From Candidatus Chloroploca mongolica (GTDB lineage: Bacteria; Chloroflexota; Chloroflexia; Chloroflexales; Chloroflexaceae), in contig NZ_SIJK02000002.1 in assembly GCF_004762035.2 (NCBI RefSeq), positions 174,589-230,914 on the forward strand: a DNA stretch of 56,326 bases, read 5' to 3'. Made by a program: the position numbers and the translations under genes. The notes under the pieces were generated by a model. That model ran no database searches, was not told where the DNA came from, and saw nothing but the letters and a program-made list of their open reading frames with translations. Positions within the stretch are counted from its first letter, which is position 1, and the number at the start of each line of letters is the position of its first letter. Below, in pieces: positions 1 through 56,326 of the stretch.

Positions 1-2150
1 CATTGCCGTTCGTATCCCCGCCCGCAGCATCGTCGTGGAACGAGGTGAAGATGATCGGCTGCGCTTCGGTGCCCTCCGCCAGCAGCGTCCCATGCACGTC
101 CAGATCGGTGTTGTTGACAAACTTCACCACCGTCCCCGGCACCAGGGTCAACTGCGCACCTTCCTTCACCGTCAGCGTGTTACCAATCAAGGGAAAAGAG
201 GTCTCACTGACGAAGCTGACCGTACCGCTGATACTGCCGGTTACCTCGACGCCATTCTTGGGTGAGCCGGTCGAACTGTTCCCCCGCAGGTCGAAGCTCG
301 CCGCCCCATCTGTCAGCGTGGCGTAGATCGCCCCGCTCGTATTCGAGATGAAGGTCGTATTCGTCACCCCCAGGCTGCTGCTGGTGCCCACACCCTCGTA
401 GTAGATCCCGTAGCCACTATTCTCCCGCAACGTGTTGCCCCAGAGTTGCGGGGTTACATCGGCGGCGTGAAGACCATGGCCGCTGGACTGGACAATCGTA
501 CTCGCCTCGACCAGCAGATCACTGGTCTGCACATACAGACTGCGTCGGTTGCCCCAATACTCGTAGCCACCGTAGCGCACCTGTACGTGGCGCAACCGGC
601 TCCCACTGCTCTGCGGGGTGAAGTACAGCCCGCCCCAGTTCCCCGCCGCCGGACTCGTCGTCGTACCATTGCCGTTCGTATCCCCGCCCGCAGCATCGTC
701 GTGGAACGAGGTGAAGATGATTGGCTGCGTCTCCGTCCCCTCGGCCAGCAAGGTTCCGTTCACATCCAGATCCGTGTTATCGGTGAACTTCACCACCGTG
801 CCGGGAGTTAGTGTCAACTGCGTCCCTGCATTTACACTCAGGGTACTGGCAATCAGTGGGAAGGTAGGCTCACTCACAAAGCTGACCGTGCCGGTCAGGT
901 TGCCCGTCAACAGCAGGCCGTTGCGTGGCGAGCCGGTTGAACTATTGCCCGTCAGGTCAAAACTCGTCTGCGCCTGGTCTACCGTCGCATAGATCGCCCC
1001 GTTCGTATTCGAGATGAAGGTGGTACTGGTCACCGCCAGGCTGCTGCTAGTGCCCACGCCCTGGTAGTAGATGCCGTAGCCACTATTCTCACGGAAGGTA
1101 TTGCCCCAGAGTTGCGGGGTGACGTCGGCGGCATAGAGGCCATGGCCGCTCGACTGGATAATCGTGCTCGCCTCGACCAGCAGGTCGCTCGTCTGGACAT
1201 AGAGGCTGCGCGGATTGCCCCAGTACTCATACCCACCGTAGCTCACCTGCACATGGCGCAACCGGCTCCCACTGCTCTGCGGGGTGAAGTACAGCCCGCC
1301 CCAGTTCCCCGCCGCCGGACTCGTCGTCGTACCATTGCCGTTCGTATCCCCGCCCGCAGCATCGTCGTGGAACGAGGTGAAGATGATTGGCTGCGTCTCC
1401 GTCCCCTCGGCCAGCAAGGTTCCGTTCACATCCAGATCCGTGTTATCGGTGAACTTCACCACCGTGCCGGGAGTTAGTGTCAACTGCGTCCCTGCATTTA
1501 CACTCAGGGTACTGGCAATCAGTGGGAAGGTAGGCTCACTCACAAAGCTGACCGTGCCGGTCAGGTTGCCCGTCAACAGCAGGCCGTTGCGTGGCGAGCC
1601 GGTTGAACTATTGCCCGTCAGGTCAAAACTCGTCTGCGCCTGGTCTACCGTCGCATAGATCGCCCCGTTCGTATTCGAGATGAAGGTGGTACTGGTCACC
1701 GCCAGGCTGCTGCTAGTGCCCACGCCCTGGTAGTAGATGCCGTAGCCACTATTCTCACGGAAGGTATTGCCCCAGAGTTGCGGGGTGACGTCGGCGGCAT
1801 AGAGGCCATGGCCGCTCGACTGGATAATCGTGCTCGCCTCGACCAGCAGGTCGCTCGTCTGGACATAGAGGCTGCGCGGATTGCCCCAGTACTCATACCC
1901 ACCGTAGCTCACCTGCACATGGCGCAACCGGCTCCCACTGCTCTGCGGGGTGAAGTACAGCCCGCCCCAGTTCCCCGCCGCCGGACTCGTCGTCGTACCA
2001 TTGCCGTTCGTATCCCCGCCCGCAGCATCGTCGTGGAACGAGGTGAAGATGATCGGCTGCGTCTCCGTTCCCTCGGCCAGCAACGTGCCGTTCACGTCCA
2101 AACCGGTGTTGTCGGCGAACTTCACCACCGTGCCCGGTTGCACGGTCAGG
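1..2150 (-). repeat. Tandem 666-bp coding repeats (222 residues each)
   Basis: The same sequence recurs with an exact 666-bp period and stays in frame. Units phased as 618-1283 and 1284-1949 look identical, and partial or diverged units flank them at 1-617 and 1950-2150. By eye, bases 587-1387 match bases 1253-2053 without a difference (about 800 bp). The copy left of 587 has many substitutions, and the outermost N-terminal copy is diverged beyond 2054. This pattern fits recent unequal crossing-over or gene conversion inside an older repeat array. Confidence 0.9.
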
Positions 2151-2392
2151 GTCACACCCTGGGCGATCGTAACGCCCTGCAAGACATAGACATTACTCGC
2201 TGTCCAGGTGGTATTGGTGCTGATCGTGCCATTGACCAACACGGTGCTCTGTGGGACGATTGTTGTCAGCGATCGCGCTCCTTGAGCCGCAGTCACAAAA
2301 CGAAGACCTGTTGCAGCAACAGGCAGGGCAAACGCACAGACGAGTACGAAGAGACCACCAATCAGCCACCGTAGCCAATCGCTCCGCTTCAT
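1..2392 (-). CDS. Secreted right-handed beta-helix repeat protein, N-terminal part (runs off the left edge)
   Basis: An uninterrupted minus-strand reading frame of about 796 codons starts at the ATG at 2392 and is still open at the window edge. The start is supported by AAGGAGG a few bases upstream. Residues 1-30 form a signal peptide: MKRSDW, then a hydrophobic stretch ending near LPVAATG. After a short N-terminal region the protein consists of 222-residue units containing PGTVVKF, DLDVNGTLLAEGTE, PIIFTSFHDD, NWGGLYF and SGHGLYAADVTPQLWGN. The short hydrophobic turns and Asn/Gly-rich rungs are typical of parallel beta-helix (pectate-lyase-like) surface proteins. I infer an extracellular or cell-surface role; substrate and function cannot be told. 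Two internal units are almost identical at DNA level, so the assembly here may be collapsed or expanded. The C-terminus, which might hold an anchoring or sorting domain, is outside the window. Confidence 0.85.
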   Translation of the reverse strand, partial: MKRSDWLRWLIGGLFVLVCAFALPVAATGLRFVTAAQGARSLTTIVPQSTVLVNGTISTNTTWTASNVYVLQGVTIAQGVTLTVQPGTVVKFADNTGLDVNGTLLAEGTETQPIIFTSFHDDAAGGDTNGNGTTTSPAAGNWGGLYFTPQSSGSRLRHVQVSYGGYEYWGNPRSLYVQTSDLLVEASTIIQSSGHGLYAADVTPQLWGNTFRENSGYGIYYQGVGTSSSLAVTSTTFISNTNGAIYATVDQAQTSFDLTGNSSTGSPRNGLLLTGNLTGTVSFVSEPTFPLIASTLSVNAGTQLTLTPGTVVKFTDNTDLDVNGTLLAEGTETQPIIFTSFHDDAAGGDTNGNGTTTSPAAGNWGGLYFTPQSSGSRLRHVQVSYGGYEYWGNPRSLYVQTSDLLVEASTIIQSSGHGLYAADVTPQLWGNTFRENSGYGIYYQGVGTSSSLAVTSTTFISNTNGAIYATVDQAQTSFDLTGNSSTGSPRNGLLLTGNLTGTVSFVSEPTFPLIASTLSVNAGTQLTLTPGTVVKFTDNTDLDVNGTLLAEGTETQPIIFTSFHDDAAGGDTNGNGTTTSPAAGNWGGLYFTPQSSGSRLRHVQVRYGGYEYWGNRRSLYVQTSDLLVEASTIVQSSGHGLHAADVTPQLWGNTLRENSGYGIYYEGVGTSSSLGVTNTTFISNTSGAIYATLTDGAASFDLRGNSSTGSPKNGVEVTGSISGTVSFVSETSFPLIGNTLTVKEGAQLTLVPGTVVKFVNNTDLDVHGTLLAEGTEAQPIIFTSFHDDAAGGDTNGN

Positions 2393-2829
2393 CGTCGCCT
2401 CCTTGGGCGTAACCAGTTGTAAGCGCACAGAGACACCAGGACTGTAGGGGACATCGGCAACCCGTGCTGTTGTCAGCAACAGGGCAAGCGAGGAAGCTCA
2501 CAGATGAGATTCCTCGCTTCACAACAACATGATTAGTAGTCTGTAACCTAAGTTTCTTGATACCAGCGGGGGCTTCGACAGGCTCAGCCTCCGTCCCTTT
2601 AAGTTTTTTGGCATTCTTGGGAGTGAGGGCGGGACGCCCTCGACCGCTCCCCGAGGGCGGGACGCCCTCGCTCCCAGGGTGCAAAGTACGTTGAAAACGT
2701 AAAAGAGGGATGTTAGCCAGAGCATAGCACAACAAGAATGTTGCATTGGTGGAGAAAAAGTGACCATCAGGAGAGGTGTTTTTTTGTATGGTTATTCACA
2801 ATTAACTTTTTCGCGTGCTACAAGAAAAA
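2393..2829. other. Non-coding gap upstream of the beta-helix gene, with dispersed repeat modules
   Basis: No convincing gene is present. Around 2564-2592 lies a cttcgacaggctcagc-type module. At 2621-2690 there are two tandem copies of GAGGGCGGGACGCCCTCG followed by CTCCCAGGGTGCA. The same tail recurs at 21070-21110 between zwf and opcA, and a relative (hairpin plus CTCCCAGGGACGCA) is at 48983-49019. The AT-rich stretch around 2770-2830 could hold the promoter of the beta-helix gene, but I see no clear -35/-10 pair. Confidence 0.6.
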
Positions 2830-2870
2830 ACGGGCAGGCCCACCCAGCATAGCTGGGTGGGCCTGCCCGT
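2830..2870. terminator. Perfect palindrome, 19-bp arms, loop ATA
   Basis: A perfect inverted repeat (19 bp + ATA + 19 bp, core CCCAGCATAGCTGGG) lies 12 bp beyond the stop codon of the HlyD-family gene. Its position suggests a transcription terminator for the minus-strand export operon. It belongs to the AGC-NNN-GCT hairpin family found at several other gene ends in this window. Confidence 0.75.
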
Positions 2871-2882
2871 GAAGACCAATGC

Positions 2883-4382
2883 TCACGTAGCAGTCATCAC
2901 CGCCGTCATGTTCCACCGCAGACGCGGTTCAAACCGGTCGGGTTCGATCACAACAGTGTAGACAATGTCACCCTGGCGGCTACTCCCGATGGCTTTGATC
3001 TGGATGATATGACCAGGAAGCTCCAGATCGGGCAGGGCATCAAAGGTGAGCATCACAGCGTCACCTTCGCGTAGATGCACGACATCAAGCTCGCTGAGGT
3101 CGTCGGTTTCGATCTGCCAGGCCTGAAGATCGGCCAGGATCAGCGCAGGGATGCCAGGGCCGGCCACTTCGCCGATCGTCAGATTGAGTTGCGCAACACT
3201 GCCGGCGATTGGAGCAACAAGCGTGGCGCGTTCGAGGTCAAGCAGAGCCTGATCCAAATCGACCTGGGCGGCGTTGATTTCCACCTGGGCAGCAACAAGA
3301 TCGACCTCGCGGGGTGCGGCACTGACCTGATCACGGTTGGCCTCGGCAAGCTCAATGCCTGCCGCAGCGACGGCGATCTGGCTGGTGCGCTGCGCGCCCT
3401 GGAGACGGGCAAGATTCGCCTCGGCCTGGGCAATGCGGGTGCGCGCCGCCGCAATGCGGTCATTGGTGGGGGCCGCCACCAAAAGCGCCTGACGCGCTTC
3501 GGCTTCGCGGAGCCGGGCTTCGGCATTCGCCAGGCCATCACGCTCGTTCTGCTGGGCCTGCTCAACCGCGACCTGGGCTTGCGCCAGCGAGTGCTCGGCA
3601 TTCTCGACCGCCCGCAGCGCCGCAGCCTCTTGATCGATGCGCGCTTGCGGCAGATCTTCGTCATCCAGACGATCGGCAAGCTCAATATTTTCCCAGTAGA
3701 TCCGGCTGTAGGCATCCTGAGCATTGCGTAGCGCATTTGCCGTCTGCTCCAGCGCCAGTTCGGCATTGGTTCTGGCTGCCGAGAGCGCGGTCTGTTGCTG
3801 ATCGAGCGCCGTGCGTGCCTGATCAACCGCCGCCTGCGTCTGGTCAAGCTCGCTGGTTTGCGGGCCATCGAGCAGCGCCGCCAGCGCAGCCCGTGCCTCG
3901 GCGAGTTGGGCCTGCGCTGCCGCCAGATCCTGGGGCGAAACCGAAGTGACCACCTGCGAACGCTGCGCCGCCGCCTGTGCAATGCTCGCCTCGGCCGCCG
4001 CGATCGCCTCGGGGGCAGCGCCAGACGCGACCTGCTTGTAATGCGCCTGCGCCCGTTCCAGGTTGACCCGCGCACGCGCAACCCGCAACTCTAGTTCGCG
4101 GGTATCGAGGCGAGCCAGCGCTTGTCCTTCGGTGACCAGATCGCCTTCGGCCACCAGGACGGCGGCAACCGTACCGCTGCGTTCAAACGCAAGGTGTGCC
4201 TCGGCCACCGGAACAACCCGTGCATCGGCGATCACGGCGGGAGGCGTAGCAATACTCTCGTCAACCGGGCTTGCCGTCGAAGTTGTGGCAGGAGCAGGGT
4301 TCAACAAACCCGTTTGTGCCACGACGATGCCACCGCCAAGCAGAACCACGACCACGATCAGCCCAATCACAAGCTTACGCAT
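2883..4382 (-). CDS. HlyD/RND-type periplasmic adaptor (membrane fusion protein)
   Basis: This 499-residue protein would link the MacB/FtsX-type permease and ATPase encoded just upstream to the outer part of an export machine. Residues 4-22 are a hydrophobic anchor (LVIGLIVVVVLLGGGIVVA). Residues about 55-100 form the first barrel/lipoyl half (FERSGTVAAVLVAEGD, EGQALARLDTRELE). Residues about 95-345 are a very long Ala/Gln/Glu-rich coiled coil. Residues about 385-499 return to the lipoyl and barrel halves (APIAGSVAQL, IGEVAGPG) and end near WNMTAVM. The coiled coil is longer than in many adaptors. It is the last gene of the TetR operon, 12 bp after the ATPase stop. The substrate is unknown; lipids, lipoproteins or a drug are all possible. 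Confidence 0.88.
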   Translation of the reverse strand: MRKLVIGLIVVVVLLGGGIVVAQTGLLNPAPATTSTASPVDESIATPPAVIADARVVPVAEAHLAFERSGTVAAVLVAEGDLVTEGQALARLDTRELELRVARARVNLERAQAHYKQVASGAAPEAIAAAEASIAQAAAQRSQVVTSVSPQDLAAAQAQLAEARAALAALLDGPQTSELDQTQAAVDQARTALDQQQTALSAARTNAELALEQTANALRNAQDAYSRIYWENIELADRLDDEDLPQARIDQEAAALRAVENAEHSLAQAQVAVEQAQQNERDGLANAEARLREAEARQALLVAAPTNDRIAAARTRIAQAEANLARLQGAQRTSQIAVAAAGIELAEANRDQVSAAPREVDLVAAQVEINAAQVDLDQALLDLERATLVAPIAGSVAQLNLTIGEVAGPGIPALILADLQAWQIETDDLSELDVVHLREGDAVMLTFDALPDLELPGHIIQIKAIGSSRQGDIVYTVVIEPDRFEPRLRWNMTAVMTAT

Positions 4383-4394
4383 CTTCGTCTTCCT

Positions 4395-5072
4395 CTATAA
4401 TCCATCAGGCGTAACAATCAAGCCATCAGTCACCGTAATTGACCGTCCGGCCCGCTGCGCCAGATCGGTATCGTGCGTCACCATCACAATTGTTTTGCCC
4501 ATCTCGACGAGGTGCTCGAAGAGATGGAAAATCGCGTCTGCCGTGCGCGAGTCGAGGTTGCCGGTCGGCTCGTCGGCAACAAGCAAGGGAGGATCGTTGG
4601 CGAGCGAACGCGCAATCGCGACCCGTTGCTGCTGCCCGCCCGAGAGCGCACCCGGCAACTTATCGGCGTGCTCACTGATCTCCATCTGCTCAAGCAAAAC
4701 CATCGCCCGTTGCCGTCGCTCGCGGGGGCGCCCGATGTTACCAAAATCCATTGGCAACATAATATTCTCGGCGACTGTCAGCGTCGGCAAGAGTTGAAAG
4801 AACTGAAAGATAATGCCAACCGTGCGCCCCCGCCAAATCGCCAGTTGTCCTTCACTCAAACGCCCCAGATCGGTTCCGTCAACACAAACGGTGCCACTCG
4901 TCGAACGGTCAATGCCGGTGATCATATTGATCAGCGTGCTCTTGCCACTCCCCGATTTGCCCACTACCGCCACAAACTCTCCCGGCCTAATAGTTATGTC
5001 AATTCCTTTGAGCGCCCGATAGGGGCCGGCTGCAGTGGGATATTCTTTGATCACCCTGGTTAGCTGGATCAC
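4395..5072 (-). CDS. ABC transporter ATPase, MacB/LolD type
   Basis: A 225-residue nucleotide-binding protein with Walker [10 protein letters not shown] (about residues 38-46), a Q-loop in [12 protein letters not shown], signature LSGGQQQR (about 143-150), Walker [12 protein letters not shown], and an H-loop in VTHDTDLA. The Q-loop wording and the D-loop GNLDS are typical of the LolD/MacB subfamily, which drives FtsX-fold permeases. It lies between the permease and the adaptor genes, so the three form one efflux or extraction complex. Family assignment is firm; the substrate is not. Confidence 0.93.
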
Positions 5073-5091
5073 TGCTTCTCTTTTCTTTCGT

Positions 5092-5220
5092 TTTTAGGGC
5101 TGACGCCCTAAAAACCTAGGCGTATGCTGGCGAACATAGTCAGCGAAGCTGACTATGTTCGCCAGCATACGCGGATACCTGGGCATCTGCGGCCCTGAAG
5201 CTCCGCTTCTTTGCTGGCTT
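5092..5220. terminator. Intergenic hairpin cluster including a perfect palindrome with 25-bp arms
   Basis: The 159-bp gap between the permease and ATPase genes holds a short hairpin (TTTTTAGGGC/GCCCTAAAAA, 5092-5115) and then a perfect palindrome at 5120-5172. The latter has 25-bp arms, loop GAA and core CAGCGAAGCTG. Because both neighbours lie in the same minus-strand operon, this hairpin probably attenuates rather than ends transcription, or protects mRNA ends. The region at 39655-39720 contains a decayed relative (aaaacctatgggatgctgg). Confidence 0.65.
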
Positions 5221-5231
5221 TGGTCGAGCAC

Positions 5232-7619
5232 TCACTCATACGCTAATACCTCACGGACCGTTAGGCGAGTGGCATTGCGAGCGGGAAGATAGCTCGCAAG
5301 GCTTGCGATCAGCAGCACAATGAACAACCAGGCGACAACGGCAAGCGGCGCGTAGGTCCAGGTGAGCGGCAGATTGAGCAGACCCATGCCGAGTTGATAG
5401 CTCATGGCATAGCTCATCGGGAACGAGAGCAGCGTGCCAATGAGCCAGGCCAGTAGGCCGATGGTGATGCCTTCGACAAAGACCATCTGCTGCACGGCAC
5501 CATCAGAAGCGCCGACGGCTCGCATAATGCCAAGCTCGCGGGTACGCTCGAGCACGTTGATGCTCATCGTGCCGGCCAGACCCAGACCGCCTACCGTACC
5601 GATGATCGCCGCCATCAGCGACAGCACCCCGGTCAGCACATTGAACCGCTCGCTGAGAATGTCGCGGTCTTCGGTGCGCGAGCGAATCAGGCGCACCTCG
5701 TAGCCACGCTCGTTCAAACGCTGCTCGACCGCCATCGTCGCTGCGGCGTGCGCGGCAGCATCGTGGCCGGTCGTCGCGATCCGCAGGGCATCAACCCGCC
5801 CCGTCCCACCATAGGCTCGCGTGAAGGACGCAAGATTCACATAGCCCAGCGCCGGGGTTGTGGGCGGCAAAAATTCTTCGACAAAGCCGGTAATCTGCCA
5901 GGTGGTATCACGATTATTGATCCGCAAGGTTAGCTCATCGCCGAGTTGAACGGTTGGATCTTTGGTACGATAGTTCGTGCTGAGCACGATGCTTCGCTCG
6001 TCAGCCGGATCAAGCCAGTGCCCATTCGACATCCGCGGAGCCAGTAGACTCGTTTCGGCAGGCAACGCCCGTAGATTCACCATCTCGGCGGTTGTGCCAT
6101 CGGGCTGCACCGGAAACGCCTGCGCCCGCACCAGCGCTTCGAGATGCGTCACCTCAGGCAGTGATGCCACTTCTTGTATGATCCGTTCGGCACGGTAAGG
6201 GCGCGCTAGCTGGACTTCCAGGTCGTACTGCTGCGCCGCGATACTGTCGTCAAGGGTCGTAAAGAGCGAGACGCGCAGCGTCATCACGCTCACAAAGACG
6301 GCGCCGCCAAGCGACAGCGCAATGAGGGTACGCACAAGTCGCCCGCGCCGCCGAAACGTATTGCGCAGCGCAAGAATCGTCGGGCGTGTGATGAAGGCGA
6401 CCGCACTCAACAACCGACTCAAGAGGCTCATCCGCGCTGGCGGCGGTGTCGTATCACCACTCAGCGCCTCGCGTACCGTTATCCGTGCGGTCGCCCGAAT
6501 CGGCACTGCCGCCGAAATGATTGGTACCAGCACTGCCGCTACACCCTGCAAAGCCATAATTTCCAGGGGCCAGCGTATCCCTTCAAGCGTAACATTGAGC
6601 TGTGAAGCAACAAACAAGGCCACGCCATACCCGCCAAACATGCCAAGCGGGACAGCCAACAGCAACGCAAGCAGACCAAAACCCGCCGCGAGCACAAAAT
6701 AGAGCCCCATGATCTGGCTGGTACGTGCCCCTATGGCCTTCATGATCCCGATCTGGCGCGTTTGTTGGGTCAAAATTGCCGTGATCGTATTAATAATCAA
6801 AAAGCCACTGATCAACAACGCCAGCAAACCAAGGGTCGCCAGAATCGCAACGAGCGTACCGAGCACCAGTTCGACAGGATGTTGCAAAGGCGTCGGCACA
6901 TCGATCACCAGCACCTCACGGCCACTCCGTTCAATCAACTGTTCGACCTCACTGGCAACGCGCTGAATATGCTCGGCATCATCGCGCCCAGTGCTGGTCG
7001 TCATCAGCACCTGGTTATCATCGGCAGGGCCGCCGAGCCAGATCAGCGTCTCGGCGGTCACATAGCCAAACGCCTGACCGGCAATGGCCGCCGGAGGCAA
7101 ACTCAAATCATGGGTAAGCCCTACCAAGGGCACCGATCGTGTCGGCCCATCAGCCAGTTGCAGAGCCAACACATCGCCAACCGACGCACGGGTCATGTCC
7201 AACGAGGCCCGCTCGATCAAAACGGTGCGATCATGCGGCGGCCACAGTCCCGTCTCGGGGCGCACAAGATTGATCGTCATCACACCATCATCGGGCACCA
7301 CAAACAGCTGCAGATCGACCCACTCGTCAGGGCCAACCTGCGCCCGCGCCGCCACCGCACGTTGCCCCTGCGCATCGGCAACATCCGGTAGCCGCCGAAT
7401 ATTTTCGAGCAACACCTCATCAAAAGGCTGCGTTGTGATCAGCGCACTCGCCGGATTGACCGCAAGATAACTCGACTGCAACTCAGCGCGAATAATCGTC
7501 AGGCCCGTCAGGATCGCCCCGAATGCCGCCACACCAATTGCAATCGAAAGCACCACCAACAACGTGCGCGTGCGATACGCAAAGAGATCGCGGATTACTT
7601 TTGACCAGCGTGGAGCCAT
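5232..7619 (-). CDS. FtsX/MacB-fold ABC transporter permease
   Basis: A 795-residue permease with two FtsX units. Transmembrane segments are at about residues 16-38, 250-300, 305-335 and 350-375. A second N-terminal-type segment lies near 425-447, and the last three helices at about 670-790. Each half ends with the characteristic ARITVREALSG / ATRLTVREVLAYE sequence. Between the helices lie large extracytoplasmic MacB_PCD-like domains. The duplicated layout matches LolC/E-like or AcrD-type permeases found in Gram-positive bacteria and Chloroflexi. It is co-transcribed with the TetR gene upstream and the ATPase and adaptor genes downstream. A GCGCCTTTGCGTCAAA element sits in its leader. Export of a hydrophobic molecule or lipoprotein release are both possible. 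Confidence 0.9.
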   Translation of the reverse strand: MAPRWSKVIRDLFAYRTRTLLVVLSIAIGVAAFGAILTGLTIIRAELQSSYLAVNPASALITTQPFDEVLLENIRRLPDVADAQGQRAVAARAQVGPDEWVDLQLFVVPDDGVMTINLVRPETGLWPPHDRTVLIERASLDMTRASVGDVLALQLADGPTRSVPLVGLTHDLSLPPAAIAGQAFGYVTAETLIWLGGPADDNQVLMTTSTGRDDAEHIQRVASEVEQLIERSGREVLVIDVPTPLQHPVELVLGTLVAILATLGLLALLISGFLIINTITAILTQQTRQIGIMKAIGARTSQIMGLYFVLAAGFGLLALLLAVPLGMFGGYGVALFVASQLNVTLEGIRWPLEIMALQGVAAVLVPIISAAVPIRATARITVREALSGDTTPPPARMSLLSRLLSAVAFITRPTILALRNTFRRRGRLVRTLIALSLGGAVFVSVMTLRVSLFTTLDDSIAAQQYDLEVQLARPYRAERIIQEVASLPEVTHLEALVRAQAFPVQPDGTTAEMVNLRALPAETSLLAPRMSNGHWLDPADERSIVLSTNYRTKDPTVQLGDELTLRINNRDTTWQITGFVEEFLPPTTPALGYVNLASFTRAYGGTGRVDALRIATTGHDAAAHAAATMAVEQRLNERGYEVRLIRSRTEDRDILSERFNVLTGVLSLMAAIIGTVGGLGLAGTMSINVLERTRELGIMRAVGASDGAVQQMVFVEGITIGLLAWLIGTLLSFPMSYAMSYQLGMGLLNLPLTWTYAPLAVVAWLFIVLLIASLASYLPARNATRLTVREVLAYE

Positions 7620-7633
7620 ACAAACCTTAAAAC

Positions 7634-7660
7634 TTTGCGCCTTTGCGCCTTTGCGTCAAA
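7634..7660 (-). repeat. GCGCCTTTGCGTCAAA dispersed element
   Basis: One copy of the family (three steps of GCGCCTTT ending in GCGTCAAA on the plus strand), 15 bp upstream of the permease start, in the gap after the TetR gene. Other copies are at 9220, 31530, 35078 and 49023 (single) and at 19804-19870 and 42997-43065 (inverted pairs). Confidence 0.9.
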
Positions 7661-7689
7661 AAAACCGTCATAGCGGCAAGGTCTTGCCC

Positions 7690-8304
7690 CTAGACCTCCA
7701 TCGTCCGCAAAAAAGCCTCGACCGTCTGTTCCACCATCGCCTCGGCACTGATTGTTGCCGCATCAGGCTGGGGAAAGAGCTCGCGCATGATCACAAAAGC
7801 CAGCAAGGGGCCAATAAACAACCGCACCGCAATGCCAGGATCCATCTGGCGCATCCGCCCAGACGCAATCTCTTGATCGAGGTAGAGCCGGAGAAAGCGG
7901 GTGCCCCGTTGTGGCCCGATCTTGTTCACGAGCTCGGCGATAGCAGGGCGGCGAAAAGCCTCGCTCACCACCAACTTGTAGGCTGCAAAGAGTTGACGAT
8001 TCTCGGTCGCTTTCAACACCGTCGCGGCAAAGAGCGTCAAAACCTCACGCGCTGGGCGCTGCATCAGATCATCGGGATGATCGAGCAAGCTGATCATGGG
8101 CACAAAATGCTGAACCACATGGCGAAACAGATCGGCCTTATCAGCAAAATAGTGATAGATTAAACCTGGCGAATTGATGCCCGCTGCGGTAGCAATATCT
8201 TTATTTGTTGCCTTCTCAAAGCCCTTCGCGGCAAAAACCTCGAGCGCACCATCAAGGATTTGCCTGCGCCGTTGCTCAAATTCATCCTGATCACGCGGGG
8301 GCAT
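7690..8304 (-). CDS. TetR/AcrR-family repressor of the export operon
   Basis: About 204 residues from the ATG at 8304, chosen because GAGGAG lies at a good distance in front of it; an upstream in-frame start at 8337 would lie inside the promoter. The N-terminal HTH runs from RRRQILDGALEVFAAKGFEK through NKDIATAAGI to GLIYHYFADKADLF, a textbook TetR recognition helix. The C-terminal part is an all-helical ligand-binding domain. It is the first gene of the minus-strand operon with the permease, ATPase and HlyD adaptor. Two palindromes (TTGATTGAC-type) cover its own promoter, so it very likely represses itself and the exporter until an inducer, probably an exported compound, binds. Confidence 0.92.
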   Translation of the reverse strand: MPPRDQDEFEQRRRQILDGALEVFAAKGFEKATNKDIATAAGINSPGLIYHYFADKADLFRHVVQHFVPMISLLDHPDDLMQRPAREVLTLFAATVLKATENRQLFAAYKLVVSEAFRRPAIAELVNKIGPQRGTRFLRLYLDQEIASGRMRQMDPGIAVRLFIGPLLAFVIMRELFPQPDAATISAEAMVEQTVEAFLRTMEV

Positions 8305-8316
8305 ACTGCTTCTCCT

Positions 8317-8375
8317 CAATCTTGATTGACCAATCAATCAAGATTGTAGCACAAGTTGATTGACTGGTCAATCAA
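8317..8375 (-). promoter_or_regulatory. TetR-operon promoter with two palindromic operators
   Basis: On the minus strand a sigma-70-type promoter reads TTGACC (8371-8366), 17-bp spacer, TACAAT (8348-8343). Operator 1 at 8356-8375 is TTGATTGAC-TG-GTCAATCAA and overlaps the -35. Operator 2 at 8317-8346 has 13-bp arms (CAATCTTGATTGA and its complement around 4 bp) and covers the expected start site at about 8336. The shared half-site TTGATTGA points to one repressor, most simply the TetR encoded next to it. Confidence 0.85.
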
Positions 8376-8429
8376 TTCTTCCCGCACAAAAAAGCCAGCT
8401 ACGCTGGCTTTTTTGTGCGGGAAGAATTG
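8373..8429. terminator. Perfect palindrome, 27-bp arms, loop TAC
   Basis: 57 bp forming a perfect hairpin with core GCCAGCTACGCTGGC flanked by A and T runs, so it can act as a bidirectional intrinsic terminator. It lies just beyond the stop codon of the alpha/beta hydrolase gene (transcribed toward it) and immediately upstream of the TetR promoter, insulating the two operons. Confidence 0.85.
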
Positions 8430-8434
8430 GAAAT

Positions 8435-9214
8435 TCAGGATGGGAGCATCTGCGCAAACCGCTCGATCGCCGCTGCAGCCTGCGGCCAGTCCGGGTCGAG
8501 CATCAGGTCGTGTGCGGCCTCAGGCACGACAATCAGTTCGGCTCGATACGTCGCCGCAGTGACCTGCTGCGCTTCGAGGCCAAAGACCATATCACGCCCG
8601 GCGGCAATGACCACTACAGGCGTGGCGTTGCGCGCCGGTCGCGGTCGCAACACCATGCTCTGCATCGTCACCAGCGGCGGCTCGGCGACCATCTGCGCAA
8701 CATAGCCATGCAACGCTTCGGGGTCAATCTCGGGGCGGAAGAGCAGCTTGCGCATCGTCTCGGGCTCGCGGCGCAGCATCGCTCGTGGATCGATCTGTGC
8801 TTCAGGGGGCGTTGTTCGGGTAAGGAAATAGCGCACGCTGTCAACCGGCGAACTGCAGAGCAACACAACGCCAGCCAGCGGCGGCACTGGCCCAAAGCGT
8901 CCCGTCATATAGAGTTGCGCCAGATATCCACCCGAGCTATGCCCAACTAGGATCGGCGGTGCCGGCAGCGCCCGCACCACATTGATCAGATCGCGTCCAT
9001 AATCAGACGCCGTCGTGAGCCAGTGGCGCCGCGGGCGATCACTCGCCCCATGCCCCCGCGTACTAAAGGCATGCACCAGAAAGCCACGCGCCGCCAGGTC
9101 ACGCATCGCCTCGTGCCAGCACCACGCGCCATGCCACGCCCCGTGCAACAGCAGCAGCGGCGAAGCATAGCGCTGAGTAACTGGTTGCATGCAGATGTGT
9201 TCTAACGTATGCAT
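8435..9214 (-). CDS. Alpha/beta hydrolase
   Basis: 259 residues with the alpha/beta-hydrolase layout: the oxyanion-hole segment LLLHGAWHGAWCW (about 20-32), nucleophile elbow GHSSGG (Ser at about residue 96), an acid in VVIAAGRDMVF, and the catalytic His in PEAAHDLMLD near the C-terminus. The size and the HGAWH start resemble esterases and lipases of the salicylate/methylketone esterase type. The start at 9214 is uncertain; the ATG at 9190 is an alternative. It is downstream of and probably co-transcribed with the acyl-ACP-reductase-like gene, separated by a GCGTCAAA element, which suggests (weakly) a lipid or ester substrate. Confidence 0.85.
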   Translation of the reverse strand: MHTLEHICMQPVTQRYASPLLLLHGAWHGAWCWHEAMRDLAARGFLVHAFSTRGHGASDRPRRHWLTTASDYGRDLINVVRALPAPPILVGHSSGGYLAQLYMTGRFGPVPPLAGVVLLCSSPVDSVRYFLTRTTPPEAQIDPRAMLRREPETMRKLLFRPEIDPEALHGYVAQMVAEPPLVTMQSMVLRPRPARNATPVVVIAAGRDMVFGLEAQQVTAATYRAELIVVPEAAHDLMLDPDWPQAAAAIERFAQMLPS

Positions 9215-9219
9215 CGTTC

Positions 9220-9246
9220 TTTGCGCCTTTGCGCCTTTGCGTCAAA
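9220..9246 (-). repeat. GCGCCTTTGCGTCAAA dispersed element
   Basis: Same sequence as at 7634-7660, lying immediately upstream of the hydrolase start and after the stop of the 681-residue dehydrogenase-like gene. Confidence 0.9.
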
Positions 9247-9274
9247 TCATCGGGCAACTTCATGCACAGTCTTC

Positions 9275-11320
9275 TTATGCCGAGCCGATCTCGTGCGGCA
9301 AGCCACGCTCGCGGCGCAGTTCCTCGGCGAGGCGTCGTTTCTCGGCGATCATTTCGTCGGTAACATAGACCCCAAAAGAACGCAGGCCAGCCAGTTTCAA
9401 GCCATGCTTCTGCCAGAGCCGGTACATCTCTTTGACCCGGTCGATCTCAATCGTCCGCCCAAGGGTGTAGTCTTCGAATTTGCCGTCCATCGCCAGCAAC
9501 GCCGTTTCAGAAAGACATGCGTAGGCGGTGCCCGGAGGCATATCAATATCAAAGCCAAAGTCTGGTTCGCCTGGCAACACGATTTCGCCGCTTTCGACGA
9601 TCAGCACGTCGGGACGACGGGCCGCATCCGCTTCTTTGACATCAGGCGGGCGGGCGACGTCACAGATCACCGCCCCTGGTTTGAGCTTGTCAACATTGAT
9701 CACCTTGCCCGTCAGCGCACTGGTCGTCGTAATGATCAGGTCGGCGTCGCCAACATAGGCATCAGGGTGCGTCGCCGCAATCACCCGTGCCCCCGGGGTC
9801 TCCTGCTCGATCTGCTGCTTGAGCAAGAGCAGGCGCTCGGGGCGCGGCGCAATCAAGACAACATCGCGCACCGCCTGGGCCAGCAACCGCGCACAGACCG
9901 CGCCAATCGAGCCGGTTGCGCCAATGACTACAGCGCGAACCTTGTCGGGCCGTCCGCCCTTCATCAAATAGACCGCCTGCTTGGCCGCTTCGAGCGTCGC
10001 GGCCACCGTCAACGAATTGCCCGAGGTAATGCCAATATCGGCTTTCTGCGCTACCGTAATGCCCGCATCGCCAACCACCGAGGTAAAGGCACCGAGGCCC
10101 ATCAGTTGTGCGCCCATCCGCTCAGCCATCCGGGCAGCACGAATAAGCCGCCGATAGGTGAAACTCGGTGGGCGGCGCATCATCTCGCGGGGCGTCGTGC
10201 CCAGGCTCAAGAGAATACCTTCCGCCTCCTGGCCGGTCGCAATCGAGCGAATCCCCCTGATCCGCGAAAGGTAGAGTGGTGGCATATGGGCGGCGATCCG
10301 CTCCACAACGCGCTCAGGCAAAAAACGTGTCCAGCTAAACCGGGGGTCATTGGCAATCAGGCTGGTGCGCAACGGGTGGATCACAAACGCAAATTTCGGC
10401 AGCGGGCGCGGATTCAAATCTTGCACCGTCGGCGTCCACCCGGCGGCAGCAATGAAATCGAGCGCATCGGCCTCACCTGGTTGCCCATCGGTCTCTTGCA
10501 GGGCCACCATGATCGCCTCGATGGCATCGGCGGCAAGGAAAGGCCGCTCGGTACTGATGGGCGGGGTCATTGTCACCAGGGTCATCACCCCACGTTCACG
10601 CAACTCCTCGATCTCCGCTGGCGAAGGATCATCGGTAATGATCGTCTTGCCCGTCAGATCGTTGGGCGCAAAGCGGCGAATAAAGGCAAAATCACCGGCA
10701 ATCACCTGGGCCCACTCAAAGAGCCCTGTTGCCCGACGGTCGTGCCCCTCCTGGCCAAGCGCGACCGGGTGCAGAATGCGGTACGGCAAAAGTGCCGTCA
10801 AAGGCAGCGTCGTCGCCGCATAGAGCTCAAGCTGTTCAAGCGAGCGCGGCACGGGGAGAAAGGCGAGCCCACTATGGATCAGCGGATCAGCAAACCGCAT
10901 TTCGGGCTCATACTGACTGATCGCCGCCGCAAGCTGATAACGTTCAATCCCACTGGTCATCAGTACGCGTCGATAGCGCAACAGCGACGGAATCTTGCGC
11001 ACTGCCTGCGCAATCGCCCAGCGCTCGAGCGTCGCCTTGACCACCCCACCATCAACAACCGGCGTGCGACGCGCCTCAGCCGCAATCTGGATCGCCTCGT
11101 GATGCGGATAACGCGCCCGGCCAACCCGAAAAACCGGCGTCAAACCACCAAGCCCGATTGCGTCAACCCGCCCATCGAAAGCTCGGATTAACTCGGCAGC
11201 ACGCGCCGTATTGCCATCTACCCCAAGTCGCTCAAGTTCTATCGTCTGGCCAAGAATGGACGTCGTTACACGATAATCACGGGCTGAGGAACCCAGACTG
11301 ATACTTACAATGCGCTTCAT
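9275..11320 (-). CDS. Two-domain protein with an acyl-ACP-reductase (AAR)-like C-terminus
   Basis: 681 residues; start supported by GGAGG 9 bp upstream. The C-terminal part (about residues 385-665) follows cyanobacterial long-chain acyl-ACP reductase: LGAFTSVVGDAG, a TSGNSLTVA motif, NADP-binding VVIGATGSIG (about 460-469), ADLIITTTSALTG, and a Cys near residue 600 in YACLSETALLAMDG. That Cys aligns with the thioester-forming cysteine of AAR. The N-terminal 300 residues (SLGSSARDYRVTT, AIGLGGLTPVF, VVDGGVVKATLERW) form a second domain not present in cyanobacterial AAR, and I do not recognise it with certainty. If the alignment holds, the reaction would be NADPH-dependent reduction of an acyl thioester to an aldehyde. 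Automatic annotation as shikimate/quinate dehydrogenase is likely but not well supported. The neighbouring hydrolase fits lipid metabolism. Confidence 0.7.
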   Translation of the reverse strand: MKRIVSISLGSSARDYRVTTSILGQTIELERLGVDGNTARAAELIRAFDGRVDAIGLGGLTPVFRVGRARYPHHEAIQIAAEARRTPVVDGGVVKATLERWAIAQAVRKIPSLLRYRRVLMTSGIERYQLAAAISQYEPEMRFADPLIHSGLAFLPVPRSLEQLELYAATTLPLTALLPYRILHPVALGQEGHDRRATGLFEWAQVIAGDFAFIRRFAPNDLTGKTIITDDPSPAEIEELRERGVMTLVTMTPPISTERPFLAADAIEAIMVALQETDGQPGEADALDFIAAAGWTPTVQDLNPRPLPKFAFVIHPLRTSLIANDPRFSWTRFLPERVVERIAAHMPPLYLSRIRGIRSIATGQEAEGILLSLGTTPREMMRRPPSFTYRRLIRAARMAERMGAQLMGLGAFTSVVGDAGITVAQKADIGITSGNSLTVAATLEAAKQAVYLMKGGRPDKVRAVVIGATGSIGAVCARLLAQAVRDVVLIAPRPERLLLLKQQIEQETPGARVIAATHPDAYVGDADLIITTTSALTGKVINVDKLKPGAVICDVARPPDVKEADAARRPDVLIVESGEIVLPGEPDFGFDIDMPPGTAYACLSETALLAMDGKFEDYTLGRTIEIDRVKEMYRLWQKHGLKLAGLRSFGVYVTDEMIAEKRRLAEELRRERGLPHEIGSA

Positions 11321-11408
11321 CGCACAATGCCTCCGACATTATTTAGAGGGTCACCCTGTTGCTATGCACGAAGTATACCATATTGCCAAAAGCTTCCCGG
11401 AAGCTGTC

Positions 11409-11461
11409 AGGGCTACGCTGAAAATGGGGGAACCAAGTTCCCCCATTTTCAGCGTAGCCCT
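11409..11461. terminator. Perfect palindrome, 25-bp arms, loop CAA, flanked by a direct repeat
   Basis: 53 bp with arms starting AGGGCTACGCTGAAAA and centre GGGGGAACCAAGTTCCCCC. It is flanked on both sides by GGAAGCTGTCAG. It stands between divergent genes (AAR-like, minus; kinase, plus), so it is not at a gene end. Possible roles are a protein-binding cruciform or a leftover mobile hairpin. Confidence 0.75.
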
Positions 11462-11547
11462 ACGGAAGCTGTCAGCAGGTAATCCATTGGTAGCCGTTTC
11501 GCGGTATACTAAGGGCACGGTAAAAGAAGAGTAGGGAAAGCACTGCA

Positions 11548-13488
11548 ATGCTTGAGCCGGGGGCCATTCTCCAGGATCGGTATAAAATTGTTGAGCAGAT
11601 CGGCAAAGGCGGGATGGGCGCCGTCTATCACGCCCGTGATCTTCGTCTGCGTACCGATGTAGCGCTCAAAGAGACTTTTTTTCAGGATGCCGTCTACCGA
11701 CGGGCGTTTGAACATGAAGCGCAGGTGCTTGCCCGCCTCCGCCATCAGGCTCTCCCACGTGTCATTGACCATTTCAACGAGGGCCAGGGCCAGTTTCTCG
11801 TGATGGAGTTTATTCACGGTGAGGATCTGGGCAATCAGATTAATCGCCTCGGACGCCGTTTTGCGTCGCCGCAAGCCATGCCCATGATTCTGCGGTGGAC
11901 CGATCAGTTGCTCGATGCGCTGAATTATCTCCATACACGCCCCGTCCCGGTCTTTCACCGTGATATTAAACCCAAAAACCTGAAACTCACCCAGAGTTAC
12001 GATATTATTCTGCTTGACTTTGGGCTTGCCCGTGGCGGGGTGACAGTGGCGATTGATCTTGAAGAGGTGGCCGATGCATCGGCCAATGCCCGCAAGATTT
12101 ATGGCTTCACGCCACCCTATGCACCAATCGAGCAGATGCGCGATGGTGAGGCTGACCCACGCAGCGATCTCTATTCGCTCGCGGCCACCATGTATCAACT
12201 GTTGACCGGAACCCTTCCCGTTGATGCGATGACGCGCATGACGCGCATGATCAGTGGGCAAGCCGATCCGCTCAAGCCAATCCGCACGGTTGCCCCTCAC
12301 GTGTCTGAACCCGTCGCCAAGGTGCTCGAACACGCGCTTGCCGTGATGATCGATGAACGCCCCGCCTCGGCCCGCGAGATGCGCACCGCGCTGGCCCGTG
12401 CGCGCAACCAGGGCGGCTCGCGAGAACGGGCGCGCGCACGACAGGAAAACGCTGAACAGGCCCCCCCTGAGCAAGAACTCCCGGTTGAGGCCGCACCGGA
12501 ACCAATCGCAGGTCTTGTGCCCGGCGAAGTGACGGCTGGCAATCCGCTTGCTTCGCAGACCGGGTCGGGCGACAGTCAGGCGATCACTGGATCAAGTCTC
12601 GATCCTCAAGCCACCCTCTTGCATATGCTGACCACCGGTAGCCCCATCCGTTCAGTCGCCTTCAATCCGGCGGGTGATCTGCTCGCCGCTGGCTATGACG
12701 ATCATACCGTCGGGCTCTGGCAGGTCAATAGCTATAGTCCGCTCGCTACCCTCAAAGGCCATGCCAGCAGTGTGCGAAGTGTCGCCTTTGCGCCCTATGG
12801 CAATCTCTTGGCTACCGGCAGCGATGATGAGACGGTGCGCCTCTGGCAGGCCAATGATGGTGCCTTCATCCGTGAGTTGCGCTTGCCCGGGTGCCCGGTA
12901 GAAAGCATTGCGTTTAGCCCCGATGGAACAAAACTGCTCATTGGTGGCTGGGGTGGTTCGCTCGCGCTCTGTGAAGTCGATCACGAGTATGTGCGGATCA
13001 CCAAGACCCTCATCTGCCCGTTTGTCCATAGTGTCGCGTTTAGCCCCGATGGCAACCTGATTGCGGCCGGAGGCTACGATGGGGCGGTCTATCTCTGGCA
13101 GGTGAGCGATGCGTCGCCCTTGCCTTCATTGAGCGGCTTTCCAACCTTCATTCTTCGCGTCGCCTTTAGCCCCGATAGTACCTACTTCGCCGCCAGTAGC
13201 AATACGAGTATTCAGGTCTGGCGGATGAGCGACCAGAGGCCGATCGAGTTTTTTCAAGAACATCGTGGGCCTGTTCACGCTATCGCGTTTAGTCCTAATA
13301 GCCAGTTGCTGGTCACAGGAAGCGAAGATAAGAAGGTCTTTTTCTGGCGCCTCAGCGATGGAGTCCGCATCCCTGTTGCGTTAGAACATCGTGCGGGTAT
13401 CGCCTCGCTCGCCTATAGCCCCGATGGCAAGCTCCTGGCAACAGGATGCCACGACGGGCGTCTGTACTTATGGACGGTAGGCGTCTAA
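11548..13488 (+). CDS. Ser/Thr protein kinase with C-terminal WD40 beta-propeller
   Basis: 646 residues. The PknB-type kinase domain spans about 10-280: glycine loop GKGGMGAVYHARD, catalytic loop FHRDIKPKNL (about 134-143) and DFGLARG (about 157-163) for Mg-ATP. An unstructured Pro/Glu-rich linker runs to about 350. Then about seven WD40 blades follow to the end, with repeated VAFSPDGxLLAxG and VxLWQV motifs. No transmembrane segment is seen, so it is probably cytoplasmic, with the propeller acting as a protein-binding sensor. A TATACT box at 11505-11510 may be its -10. The sensor kinase gene follows after 58 bp and may be in the same transcript. Confidence 0.93.
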   Translation: MLEPGAILQDRYKIVEQIGKGGMGAVYHARDLRLRTDVALKETFFQDAVYRRAFEHEAQVLARLRHQALPRVIDHFNEGQGQFLVMEFIHGEDLGNQINRLGRRFASPQAMPMILRWTDQLLDALNYLHTRPVPVFHRDIKPKNLKLTQSYDIILLDFGLARGGVTVAIDLEEVADASANARKIYGFTPPYAPIEQMRDGEADPRSDLYSLAATMYQLLTGTLPVDAMTRMTRMISGQADPLKPIRTVAPHVSEPVAKVLEHALAVMIDERPASAREMRTALARARNQGGSRERARARQENAEQAPPEQELPVEAAPEPIAGLVPGEVTAGNPLASQTGSGDSQAITGSSLDPQATLLHMLTTGSPIRSVAFNPAGDLLAAGYDDHTVGLWQVNSYSPLATLKGHASSVRSVAFAPYGNLLATGSDDETVRLWQANDGAFIRELRLPGCPVESIAFSPDGTKLLIGGWGGSLALCEVDHEYVRITKTLICPFVHSVAFSPDGNLIAAGGYDGAVYLWQVSDASPLPSLSGFPTFILRVAFSPDSTYFAASSNTSIQVWRMSDQRPIEFFQEHRGPVHAIAFSPNSQLLVTGSEDKKVFFWRLSDGVRIPVALEHRAGIASLAYSPDGKLLATGCHDGRLYLWTVGV

Positions 13489-13546
13489 GTGTCGCCATGG
13501 TGCAATGGCACGGTAAGGTGGAATGACCGTGTGATAAGGCACAACT

Positions 13547-16500
13547 ATGAGCCAGAGAACCCACCTGAGCCTGCAACGCAAACTGTTCCTCGCCTTTGTC
13601 CTGGTGATGCTCATTCCGATTGTCGTGCTCTCGGGTTATGTGTTGGTGCGCGTGCGCGCCATGATTGTGCAACAGGTCAGTACCGATCAACTGCGCCTGC
13701 TTGAAACTCAGGCGACGCTGCTCAACGGTCAATTGGTCACCAGCGGAAGTGACCTGATTATTGCGCTCAAGTCGGCTGAACTGCAACAGTATGCCGCGCA
13801 GCGAGACGATCCTCAGCCTCTGATCCAGAGTTTTGCCACCTTCTTGCGCCAGTCACAGGGACGCTACACTGGCCTCTGTCTGCTTGATATCGAGGGCAAC
13901 GAAGAGGTCTGTGTACGGGCCACTGAGGGTGCCTATCTGTCCGTCCCTCAGGCCGAACTCCGGAACCGTGCGGCTACACCGAGCTTTCAGCGCACCCTCC
14001 TCCAGGCGCAAGCCGGCCCCGGGGTACCGCTGACGATGACCCGGATCCCGTCCCATGCCAACGAAGTTCCACGCCTTGATCTTGCGACGACCTATCTTGA
14101 TGACTCAGGTGCCGCGATCGGGGTACTCGTCCTCGAAATGCCGCTGGAGCCCTTGTTTGCCACCTTCCATACCGAGACACCAGACATCGAAATTTCGGTC
14201 GTTGAACACGATGGCACCTATCTCTTTGAGCAGAATCAACTCACGACTTCAACCCAGCCGGCCCGTCGGCTTGATCAGGTGCATCCAGCGAGCGCGGCGA
14301 CGATCCTTGGTCAAAGCGCGGGCATTCTGATCAATCCAACTGATGCCCCGGGCAAGTTGCTTACCTTTGCCCGGGTGTCACCATCAAGCCGGAGTGTGTT
14401 GCAATGGACGCTGATCTACGAGCAGCCGATCGACAAACTGCTCGGCGGGGTCACTGAAACGTATCTCGTTATCGGGTTGATCACCGGTCTTAGCATCCTT
14501 GTGGCCCTGATCGCTGCCCATCTGCTCTCCATCACCATTGTCCGACCAATCCAGCACCTGGCAGCCGCAGCCGAACAGATCGGAGCAGGCAACCTTGCCA
14601 TTCCTATTCCGCAGACTGGCCCCGCCGAGATCCGCGCGCTTGGCCAGACGCTCGATCAAACGGTGAGCCGCCTGCAGACAGCCCTGACCACGGCGGAACA
14701 ACGCCGCCATGAGGCCGAGGCCCTTGCCTCAGCGATGCAGATGTTGAGTGCGAGCCTCAACCGCGAAGAGGTGCTGGGGCTGATTTTTAGCGAACTGCGC
14801 AAGGTTGTGCCCTATGATAGTGCGTCGGTGCAAGCGATCCAGGGCGACGCCTCGGTGATCATCGGCTGTTATGGCCTCGCCTACGCCGAGTCTTTGATTG
14901 GCATACGGTTCAGCCTGCAAGCGGGAACGACCCCCAACGCCGAAGTTGCCCATAGCCACACACCGTTGATCCTCAACGATGCCACCCAGAACTATCCGTA
15001 CTTCAACGACGATCCACCGATCAATAATCCTATCTGCGCCTGGATGGGGGTGCCGATGCTGATGGGGGATCGCTTGCTCGGCATCATCACGCTCGACAAG
15101 TACGAACGCGGTTTCTATACCGTGGAACATGCCCGCCTCGTGGCCGTCTTTGCGACCCAGGCGGCGATTGCGATGGAACATGCCCGCCTCTACGAAGAAG
15201 TCTCGCGTGAACTGGCCGATCGCCGCCGCGCCGAGGCCGCGTATGCCCGGCTCGCCGCGATTATTGAGTCAACCAACGACCTCGTTGGCATGGCCCGTCC
15301 CAATGGCGAAATTCTCTTCCTCAATACCGCTGGGCGTCACGTGCTCGGCATTTTACCCGATGAAGATCTTGCCACCATCCGCGTGACCGATCTCTATCCG
15401 CCTTCACGGTTGGCATGGCTGCGTACTGAAGCGATCCCTGCGGTGATGCACGAGGGGATCTGGTCAGGCGAGTCGATCATCTATGCCCGTGATGGTACCG
15501 AGATCCCCGTTGAGCAGGTCATCCTCGCGCATCGCACCCCCGATGGTCAGACCGAGTTTATTTCAACGATTGCCCACGATATGCGTGAGCGGATGCGCGC
15601 CGAAGAACAACTGCGCGAAAGCCAGAAGATGGAGGCCCTGGGCCGCCTGGCTGGCGGGGTCGCTCACGATTTCAATAATCTGTTGACGGTCATTATGGGC
15701 GAGGCCGATCTTATCCTGAGTGACCCACCTGACGATGAGGATCTCTGCACCTCGATCGCACAGATCCGTCAGTCAGGCGAACGAGCCGCCACGCTCACCC
15801 GCCAGTTGCTCGCCTTCAGCCGTCGCCAGGTGCTCCAGACGGAAACGATTAGTCTCAACGAAGTCCTGACTGATATCGAACAACTTTTGCGACGTTTAAT
15901 CGGCGAACAGATCCGACTTCAGATCAACTTGGATCCTGACCTTCCGCTGGTACGAGCCGACCCCGGGCAGATGACGCAGGTCGTGATGAACCTGGTGATC
16001 AATGCACGCGATGCGATGCCCGATGGAGGCATCATTGCGCTGACAACCACGCAACGCTCGATTACCCCCGCAATGGAAACCGAGTATGCCTCTGTGGAGG
16101 CCGGCACCTATGCGGTGTTGACCGTACGTGATACCGGCCAGGGCATAGATGAGCAGACCCGCGATCATATTTTTGAGCCTTTTTTTACCACCAAACCACG
16201 CGGCAAAGGGACTGGTCTGGGGCTGGCAACGGTGCATGGGATTGTTCGGCAGAGTGGGGGCAAAATTTTGTTTGCGAGCCAGCCCGGTCAGGGAACACAA
16301 TTTGTGATCTACCTTCCCGTCGTTGTCGCCGCAGAAATACCGCCCATGACGTCACCCGATCCGACGGCTCAAGCGCACAAGACAAAAGCCTGTACGATTC
16401 TGCTGGTTGAAGATGATGCGAATGTACGCGAACTGACGCGCCAGTTGTTATCCCGCCTGGGCATGGTGGTGTTAGAAGCCAGTGATGGCGAGGCGGCGCT

Positions 16501-16753
16501 GGCCATCATTCGCAGCCATCCTACCCCGATTGATCTGCTCCTCACCGATGTCGTGATGCCTGGCGAACTGAACGGATTTCAACTCGGTGTTGCCGTCCAG
16601 ACGCTCTGCCCCTCTATCCGCACCATCTATATGTCTGGCTATAGCGACATAGCCCTGCGCCAGCAAGCGTTGGCCGACCAGGCGATCTGCTATTTGCAGA
16701 AGCCCTTCACCGCCGATGAACTCGCCCAGGCTCTGCAGGCGATGATCACCTAA
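13547..16753 (+). CDS. Hybrid sensor histidine kinase/response regulator (Cache-HAMP-GAF-PAS-HK-REC)
   Basis: 1068 residues. Membrane helices at about 12-34 and 305-328 bracket an extracytoplasmic Cache-like sensor domain. HAMP covers about 328-380, GAF about 405-560 (FATQAAIAMEHARLYEEV at its end), and PAS about 565-690. In the HisKA segment GGVAHDFNNLL the phospho-acceptor His is near residue 705. The ATPase domain has the N box in NLVINARDAM, DTGQGI, and GTGLGLATVHG. A C-terminal receiver has acidic VEDD, phospho-acceptor Asp in LLLTDVVMP (near 1000), and a KPF lysine. The DFNNLL H-box is the type common in hybrid kinases with phosphorelay. No output regulator or Hpt protein is encoded next to it. 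The signal is unknown. Confidence 0.93.
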   Translation: MSQRTHLSLQRKLFLAFVLVMLIPIVVLSGYVLVRVRAMIVQQVSTDQLRLLETQATLLNGQLVTSGSDLIIALKSAELQQYAAQRDDPQPLIQSFATFLRQSQGRYTGLCLLDIEGNEEVCVRATEGAYLSVPQAELRNRAATPSFQRTLLQAQAGPGVPLTMTRIPSHANEVPRLDLATTYLDDSGAAIGVLVLEMPLEPLFATFHTETPDIEISVVEHDGTYLFEQNQLTTSTQPARRLDQVHPASAATILGQSAGILINPTDAPGKLLTFARVSPSSRSVLQWTLIYEQPIDKLLGGVTETYLVIGLITGLSILVALIAAHLLSITIVRPIQHLAAAAEQIGAGNLAIPIPQTGPAEIRALGQTLDQTVSRLQTALTTAEQRRHEAEALASAMQMLSASLNREEVLGLIFSELRKVVPYDSASVQAIQGDASVIIGCYGLAYAESLIGIRFSLQAGTTPNAEVAHSHTPLILNDATQNYPYFNDDPPINNPICAWMGVPMLMGDRLLGIITLDKYERGFYTVEHARLVAVFATQAAIAMEHARLYEEVSRELADRRRAEAAYARLAAIIESTNDLVGMARPNGEILFLNTAGRHVLGILPDEDLATIRVTDLYPPSRLAWLRTEAIPAVMHEGIWSGESIIYARDGTEIPVEQVILAHRTPDGQTEFISTIAHDMRERMRAEEQLRESQKMEALGRLAGGVAHDFNNLLTVIMGEADLILSDPPDDEDLCTSIAQIRQSGERAATLTRQLLAFSRRQVLQTETISLNEVLTDIEQLLRRLIGEQIRLQINLDPDLPLVRADPGQMTQVVMNLVINARDAMPDGGIIALTTTQRSITPAMETEYASVEAGTYAVLTVRDTGQGIDEQTRDHIFEPFFTTKPRGKGTGLGLATVHGIVRQSGGKILFASQPGQGTQFVIYLPVVVAAEIPPMTSPDPTAQAHKTKACTILLVEDDANVRELTRQLLSRLGMVVLEASDGEAALAIIRSHPTPIDLLLTDVVMPGELNGFQLGVAVQTLCPSIRTIYMSGYSDIALRQQALADQAICYLQKPFTADELAQALQAMIT

Positions 16754-16757
16754 ACGC

Positions 16758-16787
16758 TTGCACCGGTCTCGGCTACTCAGGTATAAT
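16758..16787 (+). promoter_or_regulatory. secA promoter
   Basis: TTGCAC (16758-16763), 18-bp spacer, TATAAT (16782-16787), followed by a small hairpin in the leader (AGGGG-CCCCT around 16801-16816) and AAGGAG before the ATG at 16833. So secA is probably transcribed on its own rather than only by read-through from the kinase genes. Confidence 0.75.
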
Positions 16788-16832
16788 GCGTAACGGATCC
16801 AGGGGGCCTAGCCCCTCTATCAAGGAGAAAGT

Positions 16833-19790
16833 ATGTTCAAATGGCTCAAAAAGCTCGTTGGTGATACCAACGACAAAGCCATCCGTGAGCTCCAACCACT
16901 GGTTGAAGAGATAAATGACCTTGACTCTGAGTATCAGGCGCTGTCTGATGAGGCCCTCGCCGGGAAGACGGCCGAGTTCAAGGCGCGGCTTGCCGACGGT
17001 GAAACGCTTGATGATATCCTGCCCGAGGCCTTTGCCACGGTGCGCGAGACGGCCCGGCGGACGATTGGCCTGCGCCACTATGATGTGCAGTTGATCGGTG
17101 GCATTGTGCTGCACGATGGCAAAATTGCCGAGATGAAGACCGGTGAAGGCAAGACGCTCGTCGCGACGCTGCCCCTCTATCTCAATGCGCTCGAAGGCAA
17201 AGGGTCCCATCTGGTGACGGTCAACGACTACCTGGCCCGCGTCGGTGCAGGCTGGATGGGGCCGATCTACCATTTCCTCGGCCTCAGGATTGGCTTCATT
17301 GCGCACGATCAGAGTGCGATCTTTGACCCGACGTATGTTGATCCCAATGCCAATGCCGAAGATACACGCCTCATTCACTGGCGACCTGTGCCCCGGCGCG
17401 AAGCGTATGCAGCTGATATTACATACGGTACCAATAACGAATTTGGTTTCGATTTCCTTCGCGACAACATGGCCTATGAAAAAGAACAGATGGTGCAGCG
17501 CGAGTTGCATTTTGCCATTGTTGACGAAGTTGACAATATTCTGATTGACGAAGCGCGTACCCCGCTCATTATTTCGGGGCCGGCCCAGAAATCCTCCGAT
17601 CTCTATCGTCAGATGACCAGCGTGGTCAAGCATCTGCGCCGTTCAAGCGTGACGCCCAAGCAGATCAAGGAAGAGGGCATAGAGCCCGATGGTGACTTTT
17701 TCATCGAAGAACGCACCAAAAGCATTACCCTCACCGAGCAGGGCATTGAGAATGTCGAACGCCTCTTGAAAATCCCTGATGGCGAGAGTCTCTATGATCC
17801 GCTGCATTTTGAAAAGACCCATTTTGTCGAAAATGCGTTGAAAGCTCAGTTCATCTTCCAACGTGACCGCGATTATATGGTCACCTCGGAAGGTGAAGTT
17901 ATCATCATTGATGAGTTTACCGGTCGCTCGATGCCCGGACGCCGCTGGTCTGATGGGCTGCATCAGGCCGTTGAAGCGAAAGAGGGTGTGCTCGTCAAGA
18001 ATGAAAATGTCACTCTGGCGACGATCACCTTTCAGAACTATTTTCGTATGTATGGCAAGCTAGCCGGGATGACCGGTACGGCCTATACCGAACGCGAAGA
18101 GTTCGCCAAGATCTATAATCTTGAGGTGGTGATCATTCCCACCAATCGTTCTTCCGTACGCGATGATCTGCCCGATCAGATCTATCGTAGCGAAGCCGCC
18201 AAGTTCAATGCCGTGGTCAGTCAGGTGGCCGAGTTGAACGAACAGGGCCGACCAGTGCTGATTGGTACGACCTCGGTCGAAACGTCAGAGAAGGTGAGTG
18301 AGTTGCTCAAGCGACGCGGCATTGACCATAGCGTGCTCAATGCCAAGTTCCACGCCAAAGAGGCGACGATTGTTGCCCAGGCTGGGCGCAAGGGCTCGGT
18401 CACAGTGGCAACCAATATGGCTGGTCGTGGAACCGACATTCTGCTCGGTGGCAACCCCGATGGCCTGGTGGAAGAGTTGCTGGCCGCGCAAGGGGTCGCG
18501 TTTGAAGAGGCAACCCCTGAACAGGTTCGGGTGGCAACCGAAGAGGCTCGGCGCCTGACGGCGACCGAGGGTGATCAGGTGCGTGAGCTTGGTGGACTGC
18601 ATATTATCGGTACCGAACGCCACGAGGCGCGCCGCATTGATAACCAGCTTCGTGGTCGCGCTGGTCGTCAGGGTGATCCTGGCTCCTCACGCTTCTTCCT
18701 GTCCCTCGAAGATGAACTGATGCGGCGCTTTGGGCCGGTCGATCGCATCAAGGGCCTGATGAATCGCTTCCTTGATGAGGATCTGCCCCTTGAAGCTGGC
18801 CTGCTTGATCGTACAATCGAAAGCGCCCAGACCCGCGTCGAAGGTTATAACTTCGATCTGCGTAAACATACCGTCGAGTTCGACGATGTGATGAATAAGC
18901 AGCGCCAGATTATTTATCAGGATCGCCGCGATATCCTTGATGGCAAAGATGTCCGTGACCAGATCCTGCAGATGATCGGCGAAGAGATCGCGGCCCTCGT
19001 GGATGAGCATCTGCCCGACGAGGGGCCCGCAAGCTGGGATCTCGAGTCGCTGCTGCGCCAGTATCGTCAGATCAATCCGACCCTGCCTGAGGCGATCACC
19101 CCCGCAACCCTCAGCACAAAAAGCCGTGATGAGATCGAGATCTGGCTTGTTGAGCAACTCGAGGCCGCCTACGAAGAGCGCGAACAGGCGATGGGGGCCG
19201 AGACAATCCGCTTTGTCGAGCGTCGGATGATGCTCGGCACGATTGACCGCCAGTGGATCGATTATCTGACCGCGATGGACGAGTTGCGCCAGAACATTAT
19301 GTTGCAGGCGTTTGCCCAGCGCGATCCGTTGATCGAGTTTCGTAAACAGTCCTTTGCGATGTTCGATCAACTGAAAGAGAATATCACCCGCGATATCGTC
19401 TATCAGATCATTGCGCAGTCTTTTGCCTACGAACGCTACCTGCGCCAGCTTGAGCTTGAGCAGAAGAACCGTCTCGCCACGGCACGTGCGGCGGGCGGCA
19501 GCAGCGAAATGCAGAATGTGACGGCCAAACCCCAGCGCAAGCTCACGAATATTGGGCGCAACGAGCGCTGCCCCTGTGGCAGTGGCAAGAAGTTCAAGCA
19601 TTGCCACGAGGGCCGCGAAGAAGAGCTTGTCCATCTGCTCGCTGCGCAGGGCCAGGGAGCACAACCAGTCCATGCCGCCGTTGCGCAGGCAAGCCAGCCC
19701 CAGCCCCAGGCCGTGCCAGCCGGAACCCAGGCCGAGGCGCGTCGCGGACGCCAGGTGCCCTCTAGTGTGCCTCGCGGCAAAAAGCGTTAA
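16833..19790 (+). CDS. secA: Preprotein translocase ATPase SecA
   Basis: 985 residues, full length. SecA is the motor that pushes unfolded preproteins through SecYEG at the inner membrane. Visible are the DEAD motor Walker A MKTGEGKTLVATLP (about 99-112), VDEVDNILIDEARTPLIISG (Walker B), TGTAYTE, TNMAGRGTDI, and GRAGRQGDPGSSRFFLSLED in the second motor half. The C-terminal zinc-binding SEC-C tail CPCGSGKKFKHCH (about 911-923) is present. An extra Gln/Ala-rich tail of about 55 residues follows the zinc motif. Start supported by AAGGAGAAAGT upstream. Confidence 0.98.
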   Translation: MFKWLKKLVGDTNDKAIRELQPLVEEINDLDSEYQALSDEALAGKTAEFKARLADGETLDDILPEAFATVRETARRTIGLRHYDVQLIGGIVLHDGKIAEMKTGEGKTLVATLPLYLNALEGKGSHLVTVNDYLARVGAGWMGPIYHFLGLRIGFIAHDQSAIFDPTYVDPNANAEDTRLIHWRPVPRREAYAADITYGTNNEFGFDFLRDNMAYEKEQMVQRELHFAIVDEVDNILIDEARTPLIISGPAQKSSDLYRQMTSVVKHLRRSSVTPKQIKEEGIEPDGDFFIEERTKSITLTEQGIENVERLLKIPDGESLYDPLHFEKTHFVENALKAQFIFQRDRDYMVTSEGEVIIIDEFTGRSMPGRRWSDGLHQAVEAKEGVLVKNENVTLATITFQNYFRMYGKLAGMTGTAYTEREEFAKIYNLEVVIIPTNRSSVRDDLPDQIYRSEAAKFNAVVSQVAELNEQGRPVLIGTTSVETSEKVSELLKRRGIDHSVLNAKFHAKEATIVAQAGRKGSVTVATNMAGRGTDILLGGNPDGLVEELLAAQGVAFEEATPEQVRVATEEARRLTATEGDQVRELGGLHIIGTERHEARRIDNQLRGRAGRQGDPGSSRFFLSLEDELMRRFGPVDRIKGLMNRFLDEDLPLEAGLLDRTIESAQTRVEGYNFDLRKHTVEFDDVMNKQRQIIYQDRRDILDGKDVRDQILQMIGEEIAALVDEHLPDEGPASWDLESLLRQYRQINPTLPEAITPATLSTKSRDEIEIWLVEQLEAAYEEREQAMGAETIRFVERRMMLGTIDRQWIDYLTAMDELRQNIMLQAFAQRDPLIEFRKQSFAMFDQLKENITRDIVYQIIAQSFAYERYLRQLELEQKNRLATARAAGGSSEMQNVTAKPQRKLTNIGRNERCPCGSGKKFKHCHEGREEELVHLLAAQGQGAQPVHAAVAQASQPQPQAVPAGTQAEARRGRQVPSSVPRGKKR

Positions 19791-19803
19791 GGTTGTCTCG
19801 GGT

Positions 19804-19870
19804 TGACGCAAAGGCGCAACGCGGCGCATGCAGATCTAGCAAATCTTCGCGCCTCTGCGCCTTTGCGTCA
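19804..19870. terminator. Inverted pair of GCGCCTTTGCGTCA elements between convergent secA and opcA
   Basis: TGACGCAAAGGCGCA at 19804-19818 pairs perfectly with its complement at 19856-19870, giving a 15-bp stem with a 37-nt loop. The right arm includes the opcA stop codon. Placed between converging genes, the pair can work as a bidirectional transcription barrier. Confidence 0.75.
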
Positions 19871-21040
19871 CATATCCCACCGTAAACGGGCAGCGAGCAG
19901 GCCGGCCACCCGCAGGGCGTCGCTGAAGGTCTGATCGCGATGCCGCAGGCGTAGTTCGGCGGCGAGCAGGTCGGCCAGACCCGGTTCTTCGCAGCGGGCG
20001 AGACGGCTGATCGGCTCCATCCCAGCGATGGTCGCCGTAGTCAACGCATACCCCGGGGTCTCGGTGCGGTCAACCCGGAAACTCGCGGTGACGCCATCGA
20101 GTGCTTCGAGATGCAAGGCAAGCATGCCAGGCGTCACCCCGATGGCAGCCTCCACCGGGCAGAGATCAATGGTGACGAGGCGGATCGCATCAGGCCCCAC
20201 CCCAACCGCCGGGCGACGGAGATGAAAGCGGATCTGAGCGGCTTCGATGCTAACGGCATCCTCCAAGGGAACCCAAGCGAGCGACGACGCAAGCCATCCC
20301 GCGAACAACAGGCCCGCTACCGGGTTGTTTGCACCACCTGGCGCTTGATACGTGATCGTCACATGATCGATCCGCCGCAAATGTGGTAACAAGGGGCGGG
20401 TATCAAAAAACTGGGCCGTCAGTTCGCGCCACGCCGTTAGCGAGGCCCAGGTGAGGTCGCTGATCGCAAAGGTATGCAAGGCGAGTCCGCCCGACGACAC
20501 CGCACGCTCAAGCTCGGCCATGTGCACGAGTTCTTTCGTTGGATGGGCAAACGCCTGTGAATTGACAATCACCCGGTCAACGACGCTGCGCAAACGAGTG
20601 AGCAACGGGTCAGCAAAAGGATCAGGGTGGCTGAGCCACAACACGACGGGCAAGTCGGGCACAAGCAGCGCCAGGATCAGCGAGGCCACCTGTTGCACCG
20701 CCGAGCCACGCGCATCAAGCGTGATCTGTTCACCACAGACCTGGGGCGTCCCGCGCCTACTCAAGAGGCAATTGGCTTGCACAAAGCCGTCTAGCCGCGG
20801 TTCCGGCGCATCCGGCTGCAACAGCGCCAGGATCGCCCGACTCGGATGGCTCGCCGTCAACTGCTGGATTGCGTCGGTCATACGGTCGGCATGTGCGGCA
20901 TCGTGCGTACAGGCAATCAGGTTCAGCGTCAGGGCTCGGATCACCGCCTGACCATCAGGCGCCTTCTCGGCGCTCTCGCTCCAGAGTTGACGCAATTCAC
21001 GCTCGATGGCCCCGATCTCAACCGTGGTCATACTGGTCAT
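19868..21040 (-). CDS. opcA: Glucose-6-phosphate dehydrogenase assembly protein OpcA
   Basis: 390 residues. OpcA is a non-catalytic protein required for full glucose-6-phosphate dehydrogenase activity in cyanobacteria and actinobacteria. Family features are RALTLNLIACTHD near the N-terminus, QITLDARGSAVQQVASLILALLVPDLPVVLWLSHPDPF in pieces around 105-165, VDRVIVNSQAF, and SDLTWASLTAWRELTAQFFD. It is the third gene of a minus-strand operon after gnd and zwf, which supports the assignment. The 86-bp gap to zwf holds a GAGGGCG/CGCCCTCG hairpin-type repeat. Confidence 0.92.
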   Translation of the reverse strand: MTSMTTVEIGAIERELRQLWSESAEKAPDGQAVIRALTLNLIACTHDAAHADRMTDAIQQLTASHPSRAILALLQPDAPEPRLDGFVQANCLLSRRGTPQVCGEQITLDARGSAVQQVASLILALLVPDLPVVLWLSHPDPFADPLLTRLRSVVDRVIVNSQAFAHPTKELVHMAELERAVSSGGLALHTFAISDLTWASLTAWRELTAQFFDTRPLLPHLRRIDHVTITYQAPGGANNPVAGLLFAGWLASSLAWVPLEDAVSIEAAQIRFHLRRPAVGVGPDAIRLVTIDLCPVEAAIGVTPGMLALHLEALDGVTASFRVDRTETPGYALTTATIAGMEPISRLARCEEPGLADLLAAELRLRHRDQTFSDALRVAGLLAARLRWDM

Positions 21041-21057
21041 TGGTCACACCTCAGTCC

Positions 21058-21117
21058 CACGCTCGGAGGGCGTGCGAGGGCGAGACGCCCTCGCTCCCAG
21101 GGTGCAGAAACTCGTTG
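21058..21117. repeat. GAGGGCG...CGCCCTCGCTCCCAGGGTGCA dispersed repeat
   Basis: The core CGAGACGCCCTCGCTCCCAG with the following GGTGCA also appears at about 2651-2685 in double form. Here it fills the short gap between zwf and opcA. Confidence 0.7.
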
Positions 21118-21126
21118 ACAGAGTAT

Positions 21127-22659
21127 TCACAAACGCCGCCAGGTACGCCCATCACGGGCCATGAACTCGTCGGCACTGGTTGGCCCCCAACTCCCGGCCT
21201 CGTAATTGGGAAACGGCTGTGCAGGTGACGCCAGCCAGCCCTGATGGATCGGCGTAATCAGCGACCAACTCGCCTCAACTTCGTCGCGCCGCGTAAAGAG
21301 CGTGCTGTCACCGAGCATGCAATCGAGCAGCAGGCGCTCATACGCTTCGGGTGAGGCCACCCCAAACGAGGTACCATAGCGAAAATCCATCGTCACCGGG
21401 CGAATCTGCGGCTGACCCGGTACTTTCGAGCCAAACTTGAGCGTAATGCCTTCGTCGGGCTGGATCTTGATCGCCAGCACATTTGGCTCGATATCGTGCA
21501 TCGGGGTCTCGGCAAAGAGCATCGTTGGCACCGTCTTGAACTGAATCGCAATCTCGCTCACCCGGCGCGGGAGCGCTTTGCCACTCCGCAGGTAAAAAGG
21601 CACGCCCGCCCAGCGCCAGTTCTCGACAAAGAGCTTCAGCCCGACGTAGGTCTCGGTCTGCGAGGCCGGATCGACGCCACGCTCATCACGATAGCCAGGC
21701 AACGGACGACCGCTCAGGCTCCCGGCGTCATACTGACCACGCACGGTATACGTTGCCACCTCTTCAGGCCTGATCCGCCGGATGGCCCGTAGCACCTTGA
21801 CCTTTTCGTCGCGGACGGCATCGGCATCATACGAAACCGGCGGCTCCATCGCGACGAGCGCCAGCAGTTGCATCAGATGGTTCTGGATCATATCGCGCAA
21901 GGCACCGGAGTGGTCATAATAGCCGCCCCGGTCTTCAACCCCCAGATTCTCGGCGACCGTAATCTGCACATGATCCACCGAACGACGATCCCAGAGCGGC
22001 TCGAAAATACCATTGGCAAAACGAAAAACCATGATATTTTGCACCGTCTCTTTACCTAAATAGTGATCAATACGGTAGACCTGCGGTTCCGCAAAGACGG
22101 CGAGCACCTGCTGATTGAGGGCCTGGGCACTGGCGAGATCGCGGCCAAAGGGCTTCTCGATAATGATGCGCGTCCAGCCACCATGAGGCGACTGATGGAG
22201 CCCGTGAGCGCCAAGTTGACGAATAATTTCGGGGTAGGCTTCGGGGGGTGTCGCGAGGTAAAAGACGCGATTGCCCCCGGTACCGCGGCGCAGATCAAGT
22301 TCGGTGAGGCGTGCAGCGAGGAGCGCATACGCAGACGGATCATCAAAGCTGCCCGGCTGATAGTGGATGCCGTCGGCGAAACTGGCCCAGAGTTCAGCTT
22401 CAACCGCACCACTCCGCGAATTGGCATTGACGCCATCGAGCAGCACCTGCCGAAACTGCGCATCATCCCAGGGACGACGCGCAAAGCCCACCACCGAAAA
22501 GCCCCCTGGCAACCGGCGCTCGTGGGCGAGATTATAGAGCGCCGGCACGAGTTTGCGGCTCGTCAAATCGCCACTGGCCCCAAAAATAACAACCGTACAC
22601 GGTTCAGGGGTACGCCCAATACGCAACCCGTGCCGCAAAGGATTGGGCAGATCTGACAT
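21127..22659 (-). CDS. zwf: Glucose-6-phosphate 1-dehydrogenase
   Basis: 510 residues, normal length. It oxidises glucose 6-phosphate to 6-phosphogluconolactone with NADP. Rossmann start VVIFGASGDLTSRKLVPALY (about 23-42), substrate/active-site segment RIDHYLGKETVQN containing the conserved DHYLGK, and the C-terminal family features IQFKTVPTMLF and NVLAIKIQPDEGI. It follows gnd by 2 bp, so translation is probably coupled, and opcA follows. No 6-phosphogluconolactonase gene is in the window. Confidence 0.97.
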   Translation of the reverse strand: MSDLPNPLRHGLRIGRTPEPCTVVIFGASGDLTSRKLVPALYNLAHERRLPGGFSVVGFARRPWDDAQFRQVLLDGVNANSRSGAVEAELWASFADGIHYQPGSFDDPSAYALLAARLTELDLRRGTGGNRVFYLATPPEAYPEIIRQLGAHGLHQSPHGGWTRIIIEKPFGRDLASAQALNQQVLAVFAEPQVYRIDHYLGKETVQNIMVFRFANGIFEPLWDRRSVDHVQITVAENLGVEDRGGYYDHSGALRDMIQNHLMQLLALVAMEPPVSYDADAVRDEKVKVLRAIRRIRPEEVATYTVRGQYDAGSLSGRPLPGYRDERGVDPASQTETYVGLKLFVENWRWAGVPFYLRSGKALPRRVSEIAIQFKTVPTMLFAETPMHDIEPNVLAIKIQPDEGITLKFGSKVPGQPQIRPVTMDFRYGTSFGVASPEAYERLLLDCMLGDSTLFTRRDEVEASWSLITPIHQGWLASPAQPFPNYEAGSWGPTSADEFMARDGRTWRRL

Positions 22660-22661
22660 GG

Positions 22662-23567
22662 TTACCTATCTGACTGCTTGACCGCGTGACCACCAAACTG
22701 ATTGCGGAGGGCCGCCAGCACCTTCGCACTAAAGCTATCGTCCTGCCGTGACCGGAAGCGGGTCTGCAGCGAGAGCGTAATGATTGGCGCAGGCACATCA
22801 AGATCAATCGCCTCTTGCACCGTCCAGCGACCTTCGCCGCTATCCTGCACATACCCCCGGATCTTGCTGAGATCCGCATCATCGGCAAACGCCCGCTCGG
22901 CCAGTTCAAGCAACCATGAACGCACCACACTGCCCTGGTTCCAGAGATGGCTAATCTTTTGCAGGTCAAACTCGTAGCGCGACTTCTCCAAGATCTCAAA
23001 ACCCTCGGCGTAGGCTTGCATCATCCCATATTCGATGCCATTGTGGATCATCTTGACAAAGTGCCCCGCGCCCACCGGCCCGCAGAGCAGATAGCCCTCG
23101 GGCGGAGCCAGCGTCTGCAGGATCGGCTCGATATAGGCAAACGTCGCGGGATCGCCACCAACCATGGTGCAGTAGCCAACCTGAAGCCCCCAGATCCCAC
23201 CGGAGACACCCGCATCCATAAAACGCAGGCCCTGCGCGGCAAGTTGCTCACCGTGCGCAATGCTCGCTTTATAATTATTATTGGCCCCATCAATCACAAT
23301 ATCACCTGGACTCAGCAAGGGCGTCACCTGCGCAAGATGCTCATCGGTCGCCTCGCCCGCGGGCAACATCAACCAGACAATCCGCGGCGAAGGGAGGGCT
23401 TCGACCAATTCTTCAAGCGTTGTCGCCGCAATTGCGCCGTGTTCAGCCGCAAGCTCTTCAGCCTTCGCCACCGTCCGATTATAGACAACCACACGATGCC
23501 CACCCTGAAGCAGGCGGATCGCCATATTGGCCCCCATACGGCCCAGGCCGATCAATCCAATCTCCAT
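22662..23567 (-). CDS. gnd: 6-phosphogluconate dehydrogenase, short (GndA/YqeC-like, decarboxylating) form
   Basis: 301 residues from the ATG at 23567, which has GGAGAG upstream and begins directly with the Rossmann sequence MEIGLIGLGRMGANMAIRLL. A longer in-frame extension to 23954 overlaps the helicase gene and has no homology-like content, so I reject it. Family motifs: DGANNNYKASI, DAGVSGGIWGL, GHFVKMIHNGIEYGMMQAYAEGF. The length matches the roughly 300-residue class, not the 470-residue enzyme of E. coli. The reaction is oxidative decarboxylation of 6-phosphogluconate to ribulose 5-phosphate; cofactor preference cannot be told. First gene of the gnd-zwf-opcA operon. Confidence 0.93.
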   Translation of the reverse strand: MEIGLIGLGRMGANMAIRLLQGGHRVVVYNRTVAKAEELAAEHGAIAATTLEELVEALPSPRIVWLMLPAGEATDEHLAQVTPLLSPGDIVIDGANNNYKASIAHGEQLAAQGLRFMDAGVSGGIWGLQVGYCTMVGGDPATFAYIEPILQTLAPPEGYLLCGPVGAGHFVKMIHNGIEYGMMQAYAEGFEILEKSRYEFDLQKISHLWNQGSVVRSWLLELAERAFADDADLSKIRGYVQDSGEGRWTVQEAIDLDVPAPIITLSLQTRFRSRQDDSFSAKVLAALRNQFGGHAVKQSDR

Positions 23568-23595
23568 TGCAGTCTCTCCATGTTCTGTTTGGTGC

Positions 23596-26352
23596 TTAGG
23601 GATTATTATACCATCCCTGGCTGAGCACCCGCCGTTGCTCGGCTGCGTCAAGCACAGTCGCACAGGACTCCCAATCAACTGGTTCGACTTTTGCGTAGCG
23701 TATCTCGAATGGGTGGGCGCGAGGTATCTCGTCGATAATCTTGCGCGCCCGTTCCTGTTCGCCGAGTGCGACAGCCACCCAGGCATCTTCGAGTACGTCA
23801 GGGATCTGGCCAAAGAGCTGGAAGATATCCTGAAGCCGACTCGAAAGCAATTCATGGACACGATCTTCGACCGAACCACGGTAACGCAGATTATAGATCG
23901 CGACCTTATTGTGGGTCTGACCGATCCGCTGGATGCGGCCCTTGCGCTGCTCAAGCCGGGTTGGATTCCAAGGCAGGTCCAGGTTGATCAACCGGGCGAG
24001 CATCTGCAAGTTTAGCCCCTCGGATGCAGCATCAGTCCCCAGGAGCAACCGCAGTTGACCGAGTCGAACCATGTTCTTCAACTCATCGCGTGTCTGCCGG
24101 TGCCACTCACCGCCCTGAATAATCCCTGAGTTGCTCGATCCCGAGTAGAGGGCGATCGGTTCGTCTGGCAACTCCTCGGTAAGTCGTTCAGCGAGCCACT
24201 GAATCGAGTCGCGGTACTGGCTGAAGACGATGCAACCAAGCTGTAGCCAGCCGTGATCAATCAAGAGCTCGCGCACCTTCTCGTATTTCGGGTCGCGGCC
24301 CTGATTAGCGACCAAAGCATCGACAAAGCACTCGAGCAGGTCGCGCTCGGTTGGTGTCAGCGTGCGCGGCATTGCTTCGTCTGTACTGTGCAGTTGAGGC
24401 TCACCATCAAACTCATCGTCGTCTTGCTCGGGCTCCTCTATATTTGCCCAGTCACCGAGCATGCGCTCTGCAGTGATCTTGCCTGCATAGACGGTGCTGC
24501 CGACGCGCCGCAGCAGCAAGGTTTTGAGAAAGCCAGCCCCACGCATACGCACGCTGATCTGTTTGCAGAATTGCTCAGCTCGCTCGTAGGCCGTCTGGAG
24601 GTAGACCGGTACGCTTATGGCCTCTTCATCACGCTCTCCGAGCACGTCAACGTGGATGGGATCAAGGAGCGGCTCACCACTCTCGGGGTGAATCTGCTCC
24701 TCTAACTGCTTCCGTGTGCGTCGAATAATGCGACAGATGAAGGGGTTGCGGCTTGCGATAAAATCGCCGAATTGGGCACAGAGACGCGAGCGCACACTAA
24801 CATTGAGATCCATGAGCCGACTGCCGTTGGCTACGGCAACATCGTCATTGAGCTGTAGCTCACGACGTAGCCGCTCATAAAATGGCCCTTCTGCTTTAAG
24901 GGGGAGCGGGTTGCGCAACCACTCCCACTGCTCGTTCTCATCTCGCGGCAGTTCGCGCCGCCCCATGATAAGGTTCAGCGCTTCTACCGGCTGTCGCCAA
25001 CGGCTATGAGCATTGCCAAGTACCGATTCGTCGCCGTAACCCAATACACTCAGCAGATCCCATGCCTCAATCGGTCGCAACTGTACAGGGGTGGCCGTCG
25101 CGAGGAGGAGGCTACGTGTACGCTCGGCGATCTTGTACATGAAATCCAGAAGGTTGTTGGGATCAGGCTTCTCGCCATCGCGTCGATCGCCAAGATTCTG
25201 TCGGCGAGCACGATGAGCCTCGTCGAGAATGACGCAGTCATACTCAACCTTTAAGAGATGCTCTACGGCGGCTGAGCGGTAGCTGATCAATCCCCCAGAA
25301 ATAATGCCAACGCGTCGTGGGCAGCGCCGGATCGCTTCTGGCCCAGCGGCAGGATACTCGAAGCCACGCTCATCGACCCACTGCTTGCCGTTCCATCCAG
25401 CCGACGGCATGTCAAGCAGGTCGGCAAGCTCGGTCTGCCACTGCCAAACTAAGGTCTTTGGACAGATCACAAGCACCGGTTTCGTTCCTGCTAAGGCAAT
25501 CAGCTTAGCGGCCATGGCAAGCTGGAGCGTCTTGCCAAGGCCAACCTGGTCGGCGAGGATGTAGCGCGCTTTGCCCTGCGGCCCGTGATGAGCATCAATG
25601 ACGGTCTTAACAAAGTACTTCTGATGCTCCCAGAGGCCGGCCTCACGACGATAGACAGGCGTCTCGACCAGCGCAGACGCAGGATCAGGCGGCGTATGCG
25701 CTGGTGCCTCATCAGTCCACGCCGCGACGGTGCTGATGACCTGCCGCCTGGCCAGGCGCTCGAGATCCTGGATGACTGCCTCGGCAAGAGGCACCGCGTA
25801 TGGTGAGTTCCAGAGCGCATCAAACTCTTCCTGTACCCAGGCAACTGCCTCAGACGACGAGTCTTCCCAGAGTAGCTCATAGTTAATCTGCCAGCCGAAT
25901 TTCGACTCGTTCACACTGCCTATGAAGCTTGTGGCGCTGCCATCCGCACACGTGATCACGCCAGCTTTGCCGTGGATAAGACCAAACACGCTGTCGGGGA
26001 GCACCTTAACAACGAGTTTTCCGCTGGTCAGCATGGCGTAGAGGCGTTGGAAGCGATTACGTACCTGTGGCTCGCCCTCGCCCTGAAGCAAGGCCTCGGG
26101 TCGTGTGCCACACCATGCGCGGCGCAGGGCCGCCTCTGCGGCTCGGGCCGTGCGAACATCGTGAGGGTGCAGATCAGAGTTGCACACCACCCGGATTTGC
26201 CCAGCGACGTGTTCGAGTTCCTCGCCTGCGACTTCCAACAGTGATGAACTGAAATAGCCAGCGATGCGGTCATAGCGCAGAGCACCGCGCAGGCGCTCGG
26301 TGAGGAAGGAGCGGTCAAGCCGCTGGCGACGTGATGAGTAGCGGGTAATCAT
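23596..26352 (-). CDS. SNF2-family helicase with N-terminal phospholipase-D-like domain
   Basis: 918 residues. Residues about 20-210 resemble a PLD-type nuclease domain: YDRIAGYFSSSLLEVAGEEL, then HGK (near 127) and GSVNES, a single HxK...GSxN half of the HKD active site. Then comes the SNF2 motor: motif I DQVGLGKT (near 270), motif II LDEAHRARR (near 380), LLATATPVQ, and motif VI PTRLEQRKGRIQRIGQ (near 800). Such proteins move on double-stranded DNA and occur in defence islands. The DISARM partners DrmA and DrmB are absent. It is the last gene of a tight operon; its start touches the end of the DUF4276 gene. I infer an effector or DNA-processing role in a defence system. Confidence 0.88.
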   Translation of the reverse strand: MITRYSSRRQRLDRSFLTERLRGALRYDRIAGYFSSSLLEVAGEELEHVAGQIRVVCNSDLHPHDVRTARAAEAALRRAWCGTRPEALLQGEGEPQVRNRFQRLYAMLTSGKLVVKVLPDSVFGLIHGKAGVITCADGSATSFIGSVNESKFGWQINYELLWEDSSSEAVAWVQEEFDALWNSPYAVPLAEAVIQDLERLARRQVISTVAAWTDEAPAHTPPDPASALVETPVYRREAGLWEHQKYFVKTVIDAHHGPQGKARYILADQVGLGKTLQLAMAAKLIALAGTKPVLVICPKTLVWQWQTELADLLDMPSAGWNGKQWVDERGFEYPAAGPEAIRRCPRRVGIISGGLISYRSAAVEHLLKVEYDCVILDEAHRARRQNLGDRRDGEKPDPNNLLDFMYKIAERTRSLLLATATPVQLRPIEAWDLLSVLGYGDESVLGNAHSRWRQPVEALNLIMGRRELPRDENEQWEWLRNPLPLKAEGPFYERLRRELQLNDDVAVANGSRLMDLNVSVRSRLCAQFGDFIASRNPFICRIIRRTRKQLEEQIHPESGEPLLDPIHVDVLGERDEEAISVPVYLQTAYERAEQFCKQISVRMRGAGFLKTLLLRRVGSTVYAGKITAERMLGDWANIEEPEQDDDEFDGEPQLHSTDEAMPRTLTPTERDLLECFVDALVANQGRDPKYEKVRELLIDHGWLQLGCIVFSQYRDSIQWLAERLTEELPDEPIALYSGSSNSGIIQGGEWHRQTRDELKNMVRLGQLRLLLGTDAASEGLNLQMLARLINLDLPWNPTRLEQRKGRIQRIGQTHNKVAIYNLRYRGSVEDRVHELLSSRLQDIFQLFGQIPDVLEDAWVAVALGEQERARKIIDEIPRAHPFEIRYAKVEPVDWESCATVLDAAEQRRVLSQGWYNNP
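23605..23610 (-). promoter_or_regulatory. Candidate -10 box of the gnd-zwf-opcA operon
   Basis: TATAAT on the minus strand, 38 bp upstream of the gnd ATG and inside the last codons (WYNNP, stop) of the helicase gene. No good -35 match is seen, so an extended -10 (TGGTATAAT) is the best reading. Confidence 0.55.
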
Positions 26353-26909
26353 AAATGTGTGCAGAATGTAGCGAACGAAGCGTTACGCTGCCGTGCTAAT
26401 TCGAGATCAACATGCGTTGCCAGGCATTGTTGCACGTGTTCGGTATAATTCTGTCGAAGTTGGGCCTTGAGCCATCTCTTGGGATCAGGGGGCGTATGCT
26501 CGGTGTTTGCAGATCCTGCCGGAACTCTTGCGAGTTTACAGTAGGTGCAGCCTGGTGCTAAACCAGCAATCAGCCAGGACTCGGTCTCGATCTTTGCCCA
26601 GCATACAACAACGCTGACCCTTAACTCGTTAGCAATCACGGTAGCTCGCCTTGGCATATCAAGATACTCTTGCGTCAAACTTTGATACGGCTCAAAGGTG
26701 GTGTCACCGTCCATGAGAATGATAAAGCGTTGCTCGCCAAGCGCGTGAAGACGCCTAAGCGTATCCTCAAAGCCACGTACGCGCCGGATGATATTTGCCT
26801 TCCCGCTTGCGTTGACGCATTTAATTCTGACTGACTCAGCCAAAGTACGTCGCGCCAGGATCGGGATGATAGCTTGTTCACCAGGACCTTCGACTATTAC
26901 CGTGATCAT
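26349..26909 (-). CDS. DUF4276 family protein, TOPRIM-like
   Basis: 186 residues. ITVIVEGPGEQAIIPIL at the N-terminus carries the glutamate of the TOPRIM VEGxxE motif, and FIILMDGDTTFEP (about residue 60) carries the DxD metal site. Further on is KIETESWLIAGLAP. The family is usually encoded next to an AAA ATPase, as here, where its start overlaps the ATPase stop by 4 bp and its end touches the helicase start. By analogy with OLD, Gabija and PARIS proteins, the likely role is a metal-dependent nuclease controlled by the ATPase; that is inference. Confidence 0.82.
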   Translation of the reverse strand: MITVIVEGPGEQAIIPILARRTLAESVRIKCVNASGKANIIRRVRGFEDTLRRLHALGEQRFIILMDGDTTFEPYQSLTQEYLDMPRRATVIANELRVSVVVCWAKIETESWLIAGLAPGCTYCKLARVPAGSANTEHTPPDPKRWLKAQLRQNYTEHVQQCLATHVDLELARQRNASFATFCTHL

Positions 26910-28177
26910 ACTTCGCTATCCATCAATTCTGGTGCAATTGGCTGCGGTTCGTCCCCGAAACCACCCTCTCGTTGGAAGTCACTCGGTCGTCCGAGGTTTT
27001 TTGCTATGCCGATCATTGCCGCTCTTGGCGCTGGGATAATTGCTTTTGTCCCCTTCCTTTGGGTGACAAAGCAGGCAATTCCGCCCTCGACATCATGCTG
27101 AGAGTCTAGACCTAAAGCCTCATCCAAGACGATTGGCGAGTGGGTTGTCAAAAAGATTTGCGAAGGATTCCGTCGGCGGGTAGCTGTGTCGCGAACACGC
27201 TGAAGAAAGCGTTGGATGGCATAGAGATGGAGTGCATTCTCTGGTTCTTCAATCACAATAACTGGGGGCGGCGTCGCTTGAAGCAGTACCGCAAAGAGTC
27301 CTAAAAGACGAATCGTTCCATCAGACATTTCAGGTAACTGAAAGTCTACGCGGGTATCACGCTCAGTGAAGCGTAGGGTCTTCAGGTTAAGCAGCCGATC
27401 GGGCTTGATTTCGTCAATATAGGGCACGACCTCTTGCAGTGCAGCAAGTAACTGCTCTGATTGATCAGTTTTTTGCAGTAAGCGCGCCACATAGGGAACA
27501 ATGTTTTCACCATTACGGCGCAATTCCTGATCGTCATTGACGATGGAGCGCCGCACGGCTCCTGGCTCAATATTGTAGACGCGCCACGAAGCAATATAGT
27601 TACTAATCAAACGCGCACCACGCATATAGCGTGAAAAAAGCAGCAGCTCATCTTCACCGCTCTCATCCAGAAAGAGAGCCTCGATATTTTGGGCGTCAAT
27701 CGTATTTTGGGGGTCATGCCAACTCTTGATGGTTGTGCCATCGCGCTCAAAACCAATGGTTATCTCTTCCAAGTTTGGGATGGGGCGAACCATACCCTTA
27801 TCATCGCGACGGATAGGCCGCCGTTCATAGACAACTGCATCTAAAAACTCATTCTTTACTTGAATGCTTGCCGCACGACTCAGCTCGAAACCATAGCTAA
27901 CCCGCTTAATCCCCCTATCTTTATCTTCGCCTAACTCAAGACGAAAGCGCATCGTGAAGGCACCACGAGGCGTTCGTGTGCGAACTTGTTCAAGACCGCC
28001 ATACTCGCCAAACGCTTCGACAAGCCCGCGTCGGGCGATCAGCGAGAAGAAATCGATCAAGTCGGCAAAGTTGGTCTTGCCAGTTCCATTCGCACCGATA
28101 AGGACATTGATCTTGCTCGGCTGAATGTCAAATTCGCGTAAACCTTTAAATCCTCTGCCCGTCAATCTTGTAATCAT
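26906..28177 (-). CDS. OLD/AriA-like AAA family ATPase
   Basis: 423 residues of the SMC/ABC-related AAA_15/AAA_21 type. Walker A GANGTGKTNF is at about 29-38, a signature-like segment in LPEMSDGTIRLLGL, Walker B VIVIEEPENALHL at about 303-315, and FLTTHSPIVLDEALG. The C-terminal 60 residues lack a fused TOPRIM domain; the TOPRIM function seems supplied by the next gene (4-bp overlap). This split ATPase + TOPRIM arrangement recalls PARIS (AriA/AriB, where AriB is DUF4435) but with a different nuclease family. Codon use and base composition look less GC-rich than in flanking operons, consistent with acquisition. Confidence 0.88.
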   Translation of the reverse strand: MITRLTGRGFKGLREFDIQPSKINVLIGANGTGKTNFADLIDFFSLIARRGLVEAFGEYGGLEQVRTRTPRGAFTMRFRLELGEDKDRGIKRVSYGFELSRAASIQVKNEFLDAVVYERRPIRRDDKGMVRPIPNLEEITIGFERDGTTIKSWHDPQNTIDAQNIEALFLDESGEDELLLFSRYMRGARLISNYIASWRVYNIEPGAVRRSIVNDDQELRRNGENIVPYVARLLQKTDQSEQLLAALQEVVPYIDEIKPDRLLNLKTLRFTERDTRVDFQLPEMSDGTIRLLGLFAVLLQATPPPVIVIEEPENALHLYAIQRFLQRVRDTATRRRNPSQIFLTTHSPIVLDEALGLDSQHDVEGGIACFVTQRKGTKAIIPAPRAAMIGIAKNLGRPSDFQREGGFGDEPQPIAPELMDSEV

Positions 28178-28196
28178 GCATAATCCTTATGCGGTA

Positions 28197-28382
28197 TCAA
28201 ATATGATCATTCCGCACTGCCCCCGCCACCACTGCCGCCACCGCTGCGTCAGCGCTCCACTCCAGTGCGGCATTGTGCTGACATTGCCCAACGGCGGCCA
28301 GATACTCCAGGATATGGACTAGCTTCTCGCGGTTAGGCCAGTAGTCGGGTAGCTCGGTCTTCAGCCAACTCAAAATGTGCAT
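28197..28382 (-). CDS. Small protein (61 residues) heading the defence-like operon
   Basis: Starts with MHILSWLKTELPDYWPN at 28382, preceded by GGAG at a 9-bp distance, and ends with VRNDHI. An upstream TTG at 28433 would fall inside the -10 box, so the ATG is preferred. The sequence is helical with a hydrophobic Ala/Val stretch near the C-terminus and no motif I recognise. It lies 19 bp upstream of the ATPase gene and downstream of a good promoter, so it would be the first gene of that operon. It could be a regulator, a sensor or a trigger; there is no direct evidence. Confidence 0.55.
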   Translation of the reverse strand: MHILSWLKTELPDYWPNREKLVHILEYLAAVGQCQHNAALEWSADAAVAAVVAGAVRNDHI

Positions 28383-28432
28383 CGTAAACGTCTCCACTGG
28401 CGCACCGGCTTCGTGCCTTGGCACATAGCACA

Positions 28433-28461
28433 AGTGTACCGCAATCAGCGGTTTTGGTCAA
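28433..28461 (-). promoter_or_regulatory. Promoter of the ATPase-TOPRIM-helicase operon
   Basis: TTGACC (28461-28456), 17-bp spacer, TACACT (28438-28433) on the minus strand. It lies just beyond a CCGC-TTGA-GCGG hairpin with a CTTTT tail (about 28465-28486) that would stop read-through from the group II intron. The predicted start at about 28426 gives a leader of roughly 44 nt to the 61-residue gene. Confidence 0.75.
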
Positions 28462-28573
28462 CACAATGGGCAAAAGCCGCTCAAGCGGGGCGCTTCCTCC
28501 ACCGGGTAGCCGGGGCGCATTACTGCGCCCCAGCCCCCTCAGAACCGGACGTGACGCTCTCACGTCATCCGGC

Positions 28574-30241
28574 TCAAGCCTTGAGCACCTTATAGCCTCG
28601 TCGCTGGTGATGCTGATGATGACACCATCTATGAACAGGCCGTTTGTTCTCCGGTTCATCCGACCCTCCTGCGTGGCGCGGAACAATGTGATCCGCCTCA
28701 ATCGGGTCGTCTGTTGCGAATGGTACCCAGCACATGCCACAGCGGTAGCCGTACCGATACAGCAGTTCCCTTCGTACCTGCGAGGCCGTTTGTCGGGCAA
28801 TCTGTCGCTTGGTTCGCTCCTGCCAATAGGCGCGGAGCTTCGGGTCATAGGGACTGTTTCGCCCGCTGACCTTCACGTAGCGTGTGATCGGCACCGACGT
28901 TGGTTTGACCAATTCGGCGTTCCCGTCCGCAAATGTCCAGTACCCGTCGTTGCGGAAGTACCGTTGTTTGACCCAGCGGCTCCCCTTGTTCGGGTGCCGC
29001 CGCTTGGCCCATCGCCAGAGCATTTGCCATTGCCGATGGCGAACTTTGCTGAACGTCTGCTTGGCCGCGCAATGCCGGTAGTAGTTCGCCCATCCCCGGA
29101 TGACCGGGTTGAGGTCGTGGACGATTTTTCCGGCTGGTTCCTGCTGATGTGTGTCCAGGTAGGCTTTGATGGAGCGAAGATGCTTGTGGACTTTCTCCTT
29201 TTGGGGAGTGGTCAGCAGGGTGCGCTTGAACCGCCTGATCTGGAAGCCAAGGAAATTGAAGCCCTCTGTGACGTGGACGATGCGCGTTTTGGCTTCACTC
29301 AACGTCAATCCCCGTTCCGAAAGGAATGCAACGATGCGGGGCTGGACGTAGGTTTCCAGTACCGCTCGTGTCGGTGCCGTCACCACGAAGTCGTCGGCAT
29401 AGCGGATCAGGCTGATGCCGCTGTTGGGGTGTTTCCGTTTGGCTGGCGGGATGAGCTTTCCTTCTGGCGTTTCCGCACCAAAAAGTCGTTCCATCCCGTC
29501 GAGGGCGATGTTCGCCAGCAGCGGCGAGATAACCCCGCCTTGTGGCGTTCCCGCTTCGGTGTCGGTGTAGTGGCCGAGTTCGACCACCCCGGCTTTCAGC
29601 CAACGGCGGATGACGGCAGCGAAGACCGGGACGCGGTTCAACAGGGTTGTGTGATCGATAGTGTCGAAGCAGCCTTTGATGTCTGCATCGAGGATCCACT
29701 TGCTCGACCCTTGCTGGTTCAGTGTTGTGTGGATGGCAGTGATCGCGTCCATGGTGCTGCGGCCAGGGCGGAAGCCATACGAGTTGGCTTCAAAGCGGGC
29801 TTCCCATTCGGGTTCGAGCGCCGCCTTGACGATGGCCTGCATCACGCGGTCTTTCACGGTCGGTATGCCCAACGGTCGCTGTTTGCCGTCGCTCTTTGGG
29901 ATGTATACCCGCCGCGCAGGTTTGGGGCGATAGCCGTTGAGGCTCAGGCCGTCGCTCAGCAGGTGCATGCGTGCTTCGGGCGTGTCGCATATCACGCCGT
30001 CAACGCCTGCGGTGCGTTTGCCCCTGTTCTCTTGGGTGACGCGGCGGATTGCCAGGAGCTTGTTCGACGTGGCGCGCACCAGGAGCTTTTGAAGGTCTTT
30101 GACCTTGTTCCATTCCTGGCGCTCGGTGGCGCGGTAAATCCGCTCTTGCAGCCGCCGTACATGCCGTTCCACCGCAGCCCACGAGATGTCGGCCCAGGTT
30201 GGTTCAGTCTGCGCTTCAGTCGGTTCAGTGAAGATGTTCAC
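28574..30241 (-). CDS. ltrA: Group II intron reverse transcriptase/maturase with HNH endonuclease
   Basis: 555 residues, intact. The reverse transcriptase fingers/palm contain GKRTAGVDGV, KPARRVYIPKSDGKQRPLGIPTVKDRVMQ in pieces, YGFRPGRS, GTPQGGVISPLLANI, and the catalytic YADD (in RYADDFVV). The maturase X/thumb region follows, with RGWANYYRH. The C-terminal HNH domain has CGMCWVPF, EADHIVPRHAGG and HRWCHHQHH, including the zinc-binding cysteines. The stop codon overlaps the first bases of domain V, as is common. The protein helps the intron RNA splice and then reverse-transcribes it into a new DNA site. Confidence 0.95.
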   Translation of the reverse strand: MNIFTEPTEAQTEPTWADISWAAVERHVRRLQERIYRATERQEWNKVKDLQKLLVRATSNKLLAIRRVTQENRGKRTAGVDGVICDTPEARMHLLSDGLSLNGYRPKPARRVYIPKSDGKQRPLGIPTVKDRVMQAIVKAALEPEWEARFEANSYGFRPGRSTMDAITAIHTTLNQQGSSKWILDADIKGCFDTIDHTTLLNRVPVFAAVIRRWLKAGVVELGHYTDTEAGTPQGGVISPLLANIALDGMERLFGAETPEGKLIPPAKRKHPNSGISLIRYADDFVVTAPTRAVLETYVQPRIVAFLSERGLTLSEAKTRIVHVTEGFNFLGFQIRRFKRTLLTTPQKEKVHKHLRSIKAYLDTHQQEPAGKIVHDLNPVIRGWANYYRHCAAKQTFSKVRHRQWQMLWRWAKRRHPNKGSRWVKQRYFRNDGYWTFADGNAELVKPTSVPITRYVKVSGRNSPYDPKLRAYWQERTKRQIARQTASQVRRELLYRYGYRCGMCWVPFATDDPIEADHIVPRHAGGSDEPENKRPVHRWCHHQHHQRRGYKVLKA

Positions 30242-30850
30242 CGTCTAACGTCTCCAAAGCTACGAGCGTTGCCCGAGGTTCCTTACCGTCAAGACCAGTC
30301 GGATGTCTGCTCCCTTTTGGAATGGGTAGCCCCGCCTCGTGGCGGCCCTATCCCGGCTATTACCGCCGGGCCTTCGCTTCGTCCGACCTCTCGTTCCCCC
30401 TGCATCGTCTCCCTTCCTTACGGTCGGGCTACCGCCGAGGCGGGATGCAAGGGGTTTCCCCAGTTGGCGACAAAGAAGATGCGCGTGGGCGAGGTTGGAG
30501 CCTGTCCCCCGGTGAGCGTTATGGATGTCGCTGTACGGAGCCTGAGCCGTACAGTCCTGCTCACGTACCATGTTGGTTACGGTATGTCAGCCTCTTTTAC
30601 CGTTTGGGCTTAACGAGGTTTAGATGGCTCTTTGCTCGCGCTCAACCGTCCCACGCTTCCCTAGTCCACAGCCGCCGTGAGGCTGGCAGCTATCGGAACA
30701 TTGTCCCCAGGGCTTCAGACGGTTGCTTGCGCTTCCGCCTGCCTGGGTAGGGACACCTGGACATCACAGGGTTCACGTCTACGTTGGTTCGTACCTCCAT
30801 AGGTGATACTTCTCTGCGGCCCTTGTCGGGATCTGGTGCCTATGCGGGCA
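30242..30850 (-). ncRNA. Group II intron RNA, 5' domains I-IV
   Basis: About 600 bases upstream of the maturase start are free of convincing genes. They are rich in complementary runs (for example GTACGGCTCAGGCTCCGTAC and GAGGTTGGAGCC/GGCTCCAACCTC) and match the expected position and length of intron domains I to IV. Individual domains were not folded by hand. Confidence 0.75.
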
Positions 30851-30948
30851 CCGCTCCCGCTGGTCGCAACAGGGCTAAAGCACCTGGGCTTCCGCGCCAA
30901 AGGCAAGTATCCGTGAATGCAAGCGTTGGCAGTACCCACATTTCTCAC

Positions 30949-31512
30949 TCACCCCTGGATCAACCGCAACAGTGCCTCGTTGAGCATCGCATAGCCTGCG
31001 GCACTGAGGTGCAGTTCGTCGTCGGCATAACGGCTGTAGACAAAACCGTCTGGCCCGCAGAGCACCGCAGCGCTGTCGAGCAGTTGCACGCCGTCTGTTA
31101 CCAGGGTTGGCAGCCGCGCATTGACGGCCAGAATCGCGGCCTGAACCTGCGAACTGGCCCATGGCCCGCGGGCCAATGGGAAGATCGTAGTGAGAACGAC
31201 CGGCGCAGCGATACGACGCGCCTCGGTGGTGACCGTTGCAAGCGCAGCGAACACTGCGTTTTGCGTTGCGAGGCCCGGCGATCCACCTGCGAGATCGTTG
31301 ACGCCAAGCTGCAGCACGATCACATCGGGGTGCAATGGCTCGACCATGCGGGTGAAATGGCGCGCCAGGTAGGTCGCACTGCCGCCCGGCACTCCGGCGT
31401 TGAGAAAACGCAAACCGGCGAGGTTCGGTGTCAGCCACCAGTCCGCCCGCGAGTCGCCGAAGAAGACAACGCGGCGCACTGGTGAAGATTGGAGAGGTGA
31501 TGATGCTTGCAT
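30949..31512 (-). CDS. SGNH/GDSL-family hydrolase
   Basis: 187 residues. Block I FFGDSRADWW carries the nucleophile Ser, block II has the Gly in NAGVPGGSATYL, block III is LGVNDLAGG, and block V DELHLSAAGY has the catalytic Asp-x-x-His. This is the compact lipase/acylhydrolase fold used by carbohydrate esterases and acetyl-xylan-type deacetylases. No signal peptide, so probably cytoplasmic. It is the last gene of the minus-strand glycan cluster, which suggests removal of an O-acyl group from a sugar. Confidence 0.88.
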   Translation of the reverse strand: MQASSPLQSSPVRRVVFFGDSRADWWLTPNLAGLRFLNAGVPGGSATYLARHFTRMVEPLHPDVIVLQLGVNDLAGGSPGLATQNAVFAALATVTTEARRIAAPVVLTTIFPLARGPWASSQVQAAILAVNARLPTLVTDGVQLLDSAAVLCGPDGFVYSRYADDELHLSAAGYAMLNEALLRLIQG

Positions 31513-31529
31513 AGAGTTAGAACGATTCC

Positions 31530-31556
31530 TTTGCGCCTTTGCGCCTTTGCGTCAAA
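31530..31556 (-). repeat. GCGCCTTTGCGTCAAA dispersed element
   Basis: Single copy between the PIG-L gene stop and the SGNH hydrolase start, in the same orientation as the copies at 7634 and 9220. Confidence 0.9.
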
Positions 31557-31586
31557 AAATCTGTCTTCATTCGAAAAGTATTGGAC

Positions 31587-32399
31587 TTACAGCCAGATCC
31601 GCTCGGCAGGGAACGTTCCCTCCACCTGATGCGCATACGCAGCGATCGCAGCGGTCAGCGCCGTACTCGCGTCGGCTACGTCACTCACCGCGAGCCCGAG
31701 TTGGCTCTGGGCCAATTCGACCATCTGGCTCGTGTAGGCCGCAATCGCGGCCAGTTTGGTGTCGAGCGTTGCGTCTATCGTCATGATTTGCTTATTCAAT
31801 GGTAGGTCAATTTTTGCAAGTCGCTCGGCGAGTGCGCCGGGACGCATGGCATATGGGATGTCCTCATAGTAGATGAGGTTCGTCCCTACCACGGTACGCG
31901 CCGCAGCATGCGTCAACAGGTGATCGACATGCGCCCCGATCCCCAGTGGGGCATAAAAGGTCGCCTCGGGCAGACGCTCGCGGAGGGTGATCAGTAGCGT
32001 CGTGATCTCGGCATGCAAGGGGTCGTCGGCAGTAGGCTGATGGAAGAGGGTTGTCCGACTGGTATAGGCCGTCGGGTGACGATAGATCGCATCGAGATAA
32101 CCAGCCCACAAGCCATCAGCGCCGAGCAATGCCAGGGCTGCCTCGTCCTCACGGAGCCGGGTCGCCACAACCTCGGCAGGACTGAGCCCCCAGGCGGTAT
32201 GAAAGACCTGCGCGAGTTCACTGAAGGGGCCTTCCGGCGACGGCGTTGCGGTGCAGAGCGTCACGACAAGCACGCGCTGCTCCGCACGGTGCTGCGCACT
32301 GATCGCCCCGCCACACGAGAGCGCTGCGTCATCGAGGTGCGGCGAGAGGTAGACATGGTCGTAGGTGTGGCTTAGTTCGTTCAGGGAATGGAAGATCAT
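31587..32399 (-). CDS. PIG-L family deacetylase
   Basis: 270 residues. The zinc site is clear: SPHLDDAALSCGG near residues 19-31 (the PHxDD motif) and GAHVDHLLTH (about 151-160) with the third ligand. PIG-L enzymes remove the N-acetyl group from GlcNAc-containing sugars such as GlcNAc-inositol, bacillithiol precursors, or free saccharides. In this cluster, between the SIS isomerase and the SGNH hydrolase genes, N-deacetylation of an imported or released amino sugar is the simplest role. Substrate not certain. Confidence 0.9.
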   Translation of the reverse strand: MIFHSLNELSHTYDHVYLSPHLDDAALSCGGAISAQHRAEQRVLVVTLCTATPSPEGPFSELAQVFHTAWGLSPAEVVATRLREDEAALALLGADGLWAGYLDAIYRHPTAYTSRTTLFHQPTADDPLHAEITTLLITLRERLPEATFYAPLGIGAHVDHLLTHAAARTVVGTNLIYYEDIPYAMRPGALAERLAKIDLPLNKQIMTIDATLDTKLAAIAAYTSQMVELAQSQLGLAVSDVADASTALTAAIAAYAHQVEGTFPAERIWL

Positions 32400-32415
32400 G
32401 TCCTTATTCCTTGCC

Positions 32416-33453
32416 TCAGTGCGTCAATGTAACTTTGTTCAGGCCACGCGGCGTAGCCGGATCAAGCCCGCGGGCGATCGTAAGATGGTGGCAAAAGAGT
32501 TGGGCAGGGATGATGCTCACAAGCGGCATCAGCCACGATGCCACGCCTGTGGGTAGCCGCAATCCCACTGTTGCCCCTTCCAGCGTCGCTGCATCATCCG
32601 AAAGGACTAAAAGCTGCACCCCCTGGGTCGTACGCATACGGATGAGCAGGTCACGTACCGGGGCGAGGCCAGGATCGGTCGGGGCGACAGCCAGAATCGC
32701 AAAGCCTGGTTCAACCAACGCAATTGGCCCGTGCTGAAACTCTGCGGTTGAGTAACGCTCGGCAATGACATAGGCCAGTTCCTTGAGTTTGAGCGACCAT
32801 TCAAGGGCAGTCGTAAAGTGAAAGCCGCGCCCCAGCACAACACATTCACGCATCGCCCGAAAATGCTCGGCTGCCGCCACAAGCTCAGGGTCAAGTCTCA
32901 GCGCCTCGGCAGCGGCGACCGGTACCCGCTCCAGCGCCGACCACATCGCGGGGTCGTCGGCGAGCGCGGCGGACAGCATCGCAAAGAGCATCAATTCGCC
33001 TGTGTAGGTCTTGGTTGCGGCCACCGCTCGCTCGGGGCCAGCCTGGATCGCCAGGCTCAATTCGGCAGCCTCGGCCAGCGGCGAGTGTGGATCGTTGGTG
33101 ATCGCCAGCGTCAACGCGCCTTGCCTGCGGCCTTCAGCCAGCACGGCGACAATGTCAGGCGATTGTCCCGACTGTGAAACGCCGACGACGAGCGCGTTGG
33201 CTATCTGCGGCGGACGATTGTAGACAGTAAAGAGCGACGGCGCGCCAAGGGCAACCGGGAGACCATTGAAAGCCCCGAACACGTACTGCCCATAGATGCC
33301 GGCGTGTTCCGAGGTACCGCGCGCCACGAGATACACGTATTGTACCCCACGCGCACGGATCGCGGCAGCGACCGCTGCGACCTGCGTGCGCGCATGATCA
33401 AGCAGACCCTGCAGCACGACGGGTTGTTCACGAATTTCTTCCAGGAGAGTCAT
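32416..33453 (-). CDS. SIS-domain amino-sugar isomerase/deaminase (GlmS C-terminal-like)
   Basis: 345 residues, two SIS domains without the glutaminase domain of GlmS. First SIS: VYLVARGTSEHAGIYGQYVF and GVSQSGQSPDIVAVL. Second SIS: VVLGRGFHFTTALEWSLKLKELAYV and AEFQHGPIALVEP. The C-terminus is RGLNKVTLTH, like the K-x-VT end of GlmS-type isomerases. Such proteins act as glucosamine-6-phosphate deaminases or sugar-phosphate isomerases. With GH3 and PIG-L neighbours, conversion of an amino-sugar phosphate to fructose 6-phosphate is likely. Confidence 0.9.
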   Translation of the reverse strand: MTLLEEIREQPVVLQGLLDHARTQVAAVAAAIRARGVQYVYLVARGTSEHAGIYGQYVFGAFNGLPVALGAPSLFTVYNRPPQIANALVVGVSQSGQSPDIVAVLAEGRRQGALTLAITNDPHSPLAEAAELSLAIQAGPERAVAATKTYTGELMLFAMLSAALADDPAMWSALERVPVAAAEALRLDPELVAAAEHFRAMRECVVLGRGFHFTTALEWSLKLKELAYVIAERYSTAEFQHGPIALVEPGFAILAVAPTDPGLAPVRDLLIRMRTTQGVQLLVLSDDAATLEGATVGLRLPTGVASWLMPLVSIIPAQLFCHHLTIARGLDPATPRGLNKVTLTH

Positions 33454-33471
33454 AGTTTGGTTTCTTTCACG

Positions 33472-35034
33472 TTAGGCGCTCACAGGCACGGGTAAACGAC
33501 CTGGTGCATCGGCCCGCCCAAAGAGGGTGTCAGCAAGCGCGGTGAGCGCGGGCAGAGCGATGCTGTAGGTACAGAGACAGGTTGGGGCTGCCGGGTAGAC
33601 CATGGTATCGTAGGGCAGCCGCAGCGCTGCCGCAATCACAGGCACCCCTTGCTGCACCAGCGCCTCGACCAGCGCCGCCTGGCCGGGGCGCGTGGTGGCG
33701 TTGATTGTCCCGATGATCACGAGATCATAGTCGGCCAGTTCCGCGCTTAGCGCAGCCACCTCAGCCGCCGCCGGGTCTGCTGCGATGACGAGTTCATCGG
33801 TGCGCGCATGGTAACGACGGATCGCCGCGCCCAATGCGCAGTGTTCGTAGCTCGATGTATCAGCAGGCGTCAGGTCGGCCAGTTCAGGTGTAACCACAAC
33901 CAGACGGGCCTCGGCAGGCAAACGCAAGGGCAGGCGACCAACCCGGTCGCGCACCAGCGTGATCGCCCGCGCCGCGACCTCAGCCGCGAGCGCCTGATGC
34001 GCGGCACAGCCGACGACCGCCAGATCGGGTTGCACCTGAGTTGCCAGCCAGCGCTTGAGCGCCGTCACCCGCCCGGCGGCGGCCTCTAGATTGGCCGGGG
34101 CGAGGTGACCAGCCTGCGCCGCAGCGAGTAGAGTTGCATACGCCTGCGCAGGATCGTTCGGTTCCGCCAGCAGCAATAGATCGACGCCAGCCGCTGCCGC
34201 CTGCACCAGCCGGTCGTTCCACTCGGCTTCCGTGCCAAAACCCGCCATATTCAGCGCATCGCTGACAACGACCCCGCGAAAGCCGAGGGTTCCGCGCAAC
34301 AGATCTTCCAGCACCCCCGGAGCCAGCGTCGTCGGCACATCAACCCGCCCGGTCAGCGCCGGCACCGCCAGATGCGCCGCCATCACCAGCCGTGCGCCAG
34401 CCGCAATCGTCGCCGCAAAGGGGGCCAATTCAAGTTGCTGCAACCGCGTCACGTCGTGCGGCAGCACGCCCAACGTATGGTGCGTATCGGCGTCGGTATC
34501 GCCGTGCCCAGGGAAATGCTTGGCCGTCGCGGCGACGCCACTCGCTTGCAAACCCTCAACCATCGCCGACGCAAGTCGCCCCACCAGCGCGGGGTCAGCA
34601 CCAAACGAACGCACGCCAATCACCGGATTGGCCGGGTTGCTCTGCACATCAACGACCGGTGCAAAATTGACGTTCACGCCAAGCGCAGCTAGTTCCTGCC
34701 CAAGCGCCGCCCCTACCCGCCGGGCCAGTTCTGCATCACCTGTCGCGCCCAGCGCCATATTACCGGGAAACGCCGTCGCCCCCGGTAACACCTGCAATTG
34801 CCCGCCCTCTTGATCGGCACAGATCAGCAGCGGCAGTTGCCCCGCCGCCCGCGCTGCTGCCTGGAGTGCCCCGGTGAGCGCCCGCACCTGCGGCGGTGTC
34901 GCCAGATTGAGTTTGCGAAAGAGCGTCACGCCGCCGAGTGGGCGCTGCCGCACGAACTCCAGTAACGCAGGCGGAGCCTCATAGCCCTGAAACCAGAGCA
35001 AGAGCCGCTGGCTGATCTGATCTTCACGTTCCAT
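33472..35034 (-). CDS. Glycoside hydrolase family 3, beta-N-acetylhexosaminidase-like
   Basis: About 520 residues. The GH3 barrel has LLICADQEGGQLQVL, NFAPVVDVQSNPANP, GVRSFGAD, and KHFPGHGDTDADTHHTLG. The His-Asp pair in the last motif is characteristic of NagZ-type N-acetylhexosaminidases, where it acts as general acid/base. The nucleophile Asp is in VVVSDALNMAG. A C-terminal GH3_C-like alpha/beta domain follows from about 340. The reading frame extends to 35127, but its first codons come from a GCGTCAAA repeat; ATG at 35034 or 35073 is more plausible. No signal peptide, so it probably acts on imported oligosaccharides. Confidence 0.9.
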   Translation of the reverse strand: MEREDQISQRLLLWFQGYEAPPALLEFVRQRPLGGVTLFRKLNLATPPQVRALTGALQAAARAAGQLPLLICADQEGGQLQVLPGATAFPGNMALGATGDAELARRVGAALGQELAALGVNVNFAPVVDVQSNPANPVIGVRSFGADPALVGRLASAMVEGLQASGVAATAKHFPGHGDTDADTHHTLGVLPHDVTRLQQLELAPFAATIAAGARLVMAAHLAVPALTGRVDVPTTLAPGVLEDLLRGTLGFRGVVVSDALNMAGFGTEAEWNDRLVQAAAAGVDLLLLAEPNDPAQAYATLLAAAQAGHLAPANLEAAAGRVTALKRWLATQVQPDLAVVGCAAHQALAAEVAARAITLVRDRVGRLPLRLPAEARLVVVTPELADLTPADTSSYEHCALGAAIRRYHARTDELVIAADPAAAEVAALSAELADYDLVIIGTINATTRPGQAALVEALVQQGVPVIAAALRLPYDTMVYPAAPTCLCTYSIALPALTALADTLFGRADAPGRLPVPVSA

Positions 35035-35077
35035 CGCTTCTTCTGCTTCCGCTTGAAGGTGCCGCACGGTCATAACG

Positions 35078-35103
35078 TTGCGCCTTTGCGCCTTTGCGTC
35101 AAA
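35078..35103 (-). repeat. GCGCCTTTGCGTCAAA dispersed element
   Basis: Copy between the GH38 gene and the GH3 gene. It can be translated in frame with GH3 (DAKAQRRN), which misleads start prediction. Confidence 0.9.
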
Positions 35104-35131
35104 ACAACCGCCTACACAAGGGGACATGATC

Positions 35132-37858
35132 TTACCCCGCTAACCGCAGGCTCACAATCTGCTTTGCCCCCATCACCACGTCAAACACGCCCTCGCGCAC
35201 TGGCAACGGTGCCTCAAGCGGCTCGCCCGCCAGATTCACCCGCTGGGCCTGGCGGATCGTCGTAGGCACATGCAACGTCGCCGTGATCGCAGCCTCTTCA
35301 GGGTTGAAGATCCGTACCTCCAACCCCAACGCCGTCTGCGCAAGGCTACTCAAGACGGCCCCCCCGCTGAGGCGCAACAGGCTAGCGCTGAGCGGCAGGC
35401 GTTGCGTCGGTTGCATAACGGGCCTATCGCCAGCCGCGCACTGACTCGTGCGCAATCCAGCGGCCACCTGCTGCGCCAACGCGCCGAGGGCCGCCCGGTC
35501 GGGGGCTGCGTTCAGCGGCACCAGCCAGTAACGCACGGCGAGTTGCTCGCCCAACAGTTGGCCATCCGGCTCTCCGTCGGTCAACACAGTACGCCCGGTA
35601 CTGCGATAGAGCGTCAGGGCGAGCGAGCGATCAGGCCGATCGAGCACCGCCGTTTCCAGTTGCCCCGGCGCAACAACGGCCAGGCCACGCCCTGCCGCAT
35701 AGACTGCGCTCCAATTCAATTGGGGGCGGCCTTCGACTTCCAACTCACGATAGGTATGCGCGTCGGCACGCAACGCCACTGGTCGTTCGAGCACATCAAA
35801 CGCGCCATCAGCCAGATAGGTTGCGGCGTCTGTGCCACTCGGCAGCAGCACGCGCAACCGATGGTCAAACGCCGTGTTGCGCACCTTCGTCGCGACTTCC
35901 ACCCGCGCACAACCGGGGCGCAGACTCACCAGCGTATCAAGCTCCAGCGTTGTCAGCGTCTCGGCGCGCGTGCCGCGTACGAAATCAAAACGCTCGGGCA
36001 CACGTAGCGCCGTCCGCAGGCGGAACGTCGTCAGATACGGGCCGTTATGCACCAGGGCCACGCTCGTCGCGGCCCCGCACGAGCTATGCGCCGCATCGGC
36101 AACGGCCAGGCCGTGGAACCAGCCATCACCAATGTCGGCGCAATCTTCAAAACTCAGCAGGTGTTCGTAGGTAGCCCCATTCCGTCGATCATGCAGGCGC
36201 AAGGTGCCATCAGGTGCAATGGCAACCTCCAGCAACTCGTTCGCCATCGTGCGATCGCTGGTCGCCAGACCGCGCCCAGGATGGCGCGTTGGTTGAGCGA
36301 TCGGGCGCGGACTCTGATGAGGCAACAGCGGGTCGAGCGCGCCAGGGCGCACGGTGAGACTCACGTAGCCAAGGGCCGGCAGCACCAGCGGCAGGCTCAC
36401 GCGCACCTCGTGTACCTGAACCCCCTGCGGAAACTTATGCGGATCGAGGCGCGTTCGCGTCACCCCGAGGCGCTGGCTCAGGCGCTGGTATGGCACCTCG
36501 TTCCCCGCCGGATCGTAGATGCGAAAAGCCGGCAGATCCTCAAAGCCAAAGAACTCGGTGAACGTCGGCCAGGTACACGGAAGATCGAGGGTTAGCTCGA
36601 TCGTCTCACTCAGCGGCTGAGCCAGTGAGTTAAAGACGACCACCCGCATCTCGTGCGCGGCCACGTCGCCCGCAACCGCTAGCGCCAGGGCACTCGTCGC
36701 CTCGCTGGCAAGCAGGTCGGCGATCTGGCGGCACTGGCTAAAGCGATAGTGCATATCGCGGTGCACCAGATCAATGCTACAGCCGCCAAGCGAGTCGTGG
36801 GGATGGTTCTGGAGCAGCCAGCGCCAGGCAATTTCGAGCAACTGGTGCGGATAGGGCCGCCCGAGGGCGAGCGCCGCCCAGACGCTGAACGGCTCGGCCC
36901 AGCGGGTGAGCAGCGTCTCGCAGGCGGCATTTTCCTGCTTGAGCGGCACGCGACTCGCGAGCACGCCCGGAATGAGCCAGGCCTCGTTCTCGGCGCGTGG
37001 CGGAAGACCCGGCTCGCGCAGTTCACCACTGATCGTCGCGGTAATCGCCGAAGGATCAGCGAGCAGGTCGTCAAGATAGGCATCGAGGCTCGCATGGATC
37101 AACGCAAAGGGCGCACCGGCATCCTGGCTATAGGCCGTCACAGCCTCATAAACCGTCGCATCCCAGGCCAGATGATCGCCGCCATCAAAGACGAGCAGCG
37201 GCGCAACCGACGTTACTTCGGCCTCGGCGTCAAGATACGCCGCCAAGCGCGCACGTGCCTCGGCGGCCCCCACGCGCCGCCCCGGATCATCGGCAGCGCG
37301 CACCTCAAACGCAAAAGCCGAATAGCCCCCGCGCCCAAAACGATAGGTTGGCAAAACCGTGCCATCGGCCCCACACCAGTGAAAATGTCGCCCCGCCGCG
37401 AAATTGACCCCACGCCAAAGGAAAACCCCGCGTAACCCGAAGCCGGCAAAGATCTGCGGCAACTGACTGATATGCCCAAACTGATCACAGACCCAGCCTG
37501 CTGACGAGGGCACCGCCCCAAACCGTCGCGCCACCTCGCAGCCATAGCGCAGATTGCGCACCAGTGCCTCGCCCGAGACCAAAAATTCATCAGGCACGGT
37601 ATACCAGGGGCCAACGACCAGCAACCCGGCGCGGGCCAGCGCCTCAACCTCGGCGCGGCGCTCGGGGCGCACCTCGAGGTAATCCTCGAGCATGATCGCC
37701 TGACCGTCCGTGGTAAACGGCCCGTGCAGACGGCCTGTTGCCAACGCATCGAGCACCTCATCGAGCAACGTCACCAGCGCCGAGCGAAAATGCTGCAGCG
37801 GGCGATACCACTCACGATCCCAGTGGCTCGAAAGAACATAATGCGCACGTCGTTTCAT
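35132..37858 (-). CDS. Glycoside hydrolase family 38 alpha-mannosidase
   Basis: 908 residues, normal for the family. SSHWDREWYRP (about 10-20) carries the zinc-binding His and Asp. The catalytic nucleophile Asp is in VCDQFGHISQLPQIF (near 124). A third zinc motif, NHPHDSLGGCSID, is near 350. The large C-terminal beta-sandwich domains follow. GH38 enzymes release alpha-linked mannose by a retaining mechanism that needs zinc. No signal peptide, so it works in the cytoplasm on imported mannosides. It stands between the sugar permease gene and GH3, pointing to a mannose- and N-acetylhexosamine-containing glycan as the substrate of the cluster. Confidence 0.96.
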   Translation of the reverse strand: MKRRAHYVLSSHWDREWYRPLQHFRSALVTLLDEVLDALATGRLHGPFTTDGQAIMLEDYLEVRPERRAEVEALARAGLLVVGPWYTVPDEFLVSGEALVRNLRYGCEVARRFGAVPSSAGWVCDQFGHISQLPQIFAGFGLRGVFLWRGVNFAAGRHFHWCGADGTVLPTYRFGRGGYSAFAFEVRAADDPGRRVGAAEARARLAAYLDAEAEVTSVAPLLVFDGGDHLAWDATVYEAVTAYSQDAGAPFALIHASLDAYLDDLLADPSAITATISGELREPGLPPRAENEAWLIPGVLASRVPLKQENAACETLLTRWAEPFSVWAALALGRPYPHQLLEIAWRWLLQNHPHDSLGGCSIDLVHRDMHYRFSQCRQIADLLASEATSALALAVAGDVAAHEMRVVVFNSLAQPLSETIELTLDLPCTWPTFTEFFGFEDLPAFRIYDPAGNEVPYQRLSQRLGVTRTRLDPHKFPQGVQVHEVRVSLPLVLPALGYVSLTVRPGALDPLLPHQSPRPIAQPTRHPGRGLATSDRTMANELLEVAIAPDGTLRLHDRRNGATYEHLLSFEDCADIGDGWFHGLAVADAAHSSCGAATSVALVHNGPYLTTFRLRTALRVPERFDFVRGTRAETLTTLELDTLVSLRPGCARVEVATKVRNTAFDHRLRVLLPSGTDAATYLADGAFDVLERPVALRADAHTYRELEVEGRPQLNWSAVYAAGRGLAVVAPGQLETAVLDRPDRSLALTLYRSTGRTVLTDGEPDGQLLGEQLAVRYWLVPLNAAPDRAALGALAQQVAAGLRTSQCAAGDRPVMQPTQRLPLSASLLRLSGGAVLSSLAQTALGLEVRIFNPEEAAITATLHVPTTIRQAQRVNLAGEPLEAPLPVREGVFDVVMGAKQIVSLRLAG

Positions 37859-37876
37859 AGAACCCCTGGCCCCTGC

Positions 37877-38749
37877 CTAGCCCTTCACTGCGCCCGAAAG
37901 CCCGGCGACAAAGTAGCGCTGCGCGAAAATAAAGGCGATCAGAATAGGGATGATCACCATCACCGCCCCAGCGGCAATCAGGCGAAAATCGGCGGTAAAC
38001 ATCCCCCGCAGGGCCATCAAACCGACAGGCAGCGTATACAACTCACGCGTACGCAGCATCAGTGACGGCCAGAGCAGCGCGTTCCACGACGTAACCGCCG
38101 TAAAGACTGCCGCCGTCGCCAGCGAGGGCCGGATTGTCGGCGTCAACACCGACCACCAGATGCGCAACTCGTTCGCCCCATCGATCCGCGCCGCATCAAT
38201 CAGATCGTTTGGCACCGTCTTGTACGCCTGGCGCAACAGAAAAATATTGAACGCACTGAAGACACTCGGAAAGATCAGCGCCCAGAGCGTATCATAGTAC
38301 TGAAAGACCTGTACCGCCAGAATATAACCAGGAATAAAGGTCAATTCTGCCGGCACAATCAGCGTCGCCAACAACAGATAAAAGATCACCTCGCGCCCAG
38401 GAAAATTCATCTTGGCGAGCGGATAAGCCGCCAGCGACGAAACCGTCACATTGAGCGTCACGGTTAGCGCAGCCACAAACAGACTATTGAGAAAAAAGCG
38501 CCAGATCGGCAACTGCTCCCAGACGCGGGTAAAATTCGCCAGCGTTGGCTCACGCGGCAGAAACTGCGGCGGAAAGCCAAAAACCGCATCACTCGGGCCC
38601 TTCAACGCCGTCATCAGCAACCAGAGAAATGGCAACACCGTCACGATACTTGCTAGCAACAACAAGCCATACCAAAAGAGATTGCGTGTCCAGGCGGGAC
38701 GAACGGAGCGCGTCCGGCCTGTGGGCATCGGCTCAGCAACTGTGCTCAT
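37877..38749 (-). CDS. Carbohydrate ABC transporter permease, MalG type
   Basis: 290 residues from the ATG at 38749, chosen because AGGAGG lies in front; the longer frame to 38791 would overlap the upstream permease gene. Six membrane helices. The EAA loop DAARIDGANELRIWWSVLTP in the C-terminal half contacts the ATPase. Six-helix CUT1 permeases of this type pair with a MalF-like partner, encoded just upstream. No ATPase gene is in the cluster, so a shared MsmK-like ATPase encoded elsewhere is expected. Confidence 0.93.
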   Translation of the reverse strand: MSTVAEPMPTGRTRSVRPAWTRNLFWYGLLLLASIVTVLPFLWLLMTALKGPSDAVFGFPPQFLPREPTLANFTRVWEQLPIWRFFLNSLFVAALTVTLNVTVSSLAAYPLAKMNFPGREVIFYLLLATLIVPAELTFIPGYILAVQVFQYYDTLWALIFPSVFSAFNIFLLRQAYKTVPNDLIDAARIDGANELRIWWSVLTPTIRPSLATAAVFTAVTSWNALLWPSLMLRTRELYTLPVGLMALRGMFTADFRLIAAGAVMVIIPILIAFIFAQRYFVAGLSGAVKG

Positions 38750-38759
38750 CCAGATCCTC

Positions 38760-39638
38760 CTACCTTTCCCCTCGCTCAAGCATCCGCACATTAATGATCG
38801 AGAAGGTCAGCGTGATCACCAGCAAGACCATCGCAATCGCCGAGGCGTAGCCAACATTTTGCAAGCGAAAAGCCTGCTTCCAGAGGTAGAACACCATTGT
38901 TGAGCCGCTATTGAGGATACCGCCCGTGCCATTCGTGAGCACATAGATCTCATCGAAAACCTTGAGCGCACTGAGACTCGAAATCACTGCGACAAAGACT
39001 ATCGATGGGCGTAGCCCTGGCACACTGACGTGCCAATGCTTCTGAAATTCATTGCATCCGTCGATGCGCGCCGCATCGTAGAGATCCTCAGGGATCGATT
39101 GCAACCCGGCGAGAAAGACGACCATGTAGTACCCAACGCCCATCCAGGTCGTCATCATCATCGCGATCGGCAACGTCCAGCCTGGCTCGGTCAGAAAGAT
39201 GATCGGTTTTTCGATCACCCCCGCCGAGAGCAGCATGCCATTGATCGGTCCGCCACTTCCGTCAAAAAGGAATTGCCAGGCGATGCCAACCGCCACCGCC
39301 CCCGTGATCACCGGGATATAGTAGAGCGCCCGGAAGACCCCGATGCCTAGCAAGGGGCGATTGACAATGATCGCCAGCGCAATCGCGCTCACAATAATCA
39401 CCGGCGTCACCAGCAAGTAGGTGAACGAGTTGCGCAACGACAGCCAGAAGACCCCATCACCAAGCAGACGCTGGTAATTTGCCAGACCCACCGGCTCAGC
39501 CGGGCGCAAAATGTTGTACTCAGTGAAACTGAGGTAGCCGACGCTCGCCAACGGATAGAGCGTGAAGGTCGCCATAAAGAGCAGCGCCGGCAGCAAAAAG
39601 AGATACGGGGTCAGGCGCGAGCGTAACGTGTTGCTCAT
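38760..39638 (-). CDS. Carbohydrate ABC transporter permease, MalF type
   Basis: 292 residues with six predicted helices. The N-terminus RSRLTPYLFLLPALLFMATF is typical of CUT1 MalF/UgpA permeases, as is the EAA loop DAARIDGCNEFQKHWHVSVP. It ends 11 bp before the MalG-type gene and follows the binding-protein gene. Together they would import an oligosaccharide for the downstream GH38 and GH3 enzymes. Confidence 0.94.
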   Translation of the reverse strand: MSNTLRSRLTPYLFLLPALLFMATFTLYPLASVGYLSFTEYNILRPAEPVGLANYQRLLGDGVFWLSLRNSFTYLLVTPVIIVSAIALAIIVNRPLLGIGVFRALYYIPVITGAVAVGIAWQFLFDGSGGPINGMLLSAGVIEKPIIFLTEPGWTLPIAMMMTTWMGVGYYMVVFLAGLQSIPEDLYDAARIDGCNEFQKHWHVSVPGLRPSIVFVAVISSLSALKVFDEIYVLTNGTGGILNSGSTMVFYLWKQAFRLQNVGYASAIAMVLLVITLTFSIINVRMLERGER

Positions 39639-39654
39639 GATTCTTCTCGTTTCC

Positions 39655-39779
39655 GCCCTTAAAACCTATGGGATGCTGGTCATTTTTGCCAGCATAAGCG
39701 CGATTTTTGAGGGCTTATGTCCTCACCCCCGGCAGTTTGTGCTGGAAAAAGCCAGCGACGCTGGCTTTTTCCAGCACAA
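39655..39779. terminator. Hairpins after the sugar-binding-protein gene, including a perfect palindrome (39737-39779)
   Basis: Palindrome at 39737-39779: 20-bp arms, loop GAC, core AAAGCCAGCGACGCTGGCTTT. Next to it, 39655-39715 holds a shorter imperfect hairpin (ATGCTGG...CCAGCAT with GCCCT/AGGGC outside). Located between the binding-protein gene and the permease genes, these probably lower transcription of the permeases relative to the abundant binding protein, as in other importer operons. Confidence 0.7.
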
Positions 39780-39819
39780 GTACAATCCTTCCCCGTGTAT
39801 GCGGGGATGAAGGCGAAAG

Positions 39820-41220
39820 CTACCGAATCAAGCCATTGGCCTGCTGCACCGCGTCGCTCAGCACGGTCTGCGGATCGGCACCACCAAAGATCGCCCCCTC
39901 AATCGCCTGGCGAACAATGTCGTTCACTTCAGCCGGACGTGGAATTTCGGGCAAAATGTTCTTTTGCTGCGAAATAATGCCTTCGGCCAGCGGGCGGATC
40001 TGATCCTCGATCGCTACCGGCTGCTGTGTGAAGAAGGGATCTTCGTAACTCGCTGGCGTCGAGGGGTAGATCGCGACGAGCTTGGAAAATTCGAGCATGC
40101 TCTGTGGGTTCGAGAAGAAGGCCGCCAGCGCTGCGGATGCCTTGGGATACGGGGTGCTCTGGCTGACGACAATCGACATCGAGACGGGAGGCAAGGCACC
40201 CGAGCGGCCAATCGCCCGCGGGGCCAGCGCCAGGTAGCCATAGCGGCCAGGGTTGCCCTCGCGTACCAGGCGGATCAGCTGCGGGCCAGTTACATAGAAG
40301 GGCATCTGCGCCGCGGTGAAACGCTCGAGGCCAATGCGGTCGTCGGCGTCGTTCAACAGGATCAAGTCGCGGTGGATCGCCCCGGCCTCGTTCAGATCAA
40401 CATAGTCCTGCAACCACTGAACTGCTTCGGGTGAGTCGAAGGTGAAGGCAGTGCCGTCGGCGTTCATCACCTCGACGTTGCCCTCGTAGGCCATTGTCTG
40501 CAACAGGTTGCCGGTCTGCATGCGCAGGCCACACGGGATGTCACTCGCCTCGTAGAAGTCGAGACAGAATTGCTTCTGCTCATCGAAGGTCGTGGGCAGA
40601 TCGTCCATGGTATACCCGGCGTTCTCAAGTACGTCGGTGTTGGCGAGATAGGCGTCAACCGCCTGGTACCAGGGCACCTGGAAGCTCGAACCACCAACAT
40701 TGGTCTGATTGAACAGATCAGGGAAGTACTGATCCTGCACGGCTGGGGGCAACGCTTCGCTCATGTTCAGCAACTGCTCATTCTGGGCAAATTCTTGCAC
40801 CCAACCCGTCGGGATGTTGACGACATCGGGGGCATTGCCCGCCGCCAGGCTGTTGCGGTACTCTTCCTGGAGCGTGGCCTGACGATCTTCCCACTTCACT
40901 GTAACGCCTGGGTAGGCTTCGTTGAAGCGGGCGATAGTGCTCTGAATATACTCATCGAACGTCGGCGAGAGGAAGAAGGTCCAGAAGGTGATCGTGGCCC
41001 CTTCCTCAACCTCCATCACGGCCTCGGGGTTCGGCCCGGGGGTTGGGGTGACAATTACTTGCTGTTCAACGACCTCGGTCTGCACAACAACCTGGGTCTG
41101 CACGACAACCTGAGGTTCAGCGGGGGCCTGGGTCGCCGGGGCGGCTCCGCCACAGGCAACCAGGATCATGGCGAACATGGTCAGAAAGATGGTTAACGCA
41201 AAGCGTCGATTGCGGATCAT
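39820..41220 (-). CDS. Extracellular sugar-binding lipoprotein (ABC importer)
   Basis: About 466 residues from the ATG at 41220 (AGGAG 10 bp upstream); longer in-frame starts at 41238 and 41331 exist. The signal peptide FALTIFLTMFAMILVACGG has a lipobox (LVAC), so the protein is lipid-anchored outside the membrane. A Val/Gln/Thr/Pro linker (QVVVQTQVVVQTEVVEQQ) follows, a feature I associate with Chloroflexi binding proteins. Then come family-1 extracellular solute-binding motifs: ITFWTFFLSPTFDEYIQ, FNEAYPGVTVKWED and NAPDVVNIPTGWVQEFA. It would capture the oligosaccharide for the two permeases. Confidence 0.94.
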   Translation of the reverse strand: MIRNRRFALTIFLTMFAMILVACGGAAPATQAPAEPQVVVQTQVVVQTEVVEQQVIVTPTPGPNPEAVMEVEEGATITFWTFFLSPTFDEYIQSTIARFNEAYPGVTVKWEDRQATLQEEYRNSLAAGNAPDVVNIPTGWVQEFAQNEQLLNMSEALPPAVQDQYFPDLFNQTNVGGSSFQVPWYQAVDAYLANTDVLENAGYTMDDLPTTFDEQKQFCLDFYEASDIPCGLRMQTGNLLQTMAYEGNVEVMNADGTAFTFDSPEAVQWLQDYVDLNEAGAIHRDLILLNDADDRIGLERFTAAQMPFYVTGPQLIRLVREGNPGRYGYLALAPRAIGRSGALPPVSMSIVVSQSTPYPKASAALAAFFSNPQSMLEFSKLVAIYPSTPASYEDPFFTQQPVAIEDQIRPLAEGIISQQKNILPEIPRPAEVNDIVRQAIEGAIFGGADPQTVLSDAVQQANGLIR

Positions 41221-41394
41221 ATGAATCTTGCTCCTCATACTTGTTTCTGCGGTACGTTGCACTGGGAACGCGGGTCGCTGGCCGTTTTGATCCCAGGCAG
41301 ACCAGAACATGTCGTTCACTGAATCGTTCACGAGGTTCCTGGGCGGTTGATCTTCGTACGTGGTGAGTGGCCATCACCCCCTTTCTGTGGTCGT

Positions 41395-42933
41395 TCAAAC
41401 GATGGCTTCCAGGTCAAAATCAAGCTCGAAGGTTCGTCCCCAGGGGAACCGGACACTTGCCTGGTTCAGGCGGTAGCGTTCAGCAAAGCCTGGCAATGCG
41501 GCAAGAAAATGTGCGAGTTCAGCTGCGCTCCGTTGCCGCGCTAGCTCGGCCCACTCCGGGGTGACGGGATCGTGGTGACCGGTATGTTGCGTGAGCCAGG
41601 CCCGCACGTCGGCCCGCACCATATGCTGGTAGCCCCAATCCTCGACCAGGCGGTGCAGCAGTAGCCGTTCGTGGGCAATCGCCCCGGCAGGCGTGCTGAT
41701 CAATTGGGCGGCAAAGGCCTGCGCCAGCGTGGTGCCAATGGTATTGCCGGCGGTATTCCAGGCTCCGTAGGCCGTCAGTTGGGCCAGCGGCACACGCTCG
41801 CTCAGTACCTCCATCAGCGCCGGGTCGGCCCCATTCGGGTAGGCGACATCGGCAATAGCAACCGCCTGCCCCGCCGCAAGCCGGGAGGCCGCCTCATCAG
41901 CAAGCCTGTTCAATGCGGGGAGGCGTGCGGTCTTCTCCTCTGCTGCATGCGCCGCATCCCATTCGGCACGCCGCGCTACCGGTGCATTCACCCCCAACCA
42001 GATCGGCGCGTCACCCTCGGTCAGATGCGCTCCCGCAGCCGCCACCTGCCGCGCCACGGTCAGCCGGATCGGGCCATCTTCATAGGCCGCCACGTGCTCG
42101 GCCCCTTGCAACGGCGCATACGCGACCGTCACTGCGGGTCGCACCCCGGCACGCTCATGCAGCAGCCGCGCCACCAGAACCGACCCCACTTCATCGGCGC
42201 CAGGGTACATCAGCAGCGACGGGGTTGCCGTGGTCTTGTGGAGCGAAGCGCCCAGGCTTCCCAACAATGCGCCCCAGCTCGCCAGCCATCCCTTTTCCCG
42301 CGAGGGCAAGCCAGACGGACTCGTGTCGTCAGAACTGAGCACCAGCAGGTCAAGCGTGCCATCCTCCAGCAGGCCGAGGGCCGCGAGATTGACGGTATGG
42401 TTGCGGAGGCGCCGGACGAGCAGGTCGCGCCGGTACGTCGCCGGGATCGCTGCCTCGGCTGCCGCCAACGCCTCGGCAACCGCCTCGCCACGCCCGTGCC
42501 GATCAAGCAACTGCGACAGCGCATAGAGTCGTTCACCATACGCGGCCCAGTAGTCCGGCTCTTCGACCGCATCATTCGCGTTGGAAACCCGTGTAACCAC
42601 ATTGAAGGCATAGATCGGCAGGCGTGGCGCGAGCGAACGCACCGTCCGCAAGACTTCGAGACGGTTCAACACGACCGCCACCGGCTCATCAGAAATGCGC
42701 GAGGCGATCAGGCCGCCATAGCCGAGTTGCTCGATCGCCACAATCAGCCCATCAAGCCGCGGAGCCATTGCCGTCAGCCATGCCGCCAGCATCTGGGCAT
42801 CGCCCGGCTTGCGTCGCTCACTCAGCGCCGCCGGTGGTGGCAGCAGCACCTCGGCACCTGCGATGGCCGCCACCATCACCGGATAGCGCGTATTCGCCGG
42901 TCGCTCATCAAGGGGAATAAAACCAAACTTCAT
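41395..42933 (-). CDS. DUF4127 family protein
   Basis: About 512 residues from the ATG at 42933, where MKFGFIPLDERPANTRYP begins; this LDERP start is the family hallmark. Other features are IVAIEQLGYGGLIASR, NVVTRVSNAND, LLVLSSDDTSPSGL, YPGADEVGSVLVARL, and DVAYPNGADPALM. The Asp/Glu-rich conserved motifs suggest an enzyme, possibly metal-dependent, but no reaction is established to my knowledge. No signal peptide. Placed between the AGE epimerase and the sugar-binding protein, it is predicted to act on the same sugar. The TIM-barrel-like spacing of motifs is only an impression. Confidence 0.8.
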   Translation of the reverse strand: MKFGFIPLDERPANTRYPVMVAAIAGAEVLLPPPAALSERRKPGDAQMLAAWLTAMAPRLDGLIVAIEQLGYGGLIASRISDEPVAVVLNRLEVLRTVRSLAPRLPIYAFNVVTRVSNANDAVEEPDYWAAYGERLYALSQLLDRHGRGEAVAEALAAAEAAIPATYRRDLLVRRLRNHTVNLAALGLLEDGTLDLLVLSSDDTSPSGLPSREKGWLASWGALLGSLGASLHKTTATPSLLMYPGADEVGSVLVARLLHERAGVRPAVTVAYAPLQGAEHVAAYEDGPIRLTVARQVAAAGAHLTEGDAPIWLGVNAPVARRAEWDAAHAAEEKTARLPALNRLADEAASRLAAGQAVAIADVAYPNGADPALMEVLSERVPLAQLTAYGAWNTAGNTIGTTLAQAFAAQLISTPAGAIAHERLLLHRLVEDWGYQHMVRADVRAWLTQHTGHHDPVTPEWAELARQRSAAELAHFLAALPGFAERYRLNQASVRFPWGRTFELDFDLEAIV

Positions 42934-42996
42934 GCATTTCTCACTGACTGGGCGCATCCGGGGCGGAGTGCGCTAAACCCAATAAGACGGGTTGTT

Positions 42997-43065
42997 TGAC
43001 GCAAAGGCGCAGAGGCGCGAAGGTTTGATGTATCGCTCTGCGCAACTTTGCGTCTTTGCGTCAAC
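42997..43065. repeat. Inverted pair of GCGTCAAA elements after the AGE epimerase gene
   Basis: TTGACGCAAAGGCGCAG at 42997-43013 pairs with CTGCGCAACTTTGCGTC... ending at 43065, an imperfect inverted repeat forming a hairpin between the AGE epimerase stop (43071) and the DUF4127 gene. It resembles the pair at 19804-19870. Confidence 0.75.
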
Positions 43066-43070
43066 ACGGG

Positions 43071-44234
43071 TTAGCCTTTATCCCGATCGATCGCCTGGAG
43101 ACTAAAGAGCAATGCTCGCGGCACATGGAAAAAGCCCTTGTAATTGCCACCTTTGCTCGTCAGCGCCAGATCGCCCCGCCGATCACAGTACCCAAACCAC
43201 TCGCCATGCACCGGATCAACAAAATGGGTGTAGGTATAACGATCCACCCGCTCGAGCCAAGTCAGCCAGTGCGCCTCGCGGGTGAGGGTATAGGCCAGTA
43301 CCAGCGCATAGATCGCCTCGGCATGCGGCCACCAGAGCTTCATCGTCGCCTCAAGTTGGAGCGTCGGGCGGCCCGCGAGATCCATAAAATAGAAGAGGCC
43401 GTCATACTGCGCGTCCCAGCCCAGTTCAAGCGCGCCAGCCAGGGCCGCAAACGCCACCTGCTGCGCCTGAGCATCGGGGTTGCGGGCGAGCATGTGCAGC
43501 AGAATCCAGACCGTCTCGATCGTGTGCCCAGGGCTAAAGAGCCGCCCTTCGGGAAGGGCGGTCAGATCACGACCGTCGTGCGCCACCACCTCGCGAAAGA
43601 CACGGTGCGTGGCATCGTAGTGACGCAGCACCCCGTCCACCGTCGTACGCAGCACCTCGTCATAGCGTGGATCATCAAACTGGCGAGCAAGTTCAAGCGC
43701 CATCATGCCTACCACCAACCGATCCGCCAGTTGACTCACCGCAACCTGACCGGGCAAGACCGGACGCCCAAGCAGCGTCGGCTGCTCGATCCATGCCACA
43801 ATGCGCCAAAAGAGCGCCACAGCCTCATCAAGGCACGCCGGATCGCCCGTCGCCAGCCCATACTCAAACAGACCCATCTGCACAAAGACGGCCGCATACG
43901 GCTTGCGCTGAAAAAAGAAGGGCTGGCCCTCGCGCGTCAGGCTAAAGAAGATCCGGCCCTCGGCGTCGCGCCCATAACGGCGGATAAAATCCACCCCGAG
44001 CCGCGCCGCCGCCAGCCACTCGTCACGCGGTTCCAACTCACGGTAGAGCCGGGCGAACATCCAGACCGCACGGCCCTGGAGCCACATATATTTACGCGAA
44101 TCATAGACGGTGCCATCGCGATCGAGACAGGTAAAGTAGCCGCCGTGCTCGTGATCAAGCGCATGGCGGAGCCAGAAAGGAATAACCGCGTCAACGAGAT
44201 CGCGCCGGTAGCGCTCTGCATAAGCCTCTAGCAT
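43071..44234 (-). CDS. AGE-family sugar epimerase/isomerase
   Basis: About 387 residues; the ATG at 44234 has better spacing to AGAGG than the one at 44237. N-acylglucosamine 2-epimerase family: an (alpha/alpha)6 barrel with IPFWLRHALDHEHGGYFTCL, YMWLQGRAVWMFARLY, RKPYAAVFVQMGLFEY, PGHTIETVWILLHM (an active-site His), and HAEAIYALVLAYT. These enzymes interconvert GlcNAc and ManNAc, glucose and mannose, or cleave/epimerise beta-1,4-mannobiose. Next to an alpha-mannosidase, epimerisation of mannose or ManNAc is the best guess. The conserved His residues look intact. Confidence 0.92.
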   Translation of the reverse strand: MLEAYAERYRRDLVDAVIPFWLRHALDHEHGGYFTCLDRDGTVYDSRKYMWLQGRAVWMFARLYRELEPRDEWLAAARLGVDFIRRYGRDAEGRIFFSLTREGQPFFFQRKPYAAVFVQMGLFEYGLATGDPACLDEAVALFWRIVAWIEQPTLLGRPVLPGQVAVSQLADRLVVGMMALELARQFDDPRYDEVLRTTVDGVLRHYDATHRVFREVVAHDGRDLTALPEGRLFSPGHTIETVWILLHMLARNPDAQAQQVAFAALAGALELGWDAQYDGLFYFMDLAGRPTLQLEATMKLWWPHAEAIYALVLAYTLTREAHWLTWLERVDRYTYTHFVDPVHGEWFGYCDRRGDLALTSKGGNYKGFFHVPRALLFSLQAIDRDKG

Positions 44235-44260
44235 CATTGCCTCTGCTTGTGATCCACGTG

Positions 44261-45454
44261 TTATGGCCTGAAAAGACGTTCAATCCCCAATTCAAACGTC
44301 AAGAGTGGCGCTGCCGCGCCGAGCAGCGGCGCGTCTGGGCCAAGGGCAACGACTTCGACAACCGTTGCGTGGGCAAGCGCCGGCAGGCAACGTCGCGCCA
44401 GATTGGTCACAACCGCCTTGCGCAGCAGTTCACCAAGCGGGGCAACATGGCCGGTAATCAGCACCCGCCGAATATTCAGCACGCTCACCAGACTCGCCAG
44501 CGCAATGCCGAGATAACGCCCGGCATCGGCAATCACCGCACGCGCCAGCGGATCACCAGCCTCGGCGAGATGGGCCAACTCCTCAAGCGTTGGTTCAGCC
44601 GAAAGCGCCGATGGCTGGGTCAACCGCAACTCACGCGCCTGGCGCAAAATCGCCGCACTGCTCGCCACGGTCTCCAGGCAACCCCGATTGCCACACTTGC
44701 ACAACGGGCCATCTTCGGCGACCACCAGATGTCCAATCTCACCGGCCCCATTGCCTTCACCCGTATAGAGGCGATCACCGAGCACAATGCCCGCCCCGAT
44801 GCCATTGCCAACCTTGACCACAATCAGATCGGGGGTGCCCTGAGCCTGCCCAAACATATACTCGGCCAGCGCCAGGCTATGGCTATCATTCGCCAGATAG
44901 ACCGGCAACTGACAGCGCTCTTGCACCAGTGCGCGCAAAGGCAGGTCCACCCAGCCGAAATCAACGGCCCGCACCACCGTGCCGCGCTCAACATCGATCA
45001 GACCCGGCGTATTGATGCCGATGCCCAGCAGGGGATGTTCCGCCGTACGCCGCAACTGATCAGCCACCGCATAGATCGTCTCCAGAATGGCTTCACCGTC
45101 ACACGAAGGCACGTCCAGCGTCACAGAGGCACGCAACTCACCGCGCAGATTGACGAGCGCCCCCACGACGCGCTCATTGGTCACACTGATCGCCGCCACC
45201 TGGCGCGCATCCGCGACCACACTGAGCAAAATCGGCGTCCGCCCAATTGCCACCGTCCCGTGGCCAACCTCCTCAAGCAACCCGCGCTCGAGCAACTCGC
45301 CCACCGCGTCCGAAACCGTCGCCCGCGTCAACTGCGTCAGACGCGCCAGATCAGCCCGGCTAATCGCGCCGTACTCATAGATCGTGCGCAACAACAGACG
45401 ACTGTTGTGCTCTTTGGTGTGCTGGCGGGTCGCCTTTTCGAGCAACGGATCCAC
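44261..45454 (-). CDS. ROK family transcriptional regulator (NagC/XylR type)
   Basis: 397 residues from a GTG at 45454 preceded by GAGGG. The N-terminal winged HTH (LLRTIYEYGAISRADLARLT, then QLTRATVSDAVGELLERGLL) is followed by a sugar-kinase-like ROK domain: GIGINTPGLIDVERG, YLANDSHSLALAEY, and the zinc motif CKCGNRGCLETVAS (about 262-275). ROK repressors release DNA on binding a sugar such as GlcNAc-6-P, xylose or glucose. As the first gene of the 11-gene cluster it is very likely the local regulator and represses its own promoter. Confidence 0.95.
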   Translation of the reverse strand: MDPLLEKATRQHTKEHNSRLLLRTIYEYGAISRADLARLTQLTRATVSDAVGELLERGLLEEVGHGTVAIGRTPILLSVVADARQVAAISVTNERVVGALVNLRGELRASVTLDVPSCDGEAILETIYAVADQLRRTAEHPLLGIGINTPGLIDVERGTVVRAVDFGWVDLPLRALVQERCQLPVYLANDSHSLALAEYMFGQAQGTPDLIVVKVGNGIGAGIVLGDRLYTGEGNGAGEIGHLVVAEDGPLCKCGNRGCLETVASSAAILRQARELRLTQPSALSAEPTLEELAHLAEAGDPLARAVIADAGRYLGIALASLVSVLNIRRVLITGHVAPLGELLRKAVVTNLARRCLPALAHATVVEVVALGPDAPLLGAAAPLLTFELGIERLFRP

Positions 45455-45479
45455 GGTTTCGCCCTCAACCTATTTAGAT

Positions 45480-45538
45480 AGTTCAATAAACTTACAAAAG
45501 AGTGTAGCATATTTTGGGGGGCTGTCAAGCCCCCCAAA
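45480..45538 (-). promoter_or_regulatory. Promoter and candidate operator of the glycan cluster; -35 inside a hairpin
   Basis: On the minus strand: TTGACA (45528-45523), 16-bp spacer, TACACT (45506-45501). The -35 lies in the centre of a palindrome with 11-bp arms (TTTGGGGGGCT and its complement, 45513-45538), which may also end transcription of the PlsC-like gene. Just after the expected start, AGTT-TATTG-AACT (45492-45480) is a candidate ROK operator. The promoter match is strong; the operator is tentative. Confidence 0.7.
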
Positions 45539-45560
45539 TGCCGTGCTCAGTTCAGACACC

Positions 45561-46157
45561 CTACTCGCTTGCGCGTCGTACCTCGCCCTGCCGTGCAGGA
45601 ATAGCACCGGTCACATGGGCATAAAAGGCGCGGTAGACCGCAAAATCAGCGTCAATATCGCCCGTCGGCATGCAGATTGGGCCAAGGCCAATCCGACGCT
45701 TGGCGTAATCAGCATACCCGAGCACAACAGGAACCCCGGCACCCATCGCAATATAGTAAAAGCCGGTCTTCCAATGATCAATATACTGGCGCGTCCCTTC
45801 GGGCACAATCGCGATCCGCAGGTCGGGATACTGGGCAAATTTCTCCACCATCTGCACAACAAAATTGGCCCGTGCCCCACGTAGAACTGGCATCCCCCCC
45901 AGCGCACGCAAAAGCCAGCCGAGCGGTGGGCGAAAGAGTTCAGCTTTCGAGATCCAACGAAACCGAACCCCTGTGGCCCCCATCAAGAGCAAGGTCAGGA
46001 TCAGATCGAACCATGTCGTGTGGGGGGCCCCGATGATCACACACTGCTTTGGCAACGGTCCGGCAAGCTCAGCCCGCCATCCCCTGAGCGCGAGCAGGAT
46101 GATGCAAAAGTTCTGGAACAACGTCTTACGGCCAGGTGATGATGCTGAATACGGCAT
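45561..46157 (-). CDS. Lysophospholipid acyltransferase (PlsC-like)
   Basis: 198 residues. The HX4D catalytic motif is in GAPHTTWFDLILTLL, a second motif in RWISKAELF, and VPEGTRQ corresponds to the EGTR glycerophosphate-binding motif. TFYYIAMGAGVPVVLGYADY-like spacing follows. The protein has one membrane-associated hydrophobic stretch (LILTLLLMG). It would transfer a fatty acyl group to a lysophospholipid or another lipid acceptor at the membrane. GAGG lies in front of the ATG. Monocistronic or co-transcribed after the MoxR gene 52 bp upstream. Confidence 0.88.
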   Translation of the reverse strand: MPYSASSPGRKTLFQNFCIILLALRGWRAELAGPLPKQCVIIGAPHTTWFDLILTLLLMGATGVRFRWISKAELFRPPLGWLLRALGGMPVLRGARANFVVQMVEKFAQYPDLRIAIVPEGTRQYIDHWKTGFYYIAMGAGVPVVLGYADYAKRRIGLGPICMPTGDIDADFAVYRAFYAHVTGAIPARQGEVRRASE

Positions 46158-46208
46158 TGTATCCTCGGGTGACTTTCTAGCGATGGAACAGTATCTATCA
46201 GCGGTCTA

Positions 46209-47171
46209 TTATTCCACAGGCACCGGGATCTGTGCAAGGATCTCGGCAATCAAAGCACTGCTTTTGCGGCGGCGCAGACGTGTTTCGGCGGTGAGCATCA
46301 ACCGATGACCAAGCACCACCGGCGCCATAACTTTGATATCGTCGGGCAACACAAAGGTGCGCCCACGCAGCGCCGCATACGCCTGCGCCGTCTGATAGAG
46401 CGCCAACGAACCACGGGGACTAGCCCCGAGCTCGATCTCGGGGTGGGTGCGGGTGGCGCGTACCAGTTCAACCAGGTAGCGCCGCACCTCTGGCGTCACC
46501 GCAACCATGCGCACATCCGCCTGCATCTGCAGAACCTCCGCTGCGGTGAGCACCGGCGTCAGGTCGTTCAGCGGATTGGTACGCTCAAAGCGCACCAGGA
46601 TCGCTTCTTCCTCCTCAAGGCTCGGATAGCCTGGCTCAAGTTTGAGCAAAAAGCGGTCGAGTTGCGCCTCGGGCAGCGGGAACGTCCCCTCAAGTTCAAC
46701 CGGATTCTGGGTCGCCAGCACAAGGAACGGGCGCGGCAACGGACGGGTTGCCCCATCAACCGTCACCGTCCGCTCTTGCATCGCCTCGAGCAACGCACTC
46801 TGGGTACGCGGCGTCGCCCGATTAATCTCATCAGTCAAAACAACCTGAGCGAAAAGCGGCCCCTCGCGAAACTGAAACTCCCCGATCTTCTGATTAAAAA
46901 ACGCAAGCCCGGTCATATCCGAAGGCAACACATCCGGGGTACACTGAATGCGCTGAAACGTGCAGCCAAGCGAAGCGGCCAGCGCACGCGCCAGCGTCGT
47001 CTTGCCCGTGCCAGGCACATCTTCCAGCAACACGTGGCCCTCACAGAGCATCGCGACCAGCAAGCGATCAATCAATTCTTCTTTGCCCACCATCACCCGC
47101 GCCACACTCGTTCGCGCACGGTCAATCAGTTCACTGAGCACCTGCACACGCTCACGACTCAATTGCTGCAA
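46209..47171 (-). CDS. MoxR family AAA+ ATPase
   Basis: 320 residues from a TTG start at 47171 with AAGGAG at good spacing. Walker A EDVPGTGKTTLARALA (about 54-69), Walker B VVLTDEINRATPRTQSALLEAM (in pieces, about 113-134), sensor LATQNPVELEGTFPLPEAQLDRF, and arginine finger region. MoxR proteins act as chaperones for metallo-enzymes or von Willebrand factor A-type partners. Usually DUF58 and VWA genes follow; here they do not, and the PlsC-like gene follows instead. Confidence 0.95.
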   Translation of the reverse strand: MQQLSRERVQVLSELIDRARTSVARVMVGKEELIDRLLVAMLCEGHVLLEDVPGTGKTTLARALAASLGCTFQRIQCTPDVLPSDMTGLAFFNQKIGEFQFREGPLFAQVVLTDEINRATPRTQSALLEAMQERTVTVDGATRPLPRPFLVLATQNPVELEGTFPLPEAQLDRFLLKLEPGYPSLEEEEAILVRFERTNPLNDLTPVLTAAEVLQMQADVRMVAVTPEVRRYLVELVRATRTHPEIELGASPRGSLALYQTAQAYAALRGRTFVLPDDIKVMAPVVLGHRLMLTAETRLRRRKSSALIAEILAQIPVPVE

Positions 47172-47217
47172 TCTCTTTTCTCCTTGGTGCGGGCGCCCGC
47201 CGCTCGACCCCTACTTG

Positions 47218-47260
47218 CTCTCTGCTCAAACACCAACTACGCTGGCTTTTGAGCAGAGAG
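47218..47260. repeat. Imperfect member of the hairpin family (loop TAC)
   Basis: Arms of 20 bp with 17 pairs matched, outer part CTCTCTGCTCAAA and its complement, inner part ACTACGCTGGC. It lies upstream of moxR and DUF507, between divergent genes. It looks like a decaying copy of the perfect palindromes at 8373 and 47642. Confidence 0.7.
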
Positions 47261-47271
47261 TATACACGATC

Positions 47272-47300
47272 CAGACAATGTACACACGAAATGGTATAAT
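47272..47300 (+). promoter_or_regulatory. Promoter of the DUF507 gene
   Basis: CAGACA (47272-47277), 17-bp spacer, TATAAT (47295-47300), then AAGGAGG before the ATG at 47345. Confidence 0.65.
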
Positions 47301-47344
47301 GTTCGGGTGTCAGGCCACCCGGACACGAGCAAGAAGGAGGAGCG

Positions 47345-47644
47345 ATGCGCTTATCAGAGGATAAGGTGCGCCGGATTGCCGAGCGTTTGCATGATGAACT
47401 AGCCCAGGAAAACCTGCTTATCTACCGCGAACTTGCCGGAAGCAAGGCTGGCGTCGGACGCGCCGCCCGCGTCAAGGCGATCTTTGATTTCATTGTCGAA
47501 GATCTGCGCCGCGAAGATGAGCTTGACGCTGAGGTTGAGAAGGTGCTCACCACCTATAGCCGCGAAATCAAAGGCACTGAACGCGACATCCTCTTTCGCA
47601 AACACAAAGAGGAAATCGCCCGCAAAAAGGGGTATATTCTCTAA
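47345..47644 (+). CDS. DUF507 family protein
   Basis: 99 residues. MRLSEDKVRRIAERLHDEL at the start and RKHKEEIARKKGYIL at the end match the small DUF507 family found in Aquificae, delta-proteobacteria and others. The protein is highly charged and helical, without membrane segments or catalytic motifs. Function unknown. It has its own promoter and a strong AAGGAGG ribosome site. Its TAA stop is the first triplet of a 65-bp perfect palindrome. Confidence 0.88.
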   Translation: MRLSEDKVRRIAERLHDELAQENLLIYRELAGSKAGVGRAARVKAIFDFIVEDLRREDELDAEVEKVLTTYSREIKGTERDILFRKHKEEIARKKGYIL

Positions 47645-47706
47645 CATGCTGAGATCACACAAAAAAGCCAGCTACGCTGGCTTTTTTGTGTGATCTCAGC
47701 ATGTTA
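47642..47706. terminator. Perfect palindrome, 31-bp arms, loop TAC, between convergent genes
   Basis: 65 bp: 31-bp perfect arms with core AAAGCCAGCTACGCTGGCTTT and T6 runs on both sides, a model bidirectional intrinsic terminator. It starts exactly at the stop codon of the DUF507 gene and ends 2 bp before the stop codon of the PspC gene, filling the entire gap. Confidence 0.9.
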
Positions 47707-47708
47707 CA

Positions 47709-47990
47709 TTACTGCTTCTTGACGGGCTGGCCGGTGTAGGGGTCGTACTGCCACTCGCCCGTCGGATCAACCGGCGGCTGGAGCGTGTTCTGCGCACTGC
47801 TCTGCACACGGGCCTCCTCAGGCATCACAATCCAGAGGATCAGATAGAGCAACGGGCTGAGGCCACTCAGCACGGCGAGCACAAAGACCAGACGCACAAT
47901 CGTGGCATCAATATTGAAATACCCGGCCAAGCCGCCACATACCCCACCAAGCATACGATTGCTGGAACTGCGTACCAGACGATTTCCCAT
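47709..47990 (-). CDS. PspC domain membrane protein
   Basis: 93 residues. RSSSNRMLGGVCGGLAGYFNIDATIVRL is the PspC signature (given here as RSSSNRMLGGVCGGL and GYFNIDATIVRL), followed by a membrane helix (FVLAVLSGLSPLLYLILWIVMP). The C-terminal tail ends with TGEWQYDPYTGQPVKKQ. PspC-domain proteins are linked to envelope-stress responses; this single-domain form occurs alone in many Gram-positive and Chloroflexi genomes. Strong AAGGAG upstream of the ATG. Confidence 0.93.
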   Translation of the reverse strand: MGNRLVRSSSNRMLGGVCGGLAGYFNIDATIVRLVFVLAVLSGLSPLLYLILWIVMPEEARVQSSAQNTLQPPVDPTGEWQYDPYTGQPVKKQ

Positions 47991-48088
47991 GATTACGCTC
48001 CTTGCTTACGATAACCTTCACGTTACGAAGGTCACGATTCTTCACTTGCCCATATGACGACGAGCAATGGAGATAGTTGCAGCAAAGC

Positions 48089-48943
48089 TTAGAGCATAAT
48101 GGGCGTATCGTTGCGCACCAGTTCTTCGCTCAATTCCCAGAGGCGCGTCTGGGCACCACGGTCATACGAGGTGAGCGAACTGGTCTGCGCGGTACGTTTG
48201 GCAAAATATTTGCCGGTGACGCCCTCGATCTCGGGTGATGAGGCAAGGAAGATCGAGGTGTCGGCACCCTGTTCAGGGCTCAGCATAAAGATGCGCCCCA
48301 GGTTGAAGAAGATGCCAAAGAGACCTTTCGTCTCGGCGGCAAAGTTCGAGTTGACCGCTCCGGGGTGCAGACAGTTGGCCGTGACGCCAGTTCCTTCGAG
48401 TCGGCGGGCAAGTTCATAGGTAAAGAGAATATTGGCAAGTTTCGAGTCGGCGTAGGCCCGAAAGCCATTGTAGCCACGCATTGCCCGCGGGTCATCGAAG
48501 CGAACGCCGCCCCCCATATGCGCTCCCGACGAGACCGTCACAATGCGCGAGGGGGCGCTCGCCTTGAGCGTCTCCAGCAGCAGGTCGGTCAGCAAAAAGG
48601 TCGCCAGATGGTTGACCGCAAAGGTCATCTCGTAGCCATCAGCGCTGACCTGGCGCTCGTCAAGGTAGAGGCCGGCATTATTGACCAACACATCAAGGCG
48701 CTGGTAACGGCGCTTGAACTCATCAGCGGCGGCACGCACCGCCTCAAGCGACGCAAAATCGGCGAGGATAAAGTCAACCTTCTCATTCCCAGTTTCCGCA
48801 ATGATCGCATCACGGGCAGCCTCGGTGCGCTCACGATTCCGTCCGAGCAGCACAACCGTCGCGCCCATGCGGGCAAGTTCGCGGGCCGTCACCCGGCCAA
48901 TGCCGGAACTGGCCCCTGTAATCAGGGTGATTTTATTTTCCAT
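48089..48943 (-). CDS. Short-chain dehydrogenase/reductase (retinol-dehydrogenase-like)
   Basis: 284 residues. Cofactor motif TGASSGIG (about 8-15), VLVNNAGLYL, and the catalytic YADSKLANILFTYELARRL (Tyr-x-x-x-Lys). The Arg in GRNRERTEAA after the second strand suggests NADP. The closest general type is the retinol dehydrogenase 11-14/light-dependent protochlorophyllide reductase-like SDR group. The substrate is unknown. Monocistronic by position, 146 bp downstream of nothing obvious on the same strand apart from lon further upstream. Confidence 0.93.
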   Translation of the reverse strand: MENKITLITGASSGIGRVTARELARMGATVVLLGRNRERTEAARDAIIAETGNEKVDFILADFASLEAVRAAADEFKRRYQRLDVLVNNAGLYLDERQVSADGYEMTFAVNHLATFLLTDLLLETLKASAPSRIVTVSSGAHMGGGVRFDDPRAMRGYNGFRAYADSKLANILFTYELARRLEGTGVTANCLHPGAVNSNFAAETKGLFGIFFNLGRIFMLSPEQGADTSIFLASSPEIEGVTGKYFAKRTAQTSSLTSYDRGAQTRLWELSEELVRNDTPIML

Positions 48944-48982
48944 GGATGTTTTCCTTTTTTTATTTCTGCTAGAGACGGGTTA

Positions 48983-49049
48983 GTGGCGGCTGCGCCGCCA
49001 CCTCCCAGGGACGCAAACGCCCTTTGCGCCTTTGCGCCTTTGCGTCAAA
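48983..49049. repeat. GC hairpin with CTCCCAGGGACGCA tail, joined to a GCGCCTTTGCGTCAAA element
   Basis: GTGGCGGCTGCGCCGCCAC (48983-49001) is a perfect short hairpin followed by CTCCCAGGGACGCAAACG, related to the repeats at 2651 and 21070. Directly after it comes a GCGTCAAA element (49023-49049). Two repeat families therefore sit side by side between lon and the SDR gene. Confidence 0.8.
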
Positions 49050-49077
49050 TCATCAGACTATGTATTTCCCAAACTTC

Positions 49078-51549
49078 TTACGCAACAGGAACCGCCACGG
49101 CTGGCACGTCGCTGCTCGCACTAGCCAGCGCAATCTTCAACACTTCATCCATTGACGAAACCGGGATCAGGGTCAGGTCGTTCCGTACTTTCGCCGGGAG
49201 GTCAATGATGTCTTTGGCATTCTCTTTGGGCAGAATGAAGGTGCGAATGCCAGCTCGATGCGCCGCGAGGGTCTTTTCTTTCAAGCCCCCAATGCCCAGG
49301 ACTTTGCCCCGCAAGGTGACTTCGCCGGTCATGGCGACGTCACGGCGAACGGGTTTGCCCGTCATCGCGCTGATCAGCGCGGTGGTCAGGGTGATCCCCG
49401 CCGAAGGTCCATCCTTCGGTACGGCTCCCTCGGGAATATGGATGTGAATATTGTGCTCTTCAAAGTAGTTTGGATCGATGCCAAGCTCGGTCGCTCGATA
49501 GCGCACATAGCTTACTGCGGCCTGCGCACTCTCTTTCATCACATCGCCGAGTTGCCCGGTCAGTTGCAAGCCGCCTTTGCCTTTGACCGGCAAAACCTCG
49601 ATGCTGAGGATATCGCCGCCGGCGGTTGTCCAGGCGACGCCCGTTGCGACCCCAATTTCGTCCCGCTCTTCGGCAAGCCCAAAGGTGAAACGCTCGGGGC
49701 CAAGATAGGTGGCAACATCACTCTCGTCGATAGCAAAAGATGTTGGCCCGCCTTCTGTCCCAGGCTCGCTCGCCGCAGCGACCTTGCGGGCAACTTTGCG
49801 GCAGAGACTGGCGATTTCACGTTCAAGGTTACGCACCCCGGCTTCGCGGGTATACTCCCGGATGAGCTTGATCACCGCGTCGCTGCTGATCGTCAGTTGT
49901 TCGGCTTCGAGACCGTGAAACTCGCGCTGCTTGGGAATAAGGAAGCCCCGCGCAATTTCGAGTTTCTCGTCTTCGGTGTACCCCCCGATCTCGATAATCT
50001 CCATCCGATCACGTAACGGGCCAGGGATTGGCTCAAGTTGGTTGGCCGTCGCAATGAAGATGACTTTGCTCAGATCAAAAGGTATTTCAAGATAATGATC
50101 CGAAAACGTACTATTCTGCTCAGGGTCAAGTACCTCGAGCAACGCTGACGTCGGATCGCCACGGAAATCGGTGCCAACCTTATCCACTTCGTCGAGCACA
50201 TAGACCGGGCTGTTCGACTTGACCGACTTGATGCCCTGGATGATGCGGCCCGGCATCGCCCCAATATACGTACGGCGGTGCCCACGGATCTCGGCCTCAT
50301 CGCGCACACCACCGAGGCTCGTGCGGATAAACTGGCGATCAAGCGCCCGCGCAACACTGCGCCCGAGGCTCGTTTTGCCAACCCCGGGAGGGCCAACAAA
50401 ACAGAGGATCGGACTACGCATCTTGTTGCCAGCGAGCTTGCGCACGGCCAGATACTCAAGGATGCGCTCTTTGACCTTTTCGAGGCCATAGTGATCCTCA
50501 TCAAGCACCTTCTGCGCCTCGATAATGCTAATCTCACCATGCGGCTCTTCGCCCCACGGCAAATTGGTCAACCAGTCAAGGTACGTCCGGATCACCCCGG
50601 CTTCCGGGCTATTCATGCCCTGTTGCGCCAGCCGCTTCACCTCGTGGAGCGCCTGACTCTTCACGTACTCAGGGGCTTCCATTTCATTGATCTTGCGGCG
50701 CAACTCATCAATGGGATCGTCGCTATCATCGTCTTCACCGAGTTCACGCCGAATAACGCGCATCTGCTCACGCAGAAAATATTCGCGCTGGCTCTGATCG
50801 AGCACCTCTTTGGTGTCTTGCTGGATCTTGGCGCGCAGCTTGAGCAACTCGAGCTGGCGGGCCAGCACAAAGTGGGCTTTGCGCAAGCGTTCGACCGGAT
50901 CGAGCGTATTCAACACCTCAAGACGGTCTTTGAAATCAAAGGCAGGCCCCCAGGTGACAATATCGGCCAGATGCCCGGCACGATCAATGCGATGGACAAA
51001 CTGCACCGCCTCTTGCGGCACCTCACCAAGGTGATCAACAAACTCATCAACCTGTTGCTTGACCGTATCCATCAGGGCGTGAACTTCCATGCCCCCCGTT
51101 TCGGGATCAAAGACAGGGATACAGCGCACCCGGTAAAAGGGTGTGATCTGAAGCGACCCCTGGATCTCGGCACGGTGCAACCCCTCGAGGATCACGCGCG
51201 CGGTGCCGTCTTGCAACTTGGCAAACTCATCGAGCCGCGCAATCACCCCGATCGGCGGCAATTTCTGCGGATTTGAACTCTTGTAGCCATCAAGCTCATA
51301 TTCACGGACAAAGATCAGCAACACCTCGTGGTGATCCTCTTGCCAGGCCTGTTCCATCGCCCGATACGATTTGCCAGGGGGAACCTGCAGCGGGATCGTC
51401 ATATGAGGCATAATGACCATTTCGCCCAACACAACCAGAGGCAGATCCCGCCCTTCGAGGAGCGGCTCATCTGGTTGCAATATGCCAGGAAGCGCCTCTT
51501 CAGGGATCGTAGTGGGCTCAACGGAAGCACGACGTTTGTTGGTAGACAT
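49078..51549 (-). CDS. lon: ATP-dependent Lon protease
   Basis: 823 residues from the ATG at 51549, which has GAGGAG upstream. The N-terminal substrate-binding domain starts around LPLVVLGEMVIMPHM, and a coiled-coil/helical region has LREQMRVIRRELGEDD. The AAA+ module has Walker A FVGPPGVGKTSLGRS (about 384-398) and Walker B YVLDEVDKVG. The C-terminal protease domain has catalytic Ser in PKDGPSAGITL (near 718) and Lys in GGLKEKTLAAHRAG. Lon degrades misfolded and regulatory proteins in the cytoplasm. The ABC exporter gene ends 15 bp upstream, so lon may be the third gene of the MarR-ABC transcript. Confidence 0.98.
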   Translation of the reverse strand: MSTNKRRASVEPTTIPEEALPGILQPDEPLLEGRDLPLVVLGEMVIMPHMTIPLQVPPGKSYRAMEQAWQEDHHEVLLIFVREYELDGYKSSNPQKLPPIGVIARLDEFAKLQDGTARVILEGLHRAEIQGSLQITPFYRVRCIPVFDPETGGMEVHALMDTVKQQVDEFVDHLGEVPQEAVQFVHRIDRAGHLADIVTWGPAFDFKDRLEVLNTLDPVERLRKAHFVLARQLELLKLRAKIQQDTKEVLDQSQREYFLREQMRVIRRELGEDDDSDDPIDELRRKINEMEAPEYVKSQALHEVKRLAQQGMNSPEAGVIRTYLDWLTNLPWGEEPHGEISIIEAQKVLDEDHYGLEKVKERILEYLAVRKLAGNKMRSPILCFVGPPGVGKTSLGRSVARALDRQFIRTSLGGVRDEAEIRGHRRTYIGAMPGRIIQGIKSVKSNSPVYVLDEVDKVGTDFRGDPTSALLEVLDPEQNSTFSDHYLEIPFDLSKVIFIATANQLEPIPGPLRDRMEIIEIGGYTEDEKLEIARGFLIPKQREFHGLEAEQLTISSDAVIKLIREYTREAGVRNLEREIASLCRKVARKVAAASEPGTEGGPTSFAIDESDVATYLGPERFTFGLAEERDEIGVATGVAWTTAGGDILSIEVLPVKGKGGLQLTGQLGDVMKESAQAAVSYVRYRATELGIDPNYFEEHNIHIHIPEGAVPKDGPSAGITLTTALISAMTGKPVRRDVAMTGEVTLRGKVLGIGGLKEKTLAAHRAGIRTFILPKENAKDIIDLPAKVRNDLTLIPVSSMDEVLKIALASASSDVPAVAVPVA

Positions 51550-51564
51550 CAATTCTCCTCACTT

Positions 51565-53454
51565 TTAGGTCAATTCAGCGAGCAACGGTAACAATTCCTG
51601 GTCTTCGGGGCGAAACTGCAAGGCATAGAGTCGGGCATAAAGCCCGCCCTGAGCCACCAGTTCGGCATGGCTGCCTAGTTCGACAAGCTCACCGGCGACA
51701 ATCACCGCAATGCGGTCGGCACGTTTAATCGTACTGAGACGATGGGCAATAATCAGACTCGTTCGCCCATGCATCAAGCGCTCAAGGGCCTCTTGCACAA
51801 GACGCTCACTCGCACTATCAAGGGCGCTCGTTGCTTCATCAAGAATAAGAATGCGTGAATCTTTGAGGATCGCCCGGGCAATCGCCACACGCTGGCGCTG
51901 CCCACCCGAGAGCTTCACCCCACGTTCCCCAACAGGAGTGGCATACCCCTGAGGCAACTGCTCAATAAACTCGTGCGCATTTGCCGCCCGTGCAGCCGCC
52001 TCCAGTTCCTCCTGGCTCGCTTCAAGCCGCCCATACCGAATATTTTCGGCAATGGTTCCATTGAACAGCTGAGTTTCCTGTGGAACAATGCCGATCTGCG
52101 CACGCAGACTCTGCAATGTCACGTCGCGAACATCATAGTCATCAATCCGCACGCTCCCCTGTTGGATATCATAAAAGCGGGGCACCAGACTCGCGATCGT
52201 GCTCTTGCCAGCCCCACTCGGGCCAACCAGGGCCACCACTTCGCCAGGATGCACATCCAGGCTGAAGGCTTTGAGCACCGCCGGCGCCGCAGGGGGCGGG
52301 GCTTGCGCGTCATCAGACGGGGCCTCGCTCGGATAGGCAAAAGTAACGTCATCGAAGGTCACCCGGCCAGCAAGCGTCGACAGCACCACGGCATCAGGCC
52401 GGTCGGTGATCTCGGGGGGCGTATCGAGCAATTCAAAGACCCGTGCGACTGCCCCAAGCGCCTGTTGAAGCTGGCTAAAGAGACCGGAGAATGAGGCCAG
52501 CGTGCCGCTGATCGCCCCGGCATAGAGCAGAAACGTCACCAGATCGCCCGGCAGCAAACTTCCCTCCAGCACCAACCGGCCCCCAGACCAGAGCACCAGC
52601 ACCAGGGTGCCCCAAGCCGCAAAGCCAATCAACGGTTCAAAGGTTGCGCGCACGCGCGCACGGCTCATCGCAGTCTGAAAGGTCGTCTCGATCGCCTCGG
52701 TAAAGCGCCCAATCTCATACGGTTCGCGAGCAAACGACTTCACCACCCGCACCCCCGCGACCGTCTCTTCCAGCACACTCGACGCATCGGCAAGGCGATC
52801 CTGCACCGACGTCGAGAGCCTCCGGAGCTTGCGGCCAAAGAAGATCGCCAGCAGCGTAATGGCAGGCACCAGCAGCAACGCCAGACCCGTCAATTGCCAC
52901 GAGACCATGAGCATCAGAATCAGCGCCCCAACAAACTGGACAACCGACCCAAGCAGGGTGGCCAGATTCGTCGTCACGGTCGTCTGAATCAGGGTGACAT
53001 CATTCGTCACCCGGCTCGTGATCTCGCCAGTGCGACGGCCATTGAAAAACCCGAGCGACAGGCTCTGCAAATGGGTATAGGTCTGGATCCGCAGATCGCT
53101 CACCACGCGTTCACCCACAAACGAAAGCGTATAACTCTGCACCAGCGTAAACAAGGACTGCACCAACACCACGACCACCAGCAAGATGGCAACCTGATTC
53201 AGGTTAAACGCAAAGCCGTCGGCGACAATCGCATTGATCAACTGACCAACTGCGAGCGGCAAAATGAGGCCAACGCCAGTCGCAATGAGCATTGCCACGA
53301 GGGCAAGTACCATCCACCAGCGGTAAGGAGCGACATAACCCAGCAAACGCCGCCAGCTTACGCCTGATAGCGCAGCCAACGCAACACGTTGGCGTGGCGG
53401 ATCAGCCGGGCGAGCGTCGCTAGCGCGACGAGCAACCGGAAGTGAGCGTTTCAT
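51565..53454 (-). CDS. ABC exporter, fused membrane and ATPase domains
   Basis: 629 residues, a half-transporter of the MsbA/BmrA type that would work as a dimer. Six membrane helices lie within about residues 35-340 (MVLALVAMLIATGVGLILPLAVGQL, GALILMLMVSWQLTGLALLL). The ATPase domain covers about 370-615: Walker A VGPSGAGKSTIAS, Q-loop VPQETQLFNGTI, signature VKLSGGQRQRVAIARA, Walker B ILILDEATSALDS, and IAHRLSTIKRAD. A Pro/Ala-rich insertion (DDAQAPPPAAPA) just before the Walker A strand is slightly unusual. Its start overlaps the MarR gene by 4 bp, so expression is tied to that regulator; a drug or lipid substrate is likely. Confidence 0.95.
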   Translation of the reverse strand: MKRSLPVARRASDARPADPPRQRVALAALSGVSWRRLLGYVAPYRWWMVLALVAMLIATGVGLILPLAVGQLINAIVADGFAFNLNQVAILLVVVVLVQSLFTLVQSYTLSFVGERVVSDLRIQTYTHLQSLSLGFFNGRRTGEITSRVTNDVTLIQTTVTTNLATLLGSVVQFVGALILMLMVSWQLTGLALLLVPAITLLAIFFGRKLRRLSTSVQDRLADASSVLEETVAGVRVVKSFAREPYEIGRFTEAIETTFQTAMSRARVRATFEPLIGFAAWGTLVLVLWSGGRLVLEGSLLPGDLVTFLLYAGAISGTLASFSGLFSQLQQALGAVARVFELLDTPPEITDRPDAVVLSTLAGRVTFDDVTFAYPSEAPSDDAQAPPPAAPAVLKAFSLDVHPGEVVALVGPSGAGKSTIASLVPRFYDIQQGSVRIDDYDVRDVTLQSLRAQIGIVPQETQLFNGTIAENIRYGRLEASQEELEAAARAANAHEFIEQLPQGYATPVGERGVKLSGGQRQRVAIARAILKDSRILILDEATSALDSASERLVQEALERLMHGRTSLIIAHRLSTIKRADRIAVIVAGELVELGSHAELVAQGGLYARLYALQFRPEDQELLPLLAELT

Positions 53455-53954
53455 GCGAGACGACCACCCTCAGCACGTTCGAGGGTACGCGCCATCCCCG
53501 ACAAAACTCGATCAAGCAATAACATCAATGCCTCAATTTCAGTTTCAGCAAGGTGAGCGAGCGCCATTTGCATCTGTTCACGACGGGCCTGCTTGATCTC
53601 TGCGACAAGCTCACGCCCATAGGTGGTCACTGCCACCATCACCTGGCGACGATCTTTTGCATCGCGCACCCGTTCAATTAACTGTTTTTCATCGAGCCGG
53701 TCAACGACCCCAGTCAACGAAGCAGCTGACTGATGCGTAGCCTCGGCAAGATCAGACATTTTACAAGCCTCGGCAAGCTGTTCAAGGTGGAGCACCGTAT
53801 AAAACTGCGGCACCGTCAACCGAAAGCGCTCGTCATCGAGCAACTGCATAAACTGGCGCTGGGCCAGCCAGCTGATCTGCATCAGCGAGCGTTCAATCTC
53901 ATCAAACGGCGTCCGTTCACCTTCCGCATGCTGCTCACGATGGACCTGGGTCAT
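53451..53954 (-). CDS. MarR family transcriptional regulator
   Basis: 167 residues. Winged HTH: LRLTVPQFYTVLHLEQL (helix before), CKMSDLAEATHQSAASLTGVVDRLDEKQLIERV (recognition region, quoted in pieces CKMSDLAEATHQSAAS and LTGVVDRLDEKQLIERV), and the wing DAKDRRQVMVAVT. These regulators dimerise and lose DNA affinity on binding small phenolics or drugs. AGGAT lies before the ATG. The gene overlaps the ABC exporter gene by 4 bp, and a TATACT box near 54005 may be its -10. It probably represses the exporter. Confidence 0.93.
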   Translation of the reverse strand: MTQVHREQHAEGERTPFDEIERSLMQISWLAQRQFMQLLDDERFRLTVPQFYTVLHLEQLAEACKMSDLAEATHQSAASLTGVVDRLDEKQLIERVRDAKDRRQVMVAVTTYGRELVAEIKQARREQMQMALAHLAETEIEALMLLLDRVLSGMARTLERAEGGRLA

Positions 53955-54050
53955 GGGCTATCCTGACTATTCCTCGACCCTCTAGATAATCAACAACATT
54001 TAGTATATCACTCCTTAAGTATACCCGCAAGAGCAACGCAGCCTGTCGTT

Positions 54051-54203
54051 AGGGCGATTGCATCATACGAAACCGGATACAACGGGGCACCCGCAAGGGG
54101 TGCCCGTACCGGGGCGGGGGCCGAATCCGGTGTACGGGCACCCCTTGCGGGTGCCCTTGCGGGTGCCTTGGCGGGGTGCATACACGGAAGATGCAATCGC
54201 CCT
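54051..54203. mobile_element. MITE-like element with 14-bp terminal inverted repeats
   Basis: 153 bp bounded by AGGGCGATTGCATC (54051-54064) and its exact complement (54190-54203). The interior holds GC-rich inverted repeats (GGGCACCCGCAAGGGGTGCCC type) that can form large hairpins. AGCCTGTCGTTAGGGC occurs on both sides (54040-54055 and 54205-54220), possibly a duplication made on insertion or by recombination. A second, incomplete copy is at 56121-56275. No gene inside. Confidence 0.8.
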
Positions 54204-54259
54204 AAGCCTGTCGTTAGGGCTGATGCAAAGTCCCGGTAGGGTTAGATAGCATCCGCAGA

Positions 54260-54515
54260 TTAGGGCTTCCGCATCTGCGTAATCTGCGTAATCTGCTCAC
54301 GCTCAGCCAGCAACTCGGCCAGGCCCGCCTTGAAGGGACCAAGCGTCGGCGCCGCATAGGGCACCGTGCGGGTGTAGGCCGCTGGCGTCGCCGAATCCAG
54401 CGCCTTCCTCACCGTCTTGCGTGAGCAGCAGAGCTCACGAGCGATCTGACGAATACGCTTCTTGTCGACGTAGGAGGCCCGTCGAATAGCTTCCGCATTG
54501 TTCCACCGACAACAT
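54260..54515 (-). pseudogene. istA: IS21-family transposase IstA, N-terminal remnant
   Basis: The minus strand encodes SYVDKKRIRQIARELCCSRKTVRKAL in one frame (KKRIRQIARELCCSRKTVRK being the core), the HTH of IstA from IS21-type elements. The expected MLSVEQ start at 54515 is in another frame, so a frameshift lies at about 54495. The sequence ends at a TAA near 54260 after ELLAEREQITQITQM, without the DDE domain. IstB is absent. A dead fragment of an insertion sequence. Confidence 0.75.
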
Positions 54516-54577
54516 CTCCTGCTCCACTCTGTTCAGGGCAAGCGTATCTCCCCGAAGAGTAGCAGCATATTTATTCG

Positions 54578-54835
54578 GTGGCCCCCATTTCCTTGATCAT
54601 TCTGGGGCTTAGGTGGCTCCCTTTTTTACTTTATCAAAAACATGCCCATTTGCAAGCTCAAGAGGAAGCCACCTGCTTTCGAGAGCGGCCCAGTTCTGCC
54701 GAACGATTCTTCCGCAAGGGTAAGGCGGACAATTGGCGGGAGGAGTTAACGCCCGCCCAGATCAAACGGATTGAAGCGGAGTATGGGCCAGTCATGGCCC
54801 GCCTGGGGTATTTGGAATGGACAACGCTACATTGA
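54578..54835 (+). pseudogene. Sulfotransferase C-terminal remnant
   Basis: Only the last part, from about 54683, looks like a protein family: SSAERFFRKGKADNWREEL then TPAQIKRIEAEYGPVMARLGYL, the usual C-terminus of P-loop sulfotransferases (FRKGxxxxW and the final helix). The PAPS-binding N-terminal half is missing, and the sequence upstream of about 54680 shows no homology-like content. The stop overlaps the start of the PqqD-like gene by 19 bp. It is probably the end of a gene cut by the rearrangements seen next to it. Confidence 0.65.
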
Positions 54836-55203
54836 CGCCGCAGGTCACCTCCCCGGCCCAGAGTCTCTGCGTGCGTTGTGGGTTGTGCTGCGATGGAACG
54901 ATTTTTGACTATGCCCGACTCTTCCCAGAGAGTGAGATTACGTTACATTCGACCGTCGTCCGTTCCAGCGATGTCATGGCCAGCACGGTAGACAATGAAC
55001 TCGTGATGATGGACATCGAGCGGGGCGTGTATTACAGCCTGGATCAGATCGGCACAGACATCTGGAACCGCATCGCCGAGCCAGTGACCGTCGCCGATCT
55101 CTGCGCCCAGTTGATGCAGCAATACGAGGTCGATCCGGCCACCTGCGAGGCCGACGTGTTGGCGCAGCTCAACGATATGGCGCACAACGGCTTGCTGGGG
55201 TAA
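54817..55203 (+). CDS. PqqD/RRE-like protein with N-terminal cysteine cluster
   Basis: 128 residues. From about residue 42, ITLHSTVVRSSDVMAS, MMDIERGVYYSLDQIGTDIW and LMQQYEVDPATCEADVLAQL match the PqqD-like RiPP recognition element, as in lasso-peptide B1 proteins. These bind the leader of a ribosomal peptide and present it to modifying enzymes. The first 40 residues carry CVRCGLCCDGTIF, typical of the start of YkgJ-type CxxCxxCC metal-binding proteins, and then stop abruptly at FPESE. So this may be a fusion of a truncated YkgJ-like protein with an RRE, made by deletion. No precursor peptide, B2 protease or cyclase is visible nearby. The function may be lost. Confidence 0.7.
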   Translation: MDNATLTPQVTSPAQSLCVRCGLCCDGTIFDYARLFPESEITLHSTVVRSSDVMASTVDNELVMMDIERGVYYSLDQIGTDIWNRIAEPVTVADLCAQLMQQYEVDPATCEADVLAQLNDMAHNGLLG

Positions 55204-55316
55204 ACGGGTGTTTTGACCCAAAGGCACCATGCTTCATGCCCACGGGAGGACAGGCGCGGTGATCATACCGGTTGCGACCACATGTTCTATGCCCCGACAG
55301 GGCGCCGCCGTTCCGT

Positions 55317-56012
55317 TCACCTTGCCACTGGCAAGCGGTACGTGCGCGAACGAGCGTGGTGCGCATCGGTGCGCAGGTGCCACTCGTCCGGGGTGAACTG
55401 TGACTCGGCGAGCAAACGGGATAACGGGTCGCCAGCATCAAGCGTGAAGGTGTCAGCCGCCGGGTCAAACCGGTAGGCGGTGGTTGGGCCACCAAGACGG
55501 GCGCGGAACCAGCCCGAGCCGGGGCCGGGCAGGATGATCGACCCTGTCCAGAGTTCGTCCCGCTGCCAGAGTGGATGGGCCGCTGGCCTCATCAGCGCAC
55601 ACAGCACCAAGGTTTTGTCATGGGAGATTGTGATTGTTGCAGGGTTGGTTGCGGTGACCGCGATTGACCGGTGGGTGTAGGGGGTTTGAAAGAACTGACG
55701 CTCGAGCCAGGCCAGCAGGCGTGACGAGTTGTAGGCGCTGGCAAGGTAGAGCCCGCTCGGCGACGTACCGGTTAGCCCCTCGCCGACAAAGACCCCCAGC
55801 GTGAGCTCGCGAAAGGGAATGCCGGCCCAGCGTAGCGCGGGGGCCGCCAGTACCAGTGAGGCCCGGTCAGCGTGCGGGGTTGGGGCCAATCCTACGGGAG
55901 CCAGACGGTGCTGCCAATAGGCAAGGTCGGCACTCCCGTAAAGTAGCACTTCCTGCACATGGTCGATTACCGCGATATAGGGTCGTGCAGTGGTGTCGTG
56001 AGGCGTGTGCAT
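55317..56012 (-). CDS. Protein of unknown function
   Basis: 231 residues, intact, starting MHTPHDTTARPYIAVIDHVQ with a weak ribosome site. No signal peptide or membrane helix. Segments include LTLGVFVGEGLTGTSPSGLYLASAYNS (in pieces GVFVGEGLTGTSPSG and LYLASAYNSSRLLAWLERQFF), YTHRSIAVTATNPATITI, and WTGSIILPGPGSGWFRARLGG. The beta-rich pattern with a central Gly/Ser motif vaguely recalls the acetoacetate decarboxylase fold, but I cannot confirm this. It is the only intact gene of normal length in the decayed right-end region and is transcribed toward the PqqD-like gene. Confidence 0.6.
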   Translation of the reverse strand: MHTPHDTTARPYIAVIDHVQEVLLYGSADLAYWQHRLAPVGLAPTPHADRASLVLAAPALRWAGIPFRELTLGVFVGEGLTGTSPSGLYLASAYNSSRLLAWLERQFFQTPYTHRSIAVTATNPATITISHDKTLVLCALMRPAAHPLWQRDELWTGSIILPGPGSGWFRARLGGPTTAYRFDPAADTFTLDAGDPLSRLLAESQFTPDEWHLRTDAHHARSRTYRLPVAR

Positions 56013-56326
56013 CGCTTGCTCCGTTCTGTTCTTGCCAGAGCCACGCAGGCTGGTGGCGCGCTAGCCTTGATTATGCCAGAGAAGCGACAAAAGAGAAAGA
56101 GCCAAGCGGCGTAGCACCAGGGCGATTGCATCATACGAAACCGGATACAACGGGGCACCCGCAAGGGGTGCCCGTACCGGGGTGGGGGCGGGCCCGGTGT
56201 AGGGGCACCCCTTGCGGGTGCCCGTACCGGGGTGGGGCACCCGCAAGGGGTGCCCGTACCGGGGTGGGGCACCTTTTGGGGGTAGGTTTTTTTATTCACG
56301 GGCCGAGGGAGCGTCATGACGTTCGT
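56013..56326. other. Right-end region with an incomplete second MITE-like copy
   Basis: AGGGCGATTGCATCATACGA starts at 56121 as in the element at 54051 and continues with three rounds of the GGGGCACCCGCAAGGGGTGC module alternating with GTACCGGGGTGGGG. The right terminal repeat is missing before about 56275. No gene is seen in the remaining sequence. Confidence 0.7.

Follow-up and report, generated by a model that had tools for sequence, protein, structure and literature searches.

The window analysed here, a 56,326-nucleotide stretch of contig C83 in the genome of Candidatus Chloroploca mongolica (G000; 6.32 Mb in 160 contigs), encodes on its minus strand a two-domain protein, followed by an alpha/beta hydrolase gene. 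The following features are referred to throughout (AAR, acyl-ACP reductase):

9275–11320, minus strand: fused two-domain reductase (paralog A), putative; ATG start, 681 aa, stop included
10406–11320, minus strand: N-terminal domain, residues 1–305; Cys-less AAR-fold domain by predicted structure
9278–10405, minus strand: C-terminal putative thioester-reductase domain, residues 306–681, by PDB profile search
9902–9922, minus strand: dinucleotide loop GATGSIG, residues 467–473, aligned with AAR 162-GATGDIG-168
9482–9523, minus strand: YACLSETALLAMDG, residues 600–613, which holds C602, aligned with AAR C294
10484–10537, minus strand: N-domain residues 262–279, a helix with E268 and no Cys, matched by eye to the C602xxE605 helix
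8435–9214, minus strand: alpha/beta hydrolase, 259 aa (PF12697, E 1.4e-28), 60 bp downstream of paralog A

The fused protein was recovered at full length from 16 other genomes at 65–83% identity in a sample of 19 genomes of the order that included the window genome. The GATGSIG loop, C602 and E605 are invariant in all 17 aligned fused proteins, and Y618 and R622 are kept alongside them in this alignment. By this conservation the reading frame is a real gene, maintained in its order. A long open reading frame on the opposite strand (9209–11191, plus strand, 660 aa) is taken to be a shadow of the conserved minus-strand reductase gene. An initial annotation of this DNA had described a C-terminal half with an NADP loop and a thioester cysteine, an extra N-terminal domain of about 300 residues and a hydrolase neighbour; the loop and cysteine could be placed at exact positions, the additional domain spans about 305 residues, and the hydrolase lies on the same strand as the reductase. 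Beyond the 5' end of the reductase gene, on the plus strand (11548–16753), lies a gene for a protein kinase–WD40 fusion of 646 aa, and after it one for a large hybrid sensor kinase of 1068 aa.

Among the libraries searched, PigE comes closest in sequence to the C-terminal half. The half matched the PigE TR domain model NF053554 with E 2.6e-53 and 181.6 bits, below the cut-off of 850, and the AAR model TIGR04058 with E 1.6e-14 and 54 bits, far below the cut-off of 449.7. Single-sequence searches of the PDB gave the same order (PigE 4ppm, 1e-28; AAR 6jzq, 2e-10), as did a profile of 14 C-domains, which matched PigE 4ppm at 3.5e-47 over profile positions 3–357 of 370, AAR at 2.4e-31 over positions 39–336, and the carmabin TAD at E about 5e-9. 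Assignment to the AAR family is thus not upheld. By these scores the domain belongs to the AAR/PigE/TamH superfamily as a relative, not as a member of the AAR or PigE family, and since it lies closer to the PigE TR domain, AAR-type domains outside cyanobacteria are not new. PigE and TamH are likewise natural fusions, although joined to a class III aminotransferase where the window protein has an AAR-fold domain; a Pfam scan of the 681-aa protein found no match to the aminotransferase family PF00202 that is fused in PigE.

Several residues of known function in AAR can be placed in the C-domain. In AAR, C294 carries the acyl group, the 162-GATGDIG-168 loop binds NADPH, and three arginines, R189, R193 and R314, bind the NADPH phosphate, as described in PMC7089970. 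R193 and R314 align with window residues R496 and R622, and R189 aligns with a proline beside an arginine; R496 is replaced by lysine in a second fused protein of the window genome (paralog B, below). The domain shares with AAR (6jzq, 6jzu, 6jzy and 6jzz) the GATGxIG loop, the cysteine and an ACxxE helix, and has aligned arginines at two of the three phosphate-binding positions. According to PMC9594044, TamH forms the C12 aldehyde with NADH when an acyl-ACP partner feeds it, and its product was not seen in that report when C12-CoA was given; thioester reduction is reported for PigE in PMC8341465. From sequence, the C-domain is an AAR/PigE/TamH-type thioester reductase with its predicted nucleotide loop and acyl-accepting cysteine in place, and kinship with AAR, TamH and PigE together with the aligned catalytic residues makes reduction of a thioester to an aldehyde a well-based inference. 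We know of no activity for any member of the fused reductase family.

Two other assignments were considered for this domain. The top Pfam match of the 681-aa protein, PF01488 (E 5.3e-5, 23.8 bits), would fit an enzyme of the shikimate/quinate dehydrogenase type that lacks a thioester site, but that match falls below its cut-off of 24.3 and spans the Rossmann part only, while PigE and AAR score far better and the thioester cysteine is present in 17/17 fused proteins; the HMM comparison therefore disfavours this alternative, which we consider very improbable. The second, alkane synthesis with an aldehyde-deformylating oxygenase (ADO), draws on a fold and motifs that are those of the cyanobacterial alkane pathway. 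ADO (PF11266), however, was found in 0/60 genomes of the order, G000 included, with a positive S. elongatus control, so that an alkane branch is unlikely and this reading is the least credible of those weighed here.

Turning to the N-terminal domain, residues 1–305 matched nothing in Pfam, NCBIfam or the PDB sequences, and the same holds for free-standing relatives of the domain encoded in other genomes; matches of an N-domain profile to the proteasome protein Rpt2 (best E 0.025) were taken as chance. The domain had been listed as being of unknown function, a description that two AlphaFold models now refine, since both show a Cys-less AAR fold with pLDDT of 90 and 92. The first model (AF2), built from the window sequence and 52 free-standing relatives, reached pLDDT 90.4 and pTM 0.89. 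When the top 1000 Foldseek chains were re-aligned (VIA), four AAR entries led (6jzq: Z 15.2, rmsd 4.6, 250 residues aligned), followed by the carmabin TAD (Z 13.5–13.8) and then sugar-binding/LacI folds at 10.8 or less. Ranked by Foldseek E-value, sugar-binding proteins lead and AAR stands 11th at 3.6e-5, and the highest listed query TM-scores (0.47–0.50) belong to AAR and TAD. A second model reached pLDDT 91.9 on 35 sequences, all of them free-standing, and gave the same VIA ranking, with AAR at Z 14.7–15.1, TAD at 13.4–14.1 and the next unrelated fold at 10.1; it is a repeat and not a fully independent test because the two alignments, A3 and A5, which took in 52/80 and 35/80 of the scanned loci, share many sequences. 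A BFVD search returned nothing at E ≤ 0.001. The carmabin TAD (9e50, 9e4u, 9e56) is accordingly related in sequence to the C-domain and, at Z 13.4–14.1 in the two models, the second-best fold match of the N-domain, but unlike the window protein it is part of a chain named as an amino acid adenylation domain protein.

The window N-half has no cysteine, and no N-domain column holds cysteine in more than 3/17 fused proteins. A GATGSIG-like or GxGxxG loop, sought with a simple pattern, is missing from 16/17 fused N-domains, and the GRGELG of the remaining protein (L020) sits elsewhere. Four acidic residues, D49, D145, D210 and E268, are kept in all 15 aligned N-domains, fused and free-standing. 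Direct comparison of the N- and C-domains was not significant, either by hhalign (E 0.2, probability 0.3%) or by a custom profile test (7.49 vs a block-shuffled mean of 7.09, sd 0.59). The hhalign alignment chooses the same register for the E268 helix and the C602xxE605 helix, again without significance, and a motif-by-motif correspondence of the two domains, drawn up by eye, is not treated as a test. Because neither comparison was significant, the argument for kinship between the two domains is drawn from the fold. We describe the region as an AAR-fold domain without cysteine and not as a proven AAR descendant; the models suggest descent from, or convergence on, the AAR fold as its likeliest origin. 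Lacking cysteine, the window N-domain cannot carry out cysteine chemistry and therefore probably has a partner role.

The fused proteins appear to share one origin. In a tree of N-domains a single branch (100/100) separates fused from free-standing rows, and in a tree of C-domains all 30 fused rows and one C-only row, from G219, fall into one 100/100 group; both trees were midpoint-rooted, omit duplicate sequences and rows shorter than 250 (N) or 280 (C) residues, and include the N-only rows L042–L121 thinned to every sixth. The simplest reading of these trees is one fusion followed by one loss of the N-domain in G219, although the G219 branch is long and its placement unsure. Since this C-only form groups with the fused proteins, G219 may be able to do without the N-domain.

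The fused group divides into two paralogs, A (the window protein) and B, and the window genome carries both. Its paralog B is 51% identical to the window protein over nearly the whole length, with the N-half diverging faster than the C-half (36% vs 63% identity). Copies in other genomes were assigned by identity to this B copy, at 65% or more for B and 50–55% for A. Among 60 genomes of the order, full-length A was found in 36, B in 17, and one or both in 37; the remaining entries of 45 matches comprise the C part in G219, a broken copy in G214 and six weak Rossmann-type matches. In the window genome, paralog B lies on a 16 kb contig (L041, 3006–4927 and 9780–13542) that by eye also carries two photosynthetic reaction-centre-like genes, and it adjoins what by eye is a nitronate-monooxygenase-like gene.

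Paralog B provides the most direct link to a pathway. WS/DGAT (PF03007) was found in 13 of the 60 genomes, all of which carry B (Fisher 5e-10 over genomes, kinship not corrected); counted by genus, B is present in 6/6 WS genera vs 1/17 others (Fisher 7e-5, likewise not corrected for kinship). The B-bearing genomes without PF03007 are G000, G221 and G228, from the window's genus, and G227, which is 82% complete. In five genomes (G094, G198, G223, G238 and G240) the WS reading frame lies directly downstream of B and overlaps its end, by ATGA in four and by a longer stretch in one. The two WS proteins scanned both contain PF03007 and PF06974. No such adjacency to B was found in the other 8/13 WS genomes, where the WS gene sits on a different contig or elsewhere. 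Paralog A, the commoner of the two, is likewise present in every one of the 13. Together, these genomic observations are good evidence that paralog B acts in wax-ester formation, and the overlapping B–WS/DGAT pair is a direct, testable candidate for the reductase step of wax synthesis. The wax-ester route first proposed for this locus thus gains ground through the overlap of B with WS/DGAT.

Wax esters of C31–C37 are listed for Roseiflexus and Chloroflexus in PMC4400912, where they figure as storage lipids measured in phototrophic mats, and a WS/DGAT-type protein is reported for Roseiflexus castenholzii in PMC4520822. In the literature passages searched, a gene named for the wax reductase step in these bacteria was not found, and a word search in the main text of the C. 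aurantiacus genome paper (PMC3150298) gave no mention of wax, quinate, fatty alcohol, hydrocarbon or acyl-ACP reductase. PMC4400912 refers to wax-ester-associated genes of Roseiflexus, citing Klatt 2013, and a candidate for the reductase step may already have been named there. Reductases of the PF07993/NAD_binding_4 type were counted only at E <1e-40, because the model cut-off is uninformative (60/60 genomes and 14/14 controls match). At this threshold a match is missing from 22/23 sampled genomes of the window's family, G234 being the exception; strong matches occur in 7/9 genomes of family f2, 2/6 of f4, and G203 and G229, with none in genera g1, g3 and g9. To our knowledge, the bacterial fatty acyl reductases that feed WS/DGAT are of SDR/NAD_binding_4 or related types, not of AAR type, so that paralog B, overlapping WS/DGAT, would do the same job by a different type of enzyme. 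The fused reductase may be a missing step in wax making by these bacteria.

The wax synthase requires an alcohol, and no alcohol dehydrogenase gene lies between B and the overlapping WS/DGAT. This arrangement, the AAR-like fold of the N-domain and its four fully conserved acidic residues would fit an N-domain that is a second active reductase, converting aldehyde to alcohol, so that the whole protein would be a four-electron, alcohol-forming acyl reductase. The missing GxGxxG-type pattern and the faster divergence of the N-half argue against such an activity, and we regard it as unlikely.

The ties of paralog A are different. No WS/DGAT was found above cut-off in the window genome (best E 0.062), and in genus g3, to which G118 belongs, 7/7 sampled genomes carry A without PF03007; paralog A is therefore not tied to a known wax synthase. 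Likewise, a sample of 25 genomes from families f2 and f4 and from genus g7 yielded no WS/DGAT, and full-length A is present in 8/9 genomes of f2. In the window's own family, full-length A occurs in 21/23 sampled genomes, with no match in G232 and the C part in G219, and in 18 of these 21 the gene directly downstream of A is the one closest to the window hydrolase. Of the 18 pairs, the frame in G226 is truncated and that in G094 has one stop inside the match; the genomes that depart from this arrangement are G234, G236 and G240. Among the matches listed for families f2 and f3, the best hydrolase relatives are not beside A. The alpha/beta hydrolase is thus a probable operon partner of paralog A in the window's family, and it could possibly act as an esterase, a thioesterase or an ester-forming enzyme.

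This linkage leaves some room for a C-domain that reduces an acyl thioester for another product, such as an aldehyde, an alcohol or a signal, which would be handled by the hydrolase and not pass into wax. The lack of WS/DGAT in the window genome is consistent with such a role, as are the signalling-like neighbours (alpha/beta hydrolase, V4R, Ras/Arf-like GTPase, DUF4388, hexapeptide protein and RR-GGDEF) of free-standing C-domains in Anaerolineae-type genomes. Against it stand the overlap of the related paralog B with WS/DGAT, and the wax esters of Chloroflexus and Roseiflexus (as listed in PMC4400912) together with the lack of a strong PF07993 match in g3 and g9. We judge this alternative to be the strongest of the rivals, if still rather unlikely.

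Thus, we propose that the window protein is a two-domain long-chain acyl thioester reductase that feeds wax-type lipids and carries a Cys-less AAR-fold partner domain, a reading to which we assign a probability of roughly 0.6. By analogy with AAR, PigE and TamH, C602 would be acylated by acyl-ACP or acyl-CoA with release of the carrier, and NADPH would then reduce the thioester to a fatty aldehyde in a ping-pong manner. The N-domain would probably assist the C-domain as a partner with a structural, regulatory or product-handling role. Reduction of the aldehyde to an alcohol would lead on to wax-type esters, a link that would be direct for B, through its WS/DGAT overlap in some relatives, and that for A is drawn by homology. 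A more elaborate version of this proposal holds that a Cys- and loop-less AAR-fold pseudo-reductase was fused once to an active AAR-type twin before the A/B duplication, that the pair supplies the fatty-acyl reductase missing from wax synthesis in filamentous green bacteria, and that the hydrolase is the ester-forming partner in lineages without WS/DGAT (Chloroflexus-like bacteria and the window's genus); taken as a whole we offer it as speculation that is probably wrong in some part.

The N-domain also opens a large uncharacterised family, which by its predicted fold resembles a reductase that lost its catalytic cysteine. Relatives are encoded by at least 500 stretches of genome contigs, and the best 80 of these (L042–L121) all fall in Chloroflexota records, as judged by record titles, with the exception of L077. 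That locus (927–1823, 58% identity), labelled Neomarinimicrobiota, carries the N-domain with an NTP transferase and PAP2 operon, and may reflect either a transfer or the misbinning of a Chloroflexota contig. Among the same best 80 of at least 500, an NTP-transferase gene follows the free-standing N-domain in 72 and a PAP2 gene is additionally present in 68, assignments made through PF12804 and PF01569 on one example each; several of the remaining loci stop at a contig edge. The C-domain was found in none of those 80 loci. The product of this three-gene operon is perhaps a lipid head group. In family f11, several genomes carry N- and C-domains as separate, distant genes.

Free-standing C-domains have neighbourhoods of their own. 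In families f11 and f66 they lie in a conserved cluster (L028, 7235–12667; also L022, L025, L033 and L038), which in L028 comprises by Pfam a DUF4388 protein, a Ras/Arf-like GTPase, an alpha/beta hydrolase, a V4R-like protein and a hexapeptide protein; L033 shows part of this cluster, including an RR-GGDEF protein, and the very long protein that follows the cluster is by eye a sensor. A scan of viral contigs for the C-domain gave six pattern matches, none encoding a relative, and no free-standing N-domain was found in plasmid records. C-domain relatives occur in 17 plasmid records, with 13/17 rows annotated as class III aminotransferase. Finally, a Chloroflexota locus (G145; L037, 5991–8564) encodes an 858-aa protein in which a class III aminotransferase is followed by a C-terminal reductase domain, in the TamH-like order.
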